In this document: one piece after another, positions 1-64,000 of the stretch
Numbering within the stretch: position 1 is the stretch's first letter
Layout: each line of letters begins with the position of its first letter
NCBI GenBank assembly: GCA_029210965.1
Contig: JARGFZ010000012.1
Coordinates: forward strand, 1-64,000
Length of the DNA: 64,000 nt
Origin: a bacterium
Lineage (GTDB): Bacteria; BMS3Abin14
Direction of reading: 5' to 3'
Notes under the pieces: generated by a model
What the model was told of the DNA's origin: nothing
Seen by the model: the letters and a program-made list of their open reading frames with translations, nothing else
The model's database searches: none
Translations under genes and position numbers: made by a program

Positions 1-77
1 CTACATCCAGGTTATATCTCAAACATTGTCCTGAAATTTAGAAAAGATTGAATAACGAGAACTGACCCCACGCCACG
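1..77 (+). pseudogene. 3' fragment of a second RAYT transposase copy
   Basis: This stretch is identical to 1207-1283, the last codons, stop and downstream flank of the intact RAYT transposase at 400-1257. It is cut by the window edge, so only the final residues and the TGA at 49-51 are visible. The 23-bp terminal repeat at 49-71 is the same as at 1255-1277. The element is therefore duplicated in direct orientation on either side of an IS1182-like fragment. Whether the full gene lies upstream cannot be seen. Confidence 0.8.
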
Positions 78-290
78 GTTTGTCTTCAGGCCAACACCGG
101 ACGGGGGGCTGTAACGGTGATGGCTGACACAAAGTACGGGACGATGGAGAACTTCCTGGGCTGTGACCAGAAGGGTATCCGTGCCCATATGCCTCCCTTG
201 ACGGATTCTCACAGTGGCAAGGGCCGTCGCAAAGGGATCTACCCTCCATCGGCGTTCCTTTACGATCCTGTCGAAGACACGAGGGGTCCC
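78..290 (+). pseudogene. IS1182-like transposase internal fragment
   Basis: The frame running through 117-277 reads MADTKYGTMENFLGC, RGIRAHMP and GIYPPSAFLYDP. This is the conserved core between the catalytic DDE acidic residues of IS1182-type transposases (the ADTKYG segment holds the second Asp). The frame enters without a start and ends where the inverted repeat of the neighbouring RAYT element begins at 291, so both ends are missing. It was probably interrupted or truncated by insertion of the RAYT element. The family is assigned from motif memory, not from an alignment. Confidence 0.7.
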
Positions 291-313
291 GTGGGGTCAG
301 TTCTCGTTATTCA
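291..313 (+). repeat. Left 23-bp inverted repeat of the RAYT element
   Basis: The 23 bases beginning GTGGGGTCAGTTCTCG are the exact reverse complement of 1255-1277 and of 49-71. Together with 1255-1277 they bracket the transposase gene, as expected for REP-type repeats mobilised by RAYT proteins. A related GTGGGGTC motif follows at 330-337. Confidence 0.8.
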
Positions 314-356
314 TACTTTTAGAACGCCCGTGGGGTCTGGTTAACCGAGTTGGCCC

Positions 357-402
357 TATTCTTGCTCCTCTTTCCTGACAATGGAAAGGAGGAGCAAGAA
401 TG
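357..402 (+). promoter_or_regulatory. Hairpin burying the Shine-Dalgarno and start codon of the RAYT gene
   Basis: Positions 357-375 and 383-402 are almost perfectly complementary (one bulged base; loop TGACAAT). The right arm holds the ribosome-binding site GGAAAGGAGGAG and the ATG at 400. In the mRNA this would hide both, so translation should be low unless the stem is opened. Such translational shielding is a known way for insertion sequences to limit transposase output; here it is inferred from base pairing alone. Confidence 0.65.
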
Positions 403-1257
403 GCTAGGCCACTCAGAATCCAATACCCAGGAGCCATGTATCATATCATAAGCCGAGGAATCGGCCGAATGACGATCTTCCATAACGAGAAGGACTGGAT
501 CAAGTTCATCCAGTTTACGGAACGAGTCATGGAAAAATACAACTGGATCTGCCATGCCTATTGCCTCATGGGCACCCACTACCACCTCCTTTTGGAAACT
601 CCCGATGCCAACATGATCCCCGGGATGAAACAGCTTAACCAGTTTTACAGCCAATTCTATAACTGGAAATACCAACGTGTAGGACCGGTACTGCAAGGAC
701 GGTATAAGGCCTGGCTCGTGGAAAGGGAGGGAAAATTCCTCGATAATTCCCGTTACATCGTCAATAATCCAGTGGAAGCGAAGATGGTTCAGCACCCTTC
801 CGAGTGGCCATGGAGCAGTTACAGAGCTACTCGCGGAATAGAAAAAGCCCCTAAGTACCTTGAATCAAAATTTCTCCTGAGACATTTTAGTTTGTCTCGA
901 AAAAAAGCTCAAAAGATGTATGAGGATTTTGTTCTGGCGGGCATTGGAATGGAGTCCCCGTTACTGGAGGCCAAAAATCAGATCTTCCTGGGATCCGATT
1001 CCTTCATCGCTGAGGCAATGCAGCATGTTAATGGAAACGACGAACTTAATAACGTCCCCAAGGTCCAAAAACATGCGAACAGAATTTCGCTAGAGAACAT
1101 ATTTAATGAAACAAAGAGCAACTCCAAAGCACATCGAAACCATCTTATTCTGCGAGCTCATGACATCCACGCCTATACACAGCGTGAGATTGGAGAACAT
1201 CTGGGACTACATCCAGGTTATATCTCAAACATTGTCCTGAAATTTAGAAAAGATTGA
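400..1257 (+). CDS. REP-associated tyrosine transposase (RAYT, Y1 family)
   Basis: A 285-residue Y1-type single-strand transposase (TnpA_REP subgroup). The N-terminus MARPLRIQYPGAMYHI is typical of the subgroup. The metal-binding HUH motif is H60-Y-H62 within MGTHYHLLLETP, and Y119 in RYIVNNPVEAKMV is the likely nucleophile. Residues about 245-283 form a helix-turn-helix (TQREIGEHLGLHPGYIS), an accessory domain common in longer RAYTs. The start follows a strong GGAGGAG site. The gene is bounded by 23-bp inverted repeats and preceded by a hairpin covering its start. All expected catalytic residues are present, so it may be active. RAYTs act on palindromic REP DNA in the chromosome rather than carrying cargo. 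Confidence 0.9.
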   Translation: MARPLRIQYPGAMYHIISRGIGRMTIFHNEKDWIKFIQFTERVMEKYNWICHAYCLMGTHYHLLLETPDANMIPGMKQLNQFYSQFYNWKYQRVGPVLQGRYKAWLVEREGKFLDNSRYIVNNPVEAKMVQHPSEWPWSSYRATRGIEKAPKYLESKFLLRHFSLSRKKAQKMYEDFVLAGIGMESPLLEAKNQIFLGSDSFIAEAMQHVNGNDELNNVPKVQKHANRISLENIFNETKSNSKAHRNHLILRAHDIHAYTQREIGEHLGLHPGYISNIVLKFRKD

Positions 1258-1277
1258 ATAACGAGAACTGACCCCAC
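1255..1277 (+). repeat. Right 23-bp inverted repeat of the RAYT element
   Basis: Exact reverse complement of 291-313. It overlaps the stop codon of the transposase, so the element boundary and the gene end coincide. Identity with the upstream partial copy continues to 1283, so the duplicated unit extends slightly past this repeat. Confidence 0.8.
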
Positions 1278-1416
1278 GCCACGCCCTGTAATTTTCTTCT
1301 TATTGGTATTTATGGTGAAATCTATACTTTTCTGGAACTCAGAGGCCGATTGACTGGTCGGATTGAGAGATGGATGAAAATTCACACCCTGACATTGTCG
1401 TCCGAGGACATTAGAA

Positions 1417-1530
1417 ATGATCATCGATGATCTCATCATAGGGTGGCTGGCTCTGGTTGGAGCCAAGATCCTGAGGGATTGGGACAAGCCTCAGAACGAT
1501 GATGATGATGGGGATGAGAAGGGTAGTTAA
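1417..1530 (+). CDS. Putative 37-residue small membrane protein
   Basis: A short frame starts at ATG 1417 with a GAGGAC site nine bases upstream and ends 20 bases before an intrinsic terminator (1551-1578). The product begins MIIDDLIIGWLALVGAKIL, long enough for one membrane helix, followed by an acidic tail with four consecutive Asp. RBS, short hydrophobic frame and terminator together suggest a real small gene, but there is no homology evidence. It could instead be the leader of an untranslated RNA. Confidence 0.4.
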   Translation: MIIDDLIIGWLALVGAKILRDWDKPQNDDDDGDEKGS

Positions 1531-1550
1531 GATCGGCCTCTAGCTCGTAA

Positions 1551-1578
1551 TATAAAAACCGGGTGCCCGGTTTTTATA
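1551..1578 (+). terminator. Intrinsic terminator
   Basis: A 13-bp stem (AAAAACCGGG / CCCGGTTTTT with flanking A/T pairs) around a 2-base loop, followed by a T-run. It is near-symmetrical and could work in both directions. It lies just after the 37-residue frame. Confidence 0.8.
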
Positions 1579-1653
1579 TGGAAAAGATATTCACCTCTTC
1601 CTGAGTATCTGTTTTAAGGTGGCTCAAATGTAGGTACCTGATATCCTGAGATC

Positions 1654-2322
1654 ATGAAGATTAGACTTTTCTTCGCAATCACAGCAATCACCCTCTGCCT
1701 GGGTGTAATGGCGGTACAGGCGGCTGTCACGCGGTCCTTCACCGGCGAAGTGGTGGGTGTCCTGGACGGGGACACTATCGAGGTCATGCGCCGCGGCGTG
1801 GCGGTGCGGGTCCGGCTGGACGGTATCGACTGCCCGGAGCGAAAGCAGGCCTTCGGCGCCCGTACGAAGCAGTTCACGTCGAAGCTGTCCTTTGCTGAGA
1901 AGGTCACGGTCATCGACAAGGGGAAAGACCGCTACGGGCGGACCATCGGCGAGGTCATCCTGCCCGACGGCACGAGCCTGAACAAAAGGCTTGTTGCCGA
2001 AGGCTACGCCTGGTGGTACTCCAGGTATTCCGATGACGAGGAACTGAGAAACCTTCAGGCCGAGGCCCGGGAAGCGAAGAAAGGCCTGTGGGTGGACCCG
2101 AAGGTCATCCCGCCCTGGATCTTCCGCATGGGCGGTGTATCGCCAAAAGAGGATCACTCTGTGGAGGTGCTCCTGGACAGGTCGGACGTAGTCTTCCTCA
2201 CTGCCAGCGGGGGGAAGTACCACCGGGACGGGTGCCGGTACCTGAGTGAGAGCAGCTTCCCTGTGACGCTCGGTGAGGCGAAGGGGCGGGGGTACGAACC
2301 GTGTGGAGTGTGTAAACAGTGA
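1654..2322 (+). CDS. Secreted thermonuclease (staphylococcal nuclease family)
   Basis: A 222-residue exported nuclease. Residues 1-23 are a signal peptide (MKIRLFFAITAITLCLGVMA). The SNase fold covers about 27-150, with VLDGDTIEV, the catalytic Arg54-Asp59-Glu62 set in RVRLDGIDCPE, and the second catalytic Arg96 in RYGRTIG. Family members cleave DNA and RNA with Ca2+. A C-terminal module (about 185-222, YHRDGCRYL ... PCGVCK) has the Cys/His spacing of a small metal-binding tail often attached to SNase domains. Likely role: extracellular or periplasmic nucleic-acid scavenging. It stands alone between mobile-element debris. Confidence 0.9.
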   Translation: MKIRLFFAITAITLCLGVMAVQAAVTRSFTGEVVGVLDGDTIEVMRRGVAVRVRLDGIDCPERKQAFGARTKQFTSKLSFAEKVTVIDKGKDRYGRTIGEVILPDGTSLNKRLVAEGYAWWYSRYSDDEELRNLQAEAREAKKGLWVDPKVIPPWIFRMGGVSPKEDHSVEVLLDRSDVVFLTASGGKYHRDGCRYLSESSFPVTLGEAKGRGYEPCGVCKQ

Positions 2323-2327
2323 TCGCC

Positions 2328-2405
2328 TGTCATCGCGAGCTGATATTAGAGCGAAGCGATCCCGGTACCGAGACTGCTTCACTCGAATAATGGTTCGCAG
2401 TGACA
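2328..2405 (+). repeat. Palindromic GTCATTGCGAG-type dispersed repeat (copy 1)
   Basis: It starts TGTCATCGCGAG, contains GCGAAGCGATC and ends TTCGCAGTGACA, so the two ends are inverted copies. The same architecture recurs at 15852, 29543, 36084, 39708 and 42018, with half units among them. Confidence 0.6.
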
Positions 2406-2460
2406 ATTGTGTGGGGGGACCAGATGGTCGTATCTTGCCATTGAACAAAGGGGAGTGGAG

Positions 2461-2529
2461 GGTCAGAACGGGAATTTGTCAATACCTGACACATACAGAA
2501 GTATATTGCTAAATTCCTGCTTTGACCCC
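2461..2529 (+). repeat. 69-bp palindromic repeat flanking an IS110-like remnant (left)
   Basis: Imperfect palindrome with outer arms GGTCAGAACGGGAATTTG and the complement of AAATTCCTGCTTTGACC. The same unit occurs inverted at 3173-3240, so the two bracket the transposase remnant. The arms contain further sub-palindromes (GTCAATACCTGACA). Confidence 0.65.
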
Positions 2530-3139
2530 AATTCGTCCCGAGAAGCTGCCTCGTTTGCGCCGGTCCACCCTGCTGAAGATCCGCTCGGTGGGGAGGAAGT
2601 ATGCTGACGCGATCGGGTCCTGGCAGAAACGGGCCCACTTCAGCGATGAGGTCTCCTACGTGGGTGAGATGATCCAGGAGGACGCTACCCGCATCCTGGA
2701 GCTTCGTGACAAGATCAGGGATCTCGATGACCGGATCGCGGAGGTCGCGGAAGGTTCCCGCGAGGCTGTGATCATGTCGTCGATCCCCGGTTTTGGTTCC
2801 ACCAGCACTGCCGAACTGGCCGGGGAGATCGGAACTGTAGAGCGGCTCGATAGTGAGTCCAGCCTGGCCCTTTACCTGGGCATGGCCAGCCTGGATAACA
2901 GCTCTGGTAAGAGGAAGGGATCCAAGTCATCGAAGATGGTCAATACCAGAGCCAAGATGGCAATGATGGCTGCTGTGGACAGCCACAGGAAATGTGTTCC
3001 CGAGTCAAAACGATACTATGAAAAGAAACGCGCCGAAGGCAAGAAACACAACCAGGCGGTCCGTGCCCTGGGACGGCACCTGTGTCGGACCATCTTCAAG
3101 ATGCTCAAGGAGAACAGGGAATACGAAATCAGGGATTAG
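2522..3139 (+). pseudogene. IS110-family transposase, C-terminal half
   Basis: About 200 residues match the second half of IS110/IS116/IS902 transposases: a coiled helical stretch, then the Transposase_20 domain with IMSSIPGFGSTSTAELAGEIG, YLGMASLDNSSGKRKGS and a helical tail ending in HNQAVRALGRHLCRTIFKML. The N-terminal RuvC-like DEDD catalytic domain (about 150-200 residues) is absent, because the frame begins inside the left flanking palindrome with a fortuitous TTG. It cannot be an active transposase. Its codons are otherwise intact, so the truncation may be recent. Confidence 0.85.
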
Positions 3140-3172
3140 GGCGAAAATCGCTTGAAAATTCCAGCGGGATGT

Positions 3173-3240
3173 TCAGGGCGGGAATTTAGCAATACACCTG
3201 CAGCAGATGTCAGGAATTGACAAATTCCCGCCCTGACCCC
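3173..3240 (-). repeat. 68-bp palindromic repeat flanking an IS110-like remnant (right)
   Basis: Arms TCAGGGCGGGAATTTAGCAAT and the complement of ATTGACAAATTCCCGCCCTGA match at 19 of 21 positions. Read on the minus strand it aligns with 2461-2529 along its whole length. A shorter relative with GGTCAGGC/GCCTGACC arms is at 43887. Confidence 0.65.
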
Positions 3241-3657
3241 CTTAGTCCCCCGCCTTATAACGGCGCTATGGAGGCCGGCATCGGGTCTTTGAAAACTCAT
3301 TCTTTCCATGAGGCAGCCCGGCGTGGAAGATTATGTTATTGGACTTGTGACGATGTGGAAGCGGGACGGCTCATCGCCAACGAAACGTCACGGCCTTGGG
3401 GACCGAAGGGGCCGTCACCGGATACGGTCTGGAAAAACAGGACACCCATCAGCCGTGAGGAAAGAGAACACTTTGTAAGGTCCCACCGTGAAAACCGGGA
3501 ATATTATGGTAAACTTTGTGACAAAAGTAAGTCGGAGAGGACGAAGGGCGAGCGCAGGGCTGTCGAAAAAACACTGGTCGACGCCGGATGCCTCGTCGTA
3601 AAAAGGAGGCGAATTACTCCACAGGTTTACGATGAAAAAAGGACTGACTTAACGTGA
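3217..3657 (+). pseudogene. C-terminal remnant of an integrase-core transposase
   Basis: The frame contains YNGAMEAGIGSLKTHSFHEAA and WTCDDVEAGRLIANE. This is the stretch after the last acidic residue of rve-type transposases, where the newly written strand is handled. The catalytic D and D residues and the N-terminal DNA-binding region are missing. The first codons are contributed by the preceding palindromic repeat. The frame ends at 3657 with a basic tail. No adjacent inverted repeats were found that would define the original element. Confidence 0.65.
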
Positions 3658-4042
3658 ACGGTACAAGGGCAGAATTGCTGCAGTTATTAACGACCTTCTG
3701 GACAGGCCCAACGACAAAAATACGGATAACCAGAATCAGATTAGGCCTGATATGACTGATTTTGAAATAGAACGGATGCATCTTCTGAGAGGGCGAAATA
3801 AATCAGAAGATTGTAACAGTAATAAAACACTCCAGCTCGGGCAAGTGATCGATGTTTTGCCAAGGGCTGGCGCTCAAGAAAGAACACACAAAAGTTTTTC
3901 CAAATTTTGGGGAGACCTGAGGCCACACCTTTCTCATCCTCTTCAAAGGATTAGAGCCGAGGATGTTTGATACTACAACTATGCAGATATTGATCAACCG
4001 AACAGCCTGTTCATATGTGAAGATTAAAGAGGCTTTGATACC
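3658..4042 (+). other. Non-coding or degenerate stretch before the sigma-54 regulator
   Basis: Open frames exist (for example 3752-3970), but none has a ribosome-binding site or a recognisable family. An upstream continuation (ERYKGRIAAVINDLL) suggests more transposon debris. The last 20 bases hold AAAGAGG, the likely ribosome-binding site of the gene at 4043. Confidence 0.4.
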
Positions 4043-5587
4043 ATGAAGCAGAACCTGCCCCTTTCCTTCATTGAGCTTCTTTTCGACAAGCTGGATCCGG
4101 ACCGGTTCATGGCCCTTTTTCTGGAGGCGCTCACCAGCGCCCAGAAGGTGGAGCGGGGGTCCATCTGGATCCGCAAGGGGGATGGTTACGTCTGCGTCGA
4201 GGCGAGCGGGGATGAGGCCGACAAGGTCAAAGGGTTCATTTTAAGCCGCTCCCAAAAGAGCATCGTGGGCGCCGTCATCGAAAGCGGCCGCATGACCATT
4301 GCCGAGCCGGACAAGGATCGGCGGCACTTCAAAGAGGTGGACCGCAGGCTCGACACCAAGAACAGCCTCATCCTGTGTTTTCCGCTCCATGCAAGGGACG
4401 ATACCGTCTACGGGGCGGTGCAGATCCTGGACACCACGGCGGGCGGTTTCCGGATGAACCTCGACCCGGAGTACCTGGAACTTCTCCAAGGTCTCGTTGC
4501 TATCGGAAGTATTGCGCTCAGCACTGTCCTGGAACTTGCCGAGCAGTTCGAGCAGAATGTGGACATAAAGAAAGTGAAAGACCGGATGCTTGCCGAGCCT
4601 CTCATGATCGGTCAGAGTCAAGAGTTCCTCAAGGTCTTGGACCTTGCCAAAGTCTACTCCAGCAACCAGTTTCCCGTTATGATCACCGGCGAGAGCGGCA
4701 CCGGAAAGGAGCTTCTGGCCAGGGAGATCCACAGGCTCAGCCCCCGTAAGAACAGGCCCTTCCTTACCCAGAATTGCAGCGCCATCCCCGAGAACCTCCT
4801 GGAAAGTGAGCTGTTCGGCTACAAGAAAGGAGCCTTTACCGGTGCTGACAAGGACAAGCTGGGGCTTTTCGAAGCGTCGGACGGCGGGACCGTCTTCCTC
4901 GACGAGATCGGGGACATGGCCCTGGGCCTACAGGCCAAGATCCTGAGGGTGCTGCAAAGCAGTGAGGTCAAGCCCCTGGGAAGCACCACCGCCCGGAAGG
5001 TGGACGTCCGTATTATCTCGGCCACCAACAAGAACCTGGTTGAAAGCATTAAAAAAGGAGGCTTTCGCAAGGACCTCTATTACCGCCTCAACGTCCTGCC
5101 CCTGGAGGTCCCCCCTGTAAGGAAGAGAAGGGACGACATCCCCCTCCTGCTCACCCACTTCATGGCTCACTACACCAACGGGCCGAACATGCCAATTAGA
5201 ACTTTCAGCCCTGAGGCAATGGAGGTGCTGGTTAAGCAGTTGTGGCCGGGAAATATTCGGGAGATCGAGAACCTTGCCAAATACCTCCTTACGGTTACCG
5301 AGGGTAATGTGGAGGTTACCGACCTGCCGCCACCCTATAACGCGGAACCAAAAAAGGGTCAAGGCATACCTCCAGCACAGCCCCATGACGAAACGGATAT
5401 CCTGCCTTCCACCCCGCCCCCTGCACCAGGTGCCGGAGCCTCAATGGACGAGATGGAGCGAAAATATATGCTCTCTGTTCTCGAGATGACGAAGTGGAAC
5501 GTCGCCGCCGCGGCCCGTCATGCCGGGATCAAGAGAACGACCTTCAACTCGAGGATGAAGAAGCACGGGATCAGTAAGAAGGGATAA
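4043..5587 (+). CDS. GAF-domain sigma-54-dependent transcriptional activator (NtrC type)
   Basis: 514 residues. A GAF sensory domain covers about 20-165. The AAA+ domain covers about 185-410, with Walker A GESGTGKE (216-223), the sigma-54 loop GAFTGA (263-268), Walker B TVFLDE (283-288) and the arginine-finger region FRKDLYYRLNVLP. A Pro-rich linker leads to a Fis-type helix-turn-helix at about 470-512 (NVAAAARHAGIKRTTFNSRM). It would bind upstream of a -24/-12 promoter and use ATP to open sigma-54 RNA polymerase in response to a small ligand or signal sensed by GAF. There is no receiver domain and no kinase beside it, so it works without phosphotransfer or as an orphan. Target genes are not evident from position. 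Confidence 0.93.
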   Translation: MKQNLPLSFIELLFDKLDPDRFMALFLEALTSAQKVERGSIWIRKGDGYVCVEASGDEADKVKGFILSRSQKSIVGAVIESGRMTIAEPDKDRRHFKEVDRRLDTKNSLILCFPLHARDDTVYGAVQILDTTAGGFRMNLDPEYLELLQGLVAIGSIALSTVLELAEQFEQNVDIKKVKDRMLAEPLMIGQSQEFLKVLDLAKVYSSNQFPVMITGESGTGKELLAREIHRLSPRKNRPFLTQNCSAIPENLLESELFGYKKGAFTGADKDKLGLFEASDGGTVFLDEIGDMALGLQAKILRVLQSSEVKPLGSTTARKVDVRIISATNKNLVESIKKGGFRKDLYYRLNVLPLEVPPVRKRRDDIPLLLTHFMAHYTNGPNMPIRTFSPEAMEVLVKQLWPGNIREIENLAKYLLTVTEGNVEVTDLPPPYNAEPKKGQGIPPAQPHDETDILPSTPPPAPGAGASMDEMERKYMLSVLEMTKWNVAAAARHAGIKRTTFNSRMKKHGISKKG

Positions 5588-5615
5588 TCTAAAATCCAAA
5601 ATTTAAAATCTAAAA
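5586..5615 (+). repeat. Heptad-periodic spacer (AATCTAA type)
   Basis: Four consecutive 7-base units AATCTAA, AATCCAA, AATTTAA, AATCTAA starting at the stop codon of the regulator gene. A near copy lies at 52438-52466. Belongs to the window-wide heptad pattern described in the findings. Confidence 0.7.
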
Positions 5616-5757
5616 GGGAAACTGCCTCACACCCTTACAGGAACCGCTGCTCCCACCAGAGTCAGGTTAAACTTTGCGTAACTTTGCTTGCCACGTCGAA
5701 GCTGAAAGCGAAGAAGCTACTCCTGGTTTTACCTTTACAACCTGAGCTTGTTTCCGG

Positions 5758-5949
5758 CTAGCCCTTTATCTTCCCATTATTAAAGCGGTCCCTGAATCTT
5801 TTCGCTTTCTCTGACATGCACTCGTGGTAAAACTCCATCTGCATCTGGAGCCAGGCAAACTTCTGCTCCACCGGAACTTTACGGTAAGCTTTCATCTGCT
5901 CGAGTGTTCGATAATAGAGGAGCAGCCTGTCTTTGTCCTGTTCACTCAT
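5758..5949 (-). CDS. Small protein partner of the nucleotidyltransferase
   Basis: A 63-residue acidic/basic helical protein (MSEQDKDRLLLYYRTLEQ ...). Its ATG at 5949 overlaps the stop of the upstream gene (GATGAGTGA), the sign of a translationally coupled pair; a GTG three codons further upstream is possible. A motif like KFAWLQMQMEFYHE recurs in short proteins found beside nucleotidyltransferase-like genes, but I do not recognise a named family. Its role is probably tied to its partner, possibly as the second half of a toxin-antitoxin-like module. Confidence 0.6.
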   Translation of the reverse strand: MSEQDKDRLLLYYRTLEQMKAYRKVPVEQKFAWLQMQMEFYHECMSEKAKRFRDRFNNGKIKG

Positions 5950-6442
5950 CCTTGTCACTCTTGAGGATCATTTGCAGATGGCTGACATCGGCCTCGTCCT
6001 GGGGTCTTCCCGTATCCTTTTTCATCTCGATAAGCGTATTTATGGATGCTGTTGCAACCGGGGTCCCGCCGAAATCGATCTCCTGCCTGTCACCGTACAC
6101 TGTATCGAAATCGACAGGGGGTTCTGTCATCACATCTAAAAGAAAATAGGGATGCTCCGGATCATACAGGGGAAAGACCAGCATCCCCTTGTCTTCGCGC
6201 CATGCCTTTCTTTTATAGCTGTCAGCGAACTCGTCCAGCTTTACCGGGATCTTTGGTTTTAGCCCAAGTTCCCTGACCGTTTCCAGGAATTTAGAAACAT
6301 TTTCCTGTTCCAGATCTATCATAAGGTCAATATCACCCGTTGCCCTCTCGATACCGTGCAGGTTGACAGCCACACCACCGACGACAAGGTAACGCACAGT
6401 CTGTTTATTGAGAGTATTGAAGAGATTCCTATAGAGGTGCAT
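5942..6442 (-). CDS. Nucleotidyltransferase-like protein (AbiEii/DUF6036 type)
   Basis: 166 residues. The motif VVGGVAVNLHGIERATGDID is the nucleotidyltransferase signature (GG ... hGxxRxTxDiD), with the two metal-binding Asp at about 38 and 40. Such proteins transfer nucleotides to RNA, protein or small substrates, and many belong to toxin-antitoxin or abortive-infection modules. The small gene at 5758-5949 overlaps its 3' end, giving a two-gene operon. No clear ribosome-binding site precedes the ATG at 6442. A third catalytic Asp could be in YFLLDVMTE (about residue 105). Whether it is toxin or antidote cannot be told from sequence. Confidence 0.75.
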   Translation of the reverse strand: MHLYRNLFNTLNKQTVRYLVVGGVAVNLHGIERATGDIDLMIDLEQENVSKFLETVRELGLKPKIPVKLDEFADSYKRKAWREDKGMLVFPLYDPEHPYFLLDVMTEPPVDFDTVYGDRQEIDFGGTPVATASINTLIEMKKDTGRPQDEADVSHLQMILKSDKDE

Positions 6443-6700
6443 GATAAAAGCCCTTGGATTTTACCCAGAATCTGTGTGGTGATCTCATTGTAGCTTAAAA
6501 CTGGAAGATACAGAGGAAAAAGTTACAGTCCAACTCCACGCCCCCTCACTTCACTCACTCAAGACGCAAAGATGCTAAGAAGATCAACACCTGAATCGGG
6601 TGGGAATCAAATTAGAGTTTTACTTTCGTTACCTTTTCAACAAATCCCCCGATTACCCCAAAGCTCGGTCGTAGAAGAGGTCTCGAGGGAACCTTGTCGG

Positions 6701-7330
6701 TTATTCCAGTTCTATCTCCGGTTTTCGGCTACCCCCTCCATCCTCGGGGACGATGAACTCCTCGTCATACCGATACCTGGATGGTCTCGCCAACCAGCCA
6801 TCCTCGATGCCTTCACCCGCGACACCCATTCCAACGATCAAAGGGCGTATGACAAATCGGGCCTGAGGTTTTGGAGCCGTTGCCATCTTTTCCCTGACAA
6901 AACCGGGATCCTGGTACCGGCTTTTGGGTAGGTGATGGTAATGATCCGACTCTTTCCACGCCATGGAAACACAATCTCCCAGGGTCCTGAAAAAAACTCC
7001 CACCCTGCCAAGCACCCCCTGAACCTCGGCAGCACTGTATGCTATCTGGTTAAATTCAGGATCGGCAAAGCGGCTCTTGGGTATGTGATACCAGGTATCA
7101 GCCTCCTCCCAGGCCCTGCCGACACAGTCCCTGAAAGACCCAAGAAAGGCGTTCCTGGGGACTGGCTTTTCCTGCCGGGGAAGGCACCCGCCTCCTTCTC
7201 CCCCAGTGTTGCCTCCACCGAAGCGGCTCTTGGGGATGTGGTAGTGGCGATCCGAGTCCTGCCACGCTTTCGAAAAACAGCCCCCCAACCTACTGAAAAA
7301 AACTCCCACACTGCCAACAAACCTTTTCAT
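6701..7330 (-). CDS. Unrecognised protein with three PKSR repeats
   Basis: 209 residues, not recognised. Three internal repeats share a helical segment followed by a conserved box: about 5-37 (GVFFSRLGGCFSKAWQDSD then YHIPKSRFGG), 61-93 (FLGSFRDCVGRAWEEAD then YHIPKSRFADPEF) and 108-144 (GVFFRTLGDCVSMAWKESD then HHLPKSRYQDPGF). Each repeat has a Cys, an AW pair and an acidic-D before the box; the tail has a weak fourth trace (RPSRYRYDEEF). There is no signal peptide. The start has AAAGGGGGT eight bases upstream, almost the same leader as the next gene upstream (7396-7584), so they probably form an operon. Confidence 0.7.
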   Translation of the reverse strand: MKRFVGSVGVFFSRLGGCFSKAWQDSDRHYHIPKSRFGGGNTGGEGGGCLPRQEKPVPRNAFLGSFRDCVGRAWEEADTWYHIPKSRFADPEFNQIAYSAAEVQGVLGRVGVFFRTLGDCVSMAWKESDHYHHLPKSRYQDPGFVREKMATAPKPQARFVIRPLIVGMGVAGEGIEDGWLARPSRYRYDEEFIVPEDGGGSRKPEIELE

Positions 7331-7395
7331 GACCTACCCCCTTTAACTTTCCCCAAGACATCCTTGCCATGAAATCGATGCCTGCGTTTCAACCA

Positions 7396-7584
7396 TTACT
7401 TCCCGAACCTGCCGCTCCGGAGACTGCTGCTTTCCGCTTCGGCCCACTGGCGCCGCACATCCTGATAGATCTCCCTCCAGACCTTCAGGTGGTCTTTGGG
7501 CTCTTCGACACTTCCCTTTACGACCAGATCCCTGGCCCCGCTGACCGCCGCGGCATTTCCGATTACAGTGGCTGACTTTTCCAT
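7396..7584 (-). CDS. Small hypothetical protein upstream of the PKSR-repeat gene
   Basis: 62 residues (MEKSATVIGNAAAVSG ... VWREIYQDVRRQWAEAES). The ATG at 7584 is chosen over longer options because AAAGGGGGAT precedes it at the correct distance. That leader (CTAAAGGGGGATCGGTC) is close to the one before the gene at 6701-7330 (TTAAAGGGGGTAGGTC). An Ala/Gly-rich first third is followed by an amphipathic helix. No family recognised. Confidence 0.6.
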   Translation of the reverse strand: MEKSATVIGNAAAVSGARDLVVKGSVEEPKDHLKVWREIYQDVRRQWAEAESSSLRSGRFGK

Positions 7585-8084
7585 GACCGATCCCCCTTTA
7601 GCTCCAATTCCGGCCGCTATGATCTTTCCCGGCCCTTTTATTTTCAAGTATCGTTGACCTGTAAGAAGCAAGGGCGGTGCCATGGGAGAAAAACAAGGGA
7701 AAATTGCTCTATGTAATTGTTTTTAAATTCTTTTTCTTCCAGAAAGTGCCGGGTGGAAGGACCGTTTACCAGCCGCAGATCGCCAAAGTGACGAAATAGC
7801 GGCACAATGTCATCAACGTGACGATGGGGTGCGGCCTCATGAGTATGGGCGGTGAGTCAGTGCGGAATGCGTTGAAAAAAAAGAGCCAGTACCCAGGAGC
7901 CGGGAGCCAGAAGAAAAATAGAGCCCCAGATGAAGGCGGAAGGACAAGATCAAAATCCCAAAAATAAACGGCCCCGCTTCCGCGGAGCCGTTATTTGTTC
8001 TTTTGGGGAATCAGGTTATCCCCATGGACATGGTCTCCGGCCTGACCGGACCACTTTTAAAGACGCGAAAGGAACTGAGCGTTT
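7585..8084. other. 500-bp spacer with no convincing gene
   Basis: It holds AT-rich sequence (7700-7740), a short stretch resembling decayed coding DNA (7745-7870), a heptad-like run around 7890-7915 (CCCAGGAGCCGGGAGCCAG) and a terminator at 7967-7993 for the barrel gene to the right. Confidence 0.5.
7967..7993 (-). terminator. Terminator of the DUF3373-like barrel gene
   Basis: Stem AACGGC(CC)CGC / GCGGAGCCGTT with loop TTCC. Read on the minus strand it lies about 90 bases after the stop of 8085-9539 and is followed by an A/T-rich tract. Confidence 0.6.
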
Positions 8085-9539
8085 TTAAAACTCCACGTTA
8101 TAGGTAAGATACAGGTTGCTGGCCGTTTCGATGGGAACCATCATCTGGGCTAACATGGGGTTGTTGATGTCATCCATGTCCTTGGGAGCGCCAACCCAGT
8201 TGCTGCTTCCGGTGTAATCGAAGGTGTAATCCTGGTAACCCAGCTTGAAAAAGGCCCTGCCCCTGCGAAACACCGGCTCCTGCTTCAGGTCCTTGATGAT
8301 ATAGAACTCGGTGACGTTACCGCGTACGCCGAGCTTGCTGGTGAGCATGTCATCAGCTGCGGGGGTAAAAGTGAGCCAATCTTCCGAACCCTGATTGTAC
8401 TCGGCACCAAACTTCAGACCGAGGTCGTCCATGTCATATCTGGCGCCTACGTAGACGGCGTTGCCTGTCTTGGATTTCTTTTCGCCGCCCATCATGGGGT
8501 TATCGTACAGCAGGCCGGCCATGCCCATGTAAAGGTTATCGTTGGGGTCAGTCTTGCTCATAGCCGCCGAGGCGAACCAGTTGATGTTTCCGGCCTTGCC
8601 GGTAACCACGGCACCGAACTGGTCGATGTTGCCTAAATTCACGTTGTCCACTGTCGTCTCGGGCTGGGCGAAGATGTCCAGTGCCCTGTTGTACTGAAAC
8701 TCTATGCGCAGCGCCTCCGTTTCGTAGGCAGCCACATCCAGGCCGATCATTTTTACATCCTTGAGGGGGGAACTACCATCGACCTGGTAGCCGCTGTCGA
8801 ACCCTTTACCGTAGCACAGCTTGGCATAGGCGCCAGGCAGTGCATCGATATCGGGGGCAATTCCCAGGACCAGGCCGTCAAAGGCGTAGTCCACCAGGAT
8901 ACCGGGAGTGCCGGAAGCGCCTGTTTTTTCCATATTGTGCCTCAGGTTGGTGGGAATACCGCCTGTGGAGGGCCTGCGTCCTACTGAAAACCATACGGGA
9001 GAGTCGCCGATGCCGCTCCACGACGCGAAGGCGGTGTCCACTCTGACCACGCTGTCCTGGGGAACGTGGGAGGTGTTGCCGTCGAACATGCTATACCGGT
9101 CCGCGAAGTATGGGCCGAGGACCGTATCAGCGGACTGGTGGCCCCAGACCTTGTACATCACCAGGCGGGCCTTGACGCTAATATCCTCAGTGGCACGGGC
9201 GTTTATGTTCAGACCGAAGCGGTTGGTCCACAGATCGCTGTTCTTTACTGTGTATCCTCCTGCGGCAATGGGAGTCATTATCTCAGCCGGATTGAACTGA
9301 TAGTAAAGGGGGACATCCCCTTCGATAGAGTCCATGCGGAACTGGTAGTCACCACTGATAGTGATGGGGGAGCGGGAGTCCTTGAGCCTCCTGGTCAGCT
9401 TCTCATTGTCCTTGGAAAGGTCTTCCAGGCGCTGCTTCATGTTCGTGATCTCAGTTTCGACCTCGGCGTCCGTGAGTGCAAAGGCCGAGAACGGGACTGC
9501 GAGCAGAGCGATCAGCATTATTGCGGTCAGCTTTTTCAT
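8085..9539 (-). CDS. DUF3373-like outer-membrane beta-barrel protein
   Basis: 484 residues. A signal peptide (about 1-22, ending FSAFA) is followed by a short coiled coil (24-55, EVETEITNMKQRLEDLSKDN). Many alternating amphipathic strands follow, ending in Phe (TYNVEF), the usual C-terminal signature recognised by the BAM machinery. Length, N-terminal coiled coil and motifs such as DLWTNRFGLN and RVDTAFASWSG fit the DUF3373 family, whose genes often sit near multiheme cytochromes. It is last in a three-gene minus-strand cluster after an octaheme cytochrome and a small periplasmic protein. A porin-like role in moving a substrate or exposing the cytochrome is plausible but inferred. Confidence 0.8.
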   Translation of the reverse strand: MKKLTAIMLIALLAVPFSAFALTDAEVETEITNMKQRLEDLSKDNEKLTRRLKDSRSPITISGDYQFRMDSIEGDVPLYYQFNPAEIMTPIAAGGYTVKNSDLWTNRFGLNINARATEDISVKARLVMYKVWGHQSADTVLGPYFADRYSMFDGNTSHVPQDSVVRVDTAFASWSGIGDSPVWFSVGRRPSTGGIPTNLRHNMEKTGASGTPGILVDYAFDGLVLGIAPDIDALPGAYAKLCYGKGFDSGYQVDGSSPLKDVKMIGLDVAAYETEALRIEFQYNRALDIFAQPETTVDNVNLGNIDQFGAVVTGKAGNINWFASAAMSKTDPNDNLYMGMAGLLYDNPMMGGEKKSKTGNAVYVGARYDMDDLGLKFGAEYNQGSEDWLTFTPAADDMLTSKLGVRGNVTEFYIIKDLKQEPVFRRGRAFFKLGYQDYTFDYTGSSNWVGAPKDMDDINNPMLAQMMVPIETASNLYLTYNVEF

Positions 9540-9564
9540 GTTTTCCTCCCTAGCTTGGTTATTT

Positions 9565-9879
9565 TCAACATCCGGGCTTTGTGCCCTTCATGTCATTGGC
9601 TTCCTTGATGACCTTCCTGTCTCCCTCGATCACATAATTGATCTTCACCTCGTCACCCTCCCAGAGGCGGTCGTCGAGTTTGAAAAGCGCCACATCGTTC
9701 TCAACGAAGAAGGTCATCTCTTCTCCATCAACATCCACCGTGACTGTCCTTTCATCCAGGTCGAAGGAAACGATGATCCCCTTAACCTTGGTCTTGTCCT
9801 CGGCCATGGCCACCCCGGACAATGCCGAAAGGCACAAAATGGCCGCCACCGTTATCGCGATCACTCTTGCCGTTTTCAT
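9565..9879 (-). CDS. Small periplasmic beta-rich protein
   Basis: 104 residues with a signal peptide (MKTARVIAITVAAILCLSAL, cut near GVAMA). The mature part is a compact beta domain (KVKGIIVSFDLDERTVTVD, MTFFVENDVALFKLDD, VKINYVIEGDRKVI) like small DUF5666/OB-type periplasmic proteins. The ATG at 9879 is chosen because GGAGGAG lies five bases before it; an in-frame ATG four codons upstream falls inside that site. It sits between the octaheme cytochrome and the barrel, so it probably assists one of them. Single Cys at the extreme C-terminus. Confidence 0.7.
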   Translation of the reverse strand: MKTARVIAITVAAILCLSALSGVAMAEDKTKVKGIIVSFDLDERTVTVDVDGEEMTFFVENDVALFKLDDRLWEGDEVKINYVIEGDRKVIKEANDMKGTKPGC

Positions 9880-9939
9880 TTGCTCCTCCATGGGAAGTGA
9901 AATTATCCCTGCTTAGGAGAGGACATACTCTCCTGTTGA

Positions 9940-11346
9940 TTATTTGATCTTGCGGACACCGGTACGCATGGGATCGCCTTCATATCCAAGGGCTTCCCAA
10001 TCCAGACGCTTGTCGCGGCCGAAGTGACAGTCACCGCACTGGAGAGCCTGTTCCTTGGGGGCCACCTCGTGGTTGATGCTGCCGTAACTTTCCGTAGACA
10101 CGAAGGTAAACTTTCCACTGTAGGGCAGGCCAGCGGTTTCCGCCCCCGCCTGCAGAGCTTTCTCCCAATCGTAATGAGACCACAGACCGCCGTAGCTCTG
10201 GAAGATCAGCAGGTATTTGAACTTTGAATCGATGGCCTGTTTGCCCGTGAACTTCTTGAAAGGAAAGATCTTTGACCCCTTGTCCTTGATGTCGCCCACC
10301 GGCTTGGCGATAATGACGGGGCCTTTGGTGTCAGAAACCTTCTCGCCTTTCAGATAGCGGGTGATCTTGCCGTTGTACCAGGCGTACGTCGGCACCACGT
10401 CCTTTTCCCACACAAAAGTTCCCTTGTGACGGGTGAAGGTCTCCTTGCCGAACTGCTCTTCGGGCTCAACTTCCTTACCCACCGTGGACCAGTCCCAGCT
10501 CATCTTGGTGGCCTGCCCCTTGGCGAAGAAGGGGATGTGGCAGGTCTGGCAGGCCAACGTCCTGGTGTGAGCGGTCAGTAGATTTTTACTGTTGGAATCC
10601 CTGTGAGGGTCCCGGTGGCAGTCCTCGCAGGCTACTCTTCCGTCGTTGGTGGCCATGAAGGTGGATGCGCCGGCAATGCGGTGGTCTCGGGTCAAATGGC
10701 ATTCCTGGCACGTCATATCGGCCGAGCCGCCCATGTGGATATCGTGTTCCCGGGCCGGCTTTGTCAGGCTGGAATCCAGGTCCCCATGCTTGACGGCGTC
10801 CCCTCCCCCGGCGAAGAAGTGGCAAACACCGCAGTTTTTCCGGTCCGGCATGCTGACGCTTCTGGCAGCAGCCACCAGATCCATGCGACCCTTCTCAATC
10901 ATCTCCTGGTCGGGCAAACCAGCCATAGTTTTTTTGTAGTGACCTTTTTTCGCGTGGCATACGAGGCAATCGATCTTTTTCACGTCCATCTGAGGGTCAG
11001 CGCCATCGCTCCAGCCGTAACCCGCGTGACACTTGGTACAAAAAGCCCGGCTGGCTTCGATGTCCACACAGAAATTGTTGATGAGGTTGGCCTTGCCGTA
11101 CTCTTCTTTACTCTTTTCCATCCCTTTGACCGTCCGGGGCGGACCCTTCCATTTGTAGTGTGATGTTTCGAGGAACTGCTCGGCCTGTTCCTGATGACAC
11201 TCGAGACAGGCTGCCGTGACCTCTTCACCGGTAGTGAAGGGCCCTTCTATATATTCAGTGTGGTCCTCCGTGGCCATCGCCAAGGAAACGAATACCAGCA
11301 GTGCTCCTGTCAATGCTGCGATCATGGTAATGCTTCTGACCTTCAT
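9940..11346 (-). CDS. Octaheme c-type cytochrome, tetrathionate reductase (OTR) family
   Basis: 468 residues with a signal peptide (about 1-25). Eight CXXCH haem-binding motifs in order: CLECH, CTKCH, CLVCH, CGVCH, CQECH, CEDCH, CQTCH, CGDCH. Motif number and the long C-terminal domain after haem 7 (TYAWYNGKITRYLKGEKVSD, the YGGLWSHYDWEKAL region) match octaheme tetrathionate reductases, which reduce tetrathionate, nitrite and hydroxylamine in vitro. The start at 11346 has AGGAGG six bases upstream, which excludes the longer 492-residue reading. First gene of the cluster with 9565-9879 and 8085-9539. The natural substrate cannot be set from sequence. Confidence 0.9.
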   Translation of the reverse strand: MKVRSITMIAALTGALLVFVSLAMATEDHTEYIEGPFTTGEEVTAACLECHQEQAEQFLETSHYKWKGPPRTVKGMEKSKEEYGKANLINNFCVDIEASRAFCTKCHAGYGWSDGADPQMDVKKIDCLVCHAKKGHYKKTMAGLPDQEMIEKGRMDLVAAARSVSMPDRKNCGVCHFFAGGGDAVKHGDLDSSLTKPAREHDIHMGGSADMTCQECHLTRDHRIAGASTFMATNDGRVACEDCHRDPHRDSNSKNLLTAHTRTLACQTCHIPFFAKGQATKMSWDWSTVGKEVEPEEQFGKETFTRHKGTFVWEKDVVPTYAWYNGKITRYLKGEKVSDTKGPVIIAKPVGDIKDKGSKIFPFKKFTGKQAIDSKFKYLLIFQSYGGLWSHYDWEKALQAGAETAGLPYSGKFTFVSTESYGSINHEVAPKEQALQCGDCHFGRDKRLDWEALGYEGDPMRTGVRKIK

Positions 11347-11468
11347 GAAAAACCTCCTGTAGTGAGCCGGGATCGTCCGATCGATCTTCATATCTGAATG
11401 TGTATATGTTGACAGCATATTAATGTTTCATAATACATTAACTTAAAAACTATATTTCTCACAATCTT

Positions 11469-11497
11469 TTGATATACGAATATAATAATCAGGTCAA
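11469..11497 (-). promoter_or_regulatory. Candidate sigma-70 promoter of the octaheme operon
   Basis: On the minus strand, TTGACC (11492-11497) and TATCAA (11469-11474) are separated by exactly 17 bases inside an AT-rich block. Transcription would start near 11462 and leave a leader of about 115 bases. The rest of 11347-11695 holds no gene. Confidence 0.4.
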
Positions 11498-11695
11498 GTA
11501 TTAATTTTCACATGCCTGCTAATAGCGCACCAAGCTCCTTATTGATCCTGTACCAACTTAATAAGTCCTTAAACCTTTACTCCCCTCCGGTGTCTTTACA
11601 CATAAAGGTGGTCAGCGGATTTCACGTCCGCCTTGCATGGGAAGCCTTCACAGTTCATAATTAAGCTCAAGAGGGGACTTACAGGGAGGTAATCC

Positions 11696-12409
11696 ATGAG
11701 AAAGTACACACCGTACATTGTGCTGCTGGCTGCAGTATTCTTAAGTTCGGGATGCGTTGCCTACCAGGCACAACCAGCCTACGGGCACGAACCGTCGCCG
11801 AGGGTGGTGGTCAGCCAGCCTGACTACCTCTACATTATTCCCAGCTTCGGCGTGTATTTTGTTCCCAACATCAGCGCAGAGGTCTTCTTCGTGAACGGCC
11901 GCTGGTATTACAGCGCCAATGGTGTCTGGTACTGGGGAGCAAACTATGGCGGACCGTGGACCTATATAGAGGTTAGGTATATCCCCAGTCATCTCAGAAA
12001 GCTGCCCAGGGATTACCGCGCCAGGTACCGGAACGATTATTACAGGGTCCCCTACGGGCACTGGGAGAAGCGGCGTGAAGAGGTGCCTCCCAGGGTCCAA
12101 CCCAGAACTCCTCCCTACCTGGAAAAGTACAAGAGTAATGTCTATCTCAGCCCTCAGAGCCCGGATGTTGTTTTCCACGATGGCTCATGGTATCGCCGGT
12201 ACAAGGGCATCTGGTATCAGGGAAAAAGCAATACGGGGCCCTGGAGGTACAGGGAAATGGAGAAGATCCCCAAGACCATCAGAAAGCTGCCGCCCGAATA
12301 CAGGGAGAAAAGATCTGACAAACCGAACAAACAGGTTCCGTGGTTCAAGGTGGAAAAAAAGTACAGGAAGAAGATGGAGAAGAGGGACAGGGAGTGGGGG
12401 GATGACTAA
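11696..12409 (+). CDS. Lipoprotein with two tryptophan/tyrosine-rich repeats
   Basis: 237 residues. The lipobox LSSGC puts the acylated Cys at about 20. Two tandem domains of about 50 residues are visible: VFFVNGRWYYSANGVWYWG ... GPWTYIEVRYIPSHLRKLP and VVFHDGSWYRRYKGIWYQG ... GPWRYREMEKIPKTIRKLP. The second ends in a strongly basic tail (KKYRKKMEKRDREWGDD). Proteins of this pattern are small secreted or surface lipoproteins of unknown role in delta-proteobacteria. GGGAGGTAATCC precedes the ATG. It diverges from the octaheme operon and may share its regulatory region. Confidence 0.8.
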   Translation: MRKYTPYIVLLAAVFLSSGCVAYQAQPAYGHEPSPRVVVSQPDYLYIIPSFGVYFVPNISAEVFFVNGRWYYSANGVWYWGANYGGPWTYIEVRYIPSHLRKLPRDYRARYRNDYYRVPYGHWEKRREEVPPRVQPRTPPYLEKYKSNVYLSPQSPDVVFHDGSWYRRYKGIWYQGKSNTGPWRYREMEKIPKTIRKLPPEYREKRSDKPNKQVPWFKVEKKYRKKMEKRDREWGDD

Positions 12410-12415
12410 AATTCG

Positions 12416-12485
12416 GTGAACTGTGAGCTGTGAACTGTGAAGAGTGAAGGGTAAGCACTGAATGTTGAATGCAGAACGCAGAATA
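12416..12485 (+). repeat. Ten-unit heptad spacer (GTGAACT type)
   Basis: Ten successive 7-base units starting GTGAACT, GTGAGCT, GTGAACT, GTGAAGA, GTGAAGG and drifting to CTGAATG and CAGAACG. The clearest example of the degenerate 7-bp periodicity in the window. Confidence 0.8.
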
Positions 12486-12704
12486 AGATAAGATCAAAAC
12501 ATGTCCGCCCTGTCCATTGATGCCCATGCGCACCACTTCTTTTTTTGGGCCCACTGCTAGCCCGGCCTATTCACGAGGTTCTTTTCCGTTCTGTCTGCGT
12601 TGCTGTGTCGTTCCCTTGTGCGGAATACTAAAGTATGCCTCCGCGCTCCCTGGACAGTCGCCTTGCCGGAACGAAAAACTCCTCTCGTGACTATGTCCGG
12701 ACAA

Positions 12705-12805
12705 CCCCGCATAATTCATGATGTTTATCGTGCCATTCCCATTTATCCATATTTGCCACACAGTTAGCTCACATCTCATCACCATCATGAATAATGCGGG
12801 CTAGA
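12705..12805 (-). mobile_element. 101-bp MITE-like element, copy 1
   Basis: Ends are near-perfect inverted repeats (CCCGCATAATTCATGATG against CCCGCATTATTCATGATG, 17 of 18). The whole unit matches 29170-29270 in inverse orientation with two mismatches over 101 bases. No coding frame of its own; probably an internally deleted IS derivative moved in trans. Around it, 12560-12700 holds a separate hairpin (GCGGAATACTAAAGTATGCCTCCGC) and no gene. Confidence 0.8.
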
Positions 12806-12829
12806 CCTTGCTTCTGCTTTAAGGTTTTA

Positions 12830-12867
12830 CACTAAAAAGCCCGGGCCGATGTCCGGGCTTTTTAGTG
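12830..12867 (-). terminator. Terminator of acnA
   Basis: A 14-15 bp stem CACTAAAAAGCCCGG / CCGGGCTTTTTAGTG with loop GCCGATGT. It sits about 20 bases past the acnA stop on the minus strand and is symmetrical enough to stop transcription from both sides. Confidence 0.9.
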
Positions 12868-12885
12868 TTTACGATTCACGGTTCA

Positions 12886-15681
12886 CTACTTTTCCATCAT
12901 TTCCCTCAACACCGTCTGCAAAATTCCCCCGTTGCGGTAGTACTCCACATCCACAGCACTATCGAGGCGGACCAGAACCTCGAACCTGACAGGCTCTGCC
13001 CCCTCGGCTGCAGCAGTTACAATGAGTATCCCCTTGGGCTTGAGTCCGTCCTTAATCCCCTCGATGTTGATAATTTCCCGGCCGCTCAACCCCAGGCTCT
13101 CAACACTTTGCCCACCCGTGAACTGTAGAGGCAGCACCCCCATTCCCACCAGGTTGCTGCGGTGGATGCGTTCGTAGGAGCTTGCTATGACAGCCCTGAC
13201 ACCCAGCAGATGAGCCCCCTTGGCTGCCCAGTCCCGTGAACTGCCAGCGCCATACTCTTCTCCCCCCAGGATCACGAGGGGGACACCTTCCTCCCGGTAT
13301 CTGGCGGCAGCATCGTAAATGGTCAGCCGGTCACCGCCTGGCTGATGCCGGGTCCATCCACCCTCCTCCTCCACCATGCCGTTACGGATCCTTATATTGG
13401 CAAAGGTGCCCCGCACCATGACTTCGTGGTTTCCTCTCCTGGAGCCGAAACTGTTGAAACCCTCGGCCTGGATCCCTTGGCCAATCAGATACTGCCCTGC
13501 CGGGCCATCCTCAGGAATGTTGCCTGCAGGGGAAATGTGATCCGTTGTAAGGGTGTCGCCAAAAACGGCCAGAACCCTGGCGCCTGTAATATCCATCAAG
13601 GGAGCCGGTTCCGGTGGCAGGTCGATAAAAAATGGCGGCTCCCTGATGTAGGTTGACTCCTGATCCCACTGGTAAAGGTCTCCTTCCGGCACCTCCATCT
13701 GATCCCACTGTGCCTCTCCGGTGAACAGGTTGGCGTACTCTTTCTCGAACAGGTCAGCGTGAACCGTTTCGGATACGAACTGATCTATCTCTTCACGGTC
13801 AGGCCAGATATCCGCAAGAAAAACCTCGATCCCGTTGGAGTCGATCCCTATGGGTTCCGAAGTCAGGTCGAGCTCTACCGTACCCGCGATAGCGTATGCC
13901 ACCACAAGTATGGGAGATGCCAGGTAGTTGGCCCTGACAAAGGGGTTGATGCGGGCCTCGTAGTTCCGGTTGCCCGACAGCACCGCGGCAGTGACCAGCT
14001 GATTGTCTTCGATAGTCCTGGATATATGGGAAGGCAGAGGACCGCTGTTTCCGATACATGTTGTACAGCCGTACCCTACAACGTGAAATCCCAGAGCCTC
14101 CAGGAAGGGCATGAGCCCGGCCAGCTCCAGGTAGTCGGTAACGACTTTAGAACCCGGCGCCAGGCTGGTCTTGACCCACGGTTTCCTTCTCAGGCCTCTT
14201 TGTACCGCGTTTCTCGCCAGAAGCCCGGCACCCATCATGGCCGAGGGGTTGGATGTGTTGGTGCAGCTGGTGATGGCAGCAATGACCACCGAACCGTCGC
14301 ATAATTGAATGGTTTCCGGTCCACCGTCCCAGGGAACACATCGGCATACGGTTCTGGGGGGCACAGGACAAGAGCACGAACTGGGGCTGTCCGTAGGTGA
14401 GCCGCCTTCCTGGGTCCAGCACCCGCTGTCAGCGAAGCTGTTCGGATCGGAAATGATCCCTGCCTTGAGCATTTCGGGGAGGTTTTTTAAAAAAGAACTC
14501 TTTAGTCCCGAGAGAGGGACCCTCTCGTGAGGCTTGCGCGGCCCGGCCAGGGATCTTTCTATCGCACCGAGGTCAACCTCCACAATATCTGTGTAATGGG
14601 GGTCCGGTGTATCGGCCCTTTGAAAAAGTCCCTGCTCCTTCATGTAGGTTTCCACAAGCTGCACCAGACCGGCCGGTCTCCCTGTTCCGGTAAGATAACG
14701 CAGTGTTTCCTCGTCCACAGGAAAAAGGGTAGCTGTAGCGCCGAACTCGGGGGACATATTGGAGATGGTCGCCCTGTCAGGAAGGGTCAGAGCAGAGAGA
14801 CCGGGGCCGAAGAACTCCACGAACTTTCCCACAACCCCCTTTTCCCGCAGCATCCCGGTCACTGTCAGAACAAGGTCGGTGGCGGTTACATCCGGCAGCA
14901 GCCTGCCTGCTACCTTGACACCCACAACCTCCGGTACAAGCATGTAGTAAGGCTGTCCCAGCAGCACAGCCTCCGCTTCGATGCCTCCCACCCCCCAACT
15001 CAGGACTCCCAGCCCGTTGATCATGGGGGTGTGGGAGTCGGTCCCTACAAGGGTGTCGGGAAAGGCGACGATCTCACCGTGCCTTTCTGACCTGACCACC
15101 ACCTTACCCAGGTACTCCAGGTTCACCTGATGAACGATTCCGGTCCCCGGAGGAACCACCTGCAGGTTCTCAAAGGAGCCTTGCCCCCACTTGAGAAGGG
15201 AGTACCGTTCCTGGTTCCGCTCGATCTCTTTCTTTACGTTGTACTCATAGGAATCCTCTGTACCAAAACGGTCCACCTGGACAGAATGGTCGATGATGAG
15301 ATCAGCCGGGACTTGCGGATTAATACGTTGCGGGTCGCCACCGGACCTGGCCACAGCCGATCTCATAGCCGCAAGATCCACCAGGGCAGGAACACCCGTA
15401 AAATCCTGGAGGATGACCCTGCCGGGCATGAACGGGAAAACAGCCGGGTCCTTCAGGTCAGGGCTCCAACCGGCAAGACTCTGAAGCTCCTCAAAAGAAC
15501 CTCTTCCCCCGGCTGCGCTTCTGATCAGGTTCTCCAGGAGGATCCTGATGGACCGGGGCAGTGTATGAAGTGTGCACAACCCTGCCTTTTCAAGGGAATC
15601 GAGTCTGAAGATCGTGAAATTTTCACTGCCTACCTTGAGCGTATCTTTGGGATTGAAGGGTAGGTTACTATTTTCATTCAT
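12886..15681 (-). CDS. acnA: Aconitate hydratase A
   Basis: 931 residues, the size of bacterial AcnA/IRP1-type aconitase. It isomerises citrate to isocitrate with a [4Fe-4S] cluster. The three ligands are in SCTNTSNP (about 471) and CTTCIGNSGPLP (about 534 and 537). Substrate-binding motifs HQVNLEYLG, GTDSHTPMINGLGVL and the C-terminal swivel domain GGEEYGAGSSRDWAAKG are intact. Unusual is a Cys- and Pro-rich segment at about 425-450 (SPSSCSCPVPPRTVCRCVP) just before the strand leading to the first cluster ligand. It begins a minus-strand pair with fumC behind it; korAB diverges. Cytoplasmic TCA-cycle enzyme. Confidence 0.96.
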   Translation of the reverse strand: MNENSNLPFNPKDTLKVGSENFTIFRLDSLEKAGLCTLHTLPRSIRILLENLIRSAAGGRGSFEELQSLAGWSPDLKDPAVFPFMPGRVILQDFTGVPALVDLAAMRSAVARSGGDPQRINPQVPADLIIDHSVQVDRFGTEDSYEYNVKKEIERNQERYSLLKWGQGSFENLQVVPPGTGIVHQVNLEYLGKVVVRSERHGEIVAFPDTLVGTDSHTPMINGLGVLSWGVGGIEAEAVLLGQPYYMLVPEVVGVKVAGRLLPDVTATDLVLTVTGMLREKGVVGKFVEFFGPGLSALTLPDRATISNMSPEFGATATLFPVDEETLRYLTGTGRPAGLVQLVETYMKEQGLFQRADTPDPHYTDIVEVDLGAIERSLAGPRKPHERVPLSGLKSSFLKNLPEMLKAGIISDPNSFADSGCWTQEGGSPTDSPSSCSCPVPPRTVCRCVPWDGGPETIQLCDGSVVIAAITSCTNTSNPSAMMGAGLLARNAVQRGLRRKPWVKTSLAPGSKVVTDYLELAGLMPFLEALGFHVVGYGCTTCIGNSGPLPSHISRTIEDNQLVTAAVLSGNRNYEARINPFVRANYLASPILVVAYAIAGTVELDLTSEPIGIDSNGIEVFLADIWPDREEIDQFVSETVHADLFEKEYANLFTGEAQWDQMEVPEGDLYQWDQESTYIREPPFFIDLPPEPAPLMDITGARVLAVFGDTLTTDHISPAGNIPEDGPAGQYLIGQGIQAEGFNSFGSRRGNHEVMVRGTFANIRIRNGMVEEEGGWTRHQPGGDRLTIYDAAARYREEGVPLVILGGEEYGAGSSRDWAAKGAHLLGVRAVIASSYERIHRSNLVGMGVLPLQFTGGQSVESLGLSGREIINIEGIKDGLKPKGILIVTAAAEGAEPVRFEVLVRLDSAVDVEYYRNGGILQTVLREMMEK

Positions 15682-15998
15682 ATAATTTCTCCGTTACGCT
15701 AACTTTTGGGCGCCTGTTTGAGGATTTTCCCAATTCAAGATCCGATATTCAAAAAATACTGCATACAATATCGACTGGATTCCGGCTCATCACGCCAACG
15801 CGTGATCGAAAAGCGTACTCTGCGTTTCAATTCAACGCTTCTACCAAAGTCGAGATTGCTTCGGCGCATTCCATAGCCTCACAATGACAAGCACAATAGC
15901 AGCTGTTTTCCTTCCGCGTTCTACATTCTGATTCTCCCAAGCACGCAATCACGCTCCACGCACGTACGGAATTTCTAACTGGCTCCTGGCTCCTGCAT
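15682..15998. other. acnA-fumC spacer with dispersed repeats
   Basis: No gene. It contains a GAGATTGCTTCGGCG ... CTCACAATGACA half-palindrome at 15852-15889 (same family as 2328-2405) and a TCACGCCAACGCGTGA hairpin at 15789-15804. The first 40 bases upstream of acnA hold no strong ribosome-binding site. Confidence 0.5.
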
Positions 15999-17372
15999 TT
16001 ACACCATTTTTTTCGGGTCCAATGTTTCCTCAACTTCCTCGTCCGTCAGGATCCCCTTCTCCTTCACCAGCTCCCGGATCGTCTTGCCTTCTTCAAAGGC
16101 CTCCTTGGCAAGTTCCGCGGCCCGATCGTATCCGATCTTCCCAGCCAGGGGGGTCACCAGGGCAAGGCTTTGCTCCACCAGGTCCGCACACCGATCCGCA
16201 TTTGCAGTGATTTTACTGACATACTTTTCCCCCAGCAGGCGGCTGGTGCCAGACAGGAGGGTAATTGACTCGGCGATCACAAACCCGATCAGGGGCATGG
16301 CCACGTTAAGCTCAAGGATTCCCGAGGCGTTAGCCATCGTCACTGTAAGGTCGTTGCCCATGACCCTTGCCCCCACCTGGATCGCTGATTCCACAAGCAC
16401 GGGGTTGACCTTGCCTGGCATGAGGGAAGAGCCGGGTTGTAAAGAGGGCAGGGTGATCTCGCCGATACTCCCCCGCGGACCCGAAGCCAGCAAACGCAGG
16501 TCGGAAGCTATCTTCACGAGGGAGGAAGCATAGAGGGCAAGGGCCTTCATAAGTCCGGTAAGAGCCTCCTTGCCGCCCTGCGCGGCAAATCGATTAGACA
16601 CAATCCTGCACTCGACCCCGGTCTTGGCTGTGAGAAACGCCACTGCCCTTTCCGCGAATTCCGGGTGGGCACTGAGACCAGTTCCCACTGCAGTCCCCCC
16701 GAGGGTCAGCTCCTCCAGGTCCGGCAGGCACCTGTTCACAGCCTCGATCCCGTGTACGACCTGTGCCGCCCAGCCTGAAAACTCCTGGCCCAGGGTTATG
16801 GGGACCGCATCCTGCATGTGAGTCCGCCCAAGCTTGACAAGGTTGGCGAACTCCTCTGCCTTATTTCCCAGGGCCGCCTGCAGGCTCTCCAGGGCCGGCA
16901 GCAGTATCTCCTGGACCTGAAGCCTGGAGGCAATGTGCAGAGCCGTAGGGATCACATCGTTGCTGGATTGACCCAGGTTGACGTGGTCGTTGGGGTGAAC
17001 AGGAGTGCGCCCCTGCCTCTTGCTGCCCAGAAGTTCGTTGGCCCTGGCCGCGATAACCTCGTTCATGTTCATGTTGGTGGAGGTTCCGGAACCGGTTTGA
17101 AACACATCCACCGGGAACTGGTCGACAAAGCGCCCCTGGACGATCTCCTCTGCCGCCTGCCCGATAGCCTCTGCGAGCTCTTTGTCGAGCAGGCCAAGCT
17201 CGTGGTTCACCCTGGAAGCGGCCAGCTTGATGAGAGCCAGGCTCCTGAGGACACTGGCCGGCATGGTGTAGCCGGATATGGGGAAATTTTCCACTGCCCG
17301 CTGAGTGGAGGCTCCGTAGTAAGCCTCCTCAGGAACCTCCATCCTGCCCATGGAATCGTAGACCTCGATCAT
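15999..17372 (-). CDS. fumC: Fumarate hydratase class II
   Basis: 457 residues; catalyses fumarate + water to malate without a metal cofactor. The family signature GSSLMPGKVNP is present, as are TGSGTSTNMNMNEVIA, HPNDHVNLGQSSND and GRTHMQDAVPITLGQE, which build the tetrameric active site. The start at 17372 is preferred because AGGGGGAGG lies upstream at the right distance; a longer frame to 17408 has none. It shares the strand with acnA and diverges from korA, giving a TCA-cycle cluster. Confidence 0.96.
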   Translation of the reverse strand: MIEVYDSMGRMEVPEEAYYGASTQRAVENFPISGYTMPASVLRSLALIKLAASRVNHELGLLDKELAEAIGQAAEEIVQGRFVDQFPVDVFQTGSGTSTNMNMNEVIAARANELLGSKRQGRTPVHPNDHVNLGQSSNDVIPTALHIASRLQVQEILLPALESLQAALGNKAEEFANLVKLGRTHMQDAVPITLGQEFSGWAAQVVHGIEAVNRCLPDLEELTLGGTAVGTGLSAHPEFAERAVAFLTAKTGVECRIVSNRFAAQGGKEALTGLMKALALYASSLVKIASDLRLLASGPRGSIGEITLPSLQPGSSLMPGKVNPVLVESAIQVGARVMGNDLTVTMANASGILELNVAMPLIGFVIAESITLLSGTSRLLGEKYVSKITANADRCADLVEQSLALVTPLAGKIGYDRAAELAKEAFEEGKTIRELVKEKGILTDEEVEETLDPKKMV

Positions 17373-17484
17373 CCTCAACCTCCCCCTGTATATAAACGGG
17401 TCATCCACCTTTGTTATGTATCATTAAAAGTATTTCAATTTTATCACTTTTCAGTAACCTTTACTCAGGGTGACATCCTGTGCC

Positions 17485-17513
17485 TTGATATGGATCGGTT
17501 CGGGCCTGACAAT
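17485..17513 (+). promoter_or_regulatory. Candidate promoter of korAB
   Basis: TTGATA (17485-17490), a 17-base gap and GACAAT (17508-17513) lie 30 bases before the korA ATG, with AAAGGAGAG as ribosome-binding site in between. The divergent fumC start is 113 bases to the left, so control elements may be shared. Confidence 0.35.
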
Positions 17514-17542
17514 TAATAATACCCTAAAGGAGAGTCTTCTAT

Positions 17543-19261
17543 ATGAGTTTATCAGTTAAACATGGCGTGGCTATCGTTGTCGCCGGAGAGGCGGGCCAGG
17601 GGATCCAGACTATCGAATCCATCCTCACGATGGTTCTGAAAAGATCGGGCTACCATGTATTCGCCACGAAAGAGTACATGTCCCGCATACGAGGGGGCAG
17701 CAACTCTACCCTGATCCGCGTCGGGCACGAACGAACCCCTGCCCATGTGGACCGCATCGATGTCCTCGTCCCTCTGGACGACAACGCCCTGGAGCATCTG
17801 GCCTCCCGCATCTCCCGTGAAACGATGATCATCGGTGAAAGGGAAAACCTCCAAACTTTACATGACCTCCTTGACATCCCCTTTAGCGGTCTGGCTGAAA
17901 AAGCAGGGGGGAAGATATACGCCAACACGGTAGCCATAGCGGCTCTCCTGGGAATTTTGGAGGGTGAGTTAAACCTCCTGGAGGAATACCTGTCGGATCG
18001 CTTTGAAAAAAAGGGTAAATCCATCGTCAAGGGGAATCTGGAGGCTGCCCGGCTGGGTTTCCAGGCGGGGCGCGAACTGCGTTCTTCCGGGAAAACATCC
18101 TTCGATCTGAAAAAGAACCCTGAAACGGCCAATGATATCCTCATCAGCGGCGGCGCGGCTGTGGCTTTAGGTGCCATTTCCGGAGGGTGCAACTTTATCT
18201 CTTCCTACCCCATGTCCCCTGGTACCGCAGTCCTTAACTTCATGGCCCACCACGACAGCCAGTTCGGCATTGTGGTGGAACAGGCGGAGGATGAGATCGC
18301 TGCTGTCAATATGGCTTTAGGAGCCTGGTATGCAGGCGCCAGGGCCATGGTCACCACCTCCGGCGGAGGGTTCGCCCTCATGGAAGAGGGAGTCAGCCTT
18401 GCCGGTATTACTGAATCCCCCCTTGTGGTGCATGTTGGTCAACGGCCGGGACCGGCCACAGGAATGGCAACACGGACAGAGCAGGGCGACCTTGATCTTG
18501 TCCTCCACTCGGGGCACGGCGAGTTTCCCCGGATCGTCTACGCTCCAGGTTCTGTAGAGGAAGCGTTCCAGCTGACCCGCCGCGCCTTTAACGAAGCCGA
18601 CAGATACCAGGTTCCCGTTTTTGTCCTCACCGACCAGTACTTTATTGACTCTTACTGCAGCGTTCCCGCTCTTGATACCGGTACTGCCGATATAGAAGAT
18701 CACACAGTGAGGACTTTGGCCGATTACAAACGCTATGCATTTACCGAAGAGGGGATATCTCCCAGGGGAATCCCGGGGTTCGGCGAGGGGCTGGTCTGCG
18801 TGAACAGCCACGAGCACACCGAGGAGGGGCACATCACGGAAAAGATCCAAATGCGTAACCGGATGATGGAAAAGAGGATGGGTAAACTCGATCCCATCGT
18901 CCGTGACTCCGTGCCTCCGACCCTTATCGGCCCCGAGAAATATCGCGTGCTGGTCATCTGCTGGGGTTCGAACTACCACATCGTGGCCGAGGCTGTCTCC
19001 CTCCTCGGGAAAGATGATATCGCGGTTCTCCACTTCTCCCAGGTATTCCCCCTGCCCCCTGAAACCAATGAACTGCTGGAAAGAGCGGAGAGCACCATCG
19101 TGGTGGAGAACAACTACACCGGACAGTTCGCCAGGCTCTTAAAAGCATATGCCGGCCTTGATACCGGGCACAGCATCCGCCAGTACAACGGGAGACCCTT
19201 TTGTTTTGAGGCGCTTGCCAAAAAGATCCTCAGACTGGCAAGGAAAGGGGATCGCAAATGA
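17543..19261 (+). CDS. korA: 2-oxoacid:ferredoxin oxidoreductase, fused gamma-alpha subunit
   Basis: 572 residues. Residues 1-190 are the gamma (POR) domain (AIVVAGEAGQGIQTIESIL, MSRIRGGSNSTLIRVG). From about 195 comes the alpha pyrimidine-binding domain (ISGGAAVALGAISGGCNF, SYPMSPGTAVLNFMA, VEQAEDEIAAVNMALGAW), and the C-terminal transketolase-like domain follows. With KorB it oxidatively decarboxylates 2-oxoglutarate (or a similar 2-oxoacid) to the CoA ester, reducing ferredoxin, and may run reductively. The gamma-alpha fusion plus separate beta is the usual KorAB layout in these bacteria. Stop and korB start overlap (ATGA at 19258). Substrate is inferred from the neighbouring TCA genes. 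Confidence 0.92.
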   Translation: MSLSVKHGVAIVVAGEAGQGIQTIESILTMVLKRSGYHVFATKEYMSRIRGGSNSTLIRVGHERTPAHVDRIDVLVPLDDNALEHLASRISRETMIIGERENLQTLHDLLDIPFSGLAEKAGGKIYANTVAIAALLGILEGELNLLEEYLSDRFEKKGKSIVKGNLEAARLGFQAGRELRSSGKTSFDLKKNPETANDILISGGAAVALGAISGGCNFISSYPMSPGTAVLNFMAHHDSQFGIVVEQAEDEIAAVNMALGAWYAGARAMVTTSGGGFALMEEGVSLAGITESPLVVHVGQRPGPATGMATRTEQGDLDLVLHSGHGEFPRIVYAPGSVEEAFQLTRRAFNEADRYQVPVFVLTDQYFIDSYCSVPALDTGTADIEDHTVRTLADYKRYAFTEEGISPRGIPGFGEGLVCVNSHEHTEEGHITEKIQMRNRMMEKRMGKLDPIVRDSVPPTLIGPEKYRVLVICWGSNYHIVAEAVSLLGKDDIAVLHFSQVFPLPPETNELLERAESTIVVENNYTGQFARLLKAYAGLDTGHSIRQYNGRPFCFEALAKKILRLARKGDRK

Positions 19262-20118
19262 AGGAAAGTCGCTTTGACATCGAGTCTGCCGAGATCTCAT
19301 GGTGCCCCGGGTGCGGCAACTTTTTCATTCTCGAGGCCTTAAAGGGAACCTTTGAGATCCTCAGACTGGATCCCGTTGAGCTGGTGATCGTCTCGGGGAT
19401 CGGCCAGGCAGGCAAAACACCCCATTATCTGAAGTGCAACATGTTTAACGGTCTCCACGGCAGGTCCCTTCCCCTGGCAACAGCGGTCAAGGCAGCCAAT
19501 CCCCGCCAGACGGTGATCGCCCAGGGCGGAGACGGGGACATGTACGGTGAGGGAGGCAACCACCTTCTTCATGCCATCAGGCGAAACCCCGACATTACGG
19601 TCATTGTGCACAACAACATGGTTTACGGCCTTACAAAGGGGCAGGCGTCCCCTACCAGTGCCAGGGGTTTCACTACAGGCCTCCAGGTCCATGGCGTAGC
19701 CAGTGAACCGTTCAACCCCCTCGCCATGGCTATTTCCCTCAACGCGTCCTTTGTGGCCAGGACCTTCGCCGGGGACAGGGAGGGGACATCCAGGGTCCTG
19801 GCCGCAGCCATCAGGCACAGAGGCTTTGCCCTCGTAGACATCCTCCAGCCCTGTGTCACCTTCAACAAGGTCAACACGTACCAGTGGTTCAAGGACCGCA
19901 TCCAACCGATCCCCCATTTCCACGACCCCTCTGACAGGATTAAGGCCCTGGAACTGGCCTTCATGACGGAAACCCTTCCAGTGGGGGTTCTATTTGTAAA
20001 TGAGGACAAGCTCACCTTCGAGGAGTTTCTTCCTGTTTACGACAGTTCGGACGAACCGTTGTATAATAGAGGAGTGAACAGGGTGGAGCTGCAAAAGGTG
20101 ATCGATTTGTTGAGATAG
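19258..20118 (+). CDS. korB: 2-oxoacid:ferredoxin oxidoreductase, beta subunit
   Basis: 286 residues. It carries the thiamine-pyrophosphate domain: WCPGCGNFF near residue 14-22, IGQAGKTPHYL, and the TPP/Mg2+ motif QGGDGDMYGEGGNH with VHNNMVYGLTKGQASPTS, all diagnostic of KorB/PorB. The CPGCG Cys residues and a later Cys probably ligate the [4Fe-4S] cluster that passes electrons to ferredoxin. Its start overlaps the korA stop by four bases, so the two are translationally coupled. No ferredoxin-like delta subunit is adjacent, so a free ferredoxin must serve. Confidence 0.93.
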   Translation: MKESRFDIESAEISWCPGCGNFFILEALKGTFEILRLDPVELVIVSGIGQAGKTPHYLKCNMFNGLHGRSLPLATAVKAANPRQTVIAQGGDGDMYGEGGNHLLHAIRRNPDITVIVHNNMVYGLTKGQASPTSARGFTTGLQVHGVASEPFNPLAMAISLNASFVARTFAGDREGTSRVLAAAIRHRGFALVDILQPCVTFNKVNTYQWFKDRIQPIPHFHDPSDRIKALELAFMTETLPVGVLFVNEDKLTFEEFLPVYDSSDEPLYNRGVNRVELQKVIDLLR

Positions 20119-20325
20119 AAATTCAAAGTTCAATATATGAGCATGTTCTCTGGAATTATATCGATGGGATCGCACATTTTTTGGTCAATCAAAGGGAGGT
20201 GACAATATTCAGACCAGGTACAAAAAGCCCGGGTCCAGACAAGATTCAAGGCTGTCAGTTGTCCAACAACAGTTCCCTTTAATGAATATTGCATTTTGAA
20301 CCCAGGTTGGTGATCGGAGGTAACC

Positions 20326-20526
20326 ATGAAAACGGACGGCAAAGAAAAACAGTGCGACAGCAAAGGGGAACGGCGTATAAGCAAGAGACCGCGCCGAAGG
20401 CTTGTGGACCTGACCCTCAAAGCCGGCACAAACAGACGGGAATGCAAGGAAGATCGGCGGAAGGAAAGTGCCGAAGGGTCGACCCCTCGACCAGGTTCGG
20501 GGCAGGCTGAGCGACTGAGCGACTGA
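20326..20526 (+). CDS. Putative small basic protein
   Basis: 66 residues from ATG 20326, with GGAGG eight bases upstream. The first 45 residues are strongly basic with an ordered pattern (RRPRRRLVDLTLKAG-like, then TNRRECKEDRRKES), similar to short RR/DRR-rich proteins. The last 20 (STPRPGSGQAERLSD) are encoded by a dispersed CCTCGACCAGGTTCGGGGC/ACTGAGCG repeat, so the original C-terminus may have been replaced. No family name can be given. Confidence 0.4.
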   Translation: MKTDGKEKQCDSKGERRISKRPRRRLVDLTLKAGTNRRECKEDRRKESAEGSTPRPGSGQAERLSD

Positions 20527-21007
20527 GCGAAAGTGCCCTGGAACAAGGATAAAAGACAGGAAAAAAGCTGTCTCGGGGAAATCCCGCCTTTGGCGTGACA
20601 AGGTTGGTGTCGGAGAGAAACCTGAATAACTACCCAACCACTGGTATTATTTCGAAACTGGATGTAACCTCGACTTTTTATAGATTCTGAACGAATTCAG
20701 GCCAGCTGTTTCCCGTCAGGACCGCCAATTCCTTTGATTACAAATACGGTTGGATTCCGGGTCTTCGCTTTCACCCCCACCTCGGTCCTCCCCCCTCCGC
20801 AGGGGGAGGAAGAGTAAGGAAATGGACTATTGATCGGCCCGGAATGACAGTCAATTTTAAACCAGACTTCAGCCTTCCTCTGCGTTCCTTCCGTCTTCGC
20901 TTTCAGCTACGCCGCGACAAGTCGCGTACTCTGCGTTAAAAACAACGCACTTATAAGAATTGCTATTATAATAGCTCCTGGGTACTGGGTACTGGGTACT
21001 CTAAAAA
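20527..21007. other. Repeat-rich spacer
   Basis: No convincing gene. It contains three ACTGAGCG octads at 20509-20531, a copy of the CGTCTTCGCTTTCAGCTACG repeat at 20893-20935 (also around 53090-53140 and 5695-5715) and three perfect heptads GGGTACT at 20980-21000, immediately after the stop of the SYLF gene on the opposite strand. Confidence 0.6.
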
Positions 21008-21574
21008 TCATTTATCCAGCTTAGTAAACTTCGACCCCTCCAGTGTCAAATTATACATCAGCCCCTTCTGGCCGAAGACGAAGCCCACAATGGGGTCCTT
21101 GATGTTGCTGGTGTTAAAAGAGCCGCCGGCACCCTTTTCAAGGAATGCCACCGAGCCGTCCACTCCCACTTCCCAACCGTTACTTTTGCGGAATTTAGCC
21201 AATGATTCTTCGGTCAAAAAGATCACGACAATGCTCTTTTTCTGGACGCCCACCTGAAAGCCGATGGACGCCGCAGCTGTGGAATAATAAGCAACCGACT
21301 TCCCTCCGATGCGCAGGGCTCCTTCTCCATACTCGCCCCCGACAGCAAGACCTGCCTTTACCACGTTCGGAAGAACGAGATAACCCTTAGCCATGGAAAG
21401 GAATACGTTCGCTTCATTGACCTCTTTTTGGAACCGCTCCAGGGCCACGTCGACGCTGACGTCGATCTCCCTGGCATCGGCCGCCTGAACTGCCGTAGGC
21501 AGCAGGGCCAACAAGCAAAGGGTCATTATCACTAATATGCCAATCCTGCTTGATTTTGCTTTTACATTCACCAT
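21008..21574 (-). CDS. SYLF/Ysc84-domain secreted protein
   Basis: 188 residues. A signal peptide (about 1-32, ending AVQAAD) precedes a Ysc84/SYLF lipid-binding domain with FLSMAKGYLVLPNVVKAGL, VGGEYGEGALRIGG, YYSTAAASIGFQVGVQ, VVIFLTEESLAKF and GVDGSVAF. In eukaryotes the domain binds phosphoinositides; the bacterial secreted members have no settled role but probably touch membranes. The ATG at 21574 is chosen by AAGAGGTG upstream; a longer frame has an unlikely N-terminus. Single-gene unit. Confidence 0.88.
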   Translation of the reverse strand: MVNVKAKSSRIGILVIMTLCLLALLPTAVQAADAREIDVSVDVALERFQKEVNEANVFLSMAKGYLVLPNVVKAGLAVGGEYGEGALRIGGKSVAYYSTAAASIGFQVGVQKKSIVVIFLTEESLAKFRKSNGWEVGVDGSVAFLEKGAGGSFNTSNIKDPIVGFVFGQKGLMYNLTLEGSKFTKLDK

Positions 21575-21780
21575 CGTGTCACCTCTTAACTTCATCGTTT
21601 TAGCCGCTTTGCTCCCGGACAGTCCAACATAAGGGAACAAGTAGTCCTGGATTTTAGCACCAAACATCAAACGTTAAACTGTACTACCAAGATACAGCAC
21701 TTTGCCTCTTCTTTCACCTTATGCATTGCGTTGGAATTTAAAGCTGTGTTACACAAGCTTATATATTAACGCAGCAAATT

Positions 21781-21935
21781 TGATGACTTCGCAAAAAGTC
21801 ATCAATGCGCCCCTGTCGGGGCGCCCAAATCAATGACCGGTAGTATAAGTCATTGATTTGTAAGGAAAGCGAAAATGACACTTTTCGCTTTCCGTGGAGC
21901 AAAAAGCCAATAATGGACTTTTTGCGACCCTATCA
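21781..21935 (+). mobile_element. Structured 155-bp MITE-like element, copy A
   Basis: Five hairpins in a row: 21782-21803 (GATGACT stem), 21807-21824 (GCGCCCC/GGGGCGC), 21826-21860 (12-bp CAAATCAATGAC stem), 21864-21893 (12-bp GGAAAGCGAAAA stem) and 21899-21925 (GCAAAAAG.CC stem). Ends are imperfect inverted repeats (TGATGACTTCGCAAAAAGTC / TGATAGGGTCGCAAAAAGTC). Flanking 8-mers AAATTTGA and AAAGTCGA agree at 6 of 8 positions. Same element as 28224-28379 and 47562-47717. It abuts the purine permease gene. Confidence 0.85.
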
Positions 21936-21953
21936 AAGTCGAAAGGAGGGGGA

Positions 21954-23237
21954 ATGCTGGAAAATCTGTTCAAGCTCACTGAACGCCGGAGCAATGTCCG
22001 CACAGAGATCATCGCGGGTTTCACGACCTTTCTCACAGCCGCCTACATCGTTTTCGTCAACCCGAACATCCTGGCCAATACCGGCATGGACAAGGGGGCC
22101 CTTATCACGGTCACATGCCTTGTAGCGGGCCTGTCCTCCATATTCATGGGGCTATGGGCCAACGCTCCCATCATGATGGCTCCGGGAATGGGACTGAACG
22201 CCTTTTTCGCCTTTGCCCTGGTCCTCGGACAGGGAGTGCCATGGCAAGAGGCACTGGGTGTGGTTTTCATTTCAGGTGTTTTCTTTCTCATCCTCACATT
22301 CCTGGGTATACGAGAGAGGATCGTCAAGGCCATACCAGCCTCCCTCCGGCTCGCTACCTCTGTTGGTATCGGGCTGTTCATTGCCTTTATAGGCATGCAG
22401 GGCCTGGGGCTCATCGTCAGGAACGACGCTGTCCTGGTGGGCCTGGGGACCATGAACAAGACTGTCCTCCTGGGACTCGTTGGGATGCTCCTCATTGTCA
22501 TCCTCGAGATCAAAAAGGTCAAAGGTTCCATCCTTATCGGAATCCTGGCCACGGCCCTGGCTGGAATGATATTCCAACTATCCCCCTTCCCGGGCGGTAT
22601 AATGGCCATGCCTCCAAGCATGGCTCCGGTGGCCTTTAAGCTGGACATCATGGGAGCCCTGAAAGTCTCCCTGTGGGCCAGCATCTTTTCCTTCATGTTT
22701 GTGGATCTGTTCGACAGCCTCGGGACCTTGTTGGCTGTATGCAGGGAGGCTGACCTGGAGAAGGACGGGGACATCAAGGACCTTCCCAGGATGTTGACGG
22801 CCGACGCCGTGGCAACTGTTTTCGGCTCAATCCTGGGTACCAGCACGACAACCTCTTACATCGAATCAGCTGCAGGTGTGGCAGAAGGAGGCCGTACCGG
22901 AATGACCGCCGTCACAACAGGGATCCTCTTCCTGTTGGCCGCCTTTTTTACACCCTTGATCGGCTCCGTTCAGGCTTACGCAACAGCACCCGCCCTGATC
23001 ATCGTGGGCATCTTCATGATGAGGGGGATCGGCCAGATAAACTTCTACGACTTTGAAGAGGGAGTGCCGGCCTTCCTGACCCTCATTCTCATGCCCCTGA
23101 CCTACTCCATCGCCCAGGGTCTGGTGTTCGGATTCATCTCTTTCGCCCTGATCAAGGTGCTTGTGGGCAAGGTCAAGGAACTTGATCCTATCCTCACGAT
23201 CATCGCAGTCCTGTGCCTGGTAAGTCTGGTAATCTAG
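21954..23237 (+). CDS. NCS2-family purine permease (AzgA/GhxP-like)
   Basis: 427 residues with 12-14 hydrophobic helices. The N-terminus LTERRSNVRTEIIAGFTTFL and APGMGLNAFFAFALVLGQGVPW, which contains the substrate-facing motif, are those of the AzgA-like branch that imports adenine, guanine, hypoxanthine or xanthine by proton symport. SILGTSTTTSYIESAAGVAEGG is the second family signature. The start at 21954 is set by AAAGGAGGGGGA; the in-frame extension upstream is encoded by the repeat element and is not real. Single gene, with the repeat element forming its upstream region, so its mRNA leader could include the element's last hairpins. Confidence 0.92.
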   Translation: MLENLFKLTERRSNVRTEIIAGFTTFLTAAYIVFVNPNILANTGMDKGALITVTCLVAGLSSIFMGLWANAPIMMAPGMGLNAFFAFALVLGQGVPWQEALGVVFISGVFFLILTFLGIRERIVKAIPASLRLATSVGIGLFIAFIGMQGLGLIVRNDAVLVGLGTMNKTVLLGLVGMLLIVILEIKKVKGSILIGILATALAGMIFQLSPFPGGIMAMPPSMAPVAFKLDIMGALKVSLWASIFSFMFVDLFDSLGTLLAVCREADLEKDGDIKDLPRMLTADAVATVFGSILGTSTTTSYIESAAGVAEGGRTGMTAVTTGILFLLAAFFTPLIGSVQAYATAPALIIVGIFMMRGIGQINFYDFEEGVPAFLTLILMPLTYSIAQGLVFGFISFALIKVLVGKVKELDPILTIIAVLCLVSLVI

Positions 23238-23288
23238 AAATCCGCAGGAAATATCTCCAGCGAATTTCTAGATCTGCTGTTAACCACC

Positions 23289-23370
23289 TTTAAATCGGGT
23301 TCATGATTCATAAGAAAAGGGTCCCACACGGGACCCCTTCTTATGTCCCAACTGTTGAACCCGATTTAAA
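23289..23370. terminator. Nested bidirectional terminator between convergent genes
   Basis: The inner stem (23310-23344, AAGGGTCC/GGGACCCC with flanking ATAAGAA/TTCTTAT) is a strong terminator. An outer 15-bp perfect inverted repeat (TTTAAATCGGGTTCA at 23289 and its complement ending at 23370) encloses it and overlaps the stop codon of the minus-strand gene. It serves both the permease and the barrel gene. Confidence 0.85.
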
Positions 23371-23890
23371 ACTTGTATCCGAAAAGCAGGCCCACGTTAA
23401 GAGAAGCGCCATCGGTACTGAAGGTGTCACTCTTCCAGTAAACGCCCTTAACTTCGATCCGGCCGACAAAATGTTCTGAAACAATCTCCTCGACACCCAT
23501 CCCCAAATAACCTCCAGAAGCCGTATCAAACTCGAAATCATCCAGTTTAAGATCGTAAGATCCGACCCCAAGGAAAAAGTCTCCACGGATGTCGGCATCC
23601 TCCCTGCCCAGGAAAAACCTGGGGCCGAGCTCTATCCACTGGTAGGTGGTATCCGCGCCGCTGTTCCCCTCGGTGGCTGATCTTCTCCCGAACCTGATAT
23701 CAAGTGGTATTCCAACATCCAGGCCAACCAGAAGAGCAAAGCCCGCTCCAGGAGGGATATCATAGTATTCTCCCAGATCTGCCCCGAAGCTCACCGACTG
23801 AAATCCAGCCAGGACGGATACCCCATCTGCCAGGACGGTAGCAGGGGCCAGGGCCAACACCAGGGCCAGGATAAGAAATAACTTTTTCAT
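23366..23890 (-). CDS. Small outer-membrane beta-barrel protein
   Basis: 174 residues. A signal peptide (MKKLFLILALVLALAPATVLA) precedes a run of amphipathic strands (VSVLAGFQSVSFGADLG, GFALLVGLDVGIPLDIRFG, FFLGVGSYDLKLDDFEF) ending LLFGYKF with terminal Phe, the OmpA/OmpX-size 8-strand pattern. The start at 23890 follows GGGAGAAG. No enzyme motif. The same size class recurs at 52545-53030. Role unknown; such barrels are often adhesion or structural proteins. Confidence 0.75.
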   Translation of the reverse strand: MKKLFLILALVLALAPATVLADGVSVLAGFQSVSFGADLGEYYDIPPGAGFALLVGLDVGIPLDIRFGRRSATEGNSGADTTYQWIELGPRFFLGREDADIRGDFFLGVGSYDLKLDDFEFDTASGGYLGMGVEEIVSEHFVGRIEVKGVYWKSDTFSTDGASLNVGLLFGYKF

Positions 23891-23995
23891 AACAAATCTT
23901 CTCCCCAAGATAGCGTTTTACATCCACCAGATTACTGCCCCATTGCAGTTAGGAGGATTCTAACAAACCTGACCGTGGGAGAAAACCTTTAATTG

Positions 23996-25444
23996 ATGGT
24001 ATATTACTTTATGGGATTCATTGTTTTAGCAGTACTTATTATTCTCTGGATCACAATTACCGGAGTGGCCACCTTTCACATTCTTCTGAACAAGAGGGAT
24101 CCCAGAGGAGCGGCCCTCTGGCTGGCCATGACCTTCTTTCTCCCAATTTTGGGTCCCTTGCTCTACTGGACCCTTGGAATAAACCGGATTAAAAGAAGCA
24201 GTACTGTCAGGGCAAGGAGAAGGTCCCGCCCGGGTTGGGCCCATTGGCGTCCCGAGCACCGTGTTCATCCAAATGAAGGATTGTACCCGGAACTGGAATC
24301 CCTGATGAATACTTCCGGGCGGATAACCAGCCGCCCCCTTCTTCAGGGAAACACCATTGAACCTCTCTACGAGGGCAACCAAACTTTCCCGGCCATGCTG
24401 ACAGCCATAGGATCCGCTGAACGATCCGTGAACCTGAGCACCTATATTCTGGACAGGGATGCCGTCGGCTCGAGAATGATCAGTGCGCTCTGCACGGCTG
24501 CCCAACGGGGCGTAGAGGTGAGAGTTCTTGTTGATGGGATTGGTACAACCCGATCGGCCATCGTCATGGCAAGACAGCTTCGGGGAGCAGGGGCGATGCT
24601 TTCTATCTTTCACCCGCTTTTTGGTCTTTGGGTCAGACGGCCGAGCATCAACATGCGGAATCACCGTAAACTGCTCATCATCGACGGCAGGATCGGATTC
24701 ACTGGGGGGATCAATATCAGCAGCCGCCACTTTTTAACCCCGTGGAAAAAGATCGAGCCCATAAGAGACATTCACTTCAGGGTAACGGGGCCGGTGCTGG
24801 AGCAAATGCAGGCAGTTTTTGCCGAGGACTGGCATGCCTCGAAAGGGGAGCTACTGGATCCGGATGAGTTTTTGGCACAGCCTGAAGGTGGAGGAGAGGC
24901 TCTTGTCAGAGCTGTGTCCAGCGGGCCGGATGAAGACCTGGAAAGGATATACTATCTCATCCTCGGTGCCTTGAGATCAGCCAGGGATCATGTCCTCATC
25001 ATGACCCCCTACTTTATCCCCGACCGGGCCCTCATCCAGGCACTTTCCAGCGCTGTTCTGGCCGGGGTCAGAGTTGAGATCCTGCTGCCCGAAAAAAGTG
25101 ACCACCCCCTGGTTCAGGGAGCATCCATGGCCAATATCCCTGAACTCATCGAAAACGGGGTCAAGGTCCTGCTTATTCCCCCACCCTTTGTGCACAGTAA
25201 ACTCATGATAGTTGACGAAGCATGGTCCCTTATCGGGTCTGCCAATATCGACCCCAGGAGCTTCAGGCTGAACTTTGAATTCGACCTGGAGATCTATTCC
25301 AGAGAGTTCGCACAGAAGATGCTGCAATACTCCCGGGAGATGTCTTCCGAAGGGGTCTTACTGTCCCGGAAGGCGCTGCTGGAAAGACCCCTCACCACAA
25401 GGCTTCTGGAGGGAGCAGTGAAGATATTTTCGCCATATTTATAA
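23996..25444 (+). CDS. cls: Cardiolipin synthase (phospholipase D family)
   Basis: About 482 residues. Two N-terminal membrane helices (about 5-60; FFLPILGPLLYWTLG is the PLDc_N motif) are followed by two HxK(x)4D motifs: MRNHRKLLIIDGRIGFTGG and FVHSKLMIVDEAWSLIGSAN. These form one active site that joins two phosphatidylglycerols into cardiolipin. Length and layout are those of ClsA-type enzymes. A TTG one codon upstream is an alternative start; GGGAGA at 23978 is slightly better spaced for it. The inner membrane is the site of action. The gene stands alone; an inverted pair of heptad repeats follows it. Confidence 0.92.
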   Translation: MVYYFMGFIVLAVLIILWITITGVATFHILLNKRDPRGAALWLAMTFFLPILGPLLYWTLGINRIKRSSTVRARRRSRPGWAHWRPEHRVHPNEGLYPELESLMNTSGRITSRPLLQGNTIEPLYEGNQTFPAMLTAIGSAERSVNLSTYILDRDAVGSRMISALCTAAQRGVEVRVLVDGIGTTRSAIVMARQLRGAGAMLSIFHPLFGLWVRRPSINMRNHRKLLIIDGRIGFTGGINISSRHFLTPWKKIEPIRDIHFRVTGPVLEQMQAVFAEDWHASKGELLDPDEFLAQPEGGGEALVRAVSSGPDEDLERIYYLILGALRSARDHVLIMTPYFIPDRALIQALSSAVLAGVRVEILLPEKSDHPLVQGASMANIPELIENGVKVLLIPPPFVHSKLMIVDEAWSLIGSANIDPRSFRLNFEFDLEIYSREFAQKMLQYSREMSSEGVLLSRKALLERPLTTRLLEGAVKIFSPYL

Positions 25445-25450
25445 GGCGAA

Positions 25451-25589
25451 TCTCAGATCTCAAATTTCAGATCTCAATGATGATCGCGATATCCATAAAA
25501 ACGTTGAATGAATCCTGGAGCAGAAATATGGAGAAAAATTTGAAATGTTGATATTGCAAGTCACTCCTGAGATTTGAGATCTGAGATCC
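25451..25589. repeat. Inverted pair of GAGATTT/TCTCAGA heptad runs
   Basis: Four units TCTCAGA, TCTCAAA, TTTCAGA, TCTCAAT at 25451-25478 face three units GAGATTT, GAGATCT, GAGATCC at 25569-25589. The two runs are reverse complements and could pair into a long stem around an 90-base AT-rich loop. Same motif at 39807, 40612 and 40710. Confidence 0.7.
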
Positions 25590-25672
25590 ATCGTTGTTCA
25601 ATAGCCTTCTCTCCGTGATATATTTGCAATGTCCATCGTGTCAGATCAGTTTAAAGGAGCAGGAGGCGCCCT

Positions 25673-25792
25673 ATGACCGACTTCAGAAAAAAGTTACGCC
25701 GTCACACCTCTTTTTTAAAGCCCGCCTGGTGGCTCATTCACCTGACCGGGATCTCGGTGGTTTATTCCCTGGGCCACATTCTCTGGAAGTAG
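25673..25792 (+). CDS. 39-residue membrane peptide with WWxxH...LGH motif (paralogue 1)
   Basis: Starts at ATG 25673 behind AGGAGG. Basic N-terminus (MTDFRKKLRRH), then one membrane helix with the pattern KPAWWLIHLTGISVVY and SLGHILW. The motif K-P-x-W-W-x-x-H ... L-G-H is repeated in the next small gene at 25880, so they are paralogues. A charged, cytoplasmic N-terminus fits a single-pass protein. Two spaced His near the two ends of the helix could ligand a metal or haem, but that is speculation. Confidence 0.7.
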   Translation: MTDFRKKLRRHTSFLKPAWWLIHLTGISVVYSLGHILWK

Positions 25793-25879
25793 AAAACAGC
25801 ATTCATAAGGCCCCTGTTTTCTGTCTGGAAAAGCACCCGGAAAAACCGTCAAACTTGAACCATTGAAGAGGGAGAGTTC

Positions 25880-25978
25880 ATGCTGAAACACATAATGCGG
25901 TACAAACCTGGCTGGTGGATCCTGCACATCCTGGCGGTTGCCATCACCTTCTATCTCGGCCACAGGGCCACCTTCTAG
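25880..25978 (+). CDS. 32-residue membrane peptide with WWxxH...LGH motif (paralogue 2)
   Basis: Starts at ATG 25880 with GAGGGAGAG upstream. The product MLKHIMRYKPGWWILHIL then YLGHRATF is a single helix sharing K-P-G-W-W-x-x-H and L-G-H with the 39-residue peptide 90 bases upstream. Between them a 9-bp stem AGAAAACAG/CTGTTTTCT (25791-25821) may uncouple their expression. The stop is 12 bases before the next gene. Not recognised as a named family. Confidence 0.7.
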   Translation: MLKHIMRYKPGWWILHILAVAITFYLGHRATF

Positions 25979-25990
25979 GAACCCGGACCC

Positions 25991-26433
25991 ATGACCCGAA
26001 TCAATGCGAAGCGCCACCTCCTCCTCGCGTGCCTGTTCCTGCTCGCGGCAGGCTCTCTCTTTATCCACCTGAAGATCCATTCACCTTTTTACATCCACGG
26101 ACCGGGGGAGCTTCACTTACCAACTCCGCGGCAGCCCTGCTTTCGTTCATCGATCTCTTTGGAGTCACCTTTCTGTTCTCAAGAAAAAAGACCGCGGCGT
26201 GGGGGTACCTTTTGAACGGACTTATCGTCATCTACGGCACTGTCATGATGGCCCACTGGGGCTGGACACAGTTCCACCCGCCAGGTTCCCTGTTGACTCT
26301 TCTCCTGTCGGCCCCCACATCCATCGGTATCGGCATGGCCTGGGGCGACTTCACCCTCGGGGCCATCCTTTACAGGTTCTGGTTCGTCAGGCCGAAGGAA
26401 GTGCCCGTTATGAGCCCGGAGGCATCGGCCTGA
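25991..26433 (+). pseudogene. Four-helix membrane protein interrupted by a frameshift at a G-run
   Basis: The first frame (ATG 25991) gives MTRINAKRHLLLACLFLLAA ... HLKIHSPFYIHGPG. A second frame from about 26105 gives GGASLTNSAAALLSFIDLFG, FLFSRKKTAAWGYLLNGLIV, YGTVMMAHWG and SIGIGMAWGDFTLGAILYRF to 26433. One extra G in the GGGGG at 26103-26107 would join them into a single protein of about 147 residues with four membrane helices. So it is either broken, expressed by slippage, or an assembly error at a homopolymer. It lies directly after the two small peptides and before a methyltransferase. I recognise similar small membrane proteins in delta-proteobacteria but not a function. Confidence 0.65.
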
Positions 26434-26483
26434 GTTCTCCGGTAACACCCCGGACCCACCCCGCCTTTCCCACCGGCCGCCCG

Positions 26484-27101
26484 GTGAAAATCGGCCGCCG
26501 TTTTCTGCTGAGCCCGGGTGAAACACCCTCCAATAAAGCTCCTGAAGAAACGGGCGGTCGCATTCCTATACGCCTATCCCCAGGGAAAGCTTTTGGCTCT
26601 GGCCTTCACGAAACAACTGTAAGCTGCCTTGAAGCGCTGGAGGGCCTGGGTTCCCTTAAAAACAGGTCTGTGCTGGACGTGGGGACAGGCACAGGTATCC
26701 TCTCCCTGGCGTGCCTCCTTCTCGGGGCTCGAAAGGTTTTGGCTTTCGATATCGACAGTGGCGCCGCCCGGAACTGTAACCGGAACGCAGTCCTCAACCA
26801 GGTGAGTGAACAGTTAAGTGTGTTTCAAGGAACACTGGAATCGGTGACTCACTCCGTCGATTTTGATCTGGTCCTGGCCAACATCCACGGGGACATCATC
26901 CTGAAAGAAGCGGGTCGTTTGGCAAAACACACGAGAGAAGAAGGGTACCTGATCCTGTCCGGGCTGGATTATACAGACAGCAGGCAAGCCAAAACGGCGA
27001 TGAAAGAACAGGGCATGGAAGAGGTTTCGGTGCTATTTCTCGAGGATTTCGTTACCCAGGTGTGGCGTCGTCCTCCGGGGCGGCTTCGAACAGGGCCCTG
27101 A
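26484..27101 (+). CDS. PrmA-like SAM-dependent methyltransferase
   Basis: 205 residues from GTG 26484 (VKIGRRFLLSPGETP, the expected N-terminus of this short subgroup). Motifs: LSPGKAFGSGLHETT as in ribosomal protein L11 methyltransferase, motif I VLDVGTGTGILSLACLLLGA, the acidic AFDID, and the catalytic-region VLANIHGDIIL. It lacks the N-terminal substrate domain of true PrmA (about 290 residues), so L11 may not be the target. No clear ribosome-binding site. Last gene of the small-membrane-protein cluster; its 3' end overlaps a convergent gene by 50 bases. Confidence 0.8.
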   Translation: MKIGRRFLLSPGETPSNKAPEETGGRIPIRLSPGKAFGSGLHETTVSCLEALEGLGSLKNRSVLDVGTGTGILSLACLLLGARKVLAFDIDSGAARNCNRNAVLNQVSEQLSVFQGTLESVTHSVDFDLVLANIHGDIILKEAGRLAKHTREEGYLILSGLDYTDSRQAKTAMKEQGMEEVSVLFLEDFVTQVWRRPPGRLRTGP

Positions 27102-27339
27102 TCCCGGGTTTAATATAGACATCCTCAAGGGGGAAACCGGCAAGCTCTTTGACGATGATGTCCACCGCCTCGATGGATGATATCCGGGAATCGAGAAAAA
27201 GAACCGGCCGGTGGTCGATCCAGGCCAGACCGCTTTGAACCGGCACCTCTTCGTCACCAAGACGCTCCCTTCGGACCTTGATGTCCAGGCGAAAGGCCAG
27301 CTCCAGGAGTTCGTGCACAATGACCTGGTCTTTATCCAT
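27052..27339 (-). CDS. Conserved small protein of unknown function
   Basis: 95 residues (MDKDQVIVHELLELAFRLDI ... VRRERLGDEEVPVQSGL, WIDHRPVLFLDSRISSIEAVDIIV). Alternating helix and strand suggest a compact alpha/beta fold with no membrane part. The ATG at 27339 has GGAGAG close by; a start six codons earlier has no site. Its 3' 50 bases overlap the end of the methyltransferase gene on the other strand. Family not recognised with confidence. Confidence 0.6.
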   Translation of the reverse strand: MDKDQVIVHELLELAFRLDIKVRRERLGDEEVPVQSGLAWIDHRPVLFLDSRISSIEAVDIIVKELAGFPLEDVYIKPGIRALFEAAPEDDATPG

Positions 27340-27433
27340 CACTCTCCGAAAAAACATTCAAACCGTCTGACGCGGTGACGCGGAGGGAAAATCACTTTCA
27401 CCGTGTCACCGTGTCATGGATGCCATCCACCTA

Positions 27434-27718
27434 TTATTTCAAGCTGGCAATAAAATCCTCCACCGGTATGGCCGGCATGGTCACCATACTGACTGATCCC
27501 CTGGATCCGATCTCCACCGAAGCTCGCGCGATGGTTTCGTTGTCCGGTGCCTCCACGATGTTGACGAAGTCGTAGTCACCGAGAACGGCCCACTGGCCCT
27601 TGACGGTAACCCCCATGGCTTTGAGTTCCTCGCCAACTTCCAGGATTCGGTCAGGTTTCTTCTTTATGGTCTCGAGGCCGTCGGAAGTTAATGTGCTGAG
27701 CATGATATATATCGGCAT
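27434..27718 (-). CDS. GYD-domain protein
   Basis: 94 residues. It is a single GYD domain: MPIYIMLSTLTSDGLETIKK, then GQWAVLGDYDFVNIVEAPD (the GxYD core that names the family) and a C-terminal ETIARASVEIGSRGSVSMVTM. Such ferredoxin-like dimers have no known catalysis. The ATG at 27718 follows AAGGAGG, so the longer upstream reading is excluded. Monocistronic. Confidence 0.9.
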   Translation of the reverse strand: MPIYIMLSTLTSDGLETIKKKPDRILEVGEELKAMGVTVKGQWAVLGDYDFVNIVEAPDNETIARASVEIGSRGSVSMVTMPAIPVEDFIASLK

Positions 27719-28223
27719 GGTACCCTCCTTTTTCAATTGGGGATGTAATAGCCCCTGTTCAGACCGGATGCGGGCACACTGAACATCACCCCGCAAGGTA
27801 AAGGATAGCAGAGGAAAAGTGCAGTGTCTGGTTTCTAGTGTCTGGTGTCGGAAAATAGGATGTAGAGTATTAAAGAACGGTTCCGGCGAAAAGGGTAAAA
27901 TCTTGATCTGGGGGGAAGAGCAGTTGCAATATAAGCAAGTAGAGTAAACTCACCACAGCACAGCCATTTGAAGGCTGCCCCACAGGGTTAAACCTGAGAA
28001 CTGGTGGAAGAGAACGTTATCTGGAAAAGCGACGAAAGCTGTCTCTCGCAGGGAGCGCAGGGAAAGACAAATGTTGACTTTGCTTTAACCAAGCCCTGCT
28101 TAAGTTTTAACTGTGTTCCCTGCCTGCCGAGGCGAAACTTCAGCGAAGACCGGCGTTTCTAGTGAATCACGCTTTACCGTGATGAACGAGCGAGAGGCAG
28201 CCATTATTTTGAATTTTGAACCT
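27719..28223. other. 505-bp spacer with repeats and no gene
   Basis: It contains heptad runs (GTGTCTG/GTTTCTA/GTGTCTG/GTGTCGG at 27824-27855), a stretch at 28110-28165 of the CGAAGACCGG-type dispersed repeat, and AATTTTGAACCTTGA immediately before the structured element. No frame with a ribosome-binding site. Confidence 0.5.
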
Positions 28224-28379
28224 TGATAGAGTCGCAAAAAGTCCAATCCGGGACTTTTCGCTCCACGGAAAGGGAAAAGCTTCGTTTTCCCTTTCCTTAC
28301 AAATCAATGACTTCCGGAGTGAGTCATTGATTTGGGCGCCCCGCGCGGGGCGCCTTGATGACTTTTTGCGAAGTCATCA
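28224..28379 (-). mobile_element. Structured 156-bp MITE-like element, copy B (inverted)
   Basis: Reverse-complement copy of 21781-21935, with the same five hairpins. The long stem is GGAAAGGGAAAA/TTTTCCCTTTCC here (28267-28278/28285-28296). Against copy A one base pair has changed from C-G to G-C on both arms. The 8-mer AACCTTGA occurs at 28219-28226 and again at 28379-28386, a direct repeat as left by insertion. Confidence 0.9.
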
Positions 28380-28416
28380 ACCTTGAGTTTTGAACTTCTC
28401 ATTTGGAGGGAACAGC

Positions 28417-28797
28417 ATGCATAACCCCGACTGGGAAAAACCGATGGATCCAGATGCACCGCTGCCTTTTGATTTTAACGGATGGGTAGAGCTTGCTCCT
28501 TTTGAGCAGACACTGGGGATGAAGATCGAATCCTCGGGTGATGGAAAGGCAACCCTCACCATGCCCTTTACCGTTAAACTGGCTCAAGGGAAAGGGCTGC
28601 TCCACGGCGGGGCTATCACCGCCCTTGCCGACACAGCCGCGGCCATGGGCATCAAAACCCTCCTTCCCTATTCCCAACTCCCAATTCAGGATTTTCTTAT
28701 AATACCCTCACTCCATTCTCTACTTCCTCATCCAAATTCAAAAGTACTACGTCCCCTTCATCCGGCACTGCCCCGAGGACCAGCACCTCTGATCTGA
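28417..28797 (+). pseudogene. Truncated PaaI-type acyl-CoA thioesterase
   Basis: The first 85 residues are a hotdog thioesterase N-terminus: LGMKIESSGDGKATLTMP then GKGLLHGGAITALADTAAAM, with the HGG catalytic loop. After IKTLLP at about 28667 the frame runs into spacer-like DNA (AACTCCCAATTCAGGATTTT) and then antisense to the csaA 3' end, so the last third (about 50 residues with the remaining hotdog strands) is missing. Ribosome-binding site TTGGAGGG and start are intact. Probably a non-functional remnant; heptad-type spacer DNA appears to have replaced the 3' part. Confidence 0.7.
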
Positions 28798-29032
28798 ACC
28801 CGGCGATCTTCTTGGGCAGGAAGTTGGTCACAGCCAGGACCTGACGGCCGACGAGCCAGGTCGGATCATATCTCTTCGTGATCTGGGCGCTGGTCTGTTT
28901 GATACCCAAGGGACCAAAGTCGATGGTAAGTTTGAAGGCGGGGACCCTCGCTTCGGGGAACGGTTCGGCGGTGAGGACTGTGCCGACACGTATCTCGACT
29001 TTTTCAAAGTCGGGCCATGAGATCGTATCCAT
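28697..29032 (-). CDS. csaA: tRNA-binding domain protein (CsaA-like)
   Basis: 111 residues, a stand-alone OB-fold tRNA-binding domain: WPDFEKVEIRVGTVLTAEPF at the N-terminus, LTIDFGPLGIKQTSAQITKRY, VGRQVLAVTNFLPKKIAGFRS and SEVLVLGA. This is the length and sequence pattern of CsaA, a dimeric protein with chaperone-like activity linked to secretion in Bacillus. The start follows TTGGAGGCTCA. The 3' end overlaps the decayed thioesterase on the other strand. Single gene. Confidence 0.9.
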   Translation of the reverse strand: MDTISWPDFEKVEIRVGTVLTAEPFPEARVPAFKLTIDFGPLGIKQTSAQITKRYDPTWLVGRQVLAVTNFLPKKIAGFRSEVLVLGAVPDEGDVVLLNLDEEVENGVRVL

Positions 29033-29169
29033 TGAGCCTCCAATTTACTGCAAAAGCGATGAAAGCTTTAACGCAGAGAACCGCAGGGCGGCCCATTCCG
29101 GCCGCATCGCAGAGTGACGCTGTTAAAATCTTCGACCTTGGTTTTTAAATCTCCAAACAGACAATTACG

Positions 29170-29270
29170 TCTAGCCCGCATTATTCATGATGGTGATGAG
29201 ATGTCAGCTAACTGTGCGGCAAATATGGATAAATGGGAATGGCACGATAAACATCATGAATTATGCGGGG
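29170..29270 (+). mobile_element. 101-bp MITE-like element, copy 2
   Basis: Inverse copy of 12705-12805 with two mismatches; termini CCCGCATTATTCATGATG and the complement of CATCATGAATTATGCGGG. The short flanks GTCTAG and TTG are also shared by both copies, so the true ends may be a few bases further out. No target duplication is visible. Confidence 0.8.
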
Positions 29271-29759
29271 TTGCCTATAGCCATTGTACCTTGTACTGGA
29301 TCCCAGCCTTTCTCTGTGCTCTGTGCCTCCGTGGTGAAAAACATCGCTTATATGATAACTGTTGTGCTTTACCCAGGATTAAGATTTTACCCTGCGTTAC
29401 CCTGCCCTTCGACGCACTTTCGTTTGCTCAGGGTCCCGAGCTTTGTCGAGGGACGGTGCGGCCTTCAGTTAGTTTAACTGCCTGCCCTGAGCTTGTCGAA
29501 GGGCGTACTTTGCGTTAAGGCTTTAGTCGCCTTTTATATAAACCGGGATTGCTTCGGCCCTATCTTTAGCCTCGCAATGACCCCAGGCTCCACCTGAAGT
29601 TCCAGGTTCCAAGTTCCGCGTTCCAGGATTTTCCCCGATACACCGATACGTTACCATTGCGTCCTGCGTTCTTGATTGCGCAGACACCCACGCACGCTCT
29701 ACGCACTCACGGAATTTCCTCCCGGCTCCCGGCTCCTGGGTACCGGGTACTGCCAAGTC
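29271..29759. other. Repeat-only spacer
   Basis: No gene. In order: two CCCTGAGCTTGTCGAAGGG-type units in opposite orientation (29403-29441 and 29484-29507), a half GTCATTGCGAG palindrome (29543-29581), AAGTTCCGCGTTCCAGG-type text and a heptad run CTCCCGG, CTCCCGG, CTCCTGG, GTACCGG, GTACTGC at about 29718-29752. Confidence 0.6.
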
Positions 29760-31238
29760 CTACATAAACAGTAAAAACACCCCCAGCAATAAACACGCTG
29801 CGATCCCCAGCGGTATCGTCTTCCGGAGAATATCCCCCTCCTCCCCGGCCGCGCCGCACATGCTCGCGGCGAAAGCCACCTTGAAGGGGCTGGAGATCCC
29901 GCCAATACTCGCGCCTACCGCAAGGGCCGACACGAACAGGACCGGCGAATATCCAAGCTGGAGGGCGATTCCCATCTGGAGGGCGGCGAAGAGCATGATG
30001 GAAGCTACACCATACCCCGTAAGGAAGGTGCCCACCCACCCGAGGAACGGGACCAGCACAGGGTACACCGGACCGAACACCGTGAGGCTTTGGGCCACAA
30101 TACGTGGGATGTTGCCCGCTTGCTCAATGGCTGGCCCGGACACAAGATCAGATCCGGTGAAGGAAAGCACCTGCCCCATGGCGGCAAACAGGGCCATGGA
30201 GAGGATCGCTCTGGATCCCAGGACGGTTCCTGTCCGCAACGAACCCAGGAGGCTCTGGCCCCGCTGGTGTAGAAAATGGGCCACACCAAAGGCCACAAAG
30301 AGATAGAGATAGGCGTCAGACAAGGGGCGGAAGTGGATGACCCGTCCCGGGATCACTGAAACAGCAAAGGCCAGATGCTCCCTGGCCAGGTCCCTGATCC
30401 CGGGCAGGGCGCTGACCGACACCATCCCCAGCCCCATGACCACCAGGGGCAAGGCATCCCTGGCCAACTCCTTTGTGAGTTTGAGGCGCCGGATACCGGG
30501 CAGCACAAGTACGAGGATGAGAACCACACCTCCGGTTAACTCTCCCACCTGATGCCCCAGCCAGACGACTCCTCCCCAGGCGGCAAGGCCGGGGATGAGC
30601 CCGATGACAGTCAAATAAAGCAGGCGGCTCGGCTGGAATCCACCCTTTCCCGCGAAGAACGGCATGGACCACGCCATGAGAACGGAAGCCGGAACCGACA
30701 GCACAGCCACCTCCCTGGCCAGAACACCTGCTTCAAAACCGGTCACGGCAGCCAGGACCGTGATGATGACCCCTCCCAGCCCCAGGGTCATGAGACCACT
30801 GTAGCCTATGATAGACAGGGCAGCGGAGGCCTGCGGCGCCAGGCCGGATGCACGCAGCATGGGAGCAGCCACAGGTTCGGCGATAACCCCTGCCCCTTCA
30901 AGAGAATTCCCCATTCCCATCGCCAGGAGACTCAAACGGTTCCACTCCCCCCTGACAGCTCCGGTGAACCAGTTGGCCAGGCGGGCCAGGGATCCGGAGC
31001 CTATGAGAACGGATGCGAGAAGAATGCCTCCGTAGACCACAAAAAGAAGGGGTAAAGTAACGAGAAGCCCGTCCAGGGCGGCAAGCCCAACTGTCTCAAA
31101 CGGTGTGGCAAAGACAGTGACAGCGATGAATACGGTCCAGGCCATGCCCGCAACGGAAAGCTCCAGGGCGCTTCTGCGAAAGACAACGGCCAGGAGGAAG
31201 AGGAGGAGGATGGGGCTCCAGGCCAGGAAAGTGATCAT
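29760..31238 (-). CDS. lctP: L-lactate permease family transporter
   Basis: 492 residues, about 12-14 membrane helices. FTGAVRGEWNRLSLLAMGMG, GNSLEGAGVIAEPVAAPML, GYSGLMTLGLGG and the C-terminal SIGGISSPFKVAFAASMCGAAGEEGDIL are typical of the LctP family, which imports lactate or glycolate with protons. It is somewhat shorter than E. coli LldP (551). The gene is single, with no lactate dehydrogenase beside it, so the substrate stays open. No strong ribosome-binding site is visible. A short octad-rich gap (GACGCGGT) separates it from epmA upstream. Confidence 0.88.
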   Translation of the reverse strand: MITFLAWSPILLLFLLAVVFRRSALELSVAGMAWTVFIAVTVFATPFETVGLAALDGLLVTLPLLFVVYGGILLASVLIGSGSLARLANWFTGAVRGEWNRLSLLAMGMGNSLEGAGVIAEPVAAPMLRASGLAPQASAALSIIGYSGLMTLGLGGVIITVLAAVTGFEAGVLAREVAVLSVPASVLMAWSMPFFAGKGGFQPSRLLYLTVIGLIPGLAAWGGVVWLGHQVGELTGGVVLILVLVLPGIRRLKLTKELARDALPLVVMGLGMVSVSALPGIRDLAREHLAFAVSVIPGRVIHFRPLSDAYLYLFVAFGVAHFLHQRGQSLLGSLRTGTVLGSRAILSMALFAAMGQVLSFTGSDLVSGPAIEQAGNIPRIVAQSLTVFGPVYPVLVPFLGWVGTFLTGYGVASIMLFAALQMGIALQLGYSPVLFVSALAVGASIGGISSPFKVAFAASMCGAAGEEGDILRKTIPLGIAACLLLGVFLLFM

Positions 31239-31362
31239 CCTGTTGACTTTCCTGGCATGGTGACGCGGTGACGCGGGGAAGGGGGGACGCGGGGTGGTCG
31301 TTCACCGTGTCGAAGCCTGTCACGCCAGAGGCGTGATGTCTCCGTGTCTCCGTGTCCAATTC

Positions 31363-32361
31363 TCAAGTCGTCCGATCCTCGTAAGGAAAGACGACTTGAG
31401 AAATGTCCGGCGCGTCAAGCACCAGCATAGCCAGCCTGTCCATACCGACGGACACCCCGGCGCAAGGGGGCAGATCATCCATGGCCTCCAGGAACTGCTC
31501 ATCGATGGTCAACCCCTCCACACCATCTTCCGATAGATCCCTCAGCACCTTTTCCATTCGCCCGGCAAGCTCTATGCCATCTGTCAACTCCGTGAAACCG
31601 TTGGCCAGTTCCACCCCCGCAATATAGACCTCGAACCGCTCCAGAAAATGAGGGTCATCTTCTCTGGGCTTGGCCATGGTGCCCAGGTAGGAAGGGTAAT
31701 CCTTGAGGATGGTGGGCCGTTCGATGCCGAGGGAAGGCTCCACCGCCTCCACATATACATGAAAAAACAGATCCTCAGTGGTGGATTGGGCGTCTACCCT
31801 GTAACCCAGACTTTCAAGGGCTTCGGCAAGGTCATCATGGGTGAGGGAATCAACCCCGGCGTAACGCTTAAAAGCCTCAGCCATGGTGATCTCCTCCCAC
31901 TGCCCTGCAAGATCATAGTACCGGCCACCGTAGACCAACTCTTCCTCATCTGTTACAGCTCGGCACACAGCACGGACCACCCGTATGGTGTCCCTGATGG
32001 CATCTTCATAACCGGCATCCACCCTGTACCACTCCAGCATGGAAAACTCGCGTCGATGAAACCGGGTAGGCTCCTCGTCCCTGAAGACAGGACCGATCTG
32101 GTAAATACTTCCAGATCCCTTTGCCAGAAGCTTTTTCATGGATAGTTCGGGGGAGGTGTGGAGCCAGTGTCTATTGGATCCGTGGGATCCGCCTGAAAGA
32201 TCGGGGATATTTACCGAAACAGGGCGGATGTTGGGATCAAGGTTAGGGTGAGAAACCACGGAGGGGGTCGTTACCTCTACAAACCCCTCCTCGTTAAAAT
32301 AGGCCCGGACAGCCTCTTCCATGACTGCCCGGGCCTCGAGAATATTATTCAATGCCGCCAA
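31363..32361 (-). CDS. epmA: EF-P lysine ligase (EpmA/GenX/PoxA)
   Basis: 332 residues, a class II lysyl-tRNA synthetase catalytic core without the anticodon-binding domain. Motif 2 is FRDEEPTRFHRREFSMLEWY, and motif 3 lies in AGVSVGMDRLAMLVLD. The N-terminus goes straight into LEARAVMEEAVRAYFNEEGF. EpmA attaches (R)-beta-lysine to elongation factor P to relieve ribosome stalling at polyproline. The beta-lysine mutase gene epmB and efp are not in this window. Length matches E. coli EpmA (325). Confidence 0.92.
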   Translation of the reverse strand: MAALNNILEARAVMEEAVRAYFNEEGFVEVTTPSVVSHPNLDPNIRPVSVNIPDLSGGSHGSNRHWLHTSPELSMKKLLAKGSGSIYQIGPVFRDEEPTRFHRREFSMLEWYRVDAGYEDAIRDTIRVVRAVCRAVTDEEELVYGGRYYDLAGQWEEITMAEAFKRYAGVDSLTHDDLAEALESLGYRVDAQSTTEDLFFHVYVEAVEPSLGIERPTILKDYPSYLGTMAKPREDDPHFLERFEVYIAGVELANGFTELTDGIELAGRMEKVLRDLSEDGVEGLTIDEQFLEAMDDLPPCAGVSVGMDRLAMLVLDAPDISQVVFPYEDRTT

Positions 32362-32420
32362 TAATAAATTCCTTGGACTTAAAATAGCAGTAAAGAGAAC
32401 AACCGTTGTATCGAAGCCCC

Positions 32421-32861
32421 TTACTTAATGACCAGAACCGGCATCGGGGCAAGCCTCGTGACCTTTTCGGCTACACTGCCGAAAATAGCCCTTTCCAGGC
32501 CCGTCCGACCGTGGCTGCCGATGACGATCATGTCCACATCAAGTTCTTTGGCGATCTGGAGGATCTCCTCGTGGGGCTTGCCCTTCCGAATGTGGATCTC
32601 GCCAGACAACGCTTCCCCTCCCGCCTCATGGTAGATGGACTTCAGTTTATCTTCCGCACGCTTTTCCCACTTGGCCACGGACTCATCCAGGGGTTCGATG
32701 GTTATATGAACCGCTCCGGACAGGAATTCGGTGTCCAGGACGTGGACGAGATGGAGTTCGCCTTCCCAGCAGTCGGCCATTTCCCTCGCGTAGAGGAAGG
32801 CCTTGTTGGAGGTACTGGAAAAATCCACGGGAACGAGGACCTTGCGCATGTTTTCTTTCAA
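32421..32861 (-). CDS. Universal stress protein (UspA family)
   Basis: 146 residues. The N-terminus KVLVPVDFSSTSNKAFLYA and the C-terminal ATP-binding motif VIGSHGRTGLERAIFGSVAEKV (G-2x-G-9x-G(S/T)) identify a nucleotide-binding Usp. The TTG at 32861 is chosen because AAGGAGCG sits six bases upstream; an ATG four codons later lacks a site. Located just downstream of an SPFH pair on the same strand with 34 bases between, possibly one operon. Confidence 0.92.
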   Translation of the reverse strand: MKENMRKVLVPVDFSSTSNKAFLYAREMADCWEGELHLVHVLDTEFLSGAVHITIEPLDESVAKWEKRAEDKLKSIYHEAGGEALSGEIHIRKGKPHEEILQIAKELDVDMIVIGSHGRTGLERAIFGSVAEKVTRLAPMPVLVIK

Positions 32862-32895
32862 TTCACGCTCCTTTACGGCTGTCTCCTAAAGCCTC

Positions 32896-33975
32896 TTATT
32901 TAGCGGGCGCTGCTGGCGGTGCGGGTTTTACCTCGGCCTTCTGAGCCATGCCCTGCAGCCCGTAGACCCTGAGCAGGTCGTTGATGTCGGTGGTCTTGAG
33001 GTTAATTCCACCTTCTGAAACAGGGAGAAGGTAGATCTTCTTGCCCTTGAGGGCCTCGGCGATCCTGAGTTTGACCAGGATCTCGCCTCCGGATCCACCC
33101 AAAGCTTCGTTCATGGCCTTGATCCCCTTGGCGTCGGCGACACCCTCCGCCATGATGGCCTGGGCGATGCTTTCCTGCTGCTGAAAATAGGCGTCGGCCT
33201 CGAGCTTGGACCTTTGGAACTCGCCGTCAGCAGCCGCGACCCTGGTATTTACCTGCCCCTGGGCGTCGGCCACCTTCCGACGGTACTCCTCCTCGGCAGC
33301 CTTGGCCTGGGATTTGTTTTTTTCGGCCTGCTGGTCTGCGACCTTACGGTCCTCGATGGCCTGCTGGTAAGCTGGGGGGAACCGGTAGTCTTTGGTGGAA
33401 ACCTTGGCGATGACGACCCCCATAGACCCCAGGATCGAGTTGAGAGCGTCCTTGACCTTCTCAGCCTTTTCCTGGCGCTGGCCGGAGATGTAGAAACCCT
33501 CTGTTTGCAGCTCCCCGAAGATATCCCTGGGTACGCTGCGAACCACGGCGCGCACGATCTTCTGGCGCAAAATAAAATCATCCTCAGCCACGTTCTGCAA
33601 AATGTAAGGGGCTTTAGCCGGATCGATACGGTACTGAATGATGACGTCAAGGCTGATGTCGTTGCCGTCGATAGTTTTAAACAACAGGTCGTCCCGTGCG
33701 CGGAGGTCTCCCCGCTTGGGGTCGAAGGTCATTTCCATGGTCTGGAGCTTGGTGTCAAAGGTGTTCCAGTCGTTTATGATGGGCAGGAAAAAATAGGTCT
33801 TGCCCGGGGCGTAGTACGTCTGTTCGACACCGCGTTTTTTAAAGATCCCGAACTTGACGGTACGAACGCCCACCTCGGTGGGCCCGGCCTGATGGGGCCA
33901 GCAGCCTGAAATGAGGAAGGAACTGAGAGCAGCCAGGATGGCCATGTGTTTTATAGATCTCATTTGCGACCTCAT
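32896..33975 (-). CDS. SPFH/band-7 lipoprotein
   Basis: 359 residues. It has an N-terminal lipobox (LISGC, Cys at about 25), so it is anchored by lipid, unlike most prohibitin-like proteins, which use a helix. The SPFH domain covers about 35-200 (PGKTYFFLPIINDWNTFDTK, ISLDVIIQYRIDPAKAPYI). A long Ala/Lys/Glu coiled coil covers about 205-290 (KVADQQAEKNKSQAKAAEEE), and a C-terminal domain with a Pro/Ala-rich tail follows. Start and the stop of the upstream gene overlap (ATGA). The two SPFH proteins probably assemble together into a membrane ring, like HflK/HflC. No FtsH or NfeD gene is adjacent. Confidence 0.82.
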   Translation of the reverse strand: MRSQMRSIKHMAILAALSSFLISGCWPHQAGPTEVGVRTVKFGIFKKRGVEQTYYAPGKTYFFLPIINDWNTFDTKLQTMEMTFDPKRGDLRARDDLLFKTIDGNDISLDVIIQYRIDPAKAPYILQNVAEDDFILRQKIVRAVVRSVPRDIFGELQTEGFYISGQRQEKAEKVKDALNSILGSMGVVIAKVSTKDYRFPPAYQQAIEDRKVADQQAEKNKSQAKAAEEEYRRKVADAQGQVNTRVAAADGEFQRSKLEADAYFQQQESIAQAIMAEGVADAKGIKAMNEALGGSGGEILVKLRIAEALKGKKIYLLPVSEGGINLKTTDINDLLRVYGLQGMAQKAEVKPAPPAAPAK

Positions 33976-35093
33976 TTCCTCACCTCGAACATCTGAAGTG
34001 TACGCTCAAGGTCAAGGGGGTTGACTCCCCCAGGACCGTCGGAGGACAGGATGATCGCTTCGAGCCCTTCGTAAACCTCGGCCATCTTAAGGCCAACCAG
34101 GCGTTCGGAACCGGCTCCCCTCAAGGCAGCGTTTTTAAGCTCCGTCTTTTTGGCATCGGCAAGCTTTACGAGGAGATCCCCGTTGGCGTGCTTCGTCCTG
34201 ACGTAAAGATCTCGCTCGGCAAGGCGCGTGACCTGGTAAGCCTCACCTTCCTGGAGCTTCACCTGGATGAGGGCCTCACCCTCGCTGACCACCTTCTGGA
34301 GTTTGGCGCCCTCCTCGGCAGCCCGGCGTTCAGCCTGGTTCTTGAACACCAGCTGATCCTGGAGCTTCTTGGCCTCGATGTTCTTCTGGATCTCCTCGCT
34401 GTAAGTGAAGTAGCGCACGAGCACTTCTTCCACCCGGATCCCGTAGGGCTTGAGCTCTTTGCTCAACATATCCTTGGCCTTCATGGTCTTTTCAACCCTG
34501 AGGGGGCTGTTGTAGAACTCCTCAGTGGAAAGCTCGCCGAGGGCCTCCTTCAGCACCGGCTCTGCTTTTGGGATAATTCCGCCATCCTCGAAGGCCCGGC
34601 CGGGGCCGACGGTGGTGATAAGCAGGTAAGGATCCACGATCTTGTACAGGATCGCCACATCTACACTCACGAAGAAACCGTCGGAGGTCTGGATGTAAGC
34701 TGCCTTCTCGTAGCGGTTGAGGCGGGTGTACTGGGTGGGAAAGTTGTTGAGTTCGAAGACCTGTAAATTCCTGGGGAAGGTGTGCATGACCTCCATCCCC
34801 GGAAGAACCAGGTGGAGACCCGTCGCGTAGACCTTCTCCTGGATGCCCCGGTTAATGCCGATCTTGACCTGCTTGATCCCGTACTCGGCGGGCCCGACGT
34901 ACGCCAGGAGGAGGTTATAAGCCATCGCCACGATGACGAGGATAGCCACGATCAGTGCTGCGGTTTTTTGTCCTCCGATGGGCAGTTTGAAGTCGGGAAG
35001 TTTGGGTAACCCTGGTATTTTAGGGCGTTTCCTCCCGAAGATAGGAGTGTCCTGGAACGGTCCCTGGGAACCGCCATTGCCCTTGTCGTTCAT
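33972..35093 (-). CDS. SPFH/band-7 membrane protein
   Basis: 373 residues. A Pro/Gly-rich cytoplasmic start (about 1-42) is followed by one membrane helix (TAALIVAILVIVAMAYNLLL) and an SPFH domain (VGPAEYGIKQVKIGINRGIQ, GLHLVLPGMEVMHTFP, VSVDVAILYKIVDPYLLITT). A coiled coil at about 240-310 (KKLQDQLVFKNQAERRAAEE) and a tail with IILSSDGPGGVNPLDL follow. The layout resembles HflK. It overlaps by four bases with the lipoprotein partner, so the two are made in fixed ratio. Such pairs organise membrane microdomains or control proteases. GGAGAATG overlaps the start region. Confidence 0.85.
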   Translation of the reverse strand: MNDKGNGGSQGPFQDTPIFGRKRPKIPGLPKLPDFKLPIGGQKTAALIVAILVIVAMAYNLLLAYVGPAEYGIKQVKIGINRGIQEKVYATGLHLVLPGMEVMHTFPRNLQVFELNNFPTQYTRLNRYEKAAYIQTSDGFFVSVDVAILYKIVDPYLLITTVGPGRAFEDGGIIPKAEPVLKEALGELSTEEFYNSPLRVEKTMKAKDMLSKELKPYGIRVEEVLVRYFTYSEEIQKNIEAKKLQDQLVFKNQAERRAAEEGAKLQKVVSEGEALIQVKLQEGEAYQVTRLAERDLYVRTKHANGDLLVKLADAKKTELKNAALRGAGSERLVGLKMAEVYEGLEAIILSSDGPGGVNPLDLERTLQMFEVRK

Positions 35094-35389
35094 GCATTCT
35101 CCCTTCTAGCATGTGCAATCATCAATTTAGCCCCGGCAGGTCGAAGCGAACTGCCAATCATACGATATATTGAAGAGTATAACCCAAATGAGGGTTAAAT
35201 TTAACCACAAGTCTGAGGAAAAACAGGGTTAAAACGACAGAAGGAGGAATAGGGAAGGAGGGAGGGGGAATAGAATGCTTTTTTCACCTTCATTATTCAT
35301 TTTTCCTCCTTCTGCCTGGCCTTCGGTCAGGCCCGTCTTTCCTGTCTTTCCTTGAAAGGGTTCATCGGGAAGTTTATACTTGAAGCATT

Positions 35390-36028
35390 ATGACAAGCAG
35401 CGGAAAAACAGACATCGTCTTCATACCACCGGTAAAAGCAACGGTCATAATCCTGCTCCTTACGGCCCTGTCATGTATTTTACCGGCAGCATCCTCCGCC
35501 AACCCCGACGTTTATAACGTCCTTCCTGATGATACCCGCGTCCTTCAGTTCAGCCTTGCGGACTTTGACGGGGATTCCCGGGAGGAGCTTGCCGTTCTTT
35601 ACACAACAGCAGATGAAACACGCCTTACTGTTTTCAGGGGGGATTCGGGGCGCTGGTCAAGGTGGTGGGACGACAACGGGGGTATAAGCCTTCAGGACGG
35701 CAGCGCGCCAAGATCACTGGAAACCGTCGACACCAATGGAGACGGGCGTGCCGAAATGCTCGCCTGCTATCTGACAGAAAATAACACGGCTATGGCAGCC
35801 CGTATTCTGACTCTGGACGACCGGGACCCCACCAAGCCGGTTTTTAATGTTATCCTTGAGGATGTGATCTCCCCTCCCGGTTACCCGCTTTTGGGAATGG
35901 AGGAACAGGCGTTCAGCGTCACCTTTATGCGAATGGCTACCATGGAAAGCAGCGGTTACAGGCGGGTATACTGCTGGAACAAAAAGCGTTTTGAAAAATG
36001 CGTAGAGGTGGAGTGGGAAAGACCGTGA
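35390..36028 (+). CDS. Secreted protein with Ca-binding DxDGD repeats
   Basis: 212 residues. A late signal peptide or anchor (about 15-38, VIILLLTALSCILPAASSA) precedes two FG-GAP/VCBS-like half repeats, each with the calcium loop: DFDGDSREELAVLY and DTNGDGRAEMLACY. Such units form blades of beta-propellers; two are too few for a full propeller, so it could be a fragment or pair with others. The 3' part (residues 130-212) ends in a Cys pair. No operon partner. Weak ribosome-binding site. Confidence 0.6.
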   Translation: MTSSGKTDIVFIPPVKATVIILLLTALSCILPAASSANPDVYNVLPDDTRVLQFSLADFDGDSREELAVLYTTADETRLTVFRGDSGRWSRWWDDNGGISLQDGSAPRSLETVDTNGDGRAEMLACYLTENNTAMAARILTLDDRDPTKPVFNVILEDVISPPGYPLLGMEEQAFSVTFMRMATMESSGYRRVYCWNKKRFEKCVEVEWERP

Positions 36029-36083
36029 CACGGGGACGGGGAGAAACGGGGACACGGAGAAAAGCTGTTCATCGTCCGATGGT

Positions 36084-36198
36084 GTCATTGCGAGGAGCGC
36101 CGAGGACAAGCGAGAGCGACGTGGCAATCCCGTATTTTGATCGCTTCCGCCTTCGGCTATGGAGGGACAAGTCGCACAGGAATTGGCTCGCAGTGACA
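36084..36198 (+). repeat. Palindromic GTCATTGCGAG-type repeat (copy 2)
   Basis: Runs from TGTCATTGCGAGGAGCG to GGCTCGCAGTGACA, with GATCGCTTCCGCCTTCGGC in the middle. A full-length member of the family, directly preceded by octads (ACGGGGACACGGAGAAA). Confidence 0.65.
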
Positions 36199-36253
36199 AC
36201 AAAATGGCACCCTTTTTTCTTGGATCCTGGATTAGATCCTACAGAGGTAACCC

Positions 36254-38467
36254 ATGAAAAAACTCATTAAATACTCCCTTATCGGCGGCGGCGTTCTTCT
36301 TTTTCTGATCATCGCGACGGTCATCGCTGCCCCCTACCTTCTCAATGTGAACGCATTGAAAACCTGGGGGGAGGGGCAGGCGACCGCCTATCTGGGAAGA
36401 GATGTGACCATCGAGGACGCAAGTTTCAGCTGGTCCGGTCCCAAGGTTAAACTCTCAGGACTTTCCATAGCCGAAGCCCAGGGTATGGGAGGCGACCCCT
36501 TTGCCAGTTTCCAATCCTTCGACCTGAAACTGCGTCTGGTGGACCTTTTCCGCCTGCGCCTTTCTGTGGAACATATCATTCTCTCCGGTCCAAGGATCAC
36601 TGTTCTCCGGAAAAAGAACGGGCGCTTTAATTTCGACGACATTCTCGACCGTATCAACCAGCCAACAGCTGTGGCAGAACTGCCCTACGCCGCCCTGGAC
36701 CCCGGGGCCGGCGGTATAAAGGCACCACCCATTGATCTCCTGGTAAAGGAGATCCGCATGGAGTCTGGCGAGGTCTTCTTCTCAGACGCCTCAATTCCCA
36801 GACTGTCAAAAGGGATCACCATCGAGGGGATCGAGCTCACCTTGAGGGACCTTTCTCTCGACAAACCGGTCACTATCAATGCGGCCCTGAGGATCGGAGG
36901 CCCATCCCCAGATCAATCCCCAGATCAATCCCCAAATCAATCCAAAGACCTTCAGTTCGACGGTACGGTGGGTCCCGTGGGCAAGGTCATCCTCCCCGGA
37001 AAAATACCATTCGACCTTAAACTGGAGGTCCTTCCCTTTGAACTTGCACGGATCTCCAGGATAATCGGGCCCCTTCCAATTGGACTTTCAGGGGTGGTAA
37101 GCGCCTCCGAAACGGTCAAGGGAAGCATAAGCGAGGAAATCAGCTTTGAAATGGACGGGGCTCTTGAAAAACTGAACATAAATGGCGCGGACAACAAGCC
37201 TCTGGTCACGGGCTTCACCGGTTCCATCACACAAAGAGGCCTTGTGGACCTGAATAACATGAACATGACACTGGAAGCGTTCACCCTTGAGGCGTACCAG
37301 GCCGTATTCGAGGCTGCCGGTTCAATCCGGAACCTGGGAGCAACGCCCCTCATGGACCTGACCGTAAAATCAAACCCTATTCCCCTCTCCGGTTGGGAAA
37401 AGGTGCTCCCGGATCTTGGCCCCATGGTAAAACTGGATGGGGATCTCACTTTTGAAGGCAGCGTTACGGGCACTGTGGGAAAAGACCTTTTTGCGGAGCT
37501 CGGGTTCCGGTCAAAACGGTTCGAGATGGACAGAGGTCCGGCCCTTATGGAGCGCAGCTCCAGCGACATCATCGTCCCTCCTGTGGGAGCGGCGGCACAG
37601 TTAGAGCCCATTAAAGCACCACCCATCACCGTTAACGGCAAGATCACTGTCGAGGAAGGCCGGTTCGAGCGGATAACCTTCACAGACCTTTCCGCCGTAC
37701 TGTCCCAGAGGGAGACCCTGTTCACATTTGAGGAGCTCAAACTGGGTGCCTTTTCCGGACGTCTTGCCGGCTCAGCCTGGACCGAACTGGGCACCTTGCC
37801 CCTTGCCTATGGCACAAAAATGATGATGACAGGCGTTGAGGTGAACGAAGCCCTGACCGCTGTGGCTAACATGGACGGGATCGTATACGGCAAGGCTTCC
37901 ATGGATGTGTCCATCGAAGGCAAGGGCACGGAGTTTGCGGACCTCGAGAAGTATCTCACCGGCAAGGGAGCCGTAAAGGCCGCCAATGGGCGCCTCACTA
38001 CCGCGAACCTGGGAGGAGACGCCGCCAGGGCAGCAGCCCTCCTGGGTCTTGAAGGGCGTGACGGCGAGACACAGTTTGAGGACATGGACGTAAGTTTTAC
38101 CATAGCAGAAGGCAAGGTGATGGTGAGCAACATGCGCATTTCCACCGGTGAATACTCCCTGAAGGCCAGGGGGGATATCGGGCTGGACAAATCTCTCGAC
38201 ATGACCTCACGTATGACCCTCTCCCGGGAGAAGAGCGACCAGATACCTGCAAACCGTCGCAGGCTTTTCCCCAGAGAACCGGACGGCAGGGTCCAGATCC
38301 CCCTTAAGATAGGCGGCACCGTCACCTCTCCCAGGATCGGCCTGGACTCTTCGGCCATGGATGAAGCGGCAAAAACCGAGGTAAAAAAAGAGATCAAGGA
38401 AAAAACGGAAGATCTGAAGAAGAAGATCGGGACGGATCTGGGGGAGAAGCTGAAGAAGTTGTTTTAA
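36254..38467 (+). CDS. AsmA-family protein
   Basis: 737 residues. One N-terminal membrane helix (about 5-30) leads into the AsmA domain (VNALKTWGEGQATAYLGRDV, FSWSGPKVKLSGLSIAEA). A long series of beta-strands follows, ending in the conserved AsmA_2 region (GKGAVKAANGRLTTANLGGD, IAEGKVMVSNMRISTGEYSLKARGDI). Family members span the periplasm as groove-shaped bridges that move phospholipids to the outer membrane. A perfect 12-bp tandem repeat (36908-36943) codes for three PDQS-like units between strands. The C-terminus is a Lys/Glu helix. A strong terminator follows (38515). Confidence 0.9.
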   Translation: MKKLIKYSLIGGGVLLFLIIATVIAAPYLLNVNALKTWGEGQATAYLGRDVTIEDASFSWSGPKVKLSGLSIAEAQGMGGDPFASFQSFDLKLRLVDLFRLRLSVEHIILSGPRITVLRKKNGRFNFDDILDRINQPTAVAELPYAALDPGAGGIKAPPIDLLVKEIRMESGEVFFSDASIPRLSKGITIEGIELTLRDLSLDKPVTINAALRIGGPSPDQSPDQSPNQSKDLQFDGTVGPVGKVILPGKIPFDLKLEVLPFELARISRIIGPLPIGLSGVVSASETVKGSISEEISFEMDGALEKLNINGADNKPLVTGFTGSITQRGLVDLNNMNMTLEAFTLEAYQAVFEAAGSIRNLGATPLMDLTVKSNPIPLSGWEKVLPDLGPMVKLDGDLTFEGSVTGTVGKDLFAELGFRSKRFEMDRGPALMERSSSDIIVPPVGAAAQLEPIKAPPITVNGKITVEEGRFERITFTDLSAVLSQRETLFTFEELKLGAFSGRLAGSAWTELGTLPLAYGTKMMMTGVEVNEALTAVANMDGIVYGKASMDVSIEGKGTEFADLEKYLTGKGAVKAANGRLTTANLGGDAARAAALLGLEGRDGETQFEDMDVSFTIAEGKVMVSNMRISTGEYSLKARGDIGLDKSLDMTSRMTLSREKSDQIPANRRRLFPREPDGRVQIPLKIGGTVTSPRIGLDSSAMDEAAKTEVKKEIKEKTEDLKKKIGTDLGEKLKKLF
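36908..36943 (+). repeat. 12-bp tandem repeat inside the AsmA gene
   Basis: Three in-frame copies of CCAGATCAATCC (last one with A for G) give PDQSPDQSPNQS. It can gain or lose units without shifting the frame, so the linker length is variable. Confidence 0.75.
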
Positions 38468-38514
38468 TCCGTGAATCGTGAACAGGCGATAGCAACACAA
38501 TAAGCCGAATGCAA

Positions 38515-38556
38515 GAAAAAACAGGGGCAGCCATTGCAGGCCGCCCCTGTTTTTTC
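38515..38556. terminator. Bidirectional terminator after the AsmA gene
   Basis: A perfect 14-bp stem GAAAAAACAGGGGC / GCCCCTGTTTTTTC with a 14-base loop. It separates the AsmA gene from the ABC transporter and shows that the reading frame starting at 38509 is not the true start of the next gene. Confidence 0.9.
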
Positions 38557-38604
38557 AACAACCCCTTGGGCCTTGAAGAACTTTCTGGTATCTTGCTCTA
38601 CCTG

Positions 38605-39600
38605 ATGAAACAGCATGCCGTGATCACAGAGGGTCTGACCTGCCGTTTCGGCGACCTCATCGCCGTTAACGATCTGAACCTGACGATCCGGGCCGGAGAG
38701 ATCTTCGGGCTTCTGGGCCCCAACGGGGCGGGCAAGACCACCACCCTCTCCATGCTGGCCACCCTCCTGCCCCCCACGTCAGGGTCGGCGACGGTGGCTG
38801 GCCACGACGTGACGAGAGGAAAGGACCGTGTGCGCCGCGCCATCGGCCTCGTCTTTCAGGACCCGTCCACCGACGAGGAGCTCACCGCGTGGGAGAACAT
38901 GGATTTTCACGGCCGGCTGTATGGCGTCGGGCGTTCTGAAAGGCGCGCCAGGATCCCCGAGATGCTGAAAATGGTGGACCTGGCCGACCGCAGCCGACAC
39001 AGGGTCAAGACCTTTTCCGGCGGGATGAAGCGCAGGCTAGAGATCGCCCGGGGGTTTCTCCACCACCCTTCGGTCCTCTACCTGGACGAACCGACCACTG
39101 GGCTCGACCCCCAGACGCGCCGACGCATCTGGGAACACATCGAGAGGATCAACAAAGCCGAGGAACTCACCATCCTGCTGACGACCCACTCCATGGAGGA
39201 GGCGGACGCCCTGTGCGGCCGCGTGGGCATCATGGACCACGGCAGGCTCATCGCCCTGGGCACCCCGTCCAAGCTCAAGGACGACCTGGGCGGCGATGTC
39301 ATCAGCATCAAGGTCGACGGCGATGCCGGCCCTGTGGTCCCGATCCTGGAAGATCAGGAGTGGGTCAAGGCGGTGCGCAGCCGCGACGGCCTGGCCGATA
39401 TCACAGTCAACAACGGCGAAGCTCACATCCCGGAAATTCTGAGACTCATGGAGCACGCCGGCCTGCGGGCCCTTTCCCTCACTCTCAAGAAGCCGACCCT
39501 GGAGGACGTGTTCATTCACCACACGGGACGGAGCATCCGGGACGAGACGGCCGACAACGTGGACCGCATGCGCCAGAGAAGACGGGCCTTCAACAGGTGA
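38605..39600 (+). CDS. ABC transporter ATP-binding protein (DrrA/ABC-2 type)
   Basis: 331 residues from the ATG at 38605. Walker A GLLGPNGAGKTTTLSML, Q-loop VFQDPS, signature TFSGGMKRR, Walker B VLYLDEPTTGLDP and the switch His in LLTTHSMEEAD are all present. The C-terminal extension (about 230-331) with TLEDVFIHHTG is that of DrrA-type exporters of drugs, lipids or polysaccharides. The permease follows at 39840 after an unusually long 239-bp repeat-filled gap. No clear ribosome-binding site is visible. Substrate unknown. Confidence 0.92.
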   Translation: MKQHAVITEGLTCRFGDLIAVNDLNLTIRAGEIFGLLGPNGAGKTTTLSMLATLLPPTSGSATVAGHDVTRGKDRVRRAIGLVFQDPSTDEELTAWENMDFHGRLYGVGRSERRARIPEMLKMVDLADRSRHRVKTFSGGMKRRLEIARGFLHHPSVLYLDEPTTGLDPQTRRRIWEHIERINKAEELTILLTTHSMEEADALCGRVGIMDHGRLIALGTPSKLKDDLGGDVISIKVDGDAGPVVPILEDQEWVKAVRSRDGLADITVNNGEAHIPEILRLMEHAGLRALSLTLKKPTLEDVFIHHTGRSIRDETADNVDRMRQRRRAFNR

Positions 39601-39839
39601 AGGCCAGTTCCTTCGGAACGTAACGAGGTATCGGAGTGTCGGGGTAACGGGGAGGTAAATCTTTTGACACGGGGATGGGGGGACACGGAGACGCGGGGCC
39701 AAAAGGATGTCATTGCGAGTTACTGCCAAGCGAAACAATCTCGGAGATGGGATCGCTTCACACGATCTACGGTTCGCGATGACATAAGCAACCAGCATTA
39801 CCGTTTGAGATTTGAGATCTGAGATTTGAGATCGATCTT
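39601..39839. repeat. Repeat block separating the two ABC genes
   Basis: It holds octads (ACGAGGTATCGGAGTGTCGGGG, read in parts), a GTCATTGCGAG palindrome (39708-39785) and four heptads GAGATTT, GAGATCT, GAGATTT, GAGATCG at 39807-39834, which end five bases before the permease ATG. There is no separate Shine-Dalgarno site, so the GAGAT units may stand in for it. Confidence 0.65.
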
Positions 39840-40601
39840 ATGAAAGTTCTTTTTTTTGCATCAGCCACGATCTGGCAGCGTGAGGTCATCCGGTACCTGA
39901 GGTCTCCCTCCAGGATCATCGGCAGCCTGGGCATGCCCTTTTTCTTTCTGGCTTTCCTGGGCATCGGCATGCAGTCGGCCTTCTCCCTCCAGCCGGGGGG
40001 AGAGAAGTACATCGACTTCATCGCCCCGGGCATCCTGGGCATGGTGCTGCTCTTCTCCTCCACGGTGGCCGGGATCTCGGTGATCTGGGACCGCCAGTTC
40101 GGGTTCCTCAAGGAGATGCTCGTCGCCCCCATACCAAGGCTGGCAATCGTCCTGGGCCGTACCGTGGGCGGCACAACAACGGCCACCATGCAGGCGCTGC
40201 TCATGCTCGGAGCCAGCATCTTCCTGGGGGTCAAGCCGCCATCGGCCTCCGGTCTTCTCCTGGCCCTTTTGTTCATGGCCCTCATCGGCATCGCCTTTAC
40301 CAGCCTGGGGGTGGCCCTGGCCTCGAGGATGGAGGACCCCCACGGGTTCCAGCTCATCTTCAATTTTCTCATCATGCCCACCTTCTTCCTGTCCGGCGCC
40401 CTCTTCCCGGTGGACCAGCTGCCTCCCTTTCTTAAATGGGCCGCCCTGCTCAACCCTCTCACCTACGGGGTGGACGGGCTGCGCCAGGCCCTGGTGGGGA
40501 CCTCCCACTTCGGGGTCACCCTGGACCTGCTCGTCCTGGGAGGCGTTTCAGCGGCCCTGCTCACCATCGGGGCGGTACTGTTTCGGGGGGCGAGGATGTG
40601 A
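39840..40601 (+). CDS. ABC-2 type transporter permease
   Basis: 253 residues with six predicted helices. The N-terminus is an amphipathic elbow (IWQREVIRYLRSPSRIIG), the hallmark LKEMLVAPIPRLAIVLGRTV is the ABC-2 coupling region, and GALFPVDQLPPFLKWAALLNPLTYGVDGLR is the conserved C-terminal signature (shown here in two halves: PVDQLPPFLKW and LNPLTYGVDGLR). It pairs with the ATPase at 38605 to form an exporter homodimer. The start lies directly behind a GAGATTT heptad run with no classical ribosome-binding site. Confidence 0.92.
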   Translation: MKVLFFASATIWQREVIRYLRSPSRIIGSLGMPFFFLAFLGIGMQSAFSLQPGGEKYIDFIAPGILGMVLLFSSTVAGISVIWDRQFGFLKEMLVAPIPRLAIVLGRTVGGTTTATMQALLMLGASIFLGVKPPSASGLLLALLFMALIGIAFTSLGVALASRMEDPHGFQLIFNFLIMPTFFLSGALFPVDQLPPFLKWAALLNPLTYGVDGLRQALVGTSHFGVTLDLLVLGGVSAALLTIGAVLFRGARM

Positions 40602-40611
40602 CGGGGCCTAA

Positions 40612-40730
40612 TCTCAGATCTCAGATTTCAGATCTCAAAGAAAGGCTTTAAACAAATTCTCCAAAACACTATTCATTCAATGCCAACCAAACACCGCCCT
40701 TCTCCATTTGAGATTTGAGATATGAGATCA
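40612..40730. repeat. Inverted GAGATTT heptad runs before mutY
   Basis: TCTCAGA, TCTCAGA, TTTCAGA, TCTCAAA at 40612-40639 face GAGATTT, GAGATAT, GAGATCA at 40710-40730, an arrangement like 25451-25589. The ATG assigned to mutY (40722) is inside the second run. Confidence 0.7.
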
Positions 40731-41930
40731 ACCCTCGCTCCGGATTTGGTATTTTCTCTTCTCTCCTGGTACGACGCCGGGAAAAGAGAGTTTCCCTGGC
40801 GTGACCATCCTGACCCATATGCCGTCCTGGTTTCCGAGTTCATGCTCCAGCAGACCACCGTCCAGGCGGTCATCCCCTATTTCGACAGATGGATGAGCAC
40901 ATACCCCACGGTTAAGGACCTGGCCGCAGCGGAGCTGGACGAGGTCCTGCTGCAGTGGGAAGGCCTCGGATACTACTCACGGGCCCGGAACCTGCATGCG
41001 GCGGCCGGGGAGATCATTGCCAGCTACGGGGGCAAGGTTCCCGGTACTCCCGTAGATCTTAAAAAGCTTCCCGGCATCGGCGAATATACAGCCGCTGCTG
41101 TAGCCTCCATCGCCTTCGGTGTCAGAGCGCCGGCGTTAGACGCCAACAACCTGAGGGTGTGGTCCCGCCTCCTGACCTCCTCCGACAAAAAACGGATCGA
41201 CAAGGTCTTCGCCCGGGTTATCCCGGCCGACAGGCCCGGCGACTTCAACCAGGCCTTGATGGACCTTGGCAGCTCTGTCTGTACACCAAAAAACCCGGAC
41301 TGCCCGGTGTGCCCTCTCGCCGACTGGTGCCGGGCTTACCGCACGGGGACGGTGTCAGAGTATCCGCAGAAGAAAGCCCGACCGGACACCACGCACATCG
41401 AGGCCGCCATCGGGATCATCGTACGGGACGGCATGGTCCTGGTGCAGCGGCGGGCGGATACTGGACTCATGGCGGGATTGTGGGAGTTTCCGGGTGGGAA
41501 AATCAGGAAGGCGATAAGAGGGGGAGAGGGGGCGCATGGGAGCGTGGGCGAAAAGGCAAGACGCGGGGAAACGGGGAAACGGGGACACGGAGAGATAACC
41601 GGTGTCGGCGTATCGGAGTGTCGGCGTATCGGGGAAAAGAGCTCTAAGCTGAAAGCTGAAACACCCGAGGAAGCCGTCCTGCATGAAGTGCTCGAGGAGA
41701 CCGGGTTAACGGTCCAGGTGTGCGAGAAGCTGGGGGTGTTCAATCACGCCTACACCCGATTCCGGGTGAAGCTCCACGTCTTTATCTGCAAGCGCAAAGC
41801 GGGGACGGTTCACAACCCCACGGCGAAGTGGGTGACCCTGGGTGAGTTGGAGGGGCTGGCGATGCCCAGTGTTAATCGAAGAATCGTTAAACGACTAGAA
41901 GAGCGATTGAAGGCTGATTTCGTCGATTAA
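40722..41930 (+). CDS. mutY: Adenine DNA glycosylase MutY with an inserted segment
   Basis: 402 residues. It removes adenine mispaired with 8-oxoguanine. HhH-GPD domain: catalytic Glu39 in VSEFMLQQTTVQ, LPGIGEYTAAAVASIAFG, and the Asp of ALDANNLRVWSR. The iron-sulfur loop is C-x6-C-x2-C-x5-C (CTPKNPDCPVCPLADWC). The C-terminal Nudix-like domain starts HIEAAIGIIVRDGMVLVQ, but after GLWEFPGGKI about 50 residues of low-complexity sequence intervene before ETPEEAVLHEVLEETGL. DNA there is 7/8-bp repeats like those between genes. The frame stays open. Whether the 8-oxoguanine-recognition domain still folds is uncertain. The start codon lies within a heptad repeat. Confidence 0.9.
   Translation: MRSTLAPDLVFSLLSWYDAGKREFPWRDHPDPYAVLVSEFMLQQTTVQAVIPYFDRWMSTYPTVKDLAAAELDEVLLQWEGLGYYSRARNLHAAAGEIIASYGGKVPGTPVDLKKLPGIGEYTAAAVASIAFGVRAPALDANNLRVWSRLLTSSDKKRIDKVFARVIPADRPGDFNQALMDLGSSVCTPKNPDCPVCPLADWCRAYRTGTVSEYPQKKARPDTTHIEAAIGIIVRDGMVLVQRRADTGLMAGLWEFPGGKIRKAIRGGEGAHGSVGEKARRGETGKRGHGEITGVGVSECRRIGEKSSKLKAETPEEAVLHEVLEETGLTVQVCEKLGVFNHAYTRFRVKLHVFICKRKAGTVHNPTAKWVTLGELEGLAMPSVNRRIVKRLEERLKADFVD
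41506..41656 (+). repeat. Octad/heptad repeat DNA inserted in mutY
   Basis: Contains GGAAACGG-type octads (41566-41600), two copies each of TGTCGGCG and TATCGGAG/TATCGGGG (41603-41636) and heptads GCTCTAA, GCTGAAA, GCTGAAA (41641-41661). It has no counterpart in MutY proteins and matches the texture of the spacers at 36028-36060 and 39620-39700. Confidence 0.75.
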
Positions 41931-42284
41931 CACAGGACGCAGGACGCAGCACACAGGGCGCAGTACACCAATAGAATGCACAATATAGAACTTAGAAAAA
42001 AGCAACTGCTTCCACGCTGTCATTGCGAGCCCCGTGCCTATTCCTGGGCGCGGCAATCTCAATGATTGGGATCGCTTCCGTCGTCGCCTTGGGGCGTCGC
42101 CGCCGATGGCTATGCCCTCACAAGTCGGCTTTGCCGCGACAGGTCGCATGGTATCGGCTCGCGATGACAGACATTATTTTTCGGGGATGAAGGGGATAAA
42201 GGGGACGGGGAGTGCCCCAGTAAGGGCCTGAGAGGGTCGTTGAGAGGCATTGCTCATATCTTAACGTATGTTGAATTGGAATGG
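41930..42284. other. Spacer with heptads and a long palindromic repeat
   Basis: No gene. Heptads ACACAGG, ACGCAGG, ACGCAGC, ACACAGG, GCGCAGT begin at the mutY stop (41930-41964). A full-length GTCATTGCGAG palindrome covers 42018-42170. The remaining 110 bases before the hepT end show nothing. Confidence 0.6.
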
Positions 42285-42629
42285 TTAACGGTTGTCTCGT
42301 ACAATCATCTCCAGGAGAGGAATAAGGGAGGGTATGTCTTCCGTGGCGGTTTTCCAGAGAATGGGGATCGAAACGCCGAAATATTCGTGAACGACTATGT
42401 TCCTGATCCCGCGCATTTCCTTCCATGGGGTCTCTGGATATTTTTGAATGGCCTCTTCCGGAATGTGACGCGCAGCTTCTCCAATAACAGTCAGATTCCT
42501 GATAACAGCGTCAATAGTACGTGTATCAGCAGCGAATTCTTTCTGAGTGGAACCTCCAACATAATCCACGATCCTTCTGCTTGCCTCGAGGATGTCCTCG
42601 ATGCGAACAACCCACTCTCTAGGCGGCAC
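42285..42629 (-). CDS. hepT: HepT-like RNase toxin (DUF86)
   Basis: 114 residues, an all-helical HEPN domain. The active-site motif R-x4-H-x-Y is present as RNIVVHEY (about residues 75-82), preceded by the conserved IGEAARHIPEE. HepT toxins cleave RNA, or are kept inactive when the partner MntA adds AMP to the Tyr of this motif. The upstream nucleotidyltransferase overlaps by 11 bases, the standard MntA-HepT order. Function in plasmid/genome maintenance or phage defence is likely. Confidence 0.88.
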   Translation of the reverse strand: MPPREWVVRIEDILEASRRIVDYVGGSTQKEFAADTRTIDAVIRNLTVIGEAARHIPEEAIQKYPETPWKEMRGIRNIVVHEYFGVSIPILWKTATEDIPSLIPLLEMIVRDNR

Positions 42630-42873
42630 GGATCGCCTCTTTCAGGATCTTATCTCTGAACCGGTCCTTAAGAGCATCATGTGTAACGAGGTCCACTTTA
42701 CTGCCCAGGATTTCCTCTAAGAAATTATTCAGACGGATAAAGGTAAATATCCCTACAGGTTCAGCGAACTCAACGAGGATATCGATGTCGCTGCTGGCCG
42801 ACTCCTCCCCCCGTGCGACAGAACCAAAAAGGGACAAGGATAGGACATGGAACCTCTTCAGGTGTTCTTCCAT
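42619..42873 (-). CDS. mntA: MntA-like nucleotidyltransferase antitoxin
   Basis: 84 residues from ATG 42873. The GSxRGxxxxxSDiDiLV motif (LFGSVARGEESASSDIDILV) is the minimal nucleotidyltransferase core; the two Asp bind metal and a third acidic residue is in SKVDLVTHD. It adds AMP to the Tyr of HepT. Coding sequence could extend about 14 residues upstream (TSDEVLKIIKD) to a non-standard start, since the chosen ATG has only a close AAGGA. It overlaps hepT by 11 bases. Confidence 0.87.
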   Translation of the reverse strand: MEEHLKRFHVLSLSLFGSVARGEESASSDIDILVEFAEPVGIFTFIRLNNFLEEILGSKVDLVTHDALKDRFRDKILKEAIRAA

Positions 42874-43062
42874 GTCCTTGATAATTTTAAGAACCTCATC
42901 TGAGGTAGAATTCAGATTTTAAGATTTCGTTCATAAAACCTGAGAATGTGCCTGTCGCGGCGTAGTCACGCCTTTGGCGTGACGAAGACGGGAGCTCCGA
43001 CCCCAAGGATTGCCCTGCTCCCGCCGTCCGGCTCGGTCCAGTCGAAGTGCTGGTACTAAATC

Positions 43063-43114
43063 GAGGGTCGTATCTTACCTTTTAAGGTTACCTTAAACCC
43101 CAAGATACGACCTC
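43063..43114. repeat. Nested cruciform between the two toxin-antitoxin pairs
   Basis: The outer arms GAGGGTCGTATCTT and AAGATACGACCTC pair over 13 bp with one bulge. An inner 15-bp palindrome TTAAGGTTACCTTAA lies between them. It is downstream of the higA stop on the minus strand and could end its transcript, although no T-run follows. Confidence 0.55.
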
Positions 43115-43133
43115 AGAATCCGCATTTCACTGT

Positions 43134-43454
43134 TCACCGTCCTTCCCCCTTATACGGCGATGGCACCTCCCTGGCAAGCCGCTCTCCCAGGTCATCCTTG
43201 CGAAGTTCAAGGTCGTAGCGGGTCTGGAGGTTCATCCAGAAGCGCTCGGATGTGTCGAAATAACGGGAAAGCCGGAGGCCCGTGTCTGCTGTGATAGCCC
43301 TCTTCCCGTGAACGATCTCGTTGATGCGCCTGGGGGGGACACTGATGTCTACAGCCAGGCGGTACTGGCTGATGCCCAGGGGCTTTAGAAATTCCTCCAT
43401 AAGTATCTCACCTGGATGTATGGGCGACATTTTTTCGGATATTTTTCCGGCCAT
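43134..43454 (-). CDS. higA: HigA-family antitoxin
   Basis: 106 residues. The XRE helix-turn-helix follows the diagnostic start PIHPGEILMEEFLKPLGIS; the recognition part is YRLAVDISVPPRRINEIVHG, and ITADTGLRLSRYFDTSERFW completes the VapI/HigA domain. It binds HigB and represses the operon from sites near the promoter. The order is toxin first, antitoxin second, which is the hig-type arrangement, with 12 bases between. The C-terminal tail (SPYKGEGR) is encoded partly by spacer-like DNA. Confidence 0.92.
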   Translation of the reverse strand: MAGKISEKMSPIHPGEILMEEFLKPLGISQYRLAVDISVPPRRINEIVHGKRAITADTGLRLSRYFDTSERFWMNLQTRYDLELRKDDLGERLAREVPSPYKGEGR

Positions 43455-43466
43455 GACGAAATTCTC

Positions 43467-43748
43467 CTAGTGATAATCGGTCAGGTGAACCTCAAAGGCG
43501 TTCCCTTCCCGCCAGACAAAACAGATTCTGTGCTGATCATTGACACGGATACTGTATTGACCCCGCCTGTCGCCGCTCAGCTTCTCCAGCCTGTTGCCGG
43601 GCGGGACCCTGAGGTCGTCCAGGGTCTCGGCGGCATCGAGCAGGAGCAGCTTCCTGTAAACCGTTCGCTGTAATTCCAGTGATAGTTTTTTCACACGAGG
43701 CCGGTCGAATATGTCCCGCGTCGCCCTGTCCCGGAAGCTCTGGATCAT
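43467..43748 (-). CDS. higB: HigB-family mRNA interferase toxin
   Basis: 93 residues (RelE superfamily). It starts MIQSFRDRATRDIFD, with VYRKLLLLDAAETLDDL and the C-terminal GQYSIRVNDQHRICFVWREG, in which the Arg and the His are typical of ribosome-dependent RNases of this family. It cleaves mRNA on the ribosome when free. The gene is first in the operon. The ATG at 43748 has no classical ribosome-binding site, as often for hig toxins. Confidence 0.92.
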   Translation of the reverse strand: MIQSFRDRATRDIFDRPRVKKLSLELQRTVYRKLLLLDAAETLDDLRVPPGNRLEKLSGDRRGQYSIRVNDQHRICFVWREGNAFEVHLTDYH

Positions 43749-43752
43749 GGGA

Positions 43753-43792
43753 ACATAATAACGTTATGCGTTATTAACGGCAAGCGTTAATG
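43753..43792 (-). promoter_or_regulatory. Candidate HigA operator
   Basis: Directly upstream of higB, the sequence holds four AACG/CGTT half-sites: TAACGTTATGCGTTATTAACG and CAAGCGTTAATG. TAACGCTTGCCGTTA on the minus strand is a near-palindrome. Its place over the start region fits autorepression. Confidence 0.5.
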
Positions 43793-43886
43793 AGGCAGCA
43801 CACAGCACGCAGTAAAGACAGAGAATGTAGAGGGTGGAGTACACCGGACAACCATCAGCAGGGTCGCCAGCAAAACCAACAAATAA

Positions 43887-43920
43887 GGTCAGGCACGCTA
43901 CAATTCACCGGCCTGACCCC
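43887..43920. repeat. Short GGTCAGGC/GCCTGACC palindrome
   Basis: 8-bp arms around a 16-base loop, followed by CC. The arms match the ends of the palindromes at 2461 and 3173. It lies just after the stop of the hydrolase gene on the minus strand. Confidence 0.5.
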
Positions 43921-43922
43921 AA

Positions 43923-44780
43923 TTACCCTGCGTTAAAGCTTTTGACTTTATTCTGCGTGCTGCGTGCTGCGTGCTGGAGGAGGCGCTTCCACGCGTTCCA
44001 ATAATCGGCGCCTCCGACAATATAGCAGTCGCTGTGGTCCCCCCCGGCGACGGAAAGGAAGGTTTTGGGCTCCGGCGCGGCGTCGAACACCTCTTTGCCC
44101 ATCCTAAAGGGGATAACCGTATCGCTGACCCCGTGGATGACGAGAATGGGCATCTTCACCTCCCCGATCCGGCCGATGTTGTCGAGCTTCACCGACATGA
44201 CCAGGCCCACAGGAAGGCCGAAATAGATCATTCTGGCCACGTCGGCCGCGCTGGTAAAGGGGCTCTCCAGCACCATCCCGCCCGCGCTCACCCCCTTTGA
44301 AAGTGCAAGATCCACTGAAACCGCAGATCCCAGAGAGTGCCCGTATAATATAATATTCCCTGGATCGAAACCCATGGTCCCGGTGAGCCACTTAAAGGCC
44401 GCCTCGGCGTCCTGGTACAGGCCTTTTTCCGAAGGACGCCCTTCGCTCTTACCGTAGCCCCTGTAATCGAACATGAGGCTGGAAACCCCGAGAGACCTCT
44501 TCATCTCCACAGCCTGGTCCAGTCGGTCGGCGATATTTCCCGCATTCCCGTGCATCCACAGGACCACCTGATCTCCAGACGCGGGAATGTACCACCCGTG
44601 CAGTTCGTTGCCGGCGGAATTAAAGTGGACATCTTCAAAGGCCAGCCCTTCGGCAGTAGGGGAGATGTAAAGGTCGCGGGCAGGGAAGAACAAACCGCTC
44701 CTCTCCTGCCACCGGACCCACAGGAAAAGAAAAATAAATACAAACAGAATTCCAAAGACAATATTCATAAGGGTTTTCAC
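43923..44780 (-). CDS. Membrane-anchored alpha/beta hydrolase
   Basis: 285 residues. One N-terminal helix (about 5-25) anchors it. The fold has the oxyanion motif LWMHGNAGNIADR, nucleophile Ser in YGHSLGSAVS (about 150), acid Asp in HGVSDTVIPF and catalytic His in AGGDHSD. It resembles the BEM46/YqiA-like serine esterases; substrate unknown. The last 17 residues (HAARSTQNKVKSFNAG) are encoded by a GCGTGCT heptad run and the adjoining spacer, so the native C-terminus seems to have been extended or replaced by repeat DNA. Lies just downstream of the M16 peptidase on the same strand. Confidence 0.85.
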   Translation of the reverse strand: MKTLMNIVFGILFVFIFLFLWVRWQERSGLFFPARDLYISPTAEGLAFEDVHFNSAGNELHGWYIPASGDQVVLWMHGNAGNIADRLDQAVEMKRSLGVSSLMFDYRGYGKSEGRPSEKGLYQDAEAAFKWLTGTMGFDPGNIILYGHSLGSAVSVDLALSKGVSAGGMVLESPFTSAADVARMIYFGLPVGLVMSVKLDNIGRIGEVKMPILVIHGVSDTVIPFRMGKEVFDAAPEPKTFLSVAGGDHSDCYIVGGADYWNAWKRLLQHAARSTQNKVKSFNAG

Positions 44781-44804
44781 CGATTAGGGACCTTCAAAAT
44801 CCCA

Positions 44805-47432
44805 TCAACGAATCACTATTTCTACGAGGTTGGCCTCCGGCAGGTACTTGCGTGTGGCCCGCTCCACATCCTCCGGTGTAAGGGCCAGCAGCCGCTCTCT
44901 GTAATCCTCCCCGAAAGTGTGGGTCAAGCCCTGCCTGGTGGCAACGCCCAGATAGTAGGCCCTGTTTATGGACGAAAGCATGCGCATCTGGAGTCTGCCT
45001 GCAAGGCCGTTGATCTCCCGCTGCATCTCCTCAGGTGTCACCCAGGCCGCTCTTGCGGCCTCGATCTGCTCCCTGATCCCGGCACGGGCCCGCTCGATCT
45101 TTTCAGGAGAGGTCCCCATGGAAAGGGTGAACACGGCCCTGTCTCCCACACCACCCAGGGATGCACCCACTGAATAGGCAAGCCCCTCCTTTTCCCTCAG
45201 CTCCTCGTACAGGCGGGCATTGAGAAGTCTCGAAGCGATGGCCAGAGCCGGAGCGTCTGCCCGATCCATTGCCCCTGTCACTGCACCCACCGCCAGGGTT
45301 CCCTGGGGCTTGCCCAGTTCCATCTCCAGCAGGTCGGGTTCCAATGTCAGCGGTACGGGAGTAATTTCAGCCCTCTCTCCTGCCGGAAGTTCTTTGAAAA
45401 ACTCCTCTACCAGGGCTATGGCCTCTTCTGGCGGCATCCCGCTTACAACAGAGATGATGAGATTTTGCCCGGTAAAGTAGCCTTTGTGAAACTGGAGCAG
45501 GTTTTCTTTGGAGATCCCTGAGATGGAAGGTTCGGTTCCATAGACGTCCCCAGCGAGTACCGGGCTGTAAAGCCTTTGTGCCAGGGCTCCTGAGGCAAGT
45601 GTACCGGGGTTGGAACTCCTGTAGGAGATATACTCAAGGATCCGGGAACGGACCTCCTCAACAGCTTCCTCCTCCATAAGGGGGTTTGTCATCATATCTG
45701 AAAGGAGGGTGACGGCGTTTTTGGCTTTATCCTCCACACACTCGAGGCGGATGTGGGAATAAAGGCGTGATGTGTAGAAATCACCAAAGGGAACCATGGG
45801 GTTGTCTGCGGTAGAAAGAGAAATACCAAGCTTGCGAAGGGTCACGTCTATATCTTCTCTGCTCTGGTTGAGGGTTCCCAGGGGGAGCAGACGGTGCAGA
45901 AAATCAGCAATCCCGGTTTTCCCCTCAGGCTCCACGGCCAGGCGGTTCCTGGTCATGACGTGCAGGGCAAATACAGGGGACCCGAACCTTTGCTCTGCCA
46001 CGATCCGGAGCCCGTTATCCAGCATAGCCTCGGCTCGAACCGGTCCCCTGGAAGCTGCATTATCCGATCTCATTGATTCAGGTACGGTAAGGAGAGCAAC
46101 AAAGGGGGCGCTTACCAGGTATTTCCGGGCCGCGGCGGCCAGGTCCTCATGGGTCAGATTGTCCCACCTGCCGGAGGAGAAACCCTGTCCGGGAGAGCCT
46201 GCTGCCACCCAGGGTGCCTTTTCCATCAGATAATAGTGTAGTTTTTCCCTTCCCAGGACCTCTCCGGCCACCAGGGACTCCCTTGTCTGTGCTACCTGAC
46301 CTGCGAAAGCGTCCAGGGTCAAGGCAGCCGGGATCGCTTCGAGAAGAACCATTTGAGCGGCGGCCGGATCAGATCCGGACGGGAGAACTGCTGATATCAC
46401 AAATCTTGAAAAGCCATAATTTATGGAAAGTCCGGCGGAGACCGAGTGGGGCTGCATGCCGGCGCCTTTGAGTGCCCTGTCCAGGACACCTTCCCCGCCG
46501 CCAAGAACTGCCGCCAACAGTTCCAGCGCCTGAGAGTCCGGCCCCCTTGGGTCGGGCCCGGTAAACCCGATCCTCACCCTGACATCAGGCATGGCACCAG
46601 CCAGGAAGTAGGTCCTTTCGGCCGGCAGGGGCATCGGTTTCACCACTTCCGGTGGGATACCACCCATTTCCACATCACCGAAAGACACCCTCACCGCCTC
46701 CATGGCCTCGACCGGGTCAAACCCGCCCTTTAAGAGCAGGACCATATTGTCCGGGCGATAGGTCCGATGGTAGAAACGCGCGATCTCGTATTTTCCGGCA
46801 GTCCGCATTGTGGTTTCGTTACCAAGGCCCGTAGCGGCATAGGAGGAACCCTCATAAAGAAGGGACTGAAACAATTCCTCCTCCCTTGTCCCGGGGCGGC
46901 TCCGGGAGCGATTGATCTCCTCGGTCACCACCTCTTTTGCCTCAACTACGGCCTCCTCTTCTATCGTGGAGTTAAACAGGATGTCTGCCAGGATCTCCAG
47001 GAGCTTGGCGAGATGGTCGCGGTGGCCGACGACGAGATATCCCGTATAGTCATCCCGGGTGAAACCGTTGATGTACCCGCCCAGGTCCTTGACCTCTCTT
47101 TGGATGAGTTCCTTCGTTCTTTTTTCGGTTCCGGCAAAAACAAGGTGCTCAAGAAGATGGGAAAACCCGCTTTTCGACTCATTCTCGCTGGCGTATCCGG
47201 TACGGACAAGAACAAGAGCAGCAACCACCGGTGTGGATGCTTCCCGCATGAGCCGAACATCGAAACCGTTCTTAAGGGTGGACATCCCTGACAGGTCGAT
47301 AATTTCTGCCCGGGCGGAGCTGCTTACAACAGCCAATGCAGGCAAAAGGAGCAAGATAAGGATCAGGCGCTTTAATATATGTCTCAATGATCTTTTCCTT
47401 TCCGTTTTTATAGACATCTTTTTTTTGTCCAT
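44805..47432 (-). CDS. Periplasmic M16 zinc metallopeptidase (two domains)
   Basis: 875 residues. A hydrophobic signal (about 18-42) precedes two full M16 halves. The first has the inverted zinc motif H92-L-L-E95-H96 with the third ligand Glu near 171 (VVEAKEVVTEEI). The second half (about 450-875, LDNGLRIVAEQRFGSPVFAL) lacks HxxEH and is the structural partner, as in pitrilysin/PqqL-like enzymes. Such peptidases act as clam-shells on short peptides in the periplasm. The gene is followed by the hydrolase after 24 bases. The start has no strong ribosome-binding site; a second ATG is five codons later. Confidence 0.9.
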   Translation of the reverse strand: MDKKKMSIKTERKRSLRHILKRLILILLLLPALAVVSSSARAEIIDLSGMSTLKNGFDVRLMREASTPVVAALVLVRTGYASENESKSGFSHLLEHLVFAGTEKRTKELIQREVKDLGGYINGFTRDDYTGYLVVGHRDHLAKLLEILADILFNSTIEEEAVVEAKEVVTEEINRSRSRPGTREEELFQSLLYEGSSYAATGLGNETTMRTAGKYEIARFYHRTYRPDNMVLLLKGGFDPVEAMEAVRVSFGDVEMGGIPPEVVKPMPLPAERTYFLAGAMPDVRVRIGFTGPDPRGPDSQALELLAAVLGGGEGVLDRALKGAGMQPHSVSAGLSINYGFSRFVISAVLPSGSDPAAAQMVLLEAIPAALTLDAFAGQVAQTRESLVAGEVLGREKLHYYLMEKAPWVAAGSPGQGFSSGRWDNLTHEDLAAAARKYLVSAPFVALLTVPESMRSDNAASRGPVRAEAMLDNGLRIVAEQRFGSPVFALHVMTRNRLAVEPEGKTGIADFLHRLLPLGTLNQSREDIDVTLRKLGISLSTADNPMVPFGDFYTSRLYSHIRLECVEDKAKNAVTLLSDMMTNPLMEEEAVEEVRSRILEYISYRSSNPGTLASGALAQRLYSPVLAGDVYGTEPSISGISKENLLQFHKGYFTGQNLIISVVSGMPPEEAIALVEEFFKELPAGERAEITPVPLTLEPDLLEMELGKPQGTLAVGAVTGAMDRADAPALAIASRLLNARLYEELREKEGLAYSVGASLGGVGDRAVFTLSMGTSPEKIERARAGIREQIEAARAAWVTPEEMQREINGLAGRLQMRMLSSINRAYYLGVATRQGLTHTFGEDYRERLLALTPEDVERATRKYLPEANLVEIVIR

Positions 47433-47885
47433 CTATTTTGAACATCGTCCTATGAAACATACACATGACCTCACCGGTCCGCAACTGCAAGTAGTTAAAC
47501 TGCCTGGTCTGAAAGATCGGGCAGTTTAACTATTGAGGATTGCGAATTGAAAATTGAAGATTGATGACTTCGCAAAAAGTCATCAATGCGCCCCGCGCGG
47601 GGCACCCAAATCAATGACTCACTCCGTAAGTCATTGATTTGTAAGGAAAGGGGAAACGACGCTTTTCCCTTTCCGTGGAGCGAAAAGTCCCGGATTGGAC
47701 TTTTTGCGACCCTGTCAAGATTGAAAAACGCGGGAGCATTCTATCAAAAGACTGCATTCCTCGAAAAACACCGAAAGGACCCAGGTGCAGATGTCAAATG
47801 CCCAATCAGTAATTCTCAATTCTCAATGGCATTACCTACCCCTTGACACGGAGAGAGATTCCCTATATCAGGGGGGCGAGGGGAA
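47433..47885. other. Spacer around structured element copy C
   Basis: Besides the element at 47562-47717 it holds a short AGTTTAACTATTGAGG stretch (a CAGTTTAACT unit also near 47495), a heptad run at 47531-47565 and AATTCTCAATTCTCAATGG at 47811-47829. No gene. Confidence 0.5.
47562..47717 (+). mobile_element. Structured 156-bp MITE-like element, copy C
   Basis: Same orientation as copy A. It has the five-hairpin layout, with the long stem GGAAAGGGGAAA/TTTTCCCTTTCC, in which one A-T pair is now G.T. The 8-mer AAGATTGA flanks it at 47557-47564 and 47717-47724. It is inserted into a heptad spacer (ATTGAGG, ATTGCGA, ATTGAAA, ATTGAAG, ATTGATG). Confidence 0.9.
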
Positions 47886-48224
47886 ATGGAGGACATTTTG
47901 AAGAACAAAATGCCGGATGAACTGAAAAATGAGATCACAACATACCTCACCGAGGTGAAAGCTGACCTGGATAACTATCTGACCTGGGCCATGAGCGAAG
48001 TGTCCATGGGAAGCGATACGGGAAAGGCAGCCGAAGTGGTGGAGGATACTATCCACAGGCTCATGACCATCGCATACTACCTGGCCACCTTCTTTGAGGA
48101 CGCCGATCCATCTCTGATCCTCGCTGACCTGGCCTCTGAAGTATCCGAGGAGCATGGGACTGACCCGAACTTTTTTTCGGGGCGAACCACCATGGCGGAT
48201 CCGCCCAACCGGACGCGGCACTGA
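47886..48224 (+). CDS. Hypothetical small acidic helical protein
   Basis: 112 residues (MEDILKNKMPDELKNEITTY ... VVEDTIHRLMTIAYYLATFF). Mostly helical and acidic, without signal peptide or membrane helix apart from a short hydrophobic stretch. The start follows GAGGGGAA. The tail (TTMADPPNRTRH) looks non-conserved. An intrinsic terminator at 48283 supports a real transcription unit. Family not recognised. Confidence 0.6.
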   Translation: MEDILKNKMPDELKNEITTYLTEVKADLDNYLTWAMSEVSMGSDTGKAAEVVEDTIHRLMTIAYYLATFFEDADPSLILADLASEVSEEHGTDPNFFSGRTTMADPPNRTRH

Positions 48225-48282
48225 GAACTGTCAGGTTGGAGTTCAGAGTGTAAAGTGTAGAGTGCAGAGAATTGAATATGGA

Positions 48283-48306
48283 GGGGAACGGAAGTTCCCC
48301 TTTTTT
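48283..48306 (+). terminator. Intrinsic terminator
   Basis: Stem GGGGAAC/GTTCCCC, loop GGAA, then six T. It follows the 112-residue gene. On both sides are facing heptad runs, GAGTGTA/AAGTGTA/GAGTGCA (48246-48266) and CTCTACA/CTCTACA/CCCTGCA/CTCTGCA (48361-48388), that are reverse complements. Confidence 0.85.
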
Positions 48307-48443
48307 AATGCCCATTTATAGCCCATAGCCCTTGTTCAAACAAAAGGCTTTGCCTATATTCTCCTCTACACTCTACACCCTGCACTCTGCACTCTCTTTA
48401 TTCCCCTTTGACAACCCCCGAGCCCTGTTGTAAGTCTGTCTAG

Positions 48444-49694
48444 TTGAATCCAATTAACCTTTCCGGACAGGACAAAATACTTTTGTTCAGATCTCCTCAA
48501 ATCACCCTTATCATCCTGTTTATCTCAACAATGTTGATATTGCCTCTATCTGCCCTGGGAGGGGATTTTTCCCTGACATCCCGGACCTCGGCAACATCCT
48601 GGGAGGAGGAGGACGGGACTACCAACAGTTCGGCCTCCGAATATCTAAAGTTTTACAATCGGGGAGCACTGGGAGGGTTCAGACTCGACCTGGAGGGGTA
48701 CGGGCGATTTTCTCAACTGGAGGAAGAGTGGGAACCAGGTGACGAACCAGGTGACGAAGACCCCAACCGTCTTTACGTTCTCGCAATGACGCTGTCTGGA
48801 GAGAACGACCGGAATGTGATCATATTGGGGCGACAGTTTGTCACCGCCCTTGTGGGCCCTGAAATGATCGACGGTCTGTCAATACAGACCGAAGCCGGCA
48901 AGGCCACTTTCAATGCCCGCTGGGGTTACAGATCGGATGTTAGCGGGGGTTCGGAGGATGACATCATCCTCGGCCTCGGGTTTGACTATAATATCAAGCA
49001 GGGGATGTACCTGTCCCTCGATTACGGCCGCACCTACGATGACCGTACCCTTTCCGAACTTCTGGCCACCGAGTGGGTCTACAGCTGGCACCGGTTTACA
49101 AAGGCCTACATCAACCTTAACTGGGACCTCATGTCCCAAACTCTCCATGAGTCTCTTGTGGGCACCCGGCTCTTTTTCTCCGATCGTTTTTCAGCGGTTG
49201 TGGAATTTGCGCACAACGTTCAGGTTTTTGACTCCGACTCTATCTACAGTGTATTCGCCGTGGACGCGGCTTACACAAGGTCTTTTTCCCTTCTGTTCAC
49301 TCCGAGCCGCAACACGAAATACGCCTGGGACTATGTTGTAGAATCCTCCAAGGACGGAGGAGCCAAACGCTATGTAGTCAGCGGCCACTGGACACCTGGC
49401 CGCTCAAAGATCTACAGCAGCCTGCTTCAGCACACAGGCACCGGGGGTGATGTGACAGAGATATCCGCTTCGGTGTCCACACCTGTCTTCAAAAACTTTT
49501 ATGCGGGTATCGGAGGGGACCTTGCCACTACGGAGAATCCCGGTGAGAGTTCGGTGAAGAGCCACCTCGCCTACCTGAGCGGAGAGTGGGAGCTGGGACC
49601 AAATACCTCTGTTGACCTGCGATTGGAACACTGCGGCGATGAACTTACAGAACCCACCCGAACCGCAAGGTTGGCCCTGAAAGTGGAGTTCTAG
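48444..49694 (+). CDS. Outer-membrane beta-barrel of a porin-cytochrome conduit
   Basis: 416 residues from TTG 48444. A signal sequence (about 18-40, ITLIILFISTMLILPLSALG) precedes about 16-20 amphipathic strands (EYLKFYNRGALGGFRLDLEG, LGLGFDYNIKQGMYLSLDYG, TKAYINLNWDLMSQTLHESL) and a terminal Phe (LALKVEF). It is directly followed by a periplasmic decaheme cytochrome and a multiheme lipoprotein. This is the gene set of porin-cytochrome complexes (OmbB-OmaB-OmcB, MtrB-MtrA-MtrC) that carry electrons across the outer membrane. Family identity is inferred from context and fold, not from a motif. A hairpin after the stop may lower expression of the downstream genes. Confidence 0.75.
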   Translation: MNPINLSGQDKILLFRSPQITLIILFISTMLILPLSALGGDFSLTSRTSATSWEEEDGTTNSSASEYLKFYNRGALGGFRLDLEGYGRFSQLEEEWEPGDEPGDEDPNRLYVLAMTLSGENDRNVIILGRQFVTALVGPEMIDGLSIQTEAGKATFNARWGYRSDVSGGSEDDIILGLGFDYNIKQGMYLSLDYGRTYDDRTLSELLATEWVYSWHRFTKAYINLNWDLMSQTLHESLVGTRLFFSDRFSAVVEFAHNVQVFDSDSIYSVFAVDAAYTRSFSLLFTPSRNTKYAWDYVVESSKDGGAKRYVVSGHWTPGRSKIYSSLLQHTGTGGDVTEISASVSTPVFKNFYAGIGGDLATTENPGESSVKSHLAYLSGEWELGPNTSVDLRLEHCGDELTEPTRTARLALKVEF

Positions 49695-49727
49695 GAGTCT
49701 GTTGGAGTATCCATTCAGACTCCTAGC
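49692..49727 (+). terminator. Hairpin between barrel and cytochrome genes
   Basis: A perfect 11-bp stem CTAGGAGTCTG/CAGACTCCTAG overlapping the barrel stop codon, followed by CAATAATTTTT. It may be a partial terminator or mRNA-stability element that sets the barrel:cytochrome ratio. Confidence 0.6.
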
Positions 49728-49900
49728 AATAATTTTTCGAAACGGAATTTTGCCTAAAAAGAGGCGACTTAAGAGGATTTTTGGAGCAACTCGTTATGGC
49801 TATTGACATTATGGTTACCTTTATTGAAATAACCTCTCAAAAAAAGAGCATTTCGAAAAATTTACAGCAGCGAGTTGAGATAGTCCGACCCACTGCTAGG

Positions 49901-50755
49901 ATGAGTAACAAAAACAGACTGTCTTGCCTCTTCATATTTATTTTATTTTCGGCTGCGCTTCTCACTGCAACCCAGGCTGTGGCCATGCGTTTTTCACACA
50001 TTCTCCACGAGAAGAATGAGATCTCCCAGTGCTCACGTTGTCACACTCCTGGTGCCGTGACCATTATTCCCGAAAGGGCTGTCTGCTACGGATGCCACGA
50101 AGAAAAGGCTATTGAGGAGACTGTGCTGGGCCCGACCAAAACTCACACCCCGCTATGGGTGCGCCAGCACGGGATCGACTCCCAATCTGCCGGGGCGCAA
50201 TGTTCCGACTGTCACACCATTACCTTCTGTGTGGACTGCCACAAGGGCGGGGAGTTGGGAGTGAACCTGGAAAAACGAATCGTGAGGATGGATACAGCTC
50301 CGAGCACCCACACGTCACGGTTCCGGATCGTCCATCCCCTCAAAGCCACCGCTGAGCAGATCGAAAAGTGCTATACATGTCACTCGAAGTCGGAGTGCGT
50401 GGACTGCCATGAGGATTACAGACAAAAGTTTCGGGTAACCGGCCGGGAGATCGTTTCCCACCAGAAACAGAATAGTTGGGAAACGATGACCGACCACATC
50501 ACCTTCCCCTTGAATCAGTGTCAGGACTGTCATCCCGGCGGAGCCCTTTCCTCTGCCCAGTGGAGCAGCGGTCACGCCAAGGAAGCGCGCCGCACATTGA
50601 GCAGCTGCCAGTCGTGTCACCCTGAGGGTGATGCCTGCCTGGACTGCCATTCTGCCAAAACGGGCCTGATGATAAGCCCTCACCCCGGGAACTGGGGCAA
50701 GATCCAGACCAGGTTCAGGAAGGAATCACCGGAGGTTTGCGCCAAATGTCACTGA
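49901..50755 (+). CDS. Periplasmic decaheme c-type cytochrome
   Basis: 284 residues from ATG 49901, where a clean signal peptide begins (MSNKNRLSCLFIFILFSAAL, cut near TQAVA). Ten CXXCH motifs: CSRCH, CYGCH, CSDCH, CVDCH, CYTCH, CVDCH, CQDCH, CQSCH, CLDCH and the terminal CAKCH, which ends the protein. Size and haem number match MtrA/OmaB, the wire that plugs into the barrel. A frame from TTG 49781 with an AAGAGG site is open but would put 40 residues before the signal. It overlaps the next gene by ten bases. Confidence 0.88.
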   Translation: MSNKNRLSCLFIFILFSAALLTATQAVAMRFSHILHEKNEISQCSRCHTPGAVTIIPERAVCYGCHEEKAIEETVLGPTKTHTPLWVRQHGIDSQSAGAQCSDCHTITFCVDCHKGGELGVNLEKRIVRMDTAPSTHTSRFRIVHPLKATAEQIEKCYTCHSKSECVDCHEDYRQKFRVTGREIVSHQKQNSWETMTDHITFPLNQCQDCHPGGALSSAQWSSGHAKEARRTLSSCQSCHPEGDACLDCHSAKTGLMISPHPGNWGKIQTRFRKESPEVCAKCH

Positions 50756-52434
50756 TGGTACGCGTTACAGCAGGCCTGCTATCGGCATTCCTGGCCTTTA
50801 CCGGGTGTGGGTTCAACCCCAAGGATTCCGGGGGAGGAATCCCTTCCGGGGTGGAAAAGGGGACCGTCGAGTGCCTGTATTCCGGTTGCCATGATTCTAC
50901 AACGGCCACAACCAGCGTTTATCCAGGGTACAATCCAGCTGTATCATGGGTCCTGGGGTTTCACGGAAACGTTGACGCCGAATCGGGCTCTATTACAGGA
51001 ACCTGCACGGACTGTCACGATCCGATCAATGACATTTCCGACTATTCTCTTCTCTTTACTGCCAATTCGACTGGTATCATTGCCGACAGCATTCATACTG
51101 CCCTCGGTCTCACCTATAAACCGATCATAGGTTGTGAAGCATGCCACGGTTCTGGAATGGAACATTATGCATACATTGATTCGACCCTGTATTATGGCAA
51201 TCATCGTGAACCGATGGATAGCCCGGTATTAAATGTTTTCCCTAACCCGTTTCATCTTCTTCCCTGCGGCCCCTGTCACAGTCCGGACCAGCACACCGGA
51301 GGGTCTTCCCTGAGCAATGTCCTGGCCAACCAGTATCCAGAATGGTACGGGGGCGATGGACAGGGTTTTTATTCCGATGACGGACATTCCGACTCCCTGA
51401 TCGTAGAGACCGCCCAGGGCATGATGACCAGCACAGTCCGCGGCGTTCCATGTGCCGTTTGCCACACAGTTGAAGGGTTCGTGACCTACTACGTCAGGGG
51501 TGACACATCCTGGGCGTCCAGCCAGGCGGTCATCGATCGGCTCATCTCAGAGACAGGGGACACCGACATTGAGGACCCATCAAACGCTCCCGGCAGCGCT
51601 GCTCTTGCGCAGGTCTCATGCGTCTCCTGCCATCCATCCCACGAGCCGGGCGTGCTTGTACGTGGGCTGGACGGGGCCGCCACCGGTACCCAGGGCATGG
51701 CCAACCTCTGCGTCAAGTGTCATAACGTGCGGCAACTGATGTCGGATGTGGGTTCCGGCCAATCCGGTACCGGCGGCCTGGAAATACCGAGGCACCCCCA
51801 GAAGGAGATGTTTGAGGGTGTCAACAACACAAATAATGACGGGTTGAGGGGAGTGGAATCCCTGCCCAGCTTCCTTGCGGCCGATTCCGCCCACGCCGGC
51901 ACCAGCAACGTCCCTGAAGGATGCGCCGGCTGCCACTACCTTTTTGTGCCCGAGAAGAACCCCACCGAGCTTCCACTCAAGGCCACCACAGGACACAGGT
52001 TCGTCCCGCGGGTAGAGAATTGCCTGTCAAGTTACGGGCTGGGCGGCTGCCATCAGGAAACCGACTTCCTTCTATCCGACGGCACCAACCCCTCTTTTGA
52101 GGACTCAACCCTGGGGTCCTTCAATTTCGCATCCATCTACTATTCGGTTGCCGGGCAGCCGGGAGCCGACCATGACTTCGATGGAACCGTTGAACCACTT
52201 CAAACCGAGATCAAGGGGATGTTAAACAACCTGAAAAACGATCTCACTGGAGCAGGAGTACTCTTCGATAGCAGCCAGGGTCTTTTCGACCTTACCCAGA
52301 TGGCCTCGAGAACGACCACAGAGAGGGCCGCCGCCTACAACTACGATTTCGTGGTAGGGGATGGAAGTTTGGGTTATCACAACCCGATCTACGTGGTAAA
52401 TCTTCTTGCTTCAAGCATCTCGGTTTTGCCTTAA
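50746..52434 (+). CDS. Multiheme c-type cytochrome lipoprotein
   Basis: 562 residues from ATG 50746, with GGAGGT nine bases upstream. A signal peptide ends in a lipobox-like FTGC (Cys at about 21). Seven CXXCH motifs (CTDCH, CEACH, CGPCH, CAVCH, CVSCH, CVKCH, CAGCH) plus two expanded ones: CLYSGCH (CX4CH) near the N-terminus and CLSSYGLGGCH (CX8CH) near residue 430. It would bind seven to nine haems. As an outer-membrane lipoprotein it would be the surface-exposed terminus of the conduit, in the position of OmcB/MtrC. It overlaps the decaheme gene and ends before a terminator. Confidence 0.85.
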   Translation: MSLMVRVTAGLLSAFLAFTGCGFNPKDSGGGIPSGVEKGTVECLYSGCHDSTTATTSVYPGYNPAVSWVLGFHGNVDAESGSITGTCTDCHDPINDISDYSLLFTANSTGIIADSIHTALGLTYKPIIGCEACHGSGMEHYAYIDSTLYYGNHREPMDSPVLNVFPNPFHLLPCGPCHSPDQHTGGSSLSNVLANQYPEWYGGDGQGFYSDDGHSDSLIVETAQGMMTSTVRGVPCAVCHTVEGFVTYYVRGDTSWASSQAVIDRLISETGDTDIEDPSNAPGSAALAQVSCVSCHPSHEPGVLVRGLDGAATGTQGMANLCVKCHNVRQLMSDVGSGQSGTGGLEIPRHPQKEMFEGVNNTNNDGLRGVESLPSFLAADSAHAGTSNVPEGCAGCHYLFVPEKNPTELPLKATTGHRFVPRVENCLSSYGLGGCHQETDFLLSDGTNPSFEDSTLGSFNFASIYYSVAGQPGADHDFDGTVEPLQTEIKGMLNNLKNDLTGAGVLFDSSQGLFDLTQMASRTTTERAAAYNYDFVVGDGSLGYHNPIYVVNLLASSISVLP

Positions 52435-52470
52435 ACCAATCCAAAATCCAGGATCTAAAATCTAAAGAAA

Positions 52471-52498
52471 GGCCGGAGCTTTTGCTCCGGCCTCTTAT
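52471..52498 (+). terminator. Terminator of the conduit operon
   Basis: Stem GGCCGGAGC/GCTCCGGCC with loop TTTT, followed by TCTTATTTT. Preceded by heptads AATCCAA, AATCCAG, GATCTAA, AATCTAA (52438-52466). Confidence 0.9.
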
Positions 52499-52531
52499 TT
52501 TACCTCTGGACCCTGGACTTTACACTCTGGA

Positions 52532-52574
52532 CTGCAGGTCTTATTTAGAATCCTATTCTAAATAAAACCTGCAG
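52532..52574 (-). terminator. Long inverted repeat at the end of the small barrel gene
   Basis: 19-bp arms CTGCAGGTCTTATTTAGAA and its complement (18 of 19) around TCCTA. It overlaps the last codons and stop of the minus-strand gene (52545-53030). It is a probable terminator of that gene and a barrier between the convergent units. Confidence 0.7.
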
Positions 52575-53030
52575 CGTTCCCGTTCCTACATCTTTATATC
52601 CGCCACCCCCATCCCACCGGCTGATACGAAGGTCGAACCCGAGGCTGGCCGAGGGGAAGATGGGCCACCCGAAACCTCCACCAAGGGTCACACCTGCTCC
52701 GTCGATGTTCTCGAACTCATGGGCCGAGATGAGAGCGTAGATCCGGGTGGAAAACCCTCCCATGTCCATGACCCACGCAGGCCCGCCCATGACGGCATTG
52801 TAGTCTCCCTGGTCATGGGAACTGTCCTGCATGGCGACCATGAGACGGATTCCACCCGACCCAAAAGTTCCCTCGATAGTCGTACCCATGTCGGTGTCCA
52901 CTCCATCCAGATCATTGTCAAAGGAGACGAGTCCGTAACCCACCCCTAACTCCACAACTGCGTGGGAGGGGGAAGGGAAAGCAAGTAACAGCAATGGTAA
53001 TAGGAATAGCAGGGGAGTGCGTTTTTTCAT
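52545..53030 (-). CDS. Small outer-membrane beta-barrel protein
   Basis: 161 residues. A signal peptide (MKKRTPLLFLLPLLLLAFPS, ending SPSHA) precedes strands such as VELGVGYGLVSFDNDLDG, GGIRLMVAMQDSSHDQGDY, TRIYALISAHEFENIDGAG, ending TLQVLFRIGF. It is an 8-strand-size barrel of the same class as 23366-23890. The ATG at 53030 follows AAAGGAG; a 17-residue upstream extension is rejected. It converges on the cytochrome conduit, but no functional link is implied. Confidence 0.78.
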   Translation of the reverse strand: MKKRTPLLFLLPLLLLAFPSPSHAVVELGVGYGLVSFDNDLDGVDTDMGTTIEGTFGSGGIRLMVAMQDSSHDQGDYNAVMGGPAWVMDMGGFSTRIYALISAHEFENIDGAGVTLGGGFGWPIFPSASLGFDLRISRWDGGGGYKDVGTGTLQVLFRIGF

Positions 53031-53547
53031 GATTTGTCTCCTTTGGGAGAAGTGTAGCATAATCCGTGATCCGCCTGCCACGGCGACTTGTCACGGCGTA
53101 GTTCGAAGAACGAAGACGGAAGCTGAAAGCGAAGACGGGTGATCCGTAATCAAGTAAAAGTATACCAATCGCCCGAACAACAAATCAAATAGAGGTAGGA
53201 GGAATAAAAGAAACAAGTATTTCTTCATCCTCCATTTTGCATTATTCATCCTTCTGCGTCGAAAGCCCCATTCCTTGACTTACCAAGGGACACCATAGTG
53301 CATCAGATGCGGGGTGCGATTGAGGAACCGACCGGAGGTCCCGCCTGTGGCGGGAGCGAGGATCTCAGAGGGGTGATAACACAGCCATTATCGCACCGGA
53401 TGGACCATGCTCACCGGTCGCCAAGAGTATGCCAGATGGGAGGCTCGACCGATGAGGGAACCGGAGCGTACATGATATCGTACGTGAGGATTGTCGAAGA
53501 GGGAGTACGAAACAGATGGCGTGCTATTGGCAGCCGTACTAATCAGC
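53031..53547. other. Spacer with possible structured RNA
   Basis: No gene. 53090-53145 holds the CGGCGTAGTT...GAAGACGGAAGCTGAAAGCG dispersed repeat. The 53300-53535 stretch is GC-rich with several inverted repeats: GGTGCGAT/ATCGCACC (53313, 53388), CCCGCC/GGCGGG (53340-53354) and CGTACATGATATCGTACG (53467-53484). It begins with GTGCG and has a GAGGGAACCGGAGCGTAC motif that recalls group II intron RNA; identity uncertain. Confidence 0.3.
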
Positions 53548-55167
53548 CTACAATACGATTTCCTTCGCTTCGAGTATTTCTTCAAGATTCACGATCTCGC
53601 GCAAAACCCCCTCAGGCAGCCTTCCATCCAGGGCAACAAACCCCACGGCGCTCCCCTGACAACTCTCCCTTCCCAGAAAGAACCCCGCCACGTTGATCCG
53701 GTTCTCTCCAAGGATGGTTCCCACCTTTCCAATAACTCCCGGCCTGTCCTGGTTGGTAAAAACCAGGAACGTTCCCTCAGCAACGAGGTCCACGCGGAAC
53801 CGATCCACCGCAGTTACCCTTCCGCGCAGATCGGCAAACACAGTTCCTTCAACCGTGTTGTCTCCCTGGTCAGTGATAACCTTGACGGAAATGAGATCGC
53901 TGTAGTTTTTAACCCGGTCAGCCTTCGCCTCTGTAATGGATATTCCTCTCTCCTTGGCGAAATAGGGAGCACTGATAAAAGTAGCCGCTTCCTGCTGATT
54001 TCTTTCCATGAGTCCCTTCAGAACCGCAAAGGTGTACGGCTGATAGCGGAAGGGGGAATCGAAGACCTTTTCAGAGACATCTTCGGCGAACAGGGATCCC
54101 ACCAGGGTGACATGGACCTCCTCGATCCTGCCCGTTACGAACTGAGAAAGGAACCGTCCCATCTTTTCGGAGAGATCGAAATAAGCCTGAAGCTCAGGTG
54201 ACAAGCGACCCCTGACGTAGGGCAGGTTAACAGCGTTCTCATAGGAACTCCCATTCAACACATTGATAACCTGCTGTGCGATGATCACCGAAACGTTCTT
54301 CTGGGCTTCCTCCGTGTTTGCTCCAAGGTGTGGGGTCATGATGAGGTTGGGCACTCCGTGAAGTGGCGAATCATCGGGCAGCGGCTCCTTTGAAAAAACA
54401 TCCACTGCCGCCATGCTCACTTTGCCGCTTTCAAGGGACCTTGCCAGTGCAGATTCATCCACGATGCCGCCTCTGGCGCAGTTGATCAGCACCACTTTGT
54501 CCTTCATCACACCGAACTGACTCTCTCCGATCATCCCTTTTGTTTCCTCGGTAAGGGGTACGTGGAAAGTGATAATATCGGACCGATTGAGAAGCTTGTC
54601 CAGGTCTTCCACCAGCTCTACTCCGGCCTTCTCCGCCTTTTCCCTCTTGATATAGGGATCGTAGGCAAGAATACTCATATCGAAAGACAGCGCTCTTCGC
54701 GCCACTTCGCTCCCGATGCGCCCCAGGCCGATGATACCAAGGATTTTCTTGTAAAGCTGGATTCCCATGAACTTTTTGCGGTCCCATTGGCCGCTCTCCA
54801 GGGAATGATGGGCGAAGGGCAGCTTTCTCACTGCACCCAGCATCATGGCAAGGGTGTGCTCAGTGGCTGCCAGAGTATTGCCGGTAGGGGCGTTCAGGAC
54901 CACAACACCCTTCCGGGATGCTGCTTCAATATCAACGTTATCCACGCCCACGCCGGCCCTTCCGATGACCTTCAGGTTCTGGGCCTTTTCCAGGATCCCC
55001 GCAGTCACGTCGGTCCCGCTTCTCGTAATAAGGGCATGATAGGATTCGATATTATCCGCGAGCTTATCTCCCTTAAGAGAAAGGTCTACAACAACCTCAA
55101 AACCCTCCTGGGCGCGGAGAATATCGATACCCTCCTGATCAATGGAATCGGTGATTAGAATTTTCAT
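53548..55167 (-). CDS. serA: D-3-phosphoglycerate dehydrogenase
   Basis: 539 residues, the long form. It oxidises 3-phosphoglycerate to 3-phosphohydroxypyruvate, the first step of serine synthesis. The NAD fold has GIIGLGRIGSEVARRALSFD; the catalytic triad is in INCARGGIVDESAL (Arg), a Glu about 30 residues later, and PHLGANTEEAQ (His). The intervening ASB domain (about 315-455) and C-terminal ACT domain (LVFTNQDRPGVIGKVGTILG) allow feedback control by serine. Start ATG 55167. No phosphoserine aminotransferase is adjacent. Confidence 0.95.
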   Translation of the reverse strand: MKILITDSIDQEGIDILRAQEGFEVVVDLSLKGDKLADNIESYHALITRSGTDVTAGILEKAQNLKVIGRAGVGVDNVDIEAASRKGVVVLNAPTGNTLAATEHTLAMMLGAVRKLPFAHHSLESGQWDRKKFMGIQLYKKILGIIGLGRIGSEVARRALSFDMSILAYDPYIKREKAEKAGVELVEDLDKLLNRSDIITFHVPLTEETKGMIGESQFGVMKDKVVLINCARGGIVDESALARSLESGKVSMAAVDVFSKEPLPDDSPLHGVPNLIMTPHLGANTEEAQKNVSVIIAQQVINVLNGSSYENAVNLPYVRGRLSPELQAYFDLSEKMGRFLSQFVTGRIEEVHVTLVGSLFAEDVSEKVFDSPFRYQPYTFAVLKGLMERNQQEAATFISAPYFAKERGISITEAKADRVKNYSDLISVKVITDQGDNTVEGTVFADLRGRVTAVDRFRVDLVAEGTFLVFTNQDRPGVIGKVGTILGENRINVAGFFLGRESCQGSAVGFVALDGRLPEGVLREIVNLEEILEAKEIVL

Positions 55168-55347
55168 GGCTGCTTCCTGTGAATAGGGAAAAGGGAATGG
55201 TGAAAAGTGGTCGATGCCGGCCCTATCTCCACCTGATTTCAGCTCCTACAGTGGACTGTAAACCTTTAACTGTATGCTGTCCATCCGAATGGATTTGAAC
55301 TTTAGCACGGTTATTCAAGACCATCAACGGGGCTTGGAGCTTTTCCC

Positions 55348-55926
55348 GTGACCAAAGCAAATGTACCCGATACAATAAGCTTTATGCTGCGAAAGATAAG
55401 AGACACATTAAAAGATCACCAACCCCATGACCTTCACCAGGAAGCCAATGCAGCCGTCCTCATCCCTCTTTTTGAGTACAACGGCAGCATCGGTCTGGTT
55501 CTGATCCATAGGTCTGAAACAAAAGGGCTGCACAGGGGACAAATGGGGTTTCCGGGGGGCATGGCTGAGCCCGCAGACGGCGGAGACCTGTTGCAGACAG
55601 CCTTGCGTGAGTCGGAAGAGGAACTCAACCTTTTTCCTGAAGATGTTCAGATCATCGGGGAACTCTCACAGCGCCAAACGATCGTTTCTGGACTTACGGT
55701 AAAACCCTTTGTGGGCATAATTCCATTCCCCTATAACTTCTCCCCGGACCCTGTTGAGGTTCAGAGCACTCACACTGCTATCTTGAGCACCCTGGTAAAT
55801 GAGGTGATCACAGGAGTCAACTCCTTTGAACTGCCTCCGCCGATCTACCCTGTGAACGGGAAACCTGTCTGGGGATTAACAGCGAAGATCATCACGGAGT
55901 TGTTGGAAGTGATCGGTGAAAAGTGA
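55348..55926 (+). CDS. Nudix hydrolase (CoA pyrophosphatase type)
   Basis: 192 residues. The Nudix box is G-x5-E-x7-RE-x2-EE: GMAEPADGGDLLQTALRESEEELNL, seen here in two parts as GFPGGMAEPADGG and ALRESEEELNL. HRGQMGFPGG upstream is the motif of CoA/acyl-CoA pyrophosphatases (NudL). It would release 3',5'-ADP and phosphopantetheine from CoA. The start could be GTG 55348 or ATG 55384 (MLRKIRDTL); the second is near the usual family start. The end of the gene runs into a heptad spacer (GTGAAAA, GTGAAGG, GTGAAGG). Confidence 0.88.
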   Translation: MTKANVPDTISFMLRKIRDTLKDHQPHDLHQEANAAVLIPLFEYNGSIGLVLIHRSETKGLHRGQMGFPGGMAEPADGGDLLQTALRESEEELNLFPEDVQIIGELSQRQTIVSGLTVKPFVGIIPFPYNFSPDPVEVQSTHTAILSTLVNEVITGVNSFELPPPIYPVNGKPVWGLTAKIITELLEVIGEK

Positions 55927-56115
55927 AGGGTGAAGGGTGGAGCGTGGAAGCGAAACCCACTCTGCTTTTCCTGTCAAGTCCGAAGGTTAAATAGTACCAG
56001 GACCTTGCACCTGGTTCTGACCTTACAGAACACTTATTAATAATCACCGAACACTGATCCCCTGATTCCTGGACCGATTCTAACCGTTCACTGTCCACTG
56101 TTCACTATTCACTCC
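55917..56115. repeat. Heptad runs between Nudix and ybaK genes
   Basis: GTGAAAA, GTGAAGG, GTGAAGG, GTGGAGC, GTGGAAG at 55917-55951 and GTTCACT, GTCCACT, GTTCACT, ATTCACT at 56087-56114. The two are reverse-complement types (GTGAAC against GTTCAC), so the spacer could form a stem-loop. Between them no gene is seen. Confidence 0.7.
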
Positions 56116-56579
56116 TTCGAAATGCGGCACACCTTGGCTCGGGTTATTTCCTGTAGCATTTCGAAGGTGGTTTCGAACGCGTTGTTGTTTTCCCCCGCTG
56201 CAGGGTAGATCTTCCCGTCCCGGGGAAACCCTTCATCCATCAGGACAGGGATCTTCTGGAAGTGCCCTATCGGGGGCACAGCGCCCACAGTAAACCCGGT
56301 CCACTTCTGAACCATATCCGGATCTGCCATTCTCACCTTCTTCACTTCCAAAACGCGAGCAATGGCCCTCATATCAGCCCTGCGGTTTCCAGGGATCAGG
56401 GCAACTACTGGTTCATCCTGAGCTGAAAAAACCATGGATTTGACGATCCTGGCTACTTCAACCCCAAGCATCATTGCTGAATCCTCTGCCGTTTCGGTCT
56501 TTCGGTCAAAACGCCTGACGGCCGGTTCATGACCGGCCGTCAGCAGCGATTCAACTACCTTTTTTTCACCTCTGGGCAT
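56109..56579 (-). CDS. YbaK/ProX-type aminoacyl-tRNA deacylase
   Basis: 156 residues. AMMLGVEVARIVKSMVFSAQ, VVALIPGNRRADMRAIARVL and FTVGAVPPIGHFQKIPVLMD are the conserved blocks of the YbaK/EbsC editing family, including the catalytic Lys in the first and the GxxPP loop in the third. It hydrolyses mischarged tRNA in trans. It stands 17 bases after the repeat-protein gene (56596-57924) on the same strand, perhaps co-transcribed. Weak ribosome-binding site. Confidence 0.9.
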   Translation of the reverse strand: MPRGEKKVVESLLTAGHEPAVRRFDRKTETAEDSAMMLGVEVARIVKSMVFSAQDEPVVALIPGNRRADMRAIARVLEVKKVRMADPDMVQKWTGFTVGAVPPIGHFQKIPVLMDEGFPRDGKIYPAAGENNNAFETTFEMLQEITRAKVCRISKE

Positions 56580-56595
56580 CTAAAACACCAAGGCT

Positions 56596-57924
56596 TCAGT
56601 TTCCGGTTCCCTGGTCAACCTCAGGGACCAGGGCCTCTTCAGGGTTATCTCCTGCGGGAGCCTCCGGTTCCGCTGCTGCTTTCATTTCCTCGATAACCTT
56701 TCGAGCATCCTCAATGTGCCTGTTGGTGGGGAACGTTTCGATAAACTCCTCCAGAGATTCCTGTGTTCCCGCCGCCATGAAAGGCTCGTACTCCAGGTCT
56801 TCAATGAGATAACTGGCTTCCTCAACATGGATATTTTCGGGATAGCTGGAGATGAACTCTTCGTACCCTTCCACGGAGTTCATCTCCTTGTAGGTCTTAA
56901 ACTGGAGCGCATCCATCCTTGTCTGGGCTTCCTGGGCAAAGGAGCTTTCGGGATACTGGGCAAGAAATTCCGCATACCCTGAGGCCGTGTCCTGTTCCTT
57001 GTAGGGCTCGTATTGAAGGTCCCCCAGTTTTTTGGAAGCCTCCTCCGCGAAAGGGTTGTCAGGATAAAGTGCAAGAAATTCCGTATAACCATCGATGGTG
57101 TTTTGCTCCTTGAAAGGCTCATACTGGAGCTCTTCCATTCTTAACTGTGCTTCCTCCACGTTGGGGTTTTCAGGGTAGGTCACCAGAAATTCAGCATAGC
57201 CCTCGGGGGTATCCTGCTCTTTGAAAGGCTGATACTGGAGCTGGATCAGAAGCACCTCAGCCTCCGCGACATACGTACTTCCAGGGAATTCTTTCAGAAA
57301 GTCCTCCATGGCGGCAGCCGTACCCAAAGCCTTGTACTCATTAAATACAGCCTCCCCAAGAAGCCCCTGAGCCTCTTCAAGATAGGGGTTTTCAGGATAT
57401 TTGGCGATAAACTCCTCATAAGCCCGGGCCGTACCCTCCTCCTTATAAGGTGTGAACTGAAGATCGTACATCCTGGCGGCAGCTTCCCGGGCAAAAGGGC
57501 TCTCGGGATGTTTATCCAGGAACTGGCCGTAGGCTTCGGCCGTGTCCTGTTCCTTGGAAGGTTGATATTCCAGCAGCGACGTCATCTCGTTCATTAATGT
57601 TTCTACTTTATCGAGCTCTGCTTTGAGTTTCTTGCGGTCAGCCAGAAGCGCATCATTTTTCTTTTTGATTTCATCCATCTGCTCCTGCTTGGAGACTTTT
57701 GAAAGAGCAGAAACCTGCGTCCTCAGATCCGACTTGTTCTTTTTCAATTGATCGTTGAGGTCCGTACTGGCCTTTTGCAGAAGGCTGTAGGCCCCGTTAA
57801 CGTCACCTGCATCCTGAAGCTGTTTGGCCTCAGCCACTGGATCAGCCGTTACGGTTCCTGGCATACCGAGACCTGCTAACATCATGAACATCAGAGCGCA
57901 GACCGAGATCCTTTTACCGAACAT
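56596..57924 (-). CDS. Secreted protein with eight 37-residue repeats
   Basis: 442 residues. A signal peptide (about 1-27, ending TVTAD) is followed by a helical TPR-like stretch, a coiled coil at about 60-110 (SKQEQMDEIKKKNDALLADR) and eight tandem repeats of exactly 37 residues (about 119-415). The consensus is (Q/E)Y-x-P-(F/Y)-K-E-Q-x-T-x-x-G-Y-x-E-F-L-x-x-Y-P-x-(N/S)-P-x-x-E-E-A-x-x-x-L. Each has the YPxSpxxxEA core of periplasmic TPR proteins such as BamD and CpoB. An acidic Ala/Pro tail follows. ATG 57924 is fixed by GGAGGAATTTAAC. It is probably a periplasmic scaffold; the exact fixed spacing suggests recent expansion. Confidence 0.75.
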   Translation of the reverse strand: MFGKRISVCALMFMMLAGLGMPGTVTADPVAEAKQLQDAGDVNGAYSLLQKASTDLNDQLKKNKSDLRTQVSALSKVSKQEQMDEIKKKNDALLADRKKLKAELDKVETLMNEMTSLLEYQPSKEQDTAEAYGQFLDKHPESPFAREAAARMYDLQFTPYKEEGTARAYEEFIAKYPENPYLEEAQGLLGEAVFNEYKALGTAAAMEDFLKEFPGSTYVAEAEVLLIQLQYQPFKEQDTPEGYAEFLVTYPENPNVEEAQLRMEELQYEPFKEQNTIDGYTEFLALYPDNPFAEEASKKLGDLQYEPYKEQDTASGYAEFLAQYPESSFAQEAQTRMDALQFKTYKEMNSVEGYEEFISSYPENIHVEEASYLIEDLEYEPFMAAGTQESLEEFIETFPTNRHIEDARKVIEEMKAAAEPEAPAGDNPEEALVPEVDQGTGN

Positions 57925-58016
57925 GTTAAATTCCTCCGTGTGATATTGCTGTCTACCGGTAAGATGACCTCCTTGAGGACCCTCTAGCCTCACACCTTAC
58001 CGGACTGATCGTCTTT

Positions 58017-58499
58017 TTAAAGTGGCTTGTCTTCCACAGGCCGCACTAAATCCAGCTTCCAGAGGTTGACAAGTTTTCCGCTTCCGAGCAGGGTCCCGGT
58101 GGCCGCATAACGATTTTCACCCATCCTGTGCAGGACCTCGCACCCGGTCAAACTTCCATCACCGGAAGTATATGTACTGATAAGCCTGTCATCAAAAAAC
58201 ACAACCTTCCCCTTCAGATCGCCCACCGTCTCGTTGGCCTGAAAGAAATCCAGCTGCAACTCATCCTCGGATGGTATCATTTCGTAGGAGGTCTGGAAGG
58301 TCAAGGGGTTTGATCGTGATACTATCGACATTTCCCCGATGTTCAATATCTTTCCGTCCTCATGGCTGACCTGGATCCTTCCCTGGATCGGCACACGAGC
58401 AAGAGGCTCTCCTGACATCCCGTGACCCGCTACGATCCAGAAGCCGGGCTCGGTAAGGAAAGGATGTTCTCCCTTAAACAGCTTTTTCAAATTAGTCAT
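58017..58499 (-). CDS. Hypothetical cytoplasmic protein, third gene of the carbonic anhydrase cluster
   Basis: 160 residues (GFWIVAGHGMSGEPLARVPI, ILNIGEMSIVSRSNPLTFQT, VVFFDDRLISTYTSGDG, KLVNLWKLDLVRP). It is largely beta-strands, with no signal peptide or membrane helix, perhaps a lipocalin-like beta-barrel of the type that binds small ligands. It follows the 78-residue gene by four bases on the same strand, so co-translation is likely. No named family recognised. Confidence 0.65.
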   Translation of the reverse strand: MTNLKKLFKGEHPFLTEPGFWIVAGHGMSGEPLARVPIQGRIQVSHEDGKILNIGEMSIVSRSNPLTFQTSYEMIPSEDELQLDFFQANETVGDLKGKVVFFDDRLISTYTSGDGSLTGCEVLHRMGENRYAATGTLLGSGKLVNLWKLDLVRPVEDKPL

Positions 58500-58503
58500 T
58501 ATC

Positions 58504-58740
58504 TCAGGGGCTCGTGTCGCCGTTTATATCGTCCATGGCGGCCATACGATCGTCAATCCCTCCCACCACGACGAGGACAACAATACAAACAACCGCTCCA
58601 AAGCCGAGAAGCAAGGATTCAGTCACAGGGATTTTTTTCTGAATCTCCCCTCCATAGTAGATGATAACACCGTAAACCGATATGCCGATAAAAACCGATG
58701 CGGCCAGGTGCTGTACGAACTGCAAAAGCCTTCTTTTCAT
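58504..58740 (-). CDS. Two-helix membrane protein
   Basis: 78 residues. Two membrane helices (about 8-30, QHLAASVFIGISVYGVIIYY, and 43-63, LLLGFGAVVCIVVLVVVGG) with both ends probably in the cytoplasm. It lies between the carbonic anhydrase gene (14 bases upstream) and the 58017 gene (four bases downstream). Function unknown; its position suggests support of the same pathway. Confidence 0.7.
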   Translation of the reverse strand: MKRRLLQFVQHLAASVFIGISVYGVIIYYGGEIQKKIPVTESLLLGFGAVVCIVVLVVVGGIDDRMAAMDDINGDTSP

Positions 58741-58754
58741 GATTAGCGCTACCG

Positions 58755-59357
58755 TTACCCTTCCTCGTCCAGGACCGTTACCTCACTTGTTGACAGGGAG
58801 TATATGGCCCCCTTGACCAGAAGTTCACCCTTCCGAACAGCGGCGTCAATAACAGGAGAAAGTTCGAGGATCCTGGCCATCGTGTATCGGACAGTGGCAG
58901 ACACCGCTTCGTGCATAACTTCGGCGACATCTTCTCCCTTCCTAAGGGATGGCTTGACCACAGGCTCGAGCTCCCTGATAATTCCACCAAGCGCTCCCCC
59001 CAATTCATCCCCCTTACCTTCCAGGGCAGCCTGAACAGCACCACAATTCTCATGGCCCAGAACAAGGAGAAGGGGAACCTTTAAGTTCAAAACCGCGTAT
59101 TCCAGGCTGCCTATTACCGATGACCCTGGCACCTTGCCGGCGACCCTTACAACGAATATCTCACCGATCTTCTTATCAAGCACATGTTCTGGTGGAACTC
59201 GGGAGTCCGAACAGCTTAGAACAGCTGCGATGGGGCTCTGGAAGTGGAGCATGGCCCCCAGGTCTACATCCACGGGATTGCAGACACCGGTCCTTTCCCC
59301 CTGCACAAAACGCTTGTTTCCGCTCAGAATTTTTTCCAGTACTTCTGAACCTTTCAT
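58755..59357 (-). CDS. Beta-class carbonic anhydrase
   Basis: 200 residues. Zinc ligands are Cys49 (VLSCSDSRVPPEH), His102 and Cys105 (LGHENCGAV). The Asp51-Arg53 dyad is in place, and the VRVAGKVPG loop completes the active site. It interconverts CO2 and bicarbonate, supplying carboxylases or the reductive direction of the Kor enzyme. No signal peptide, so it is cytoplasmic. First gene of a three-gene minus-strand operon. Confidence 0.94.
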   Translation of the reverse strand: MKGSEVLEKILSGNKRFVQGERTGVCNPVDVDLGAMLHFQSPIAAVLSCSDSRVPPEHVLDKKIGEIFVVRVAGKVPGSSVIGSLEYAVLNLKVPLLLVLGHENCGAVQAALEGKGDELGGALGGIIRELEPVVKPSLRKGEDVAEVMHEAVSATVRYTMARILELSPVIDAAVRKGELLVKGAIYSLSTSEVTVLDEEG

Positions 59358-59793
59358 AAGCGCCCTCTCCGGATCATTTCCCCTCTATACTGATAACCTC
59401 GCAAAATTTCCCTTGGAGATCTCTTAAGAGCTGGCACAACCCTGGCTTGGCTCCCCAGCCCCGCGAACTGAATCGGTCCCGCGTCGATAGCGTGGCCCCC
59501 ACCCCAGTTCCGCCGACAGCGCAACTGGTTGATGGACCTTTTGCGTGTCCATTAAAATTCAATCCCGCATTAGAACAGCAAGAACGATTCCTAGTCAAGG
59601 GCTGCATCTACTATTGAGAACCTCGCAATGAAATTTCTTCGACCTGTTTTTCGAAGCACGGCTCAATATAGTGGGTCTGCTTGACCATCTAATTACACCT
59701 AAAAACATTCACCTAAATAATTTGACTTCATCACAAGGTTAGCATGTTAATTTAACTTAATTTTCTAAAACAATCCCCGCTCCAGAGGTGAAA
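59358..59793. other. Upstream region of the carbonic anhydrase operon
   Basis: No convincing gene. It is partly AT-rich (59680-59770), with TTGACTTCATCACAAGGTTAGCATGTTAATT at 59723-59753 read in parts as TTGACT, 17 bases, then GTTAAT, which could be a promoter for the small gene at 59794. The 59400-59600 part shows no repeat of the families seen elsewhere. Confidence 0.35.
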
Positions 59794-59973
59794 ATGGAAG
59801 CGCCTATATCCTTTATTGCCATACTGGCTCCCACACTTTCCCTTGTGGTTTCCATCTCCGCTGACACTGCGCAATACAATATTGATATGACTATTCGCCA
59901 GATCGCTCACGATATCGGCCTGAAAGGCAGAGAGCTGGCTGAATTGCTGGACCTGGAAGGCAGTGTGGGATAA
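59794..59973 (+). CDS. Putative small membrane-associated protein
   Basis: 59 residues from ATG 59794, with AGAGG five bases upstream (a GTG two codons earlier is possible). One hydrophobic segment (ISFIAILAPTLSLVVSIS) is followed by a short helical domain MTIRQIAHDIGLKGRELAEL resembling the tIxeIAxxxGlxxxeLaexL motif of small redox-partner domains. Likely a real but unclassified small gene; a promoter-like sequence lies upstream. Confidence 0.45.
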   Translation: MEAPISFIAILAPTLSLVVSISADTAQYNIDMTIRQIAHDIGLKGRELAELLDLEGSVG

Positions 59974-60107
59974 ATAGTGACTTGCGATTGATGGGCTATT
60001 AATTAAGGATTCAGAATTGAGGATTCAGAATCAAGGGCACTGTTGTTGGAGGACAGAGATCCATTGTATATAATCCTCAATGCTCAATTCGGAATGCGGA
60101 ATTCTCA

Positions 60108-61340
60108 TTATTGTTCCAGCTCCCACAACCCCTTCGTGGTTCCGATCCAAACCTTTCGACTGTCCAGAGTTACGTACAGGGCGCTAGGCTCGCCTCTGAT
60201 GTCGGTGCCCAGCCCATAGCTCTCGTGCTGAGCCGCCTGCTTTCGGGCAATGTATTCATCAATTTCCACATATCGGCGAATATCGGTCATAGGATCCATA
60301 TTAATCTCTTTTGATGGGTCTCTATTAGATTTGCTGAGGCTCTGTTTAACCCCTTCCCCGGATCGCTGGGCCACCCAGAGATCGGACCCTCTTTTTTCCA
60401 AACCCGATATCATTGCTTTATTGTATCCTACCATTTTCCATCGGTACTCAAAATCGCGGGTATCCCTGGATCCGAACAAGGTTCCGGACCATCCTGTGTA
60501 ACCCTGGAAGGTGGGCCATGGTTTGCCCTCAACACGGCCCTGGAGCCCCCCCCACAACAGCCCGACATCTGTTCCGGCCCAAATAACATCCCCAACTGCC
60601 ACGATGTGTTGAAACTTCAGATCCTCCCCGAGTTTGAAAGCGGCCACGGCATTTTCTCTCACGACGGCCAGGCCGGAATTCCGGTTCCCAAAAACGATCC
60701 GGTCCGAACCTACGGATATAGCCGATACGGGCGGGCGAAATCGATCTGAATCCCCTCCCTTTCTTCCGAGTTTGAACCCCGGGCCAACGTAGACCTTACC
60801 CGCACCTGATCCGGATTTCCCGGTCATGGCAACCAACCAATCCCCATCAGGGCTGTAGACGACCCATTTGCCTTCCCTGTAGGCCGCGACACCCTTCCTG
60901 GTGCCAATCCACAGGGTCGAACCGGGAAGCCCATCCTCGCTGCCATCAACGGCGAGGCTCAGCACCCCATCATCGGGAAGTCCCCCATAGCGGCTAATCT
61001 TAACCTCCCACGTTCCATCGGAAAATATATGAAGACCCTCACCATCAGACCCAAGATATATCACCCCTTTATCAACAGCCAGACAGGTGACCTGACTCCA
61101 TTTACGTATCCCGGGCACTTCCTGGCCCACCCAGGGCCCATCGCCATTTTTCACAAACAGGCCGTCGTTATTCACCGCAACAACCACATCACCTTCACCC
61201 GCAAGAGCCAGGATAGGACCGTCAAGAACCCTCCCCTTGCTGACAGTGTCGTAGGTAGGGGGCAGGGGTGTCGCGCAACCAGCCAGAAAAGCCACAGACA
61301 AGGTTAGCATTACAGCGTGGCCGAAAACCGATCTCAACAT
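60108..61340 (-). CDS. Beta-propeller lipoprotein
   Basis: 410 residues. The lipobox LAGC puts the acylated Cys at about 22. Repeated short blades follow: ILALAGEGDVVVAVNNDGLF, TCLAVDKGVIYLGSDGEGLH, STLWIGTRKGVAAYREGKW, DVIWAGTDVGLLWGG and KVWIGTTKGLWEL. Motifs LWIGTxxGhxxxxxGxW are typical of Reg_prop-type propellers. It is anchored to a membrane surface, possibly as a sensor or scaffold. It diverges from the histidine kinase gene (139 bases between), so a sensory link is conceivable. Confidence 0.72.
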   Translation of the reverse strand: MLRSVFGHAVMLTLSVAFLAGCATPLPPTYDTVSKGRVLDGPILALAGEGDVVVAVNNDGLFVKNGDGPWVGQEVPGIRKWSQVTCLAVDKGVIYLGSDGEGLHIFSDGTWEVKISRYGGLPDDGVLSLAVDGSEDGLPGSTLWIGTRKGVAAYREGKWVVYSPDGDWLVAMTGKSGSGAGKVYVGPGFKLGRKGGDSDRFRPPVSAISVGSDRIVFGNRNSGLAVVRENAVAAFKLGEDLKFQHIVAVGDVIWAGTDVGLLWGGLQGRVEGKPWPTFQGYTGWSGTLFGSRDTRDFEYRWKMVGYNKAMISGLEKRGSDLWVAQRSGEGVKQSLSKSNRDPSKEINMDPMTDIRRYVEIDEYIARKQAAQHESYGLGTDIRGEPSALYVTLDSRKVWIGTTKGLWELEQ

Positions 61341-61478
61341 TGGAATCTCCAGTCAGTGCGTTTGAGTCTTGCCTTGGAAAAATAGGGTCACGAAAACAAA
61401 GCTACCATCAATCCTGATGCAAATCCAGCAGGTGTAAACATCTCAAATCGATTATTCTGGAATTGTACCTTTACAGAG

Positions 61479-62858
61479 GTGCTGGCTGAAAGGATAATAA
61501 AGGTTGTCCTGCCTTTTATTAAACTTGATGATCCAGAGGAGAAGAGCCGGGTGACTTTCCACAGATCAGGCGGCACTAACGACTACAAGAATGGTCGGGA
61601 CAGCCTCAGCTCTCCCGACCACCGTCTGGGGGCCCTGGCGAGCATTGCGGCCCGCATAGGGGTTTACCAGGACACCCGCCGCCTGGCACGGGAGGCGATG
61701 CAGGCAATAGCAGACATTCTGCCCATCAAGGCGGCTTTCTTTCTTCTGTCAGACAGCAACACCAATTCTCTTGTTTTTCATGAAGGATACAACCTTCCTG
61801 TGGAGGAGACCCAGCGCCTTCATACCCTTATCAGCTGGGACGATTGCATTGAGGGAGAGGTGGTTCGTGGGGAAAAATCCATCCTCATAGAGGATGTGTC
61901 AACCGAGACGCGGGCCATCCACTACCAGGAGGGGTCCATGTCCCTGGGACTTGTCCCCCTTCTGATCCAGGAACGCGCCATCGGCGTTCTGTCGGTCACC
62001 ACCGCTGCACCTCACAAGCTGGATCAGTCCGACATGGAGTTTCTTCTCACTCTCGGGTCACAGCTCGGGATATACCTCGAAAATGCCCGACTTCTGGAGG
62101 AACTTAAGGAGAGCAACAAACAACTCCTCCTGCAGAACCAGGATCTCGAAGAACTTCTCTCAGTCATATCCCACGACCTTCGCAGCCCTCTTGCCACCAT
62201 CGGGGGATACGCCTCACTGATGATCAAAAAAGGAGAGGAGCTGAAATCTGAAGAGCGCATTGCGTTTGCTGAAACGATCTTCCGGAAGACAAAGGAGACA
62301 TCCAGGAGGTTCGACGACCTCCTTGCAGTATTTAAAACTGCTATCAGTCAGAAGGATGAGGCCCCTGAGGAATTGGACAGCAGGGTCGCTATCGAAGAGG
62401 CGCTCGAGGAGGCCGGTCAGGACCAGAATACCCAGCGGTTCACTATCGAGATCCCTGACCATCTGCCGCGGCTTTTGGGGTATTACACCCATCTCCTGCA
62501 CCTGTTTACCAACATCTTCTCCAACTCCTTCAAATTCATAGGTGCTCAGGAAGAGCCCCGGATCACAGTGGATTATGAAAAAGTGACAGCAGCGGATGAA
62601 ATAAACCATCGGTTCCTGGTCACAGATAACGGGATGGGCATTTCGGCTGATTATATCGCCAACATATTCAGACCCTTTACACGGGTCCCTGGCGTGGAAG
62701 ATATTTCCGGTACCGGGGTCGGGCTGGCTTCGGTGCAGAGGATCGTCCGCAGTCACAAAGGGACCGTGGATATTGTGAGTACGGAAGGAGAAGGTACGAC
62801 TATAACCTTTGCACTGCCGTGGAAAGAAGTGGAAAAAACCGTGGAGAGTGAAGCGTAG
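61479..62858 (+). CDS. GAF-domain sensor histidine kinase
   Basis: 459 residues from GTG 61479; the start is uncertain because no ribosome-binding site is visible. A GAF domain covers about 60-200 (IADILPIKAAFFLLSDSNTN, SLGLVPLLIQERAIGVLSVT), and a coiled linker leads to the H-box VISHDLRSPLATIGGY (His about 232). N-box HLFTNIFSNSFKF, G1 VTDNGMGISADYI, F-box IFRPFTR and G2 GTGVGLASVQRI complete the catalytic domain. No membrane helix: a cytoplasmic sensor. No response regulator is adjacent, so it is an orphan kinase; the sigma-54 activator far upstream has no receiver and cannot be its direct partner. Confidence 0.9.
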   Translation: MLAERIIKVVLPFIKLDDPEEKSRVTFHRSGGTNDYKNGRDSLSSPDHRLGALASIAARIGVYQDTRRLAREAMQAIADILPIKAAFFLLSDSNTNSLVFHEGYNLPVEETQRLHTLISWDDCIEGEVVRGEKSILIEDVSTETRAIHYQEGSMSLGLVPLLIQERAIGVLSVTTAAPHKLDQSDMEFLLTLGSQLGIYLENARLLEELKESNKQLLLQNQDLEELLSVISHDLRSPLATIGGYASLMIKKGEELKSEERIAFAETIFRKTKETSRRFDDLLAVFKTAISQKDEAPEELDSRVAIEEALEEAGQDQNTQRFTIEIPDHLPRLLGYYTHLLHLFTNIFSNSFKFIGAQEEPRITVDYEKVTAADEINHRFLVTDNGMGISADYIANIFRPFTRVPGVEDISGTGVGLASVQRIVRSHKGTVDIVSTEGEGTTITFALPWKEVEKTVESEA

Positions 62859-63000
62859 AGCGTAAAGCGAAATAACGCTGAATATTCCCCCTACGCACCA
62901 CGCTCCACGTTACAGGCCCCTTCCATTGACACCCACCCATACCATTGTTACTCTTTTAATGCAGGAATGAAGATCGCATTAACAGAACTGGAGGTAAGGT

Positions 63001-63501
63001 ATGCCCGAGAAGAAAAAGGCAGAGAAAAAAATGGTTACAGAGGATGTGGAGAATTTTTTCCGTGACATATGGGGCAAGGTGGTGGAATACGCCTCTCTTG
63101 GAGCCGAAGAGGCCACCAAGGTCTCTGCCACAGCCAAGACCAGGGTGGATATCGAAACCCTCAAGTTCAAGAGAGGAAAGCTTCTCAAGATGCTGGGCGA
63201 ACGCTACTGGGACCTGATCGAGAAGGACTCGTCCCTCACTGTGGCAGGCACCGGAGAGCTCCTCCGCCAGATAAAGGGAATCGACAAAGAGGTCAAAGAC
63301 CTGGAAAAAGAGATGACCAGGAAGACGGAAAAGGCTGAAAAAAAGGCCTCCGCGAAGAAGGCCGCTCCCAAAAAGTCTTCAAAAAAGCCTGCAGCCGCAA
63401 AAAAGGCAGCATCTAAGAAAGCTCCTGCTGCAAAAAAACCGGCAGCCAAAAAACCGGCTGCTGCCGAATCTACACCTGAGGAAACCAAGGGAGACGTGTG
63501 A
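63001..63501 (+). CDS. Histone H1-like Lys/Ala/Pro-rich protein
   Basis: 166 residues. The N-terminal half (about 12-105) is helical and coiled (ENFFRDIWGKVVEYASLGAE, LKFKRGKLLKMLGERYWDLI). The C-terminal half (about 108-155) is built from AKKPAAKKPAA-type repeats like eukaryotic H1 tails and bacterial HctA/AlgP proteins that coat DNA. GGAGGTAAGGT precedes the ATG at 63001. Its position beside a tRNA gene is incidental. Probably a nucleoid-associated or polyphosphate-linked protein; the tail alone does not prove DNA binding. Confidence 0.75.
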   Translation: MPEKKKAEKKMVTEDVENFFRDIWGKVVEYASLGAEEATKVSATAKTRVDIETLKFKRGKLLKMLGERYWDLIEKDSSLTVAGTGELLRQIKGIDKEVKDLEKEMTRKTEKAEKKASAKKAAPKKSSKKPAAAKKAASKKAPAAKKPAAKKPAAAESTPEETKGDV

Positions 63502-63617
63502 GTGTCAGCTAAGAGTGCCAGGGTGCGATTCCACCGGGCTGGTTTTATCTGACAGGTTTTTTTGCCGGGTTGACACCAAAAGCCGGTGGGGGTATATAGA
63601 ACGTTCGTTTTCTTCAT

Positions 63618-63693
63618 GGGGCTGTAGCTCAGCTGGGAGAGCGCTTGACTGGCAGTCAAGAGGTCCGCGGTTCGATCCCGCGTAGCTCCACCA
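63618..63693 (+). tRNA. tRNA-Ala (anticodon GGC)
   Basis: 76 bases including encoded CCA. The acceptor GGGGCTG pairs with TAGCTCC and shows the G3-U70 pair that identifies alanine tRNA. D-arm AGCTCAGCTGGGAGAGC, anticodon stem CTTGA/TCAAG with loop CTGGCAG (GGC) and T-arm GCGGTTCGATCCCGC are all regular. It reads GCC/GCU codons. Confidence 0.98.
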
Positions 63694-63702
63694 CTCGATG
63701 CA

Positions 63703-63740
63703 TAAAAAGAACCCGCTTCAAATGAAGCGGGTTCTTTTTA
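63703..63740 (+). terminator. Terminator of tRNA-Ala
   Basis: A 17-bp perfect stem AAAAAGAACCCGCTTCA/TGAAGCGGGTTCTTTTT with a 2-base loop, ending in a T-run, 10 bases after the CCA. Confidence 0.95.
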
Positions 63741-63921
63741 TTTGCTCGTGGCAGGCCGAGTTTGAAAGGCGAAGGGCACCAGTCACGCCCTTGGCGAAAT
63801 CGAGTTGTCCCGCCTGTTATTGGCTTATAGGAGCGCCTGCCCTGAGCAGAGTCGAGGGGTCCAGGGGCACTCGATCAACCATTTCTCGCCCTTTTGGCAC
63901 TCCTCTCGCTGTTCATTCAGC

Positions 63922-64000
63922 ATGTCACTTTCACAGACCTTTTACGTATACATCCTGCGCTGTTTTGACCGTTCACTCTATGTCGGTCACACCATCAATT
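63922..64000 (+). CDS. GIY-YIG nuclease-domain protein, N-terminus (runs off the window)
   Basis: ATG 63922 opens MSLSQTFYVYILRCFDRSLYVGHTIN, the YVYIL ... YVGxT core of the GIY-YIG fold in the small UPF0213/YhbQ class (usually 80-100 residues). Only 26 residues are inside the window. The frame is open to the edge. Upstream (63838-63865) lies a CCCTGAGCAGAGTCGAGGGG dispersed repeat. Similar stand-alone proteins have no firmly known substrate. Confidence 0.8.
   Translation, partial: MSLSQTFYVYILRCFDRSLYVGHTIN

Follow-up and report, generated by a model that had tools for sequence, protein, structure and literature searches.

Porin-cytochrome (Pcc) conduits combine an outer-membrane barrel of 18–22 strands (PMC4245776) with an adjoining periplasmic cytochrome of 5–14 haems and, in most clusters, a lipoprotein cytochrome. 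The nearest studied systems are OmbB-OmaB-OmcB and OmbC-OmaC-OmcC of Geobacter sulfurreducens, in which an eight-haem periplasmic protein is paired, in the case of OmcB, with a twelve-haem surface protein. Across pcc clusters, the surface lipoprotein has frequently been swapped while the periplasmic cytochrome was retained (PMC6148476). A second set of clusters, Groups II/III of the published classification (PMC4245776), occurs in Desulfuromonas, Desulfuromusa, Pelovirga, Denitrovibrio and Desulfurivibrio, with a ten-haem cytochrome ending in CXXCH. The Ext conduits (ExtABCD, ExtEFG, ExtHIJKL) are set apart by their descriptions, with 12 or 5 haems in the periplasmic cytochrome (PMC6148476) and a different gene order, and MtrB of the Shewanella-type Mtr systems is predicted to have 28 strands (PMC4245776).

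We analysed a window of 64,000 nucleotides that carries three co-directional genes, for a barrel, a decahaem cytochrome and a lipoprotein cytochrome, in the same order and, originally, with the same tight coupling as the Geobacteraceae pcc clusters. A barrel modelled with 22 strands adjoins a ten-haem periplasmic cytochrome and a multihaem lipoprotein with a lipobox, and there is homology to pcc members. We consider it very likely (probability roughly 0.9) that the three genes encode an outer-membrane electron conduit of the OmbB-OmaB-OmcB type. The features discussed below are as follows.

48444..49694, + strand: OmbB-type porin-like outer-membrane barrel, with signal peptide, C-terminal Phe and 22 predicted strands
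49227..49262, + strand: FDSDSIYSVFAV stretch of the barrel, from column conservation over 81 barrels
49692..49900, + strand: hairpin-ended insert of ~206 nt between the barrel and decahaem genes, missing from genome G001
49901..50755, + strand: OmaB-type periplasmic decahaem c-type cytochrome, with ten CX2CH motifs and 10 conserved distal His
50755..52434, + strand: surface lipoprotein nonahaem cytochrome of a lineage-specific family, with lipobox LAFTGC-G and nine haem motifs
50872..50892, + strand: first haem motif of the surface cytochrome, an atypical CX4CH (CLYSGCH), invariant in 8 orthologues
52021..52053, + strand: ninth haem motif, here CX8CH (CLSSYGLGGCH), with a spacer that varies among orthologues
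52470..52493, + strand: bidirectional intrinsic-terminator-like hairpin closing the cluster, a pattern match only

The barrel gene has 416 codons from an uncertain TTG start, and its product ends in RLALKVEF, confirming the terminal Phe noted in a preliminary description of this DNA. That description had also held the barrel to be no obvious member of any family, which did not stand. Searches of Pfam, NCBIfam and the PDB with the single sequence gave no identification beyond a weak Porin_4 match. A profile of 12 relatives, however, retrieved barrels from Geobacteraceae, Desulfuromonas and Nitrospirota at E-values of about 1e-54 to 1e-89, every one of them adjoining a matching periplasmic cytochrome. 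Homologous pcc barrels were present in 77 frames of the named loci, none of which had been used to build the barrel profile. An AlphaFold2 model of the barrel, built with twelve sequences, has 22 strands at a mean pLDDT of 78; this modelled count is within the Pcc range and below that of MtrB. Taking 22 strands and a shear of 24, we calculated by standard barrel geometry a backbone radius near 20 Å, an estimate from geometry rather than from a model of the complex, which would leave room for a narrow multihaem rod.

The second gene encodes a protein with a signal peptide, no lipobox and ten CX2CH motifs, the last of which (VCAKCH) lies directly before the stop codon and forms the C-terminus, as had been described. 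Its 20 His residues all fall in conserved columns, ten of them proximal within the motifs and ten distal, a complement that fits the number required for ten bis-His haems. We searched 84,980 species genomes with a decahaem profile built from twelve relatives and obtained 95 candidate stretches, including 79 named loci. Relatives occur in Geotalea, Geomonas, Geobacter argillaceus, Citrifermentans bremense, Desulfuromusa and Desulfuromonas, and further in Pelovirga, Desulfurivibrio, Denitrovibrio and many Nitrospirota, with eight (38 proteins), nine (22) or ten (22) motifs. A barrel of the same family lies directly upstream in 75 of the 76 with upstream room, and a large multihaem frame lies downstream in 77 of 82, some loci being cut by contig ends. 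In Geobacteraceae, the relatives comprise a barrel of about 404 aa, an 8-haem cytochrome of about 231 aa and a 9- to 12-haem lipoprotein, which is the anatomy published for OmbB-OmaB-OmcB (PMC4245776, PMC6148476). By these profiles the barrel and decahaem proteins are members of the known pcc family, matched via named Geobacteraceae relatives and not via the G. sulfurreducens proteins themselves.

In a maximum-likelihood tree of 88 periplasmic cytochromes, the decahaem protein and its family form one clade (support 100/99), separate from a Geobacter/Nitrospirota set and from a Desulfuromonas/Denitrovibrio set; its join with L050/L051 was flagged as a possible long-branch artefact. The cluster thus stands in a deep clade apart from the Geobacteraceae pcc clusters, and outside that of the Desulfuromonas-type clusters with which it shares its barrel family. 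It is a member of the Pcc kind and not categorically new. The earlier reading of the locus is partly supported: the surface protein is lineage-specific, while the barrel and decahaem fall within the known family.

The third protein starts at an ATG at 50755 and carries the lipobox LAFTGC-G, common to all eight orthologues; together with its haem motifs, this agrees with its first description as a lipoprotein cytochrome. As no Asp occurs at position +2, an outer-membrane location is expected. A plain count of CXXCH gives seven motifs, to which the CX4CH and CX8CH sites add two. Among the eight orthologues the ninth-motif spacer measures 8, 8, 6, 4, 4, 14, 11 and 11 residues, the longest in G003, while the nine distal His are invariant. 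The 19 Cys residues comprise 18 in the motifs and one in the lipobox, leaving none spare. Judged from sequence, nine covalent bis-His haems would call for just such a Cys/His pattern, and idle atypical sites would be hard to reconcile with its conservation. CX3-4CH motifs bind haem, and longer spacers were left open for Pcc proteins by Shi et al. (PMC4245776). OmcZ holds a haem via a CX14CH motif (PMC9473688), and the long ninth-site spacer of G003 is plausible on that precedent; OmcZ resembles the window protein in this single feature, and no relation between the two was found.

The structure model of the surface cytochrome reached a pLDDT of 35. Its C-terminal helix region (HNPxY) is weakly similar to NrfA and to multihaem proteins of other phyla, though no nitrite-reductase CXXCK site was found. 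Similarity over the rest of the protein is no more than weak and local, and involves nine- and ten-haem surface cytochromes of Nitrospirota and Deltaproteobacteria (L060, L069, L074 and L087; E 1e-6 to 4e-12), mostly near the second and third haems; these gave no end-to-end alignment, and neither a CX4CH start nor a variable ninth site was identified in them. Compared with OmcB, the window protein has nine haems, two in atypical motifs, instead of twelve, and is mostly non-homologous; its profile gave no match to the 9- to 12-haem Geobacteraceae proteins up to an E-value of 0.01. Surface proteins of the Desulfuromonas-type clusters have 8–16 CX2CH motifs, mostly without atypical ones. Over most of its length, then, the surface cytochrome lies outside known families, as first proposed, and is the sole lineage-specific part of the cluster. 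Given how often surface proteins are replaced in pcc clusters (PMC6148476), variation of this kind is to be expected. A more ambitious reading, which we regard as speculative, is that the locus founds a further Pcc group, with a new nonahaem surface family whose ninth haem sits on a variable Cys-Xn-Cys-His loop (n = 4 to 14). Under that same tentative reading the loop could serve as an adaptable interface, perhaps in docking or, by analogy with the CX14CH loop of OmcZ, in filament polymerisation.

Insertion of the decahaem protein, assembly of the complex, and electron transfer with its direction and substrate are what we infer for the conduit. The 22-strand barrel would form a sheath across the outer membrane, and the decahaem protein would insert into it from the periplasm, so that an unbroken row of bis-His haems spans the membrane. 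At the outer face, the lipid-anchored nonahaem cytochrome would dock and give electrons to, or take them from, minerals, other cells or further extracellular cytochromes. The likely path runs from the periplasm to the decahaem protein in the barrel, on to the nonahaem lipoprotein and then outside. One barrel element may bear on how the parts fit together. Across 81 barrels, no ten-residue windows of the family are more conserved than those in the FDSDSIYSVFAV stretch (residues 246–257 of the modelled sequence). This stretch falls within a long loop, residues 241–260, between strands 13 and 14 of the model, with a loop pLDDT of about 43, and the topology places this loop, by prediction, at the outer face. 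Because the loop is near-invariant while the surface cytochromes are non-homologous, it would be expected to fold inward and touch the periplasmic cytochrome, the partner that is conserved.

The same machinery could also run mainly in the opposite direction, importing electrons from Fe(II), sulfide minerals, electrodes or syntrophic partners. Sequence does not fix the direction of flow, some bacteria with pcc clusters do not reduce Fe(III)/Mn(IV) oxides (PMC4245776), and Fe(II) oxidizers are among the organisms for which porin-cytochrome genes have been proposed (PMC5566968). The nearest studied systems, OmbB-OmaB-OmcB, are however reductive, and we regard a mainly importing conduit as a minority possibility.

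Far less probable is a Shewanella-type Mtr system (MtrCAB/DmsEF). The preliminary description had likened the locus to both Geobacter and Shewanella conduits, and both homology and gene order speak strongly for the first likeness. The second extends to the parts list, decahaem periplasmic protein included, and both cytochromes have weak partial Pfam matches to domains II/IV of MtrC/MtrF. It fails at the level of the MtrB and MtrA models. The proposed check of the barrel against MtrB family models came back empty, with no MtrB/PioB match in Pfam or NCBIfam at E-values up to 1, and the decahaem protein likewise did not match TIGR03508 (MtrA/DmsE) in NCBIfam at the same limit. Against the PDB, the barrel profile gave chance matches only and no MtrB chain, and the decahaem profile no MtrA chain. 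The modelled barrel has 22 strands against 26–28, and the nine-haem surface protein is not MtrC-like over its length. We therefore rejected an Mtr system on the failure of the MtrB/PioB and MtrA/DmsE models, and the homology of the barrel and decahaem, the linkage of the barrel in the 75 loci and the multihaem protein downstream argue for a Pcc conduit instead. Equally improbable is an ordinary porin or transporter lying by chance beside two soluble or membrane-bound respiratory cytochromes: beyond the Porin_4 match, Foldseek returned unspecific, generic large barrels (OprD-type, TonB-dependent receptors, with MtrB at rank 47), but the barrel-cytochrome linkage recurs over several phyla, unlike that of an accidental neighbour, and the third protein has a lipobox.

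Conservation among close relatives of the host is in keeping with a functional Pcc unit. We searched 61 genomes for orthologues and found those of all three proteins in genomes of the same family, the other sampled lineages yielding weak relatives only. The genome sample lists none at ranks above the family and below the domain, which suggests that close relatives of the lineage beyond its family are few or lacking in this collection. Identities are 41–89% for the barrel (the highest to the sister genome G001), 54–92% for the decahaem and 51–87% for the surface cytochrome, and the haem-ligand positions are all kept. The cluster was found again in most same-family genomes, and its order is kept in at least seven genera: it is complete in G003, G005, G006 and G010 and partial on short contigs of G001, G008, G009 and G011. 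There are two exceptions. G002 carries its barrel gene about 175 kb away from the decahaem and surface genes, next to what remains of a decahaem start, and in G004 the surface gene is reduced to a 3' stub. Gene order kept across genera, the orthologue identities and the retained ligand positions together rule out a chance arrangement. A second, divergent pcc cluster occurs in G003, G006 and G010 and groups with the Desulfuromonas set in the tree.

In G001, a single nucleotide separates the barrel stop from the decahaem start (TAG-G-ATG), and in the window the decahaem stop overlaps the start of the surface cytochrome (TGATG), which points to a tightly coupled three-gene unit as the original layout. 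The ~206 nt that follow the barrel stop in the window are an insert missing from G001, and we accordingly placed the decahaem start at the ATG at 49901 and not at the TTG at 49781. A perfect hairpin, CTAGGAGTCTG...CAGACTCCTAG, opens the insert, which closes with ...CTGCTAGGA. A second copy, on contig G000:C36, shares both ends but has diverged in the middle, and the hairpin pattern did not occur in a reversed-pattern control. The insert folds as RNA with z = -3.66 and matched no Rfam family. We would class it as a small, non-autonomous, hairpin-ended repeat of the MITE/REPIN-like kind, and it could weaken the coupling between barrel and decahaem in this genome. Terminator-like hairpin patterns such as the one closing the cluster were not more numerous than in shuffles.

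The host genome encodes cytochrome-c assembly proteins and, in unusually large number, multihaem proteins, consistent with life by extracellular electron transfer; an over-strict paired-haem DNA pattern gave no matches in this genome. The near-invariant barrel loop, kept despite differing surface partners, offers a specific hypothesis for the barrel's grip on its periplasmic wire. The ninth-site spacer series (4, 6, 8, 11, 14) bears on the question raised in 2014 of whether CX>4CH motifs bind haem covalently. With this locus, the porin-cytochrome conduits known from experiment reach into an uncultured lineage for which the sets searched contain no cultured or named member, and the conduit amounts to a direct prediction of extracellular electron transfer in that lineage.

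Within the window, a repeat lies inside the conduit cluster of barrel, decahaem and surface lipoprotein cytochrome genes, and a smaller barrel gene lies downstream:

49692-49900: hairpin-ended repeat of about 206 nt, placed exactly between the barrel stop and the decahaem start
52545-53081, (-): small outer-membrane beta-barrel of 178 residues, with a weak OMP_b-brl match

A second copy of the repeat occurs elsewhere in the same genome (G000), at about 5840-6053 of contig C36. The small barrel gene runs convergently to the cluster, and a phosphoglycerate dehydrogenase gene comes next after it; it is kept beside the cluster in the relatives G001, G002, G003, G004 and G008.

The cluster itself does not appear intact in every relative. 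On G002:C1 the barrel, adjoined by a decahaem remnant, sits about 175 kb from the decahaem and surface genes (sites at 1.195-1.198 Mb and 1.373-1.375 Mb), and in G004 the surface gene is reduced to its 3′ end (C1:1332556-1332801). Either the genes were rearranged and lost, or these metagenome genomes are misassembled at those places. The sister genome G001 carries two differing surface-cytochrome copies, on C184 and C632 (L002, L031), with 63% and 87% identity to that of the window; each is truncated by the end of its contig or lies close to it, and the pair reflects either duplication in tandem or a mixture of strains.

A divergent additional porin-cytochrome cluster, of the Desulfuromonas type, occurs in G003 (C1:2160283-2162263; surface frame with 16 haems), G006 (C16) and G010 (C4), and was not found in G000. 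The window possibly encodes another barrel-cytochrome pair, second to the main cluster:

8085-9539, (-): DUF3373 (PF11853) protein with C-terminal Phe
9940-11427, (-): neighbouring octahaem cytochrome, its C-terminus matching Cytochrome_cB (PF11783)

Giant multihaem frames also occur in G000:

C40:1-9984, (-): L165, 3,328 residues, no stop, truncated by the contig end
C61, C66 and C17: further giant multihaem frames (L166, L167 and L170, respectively)

L165 contains 61 CX2CH, 7 CX3CH and 16 CX4CH motifs, or 84 possible haems; other frames of this kind have 58, 34, 34 and 25. The complete proteins could be even larger, and these frames may merit a separate study.
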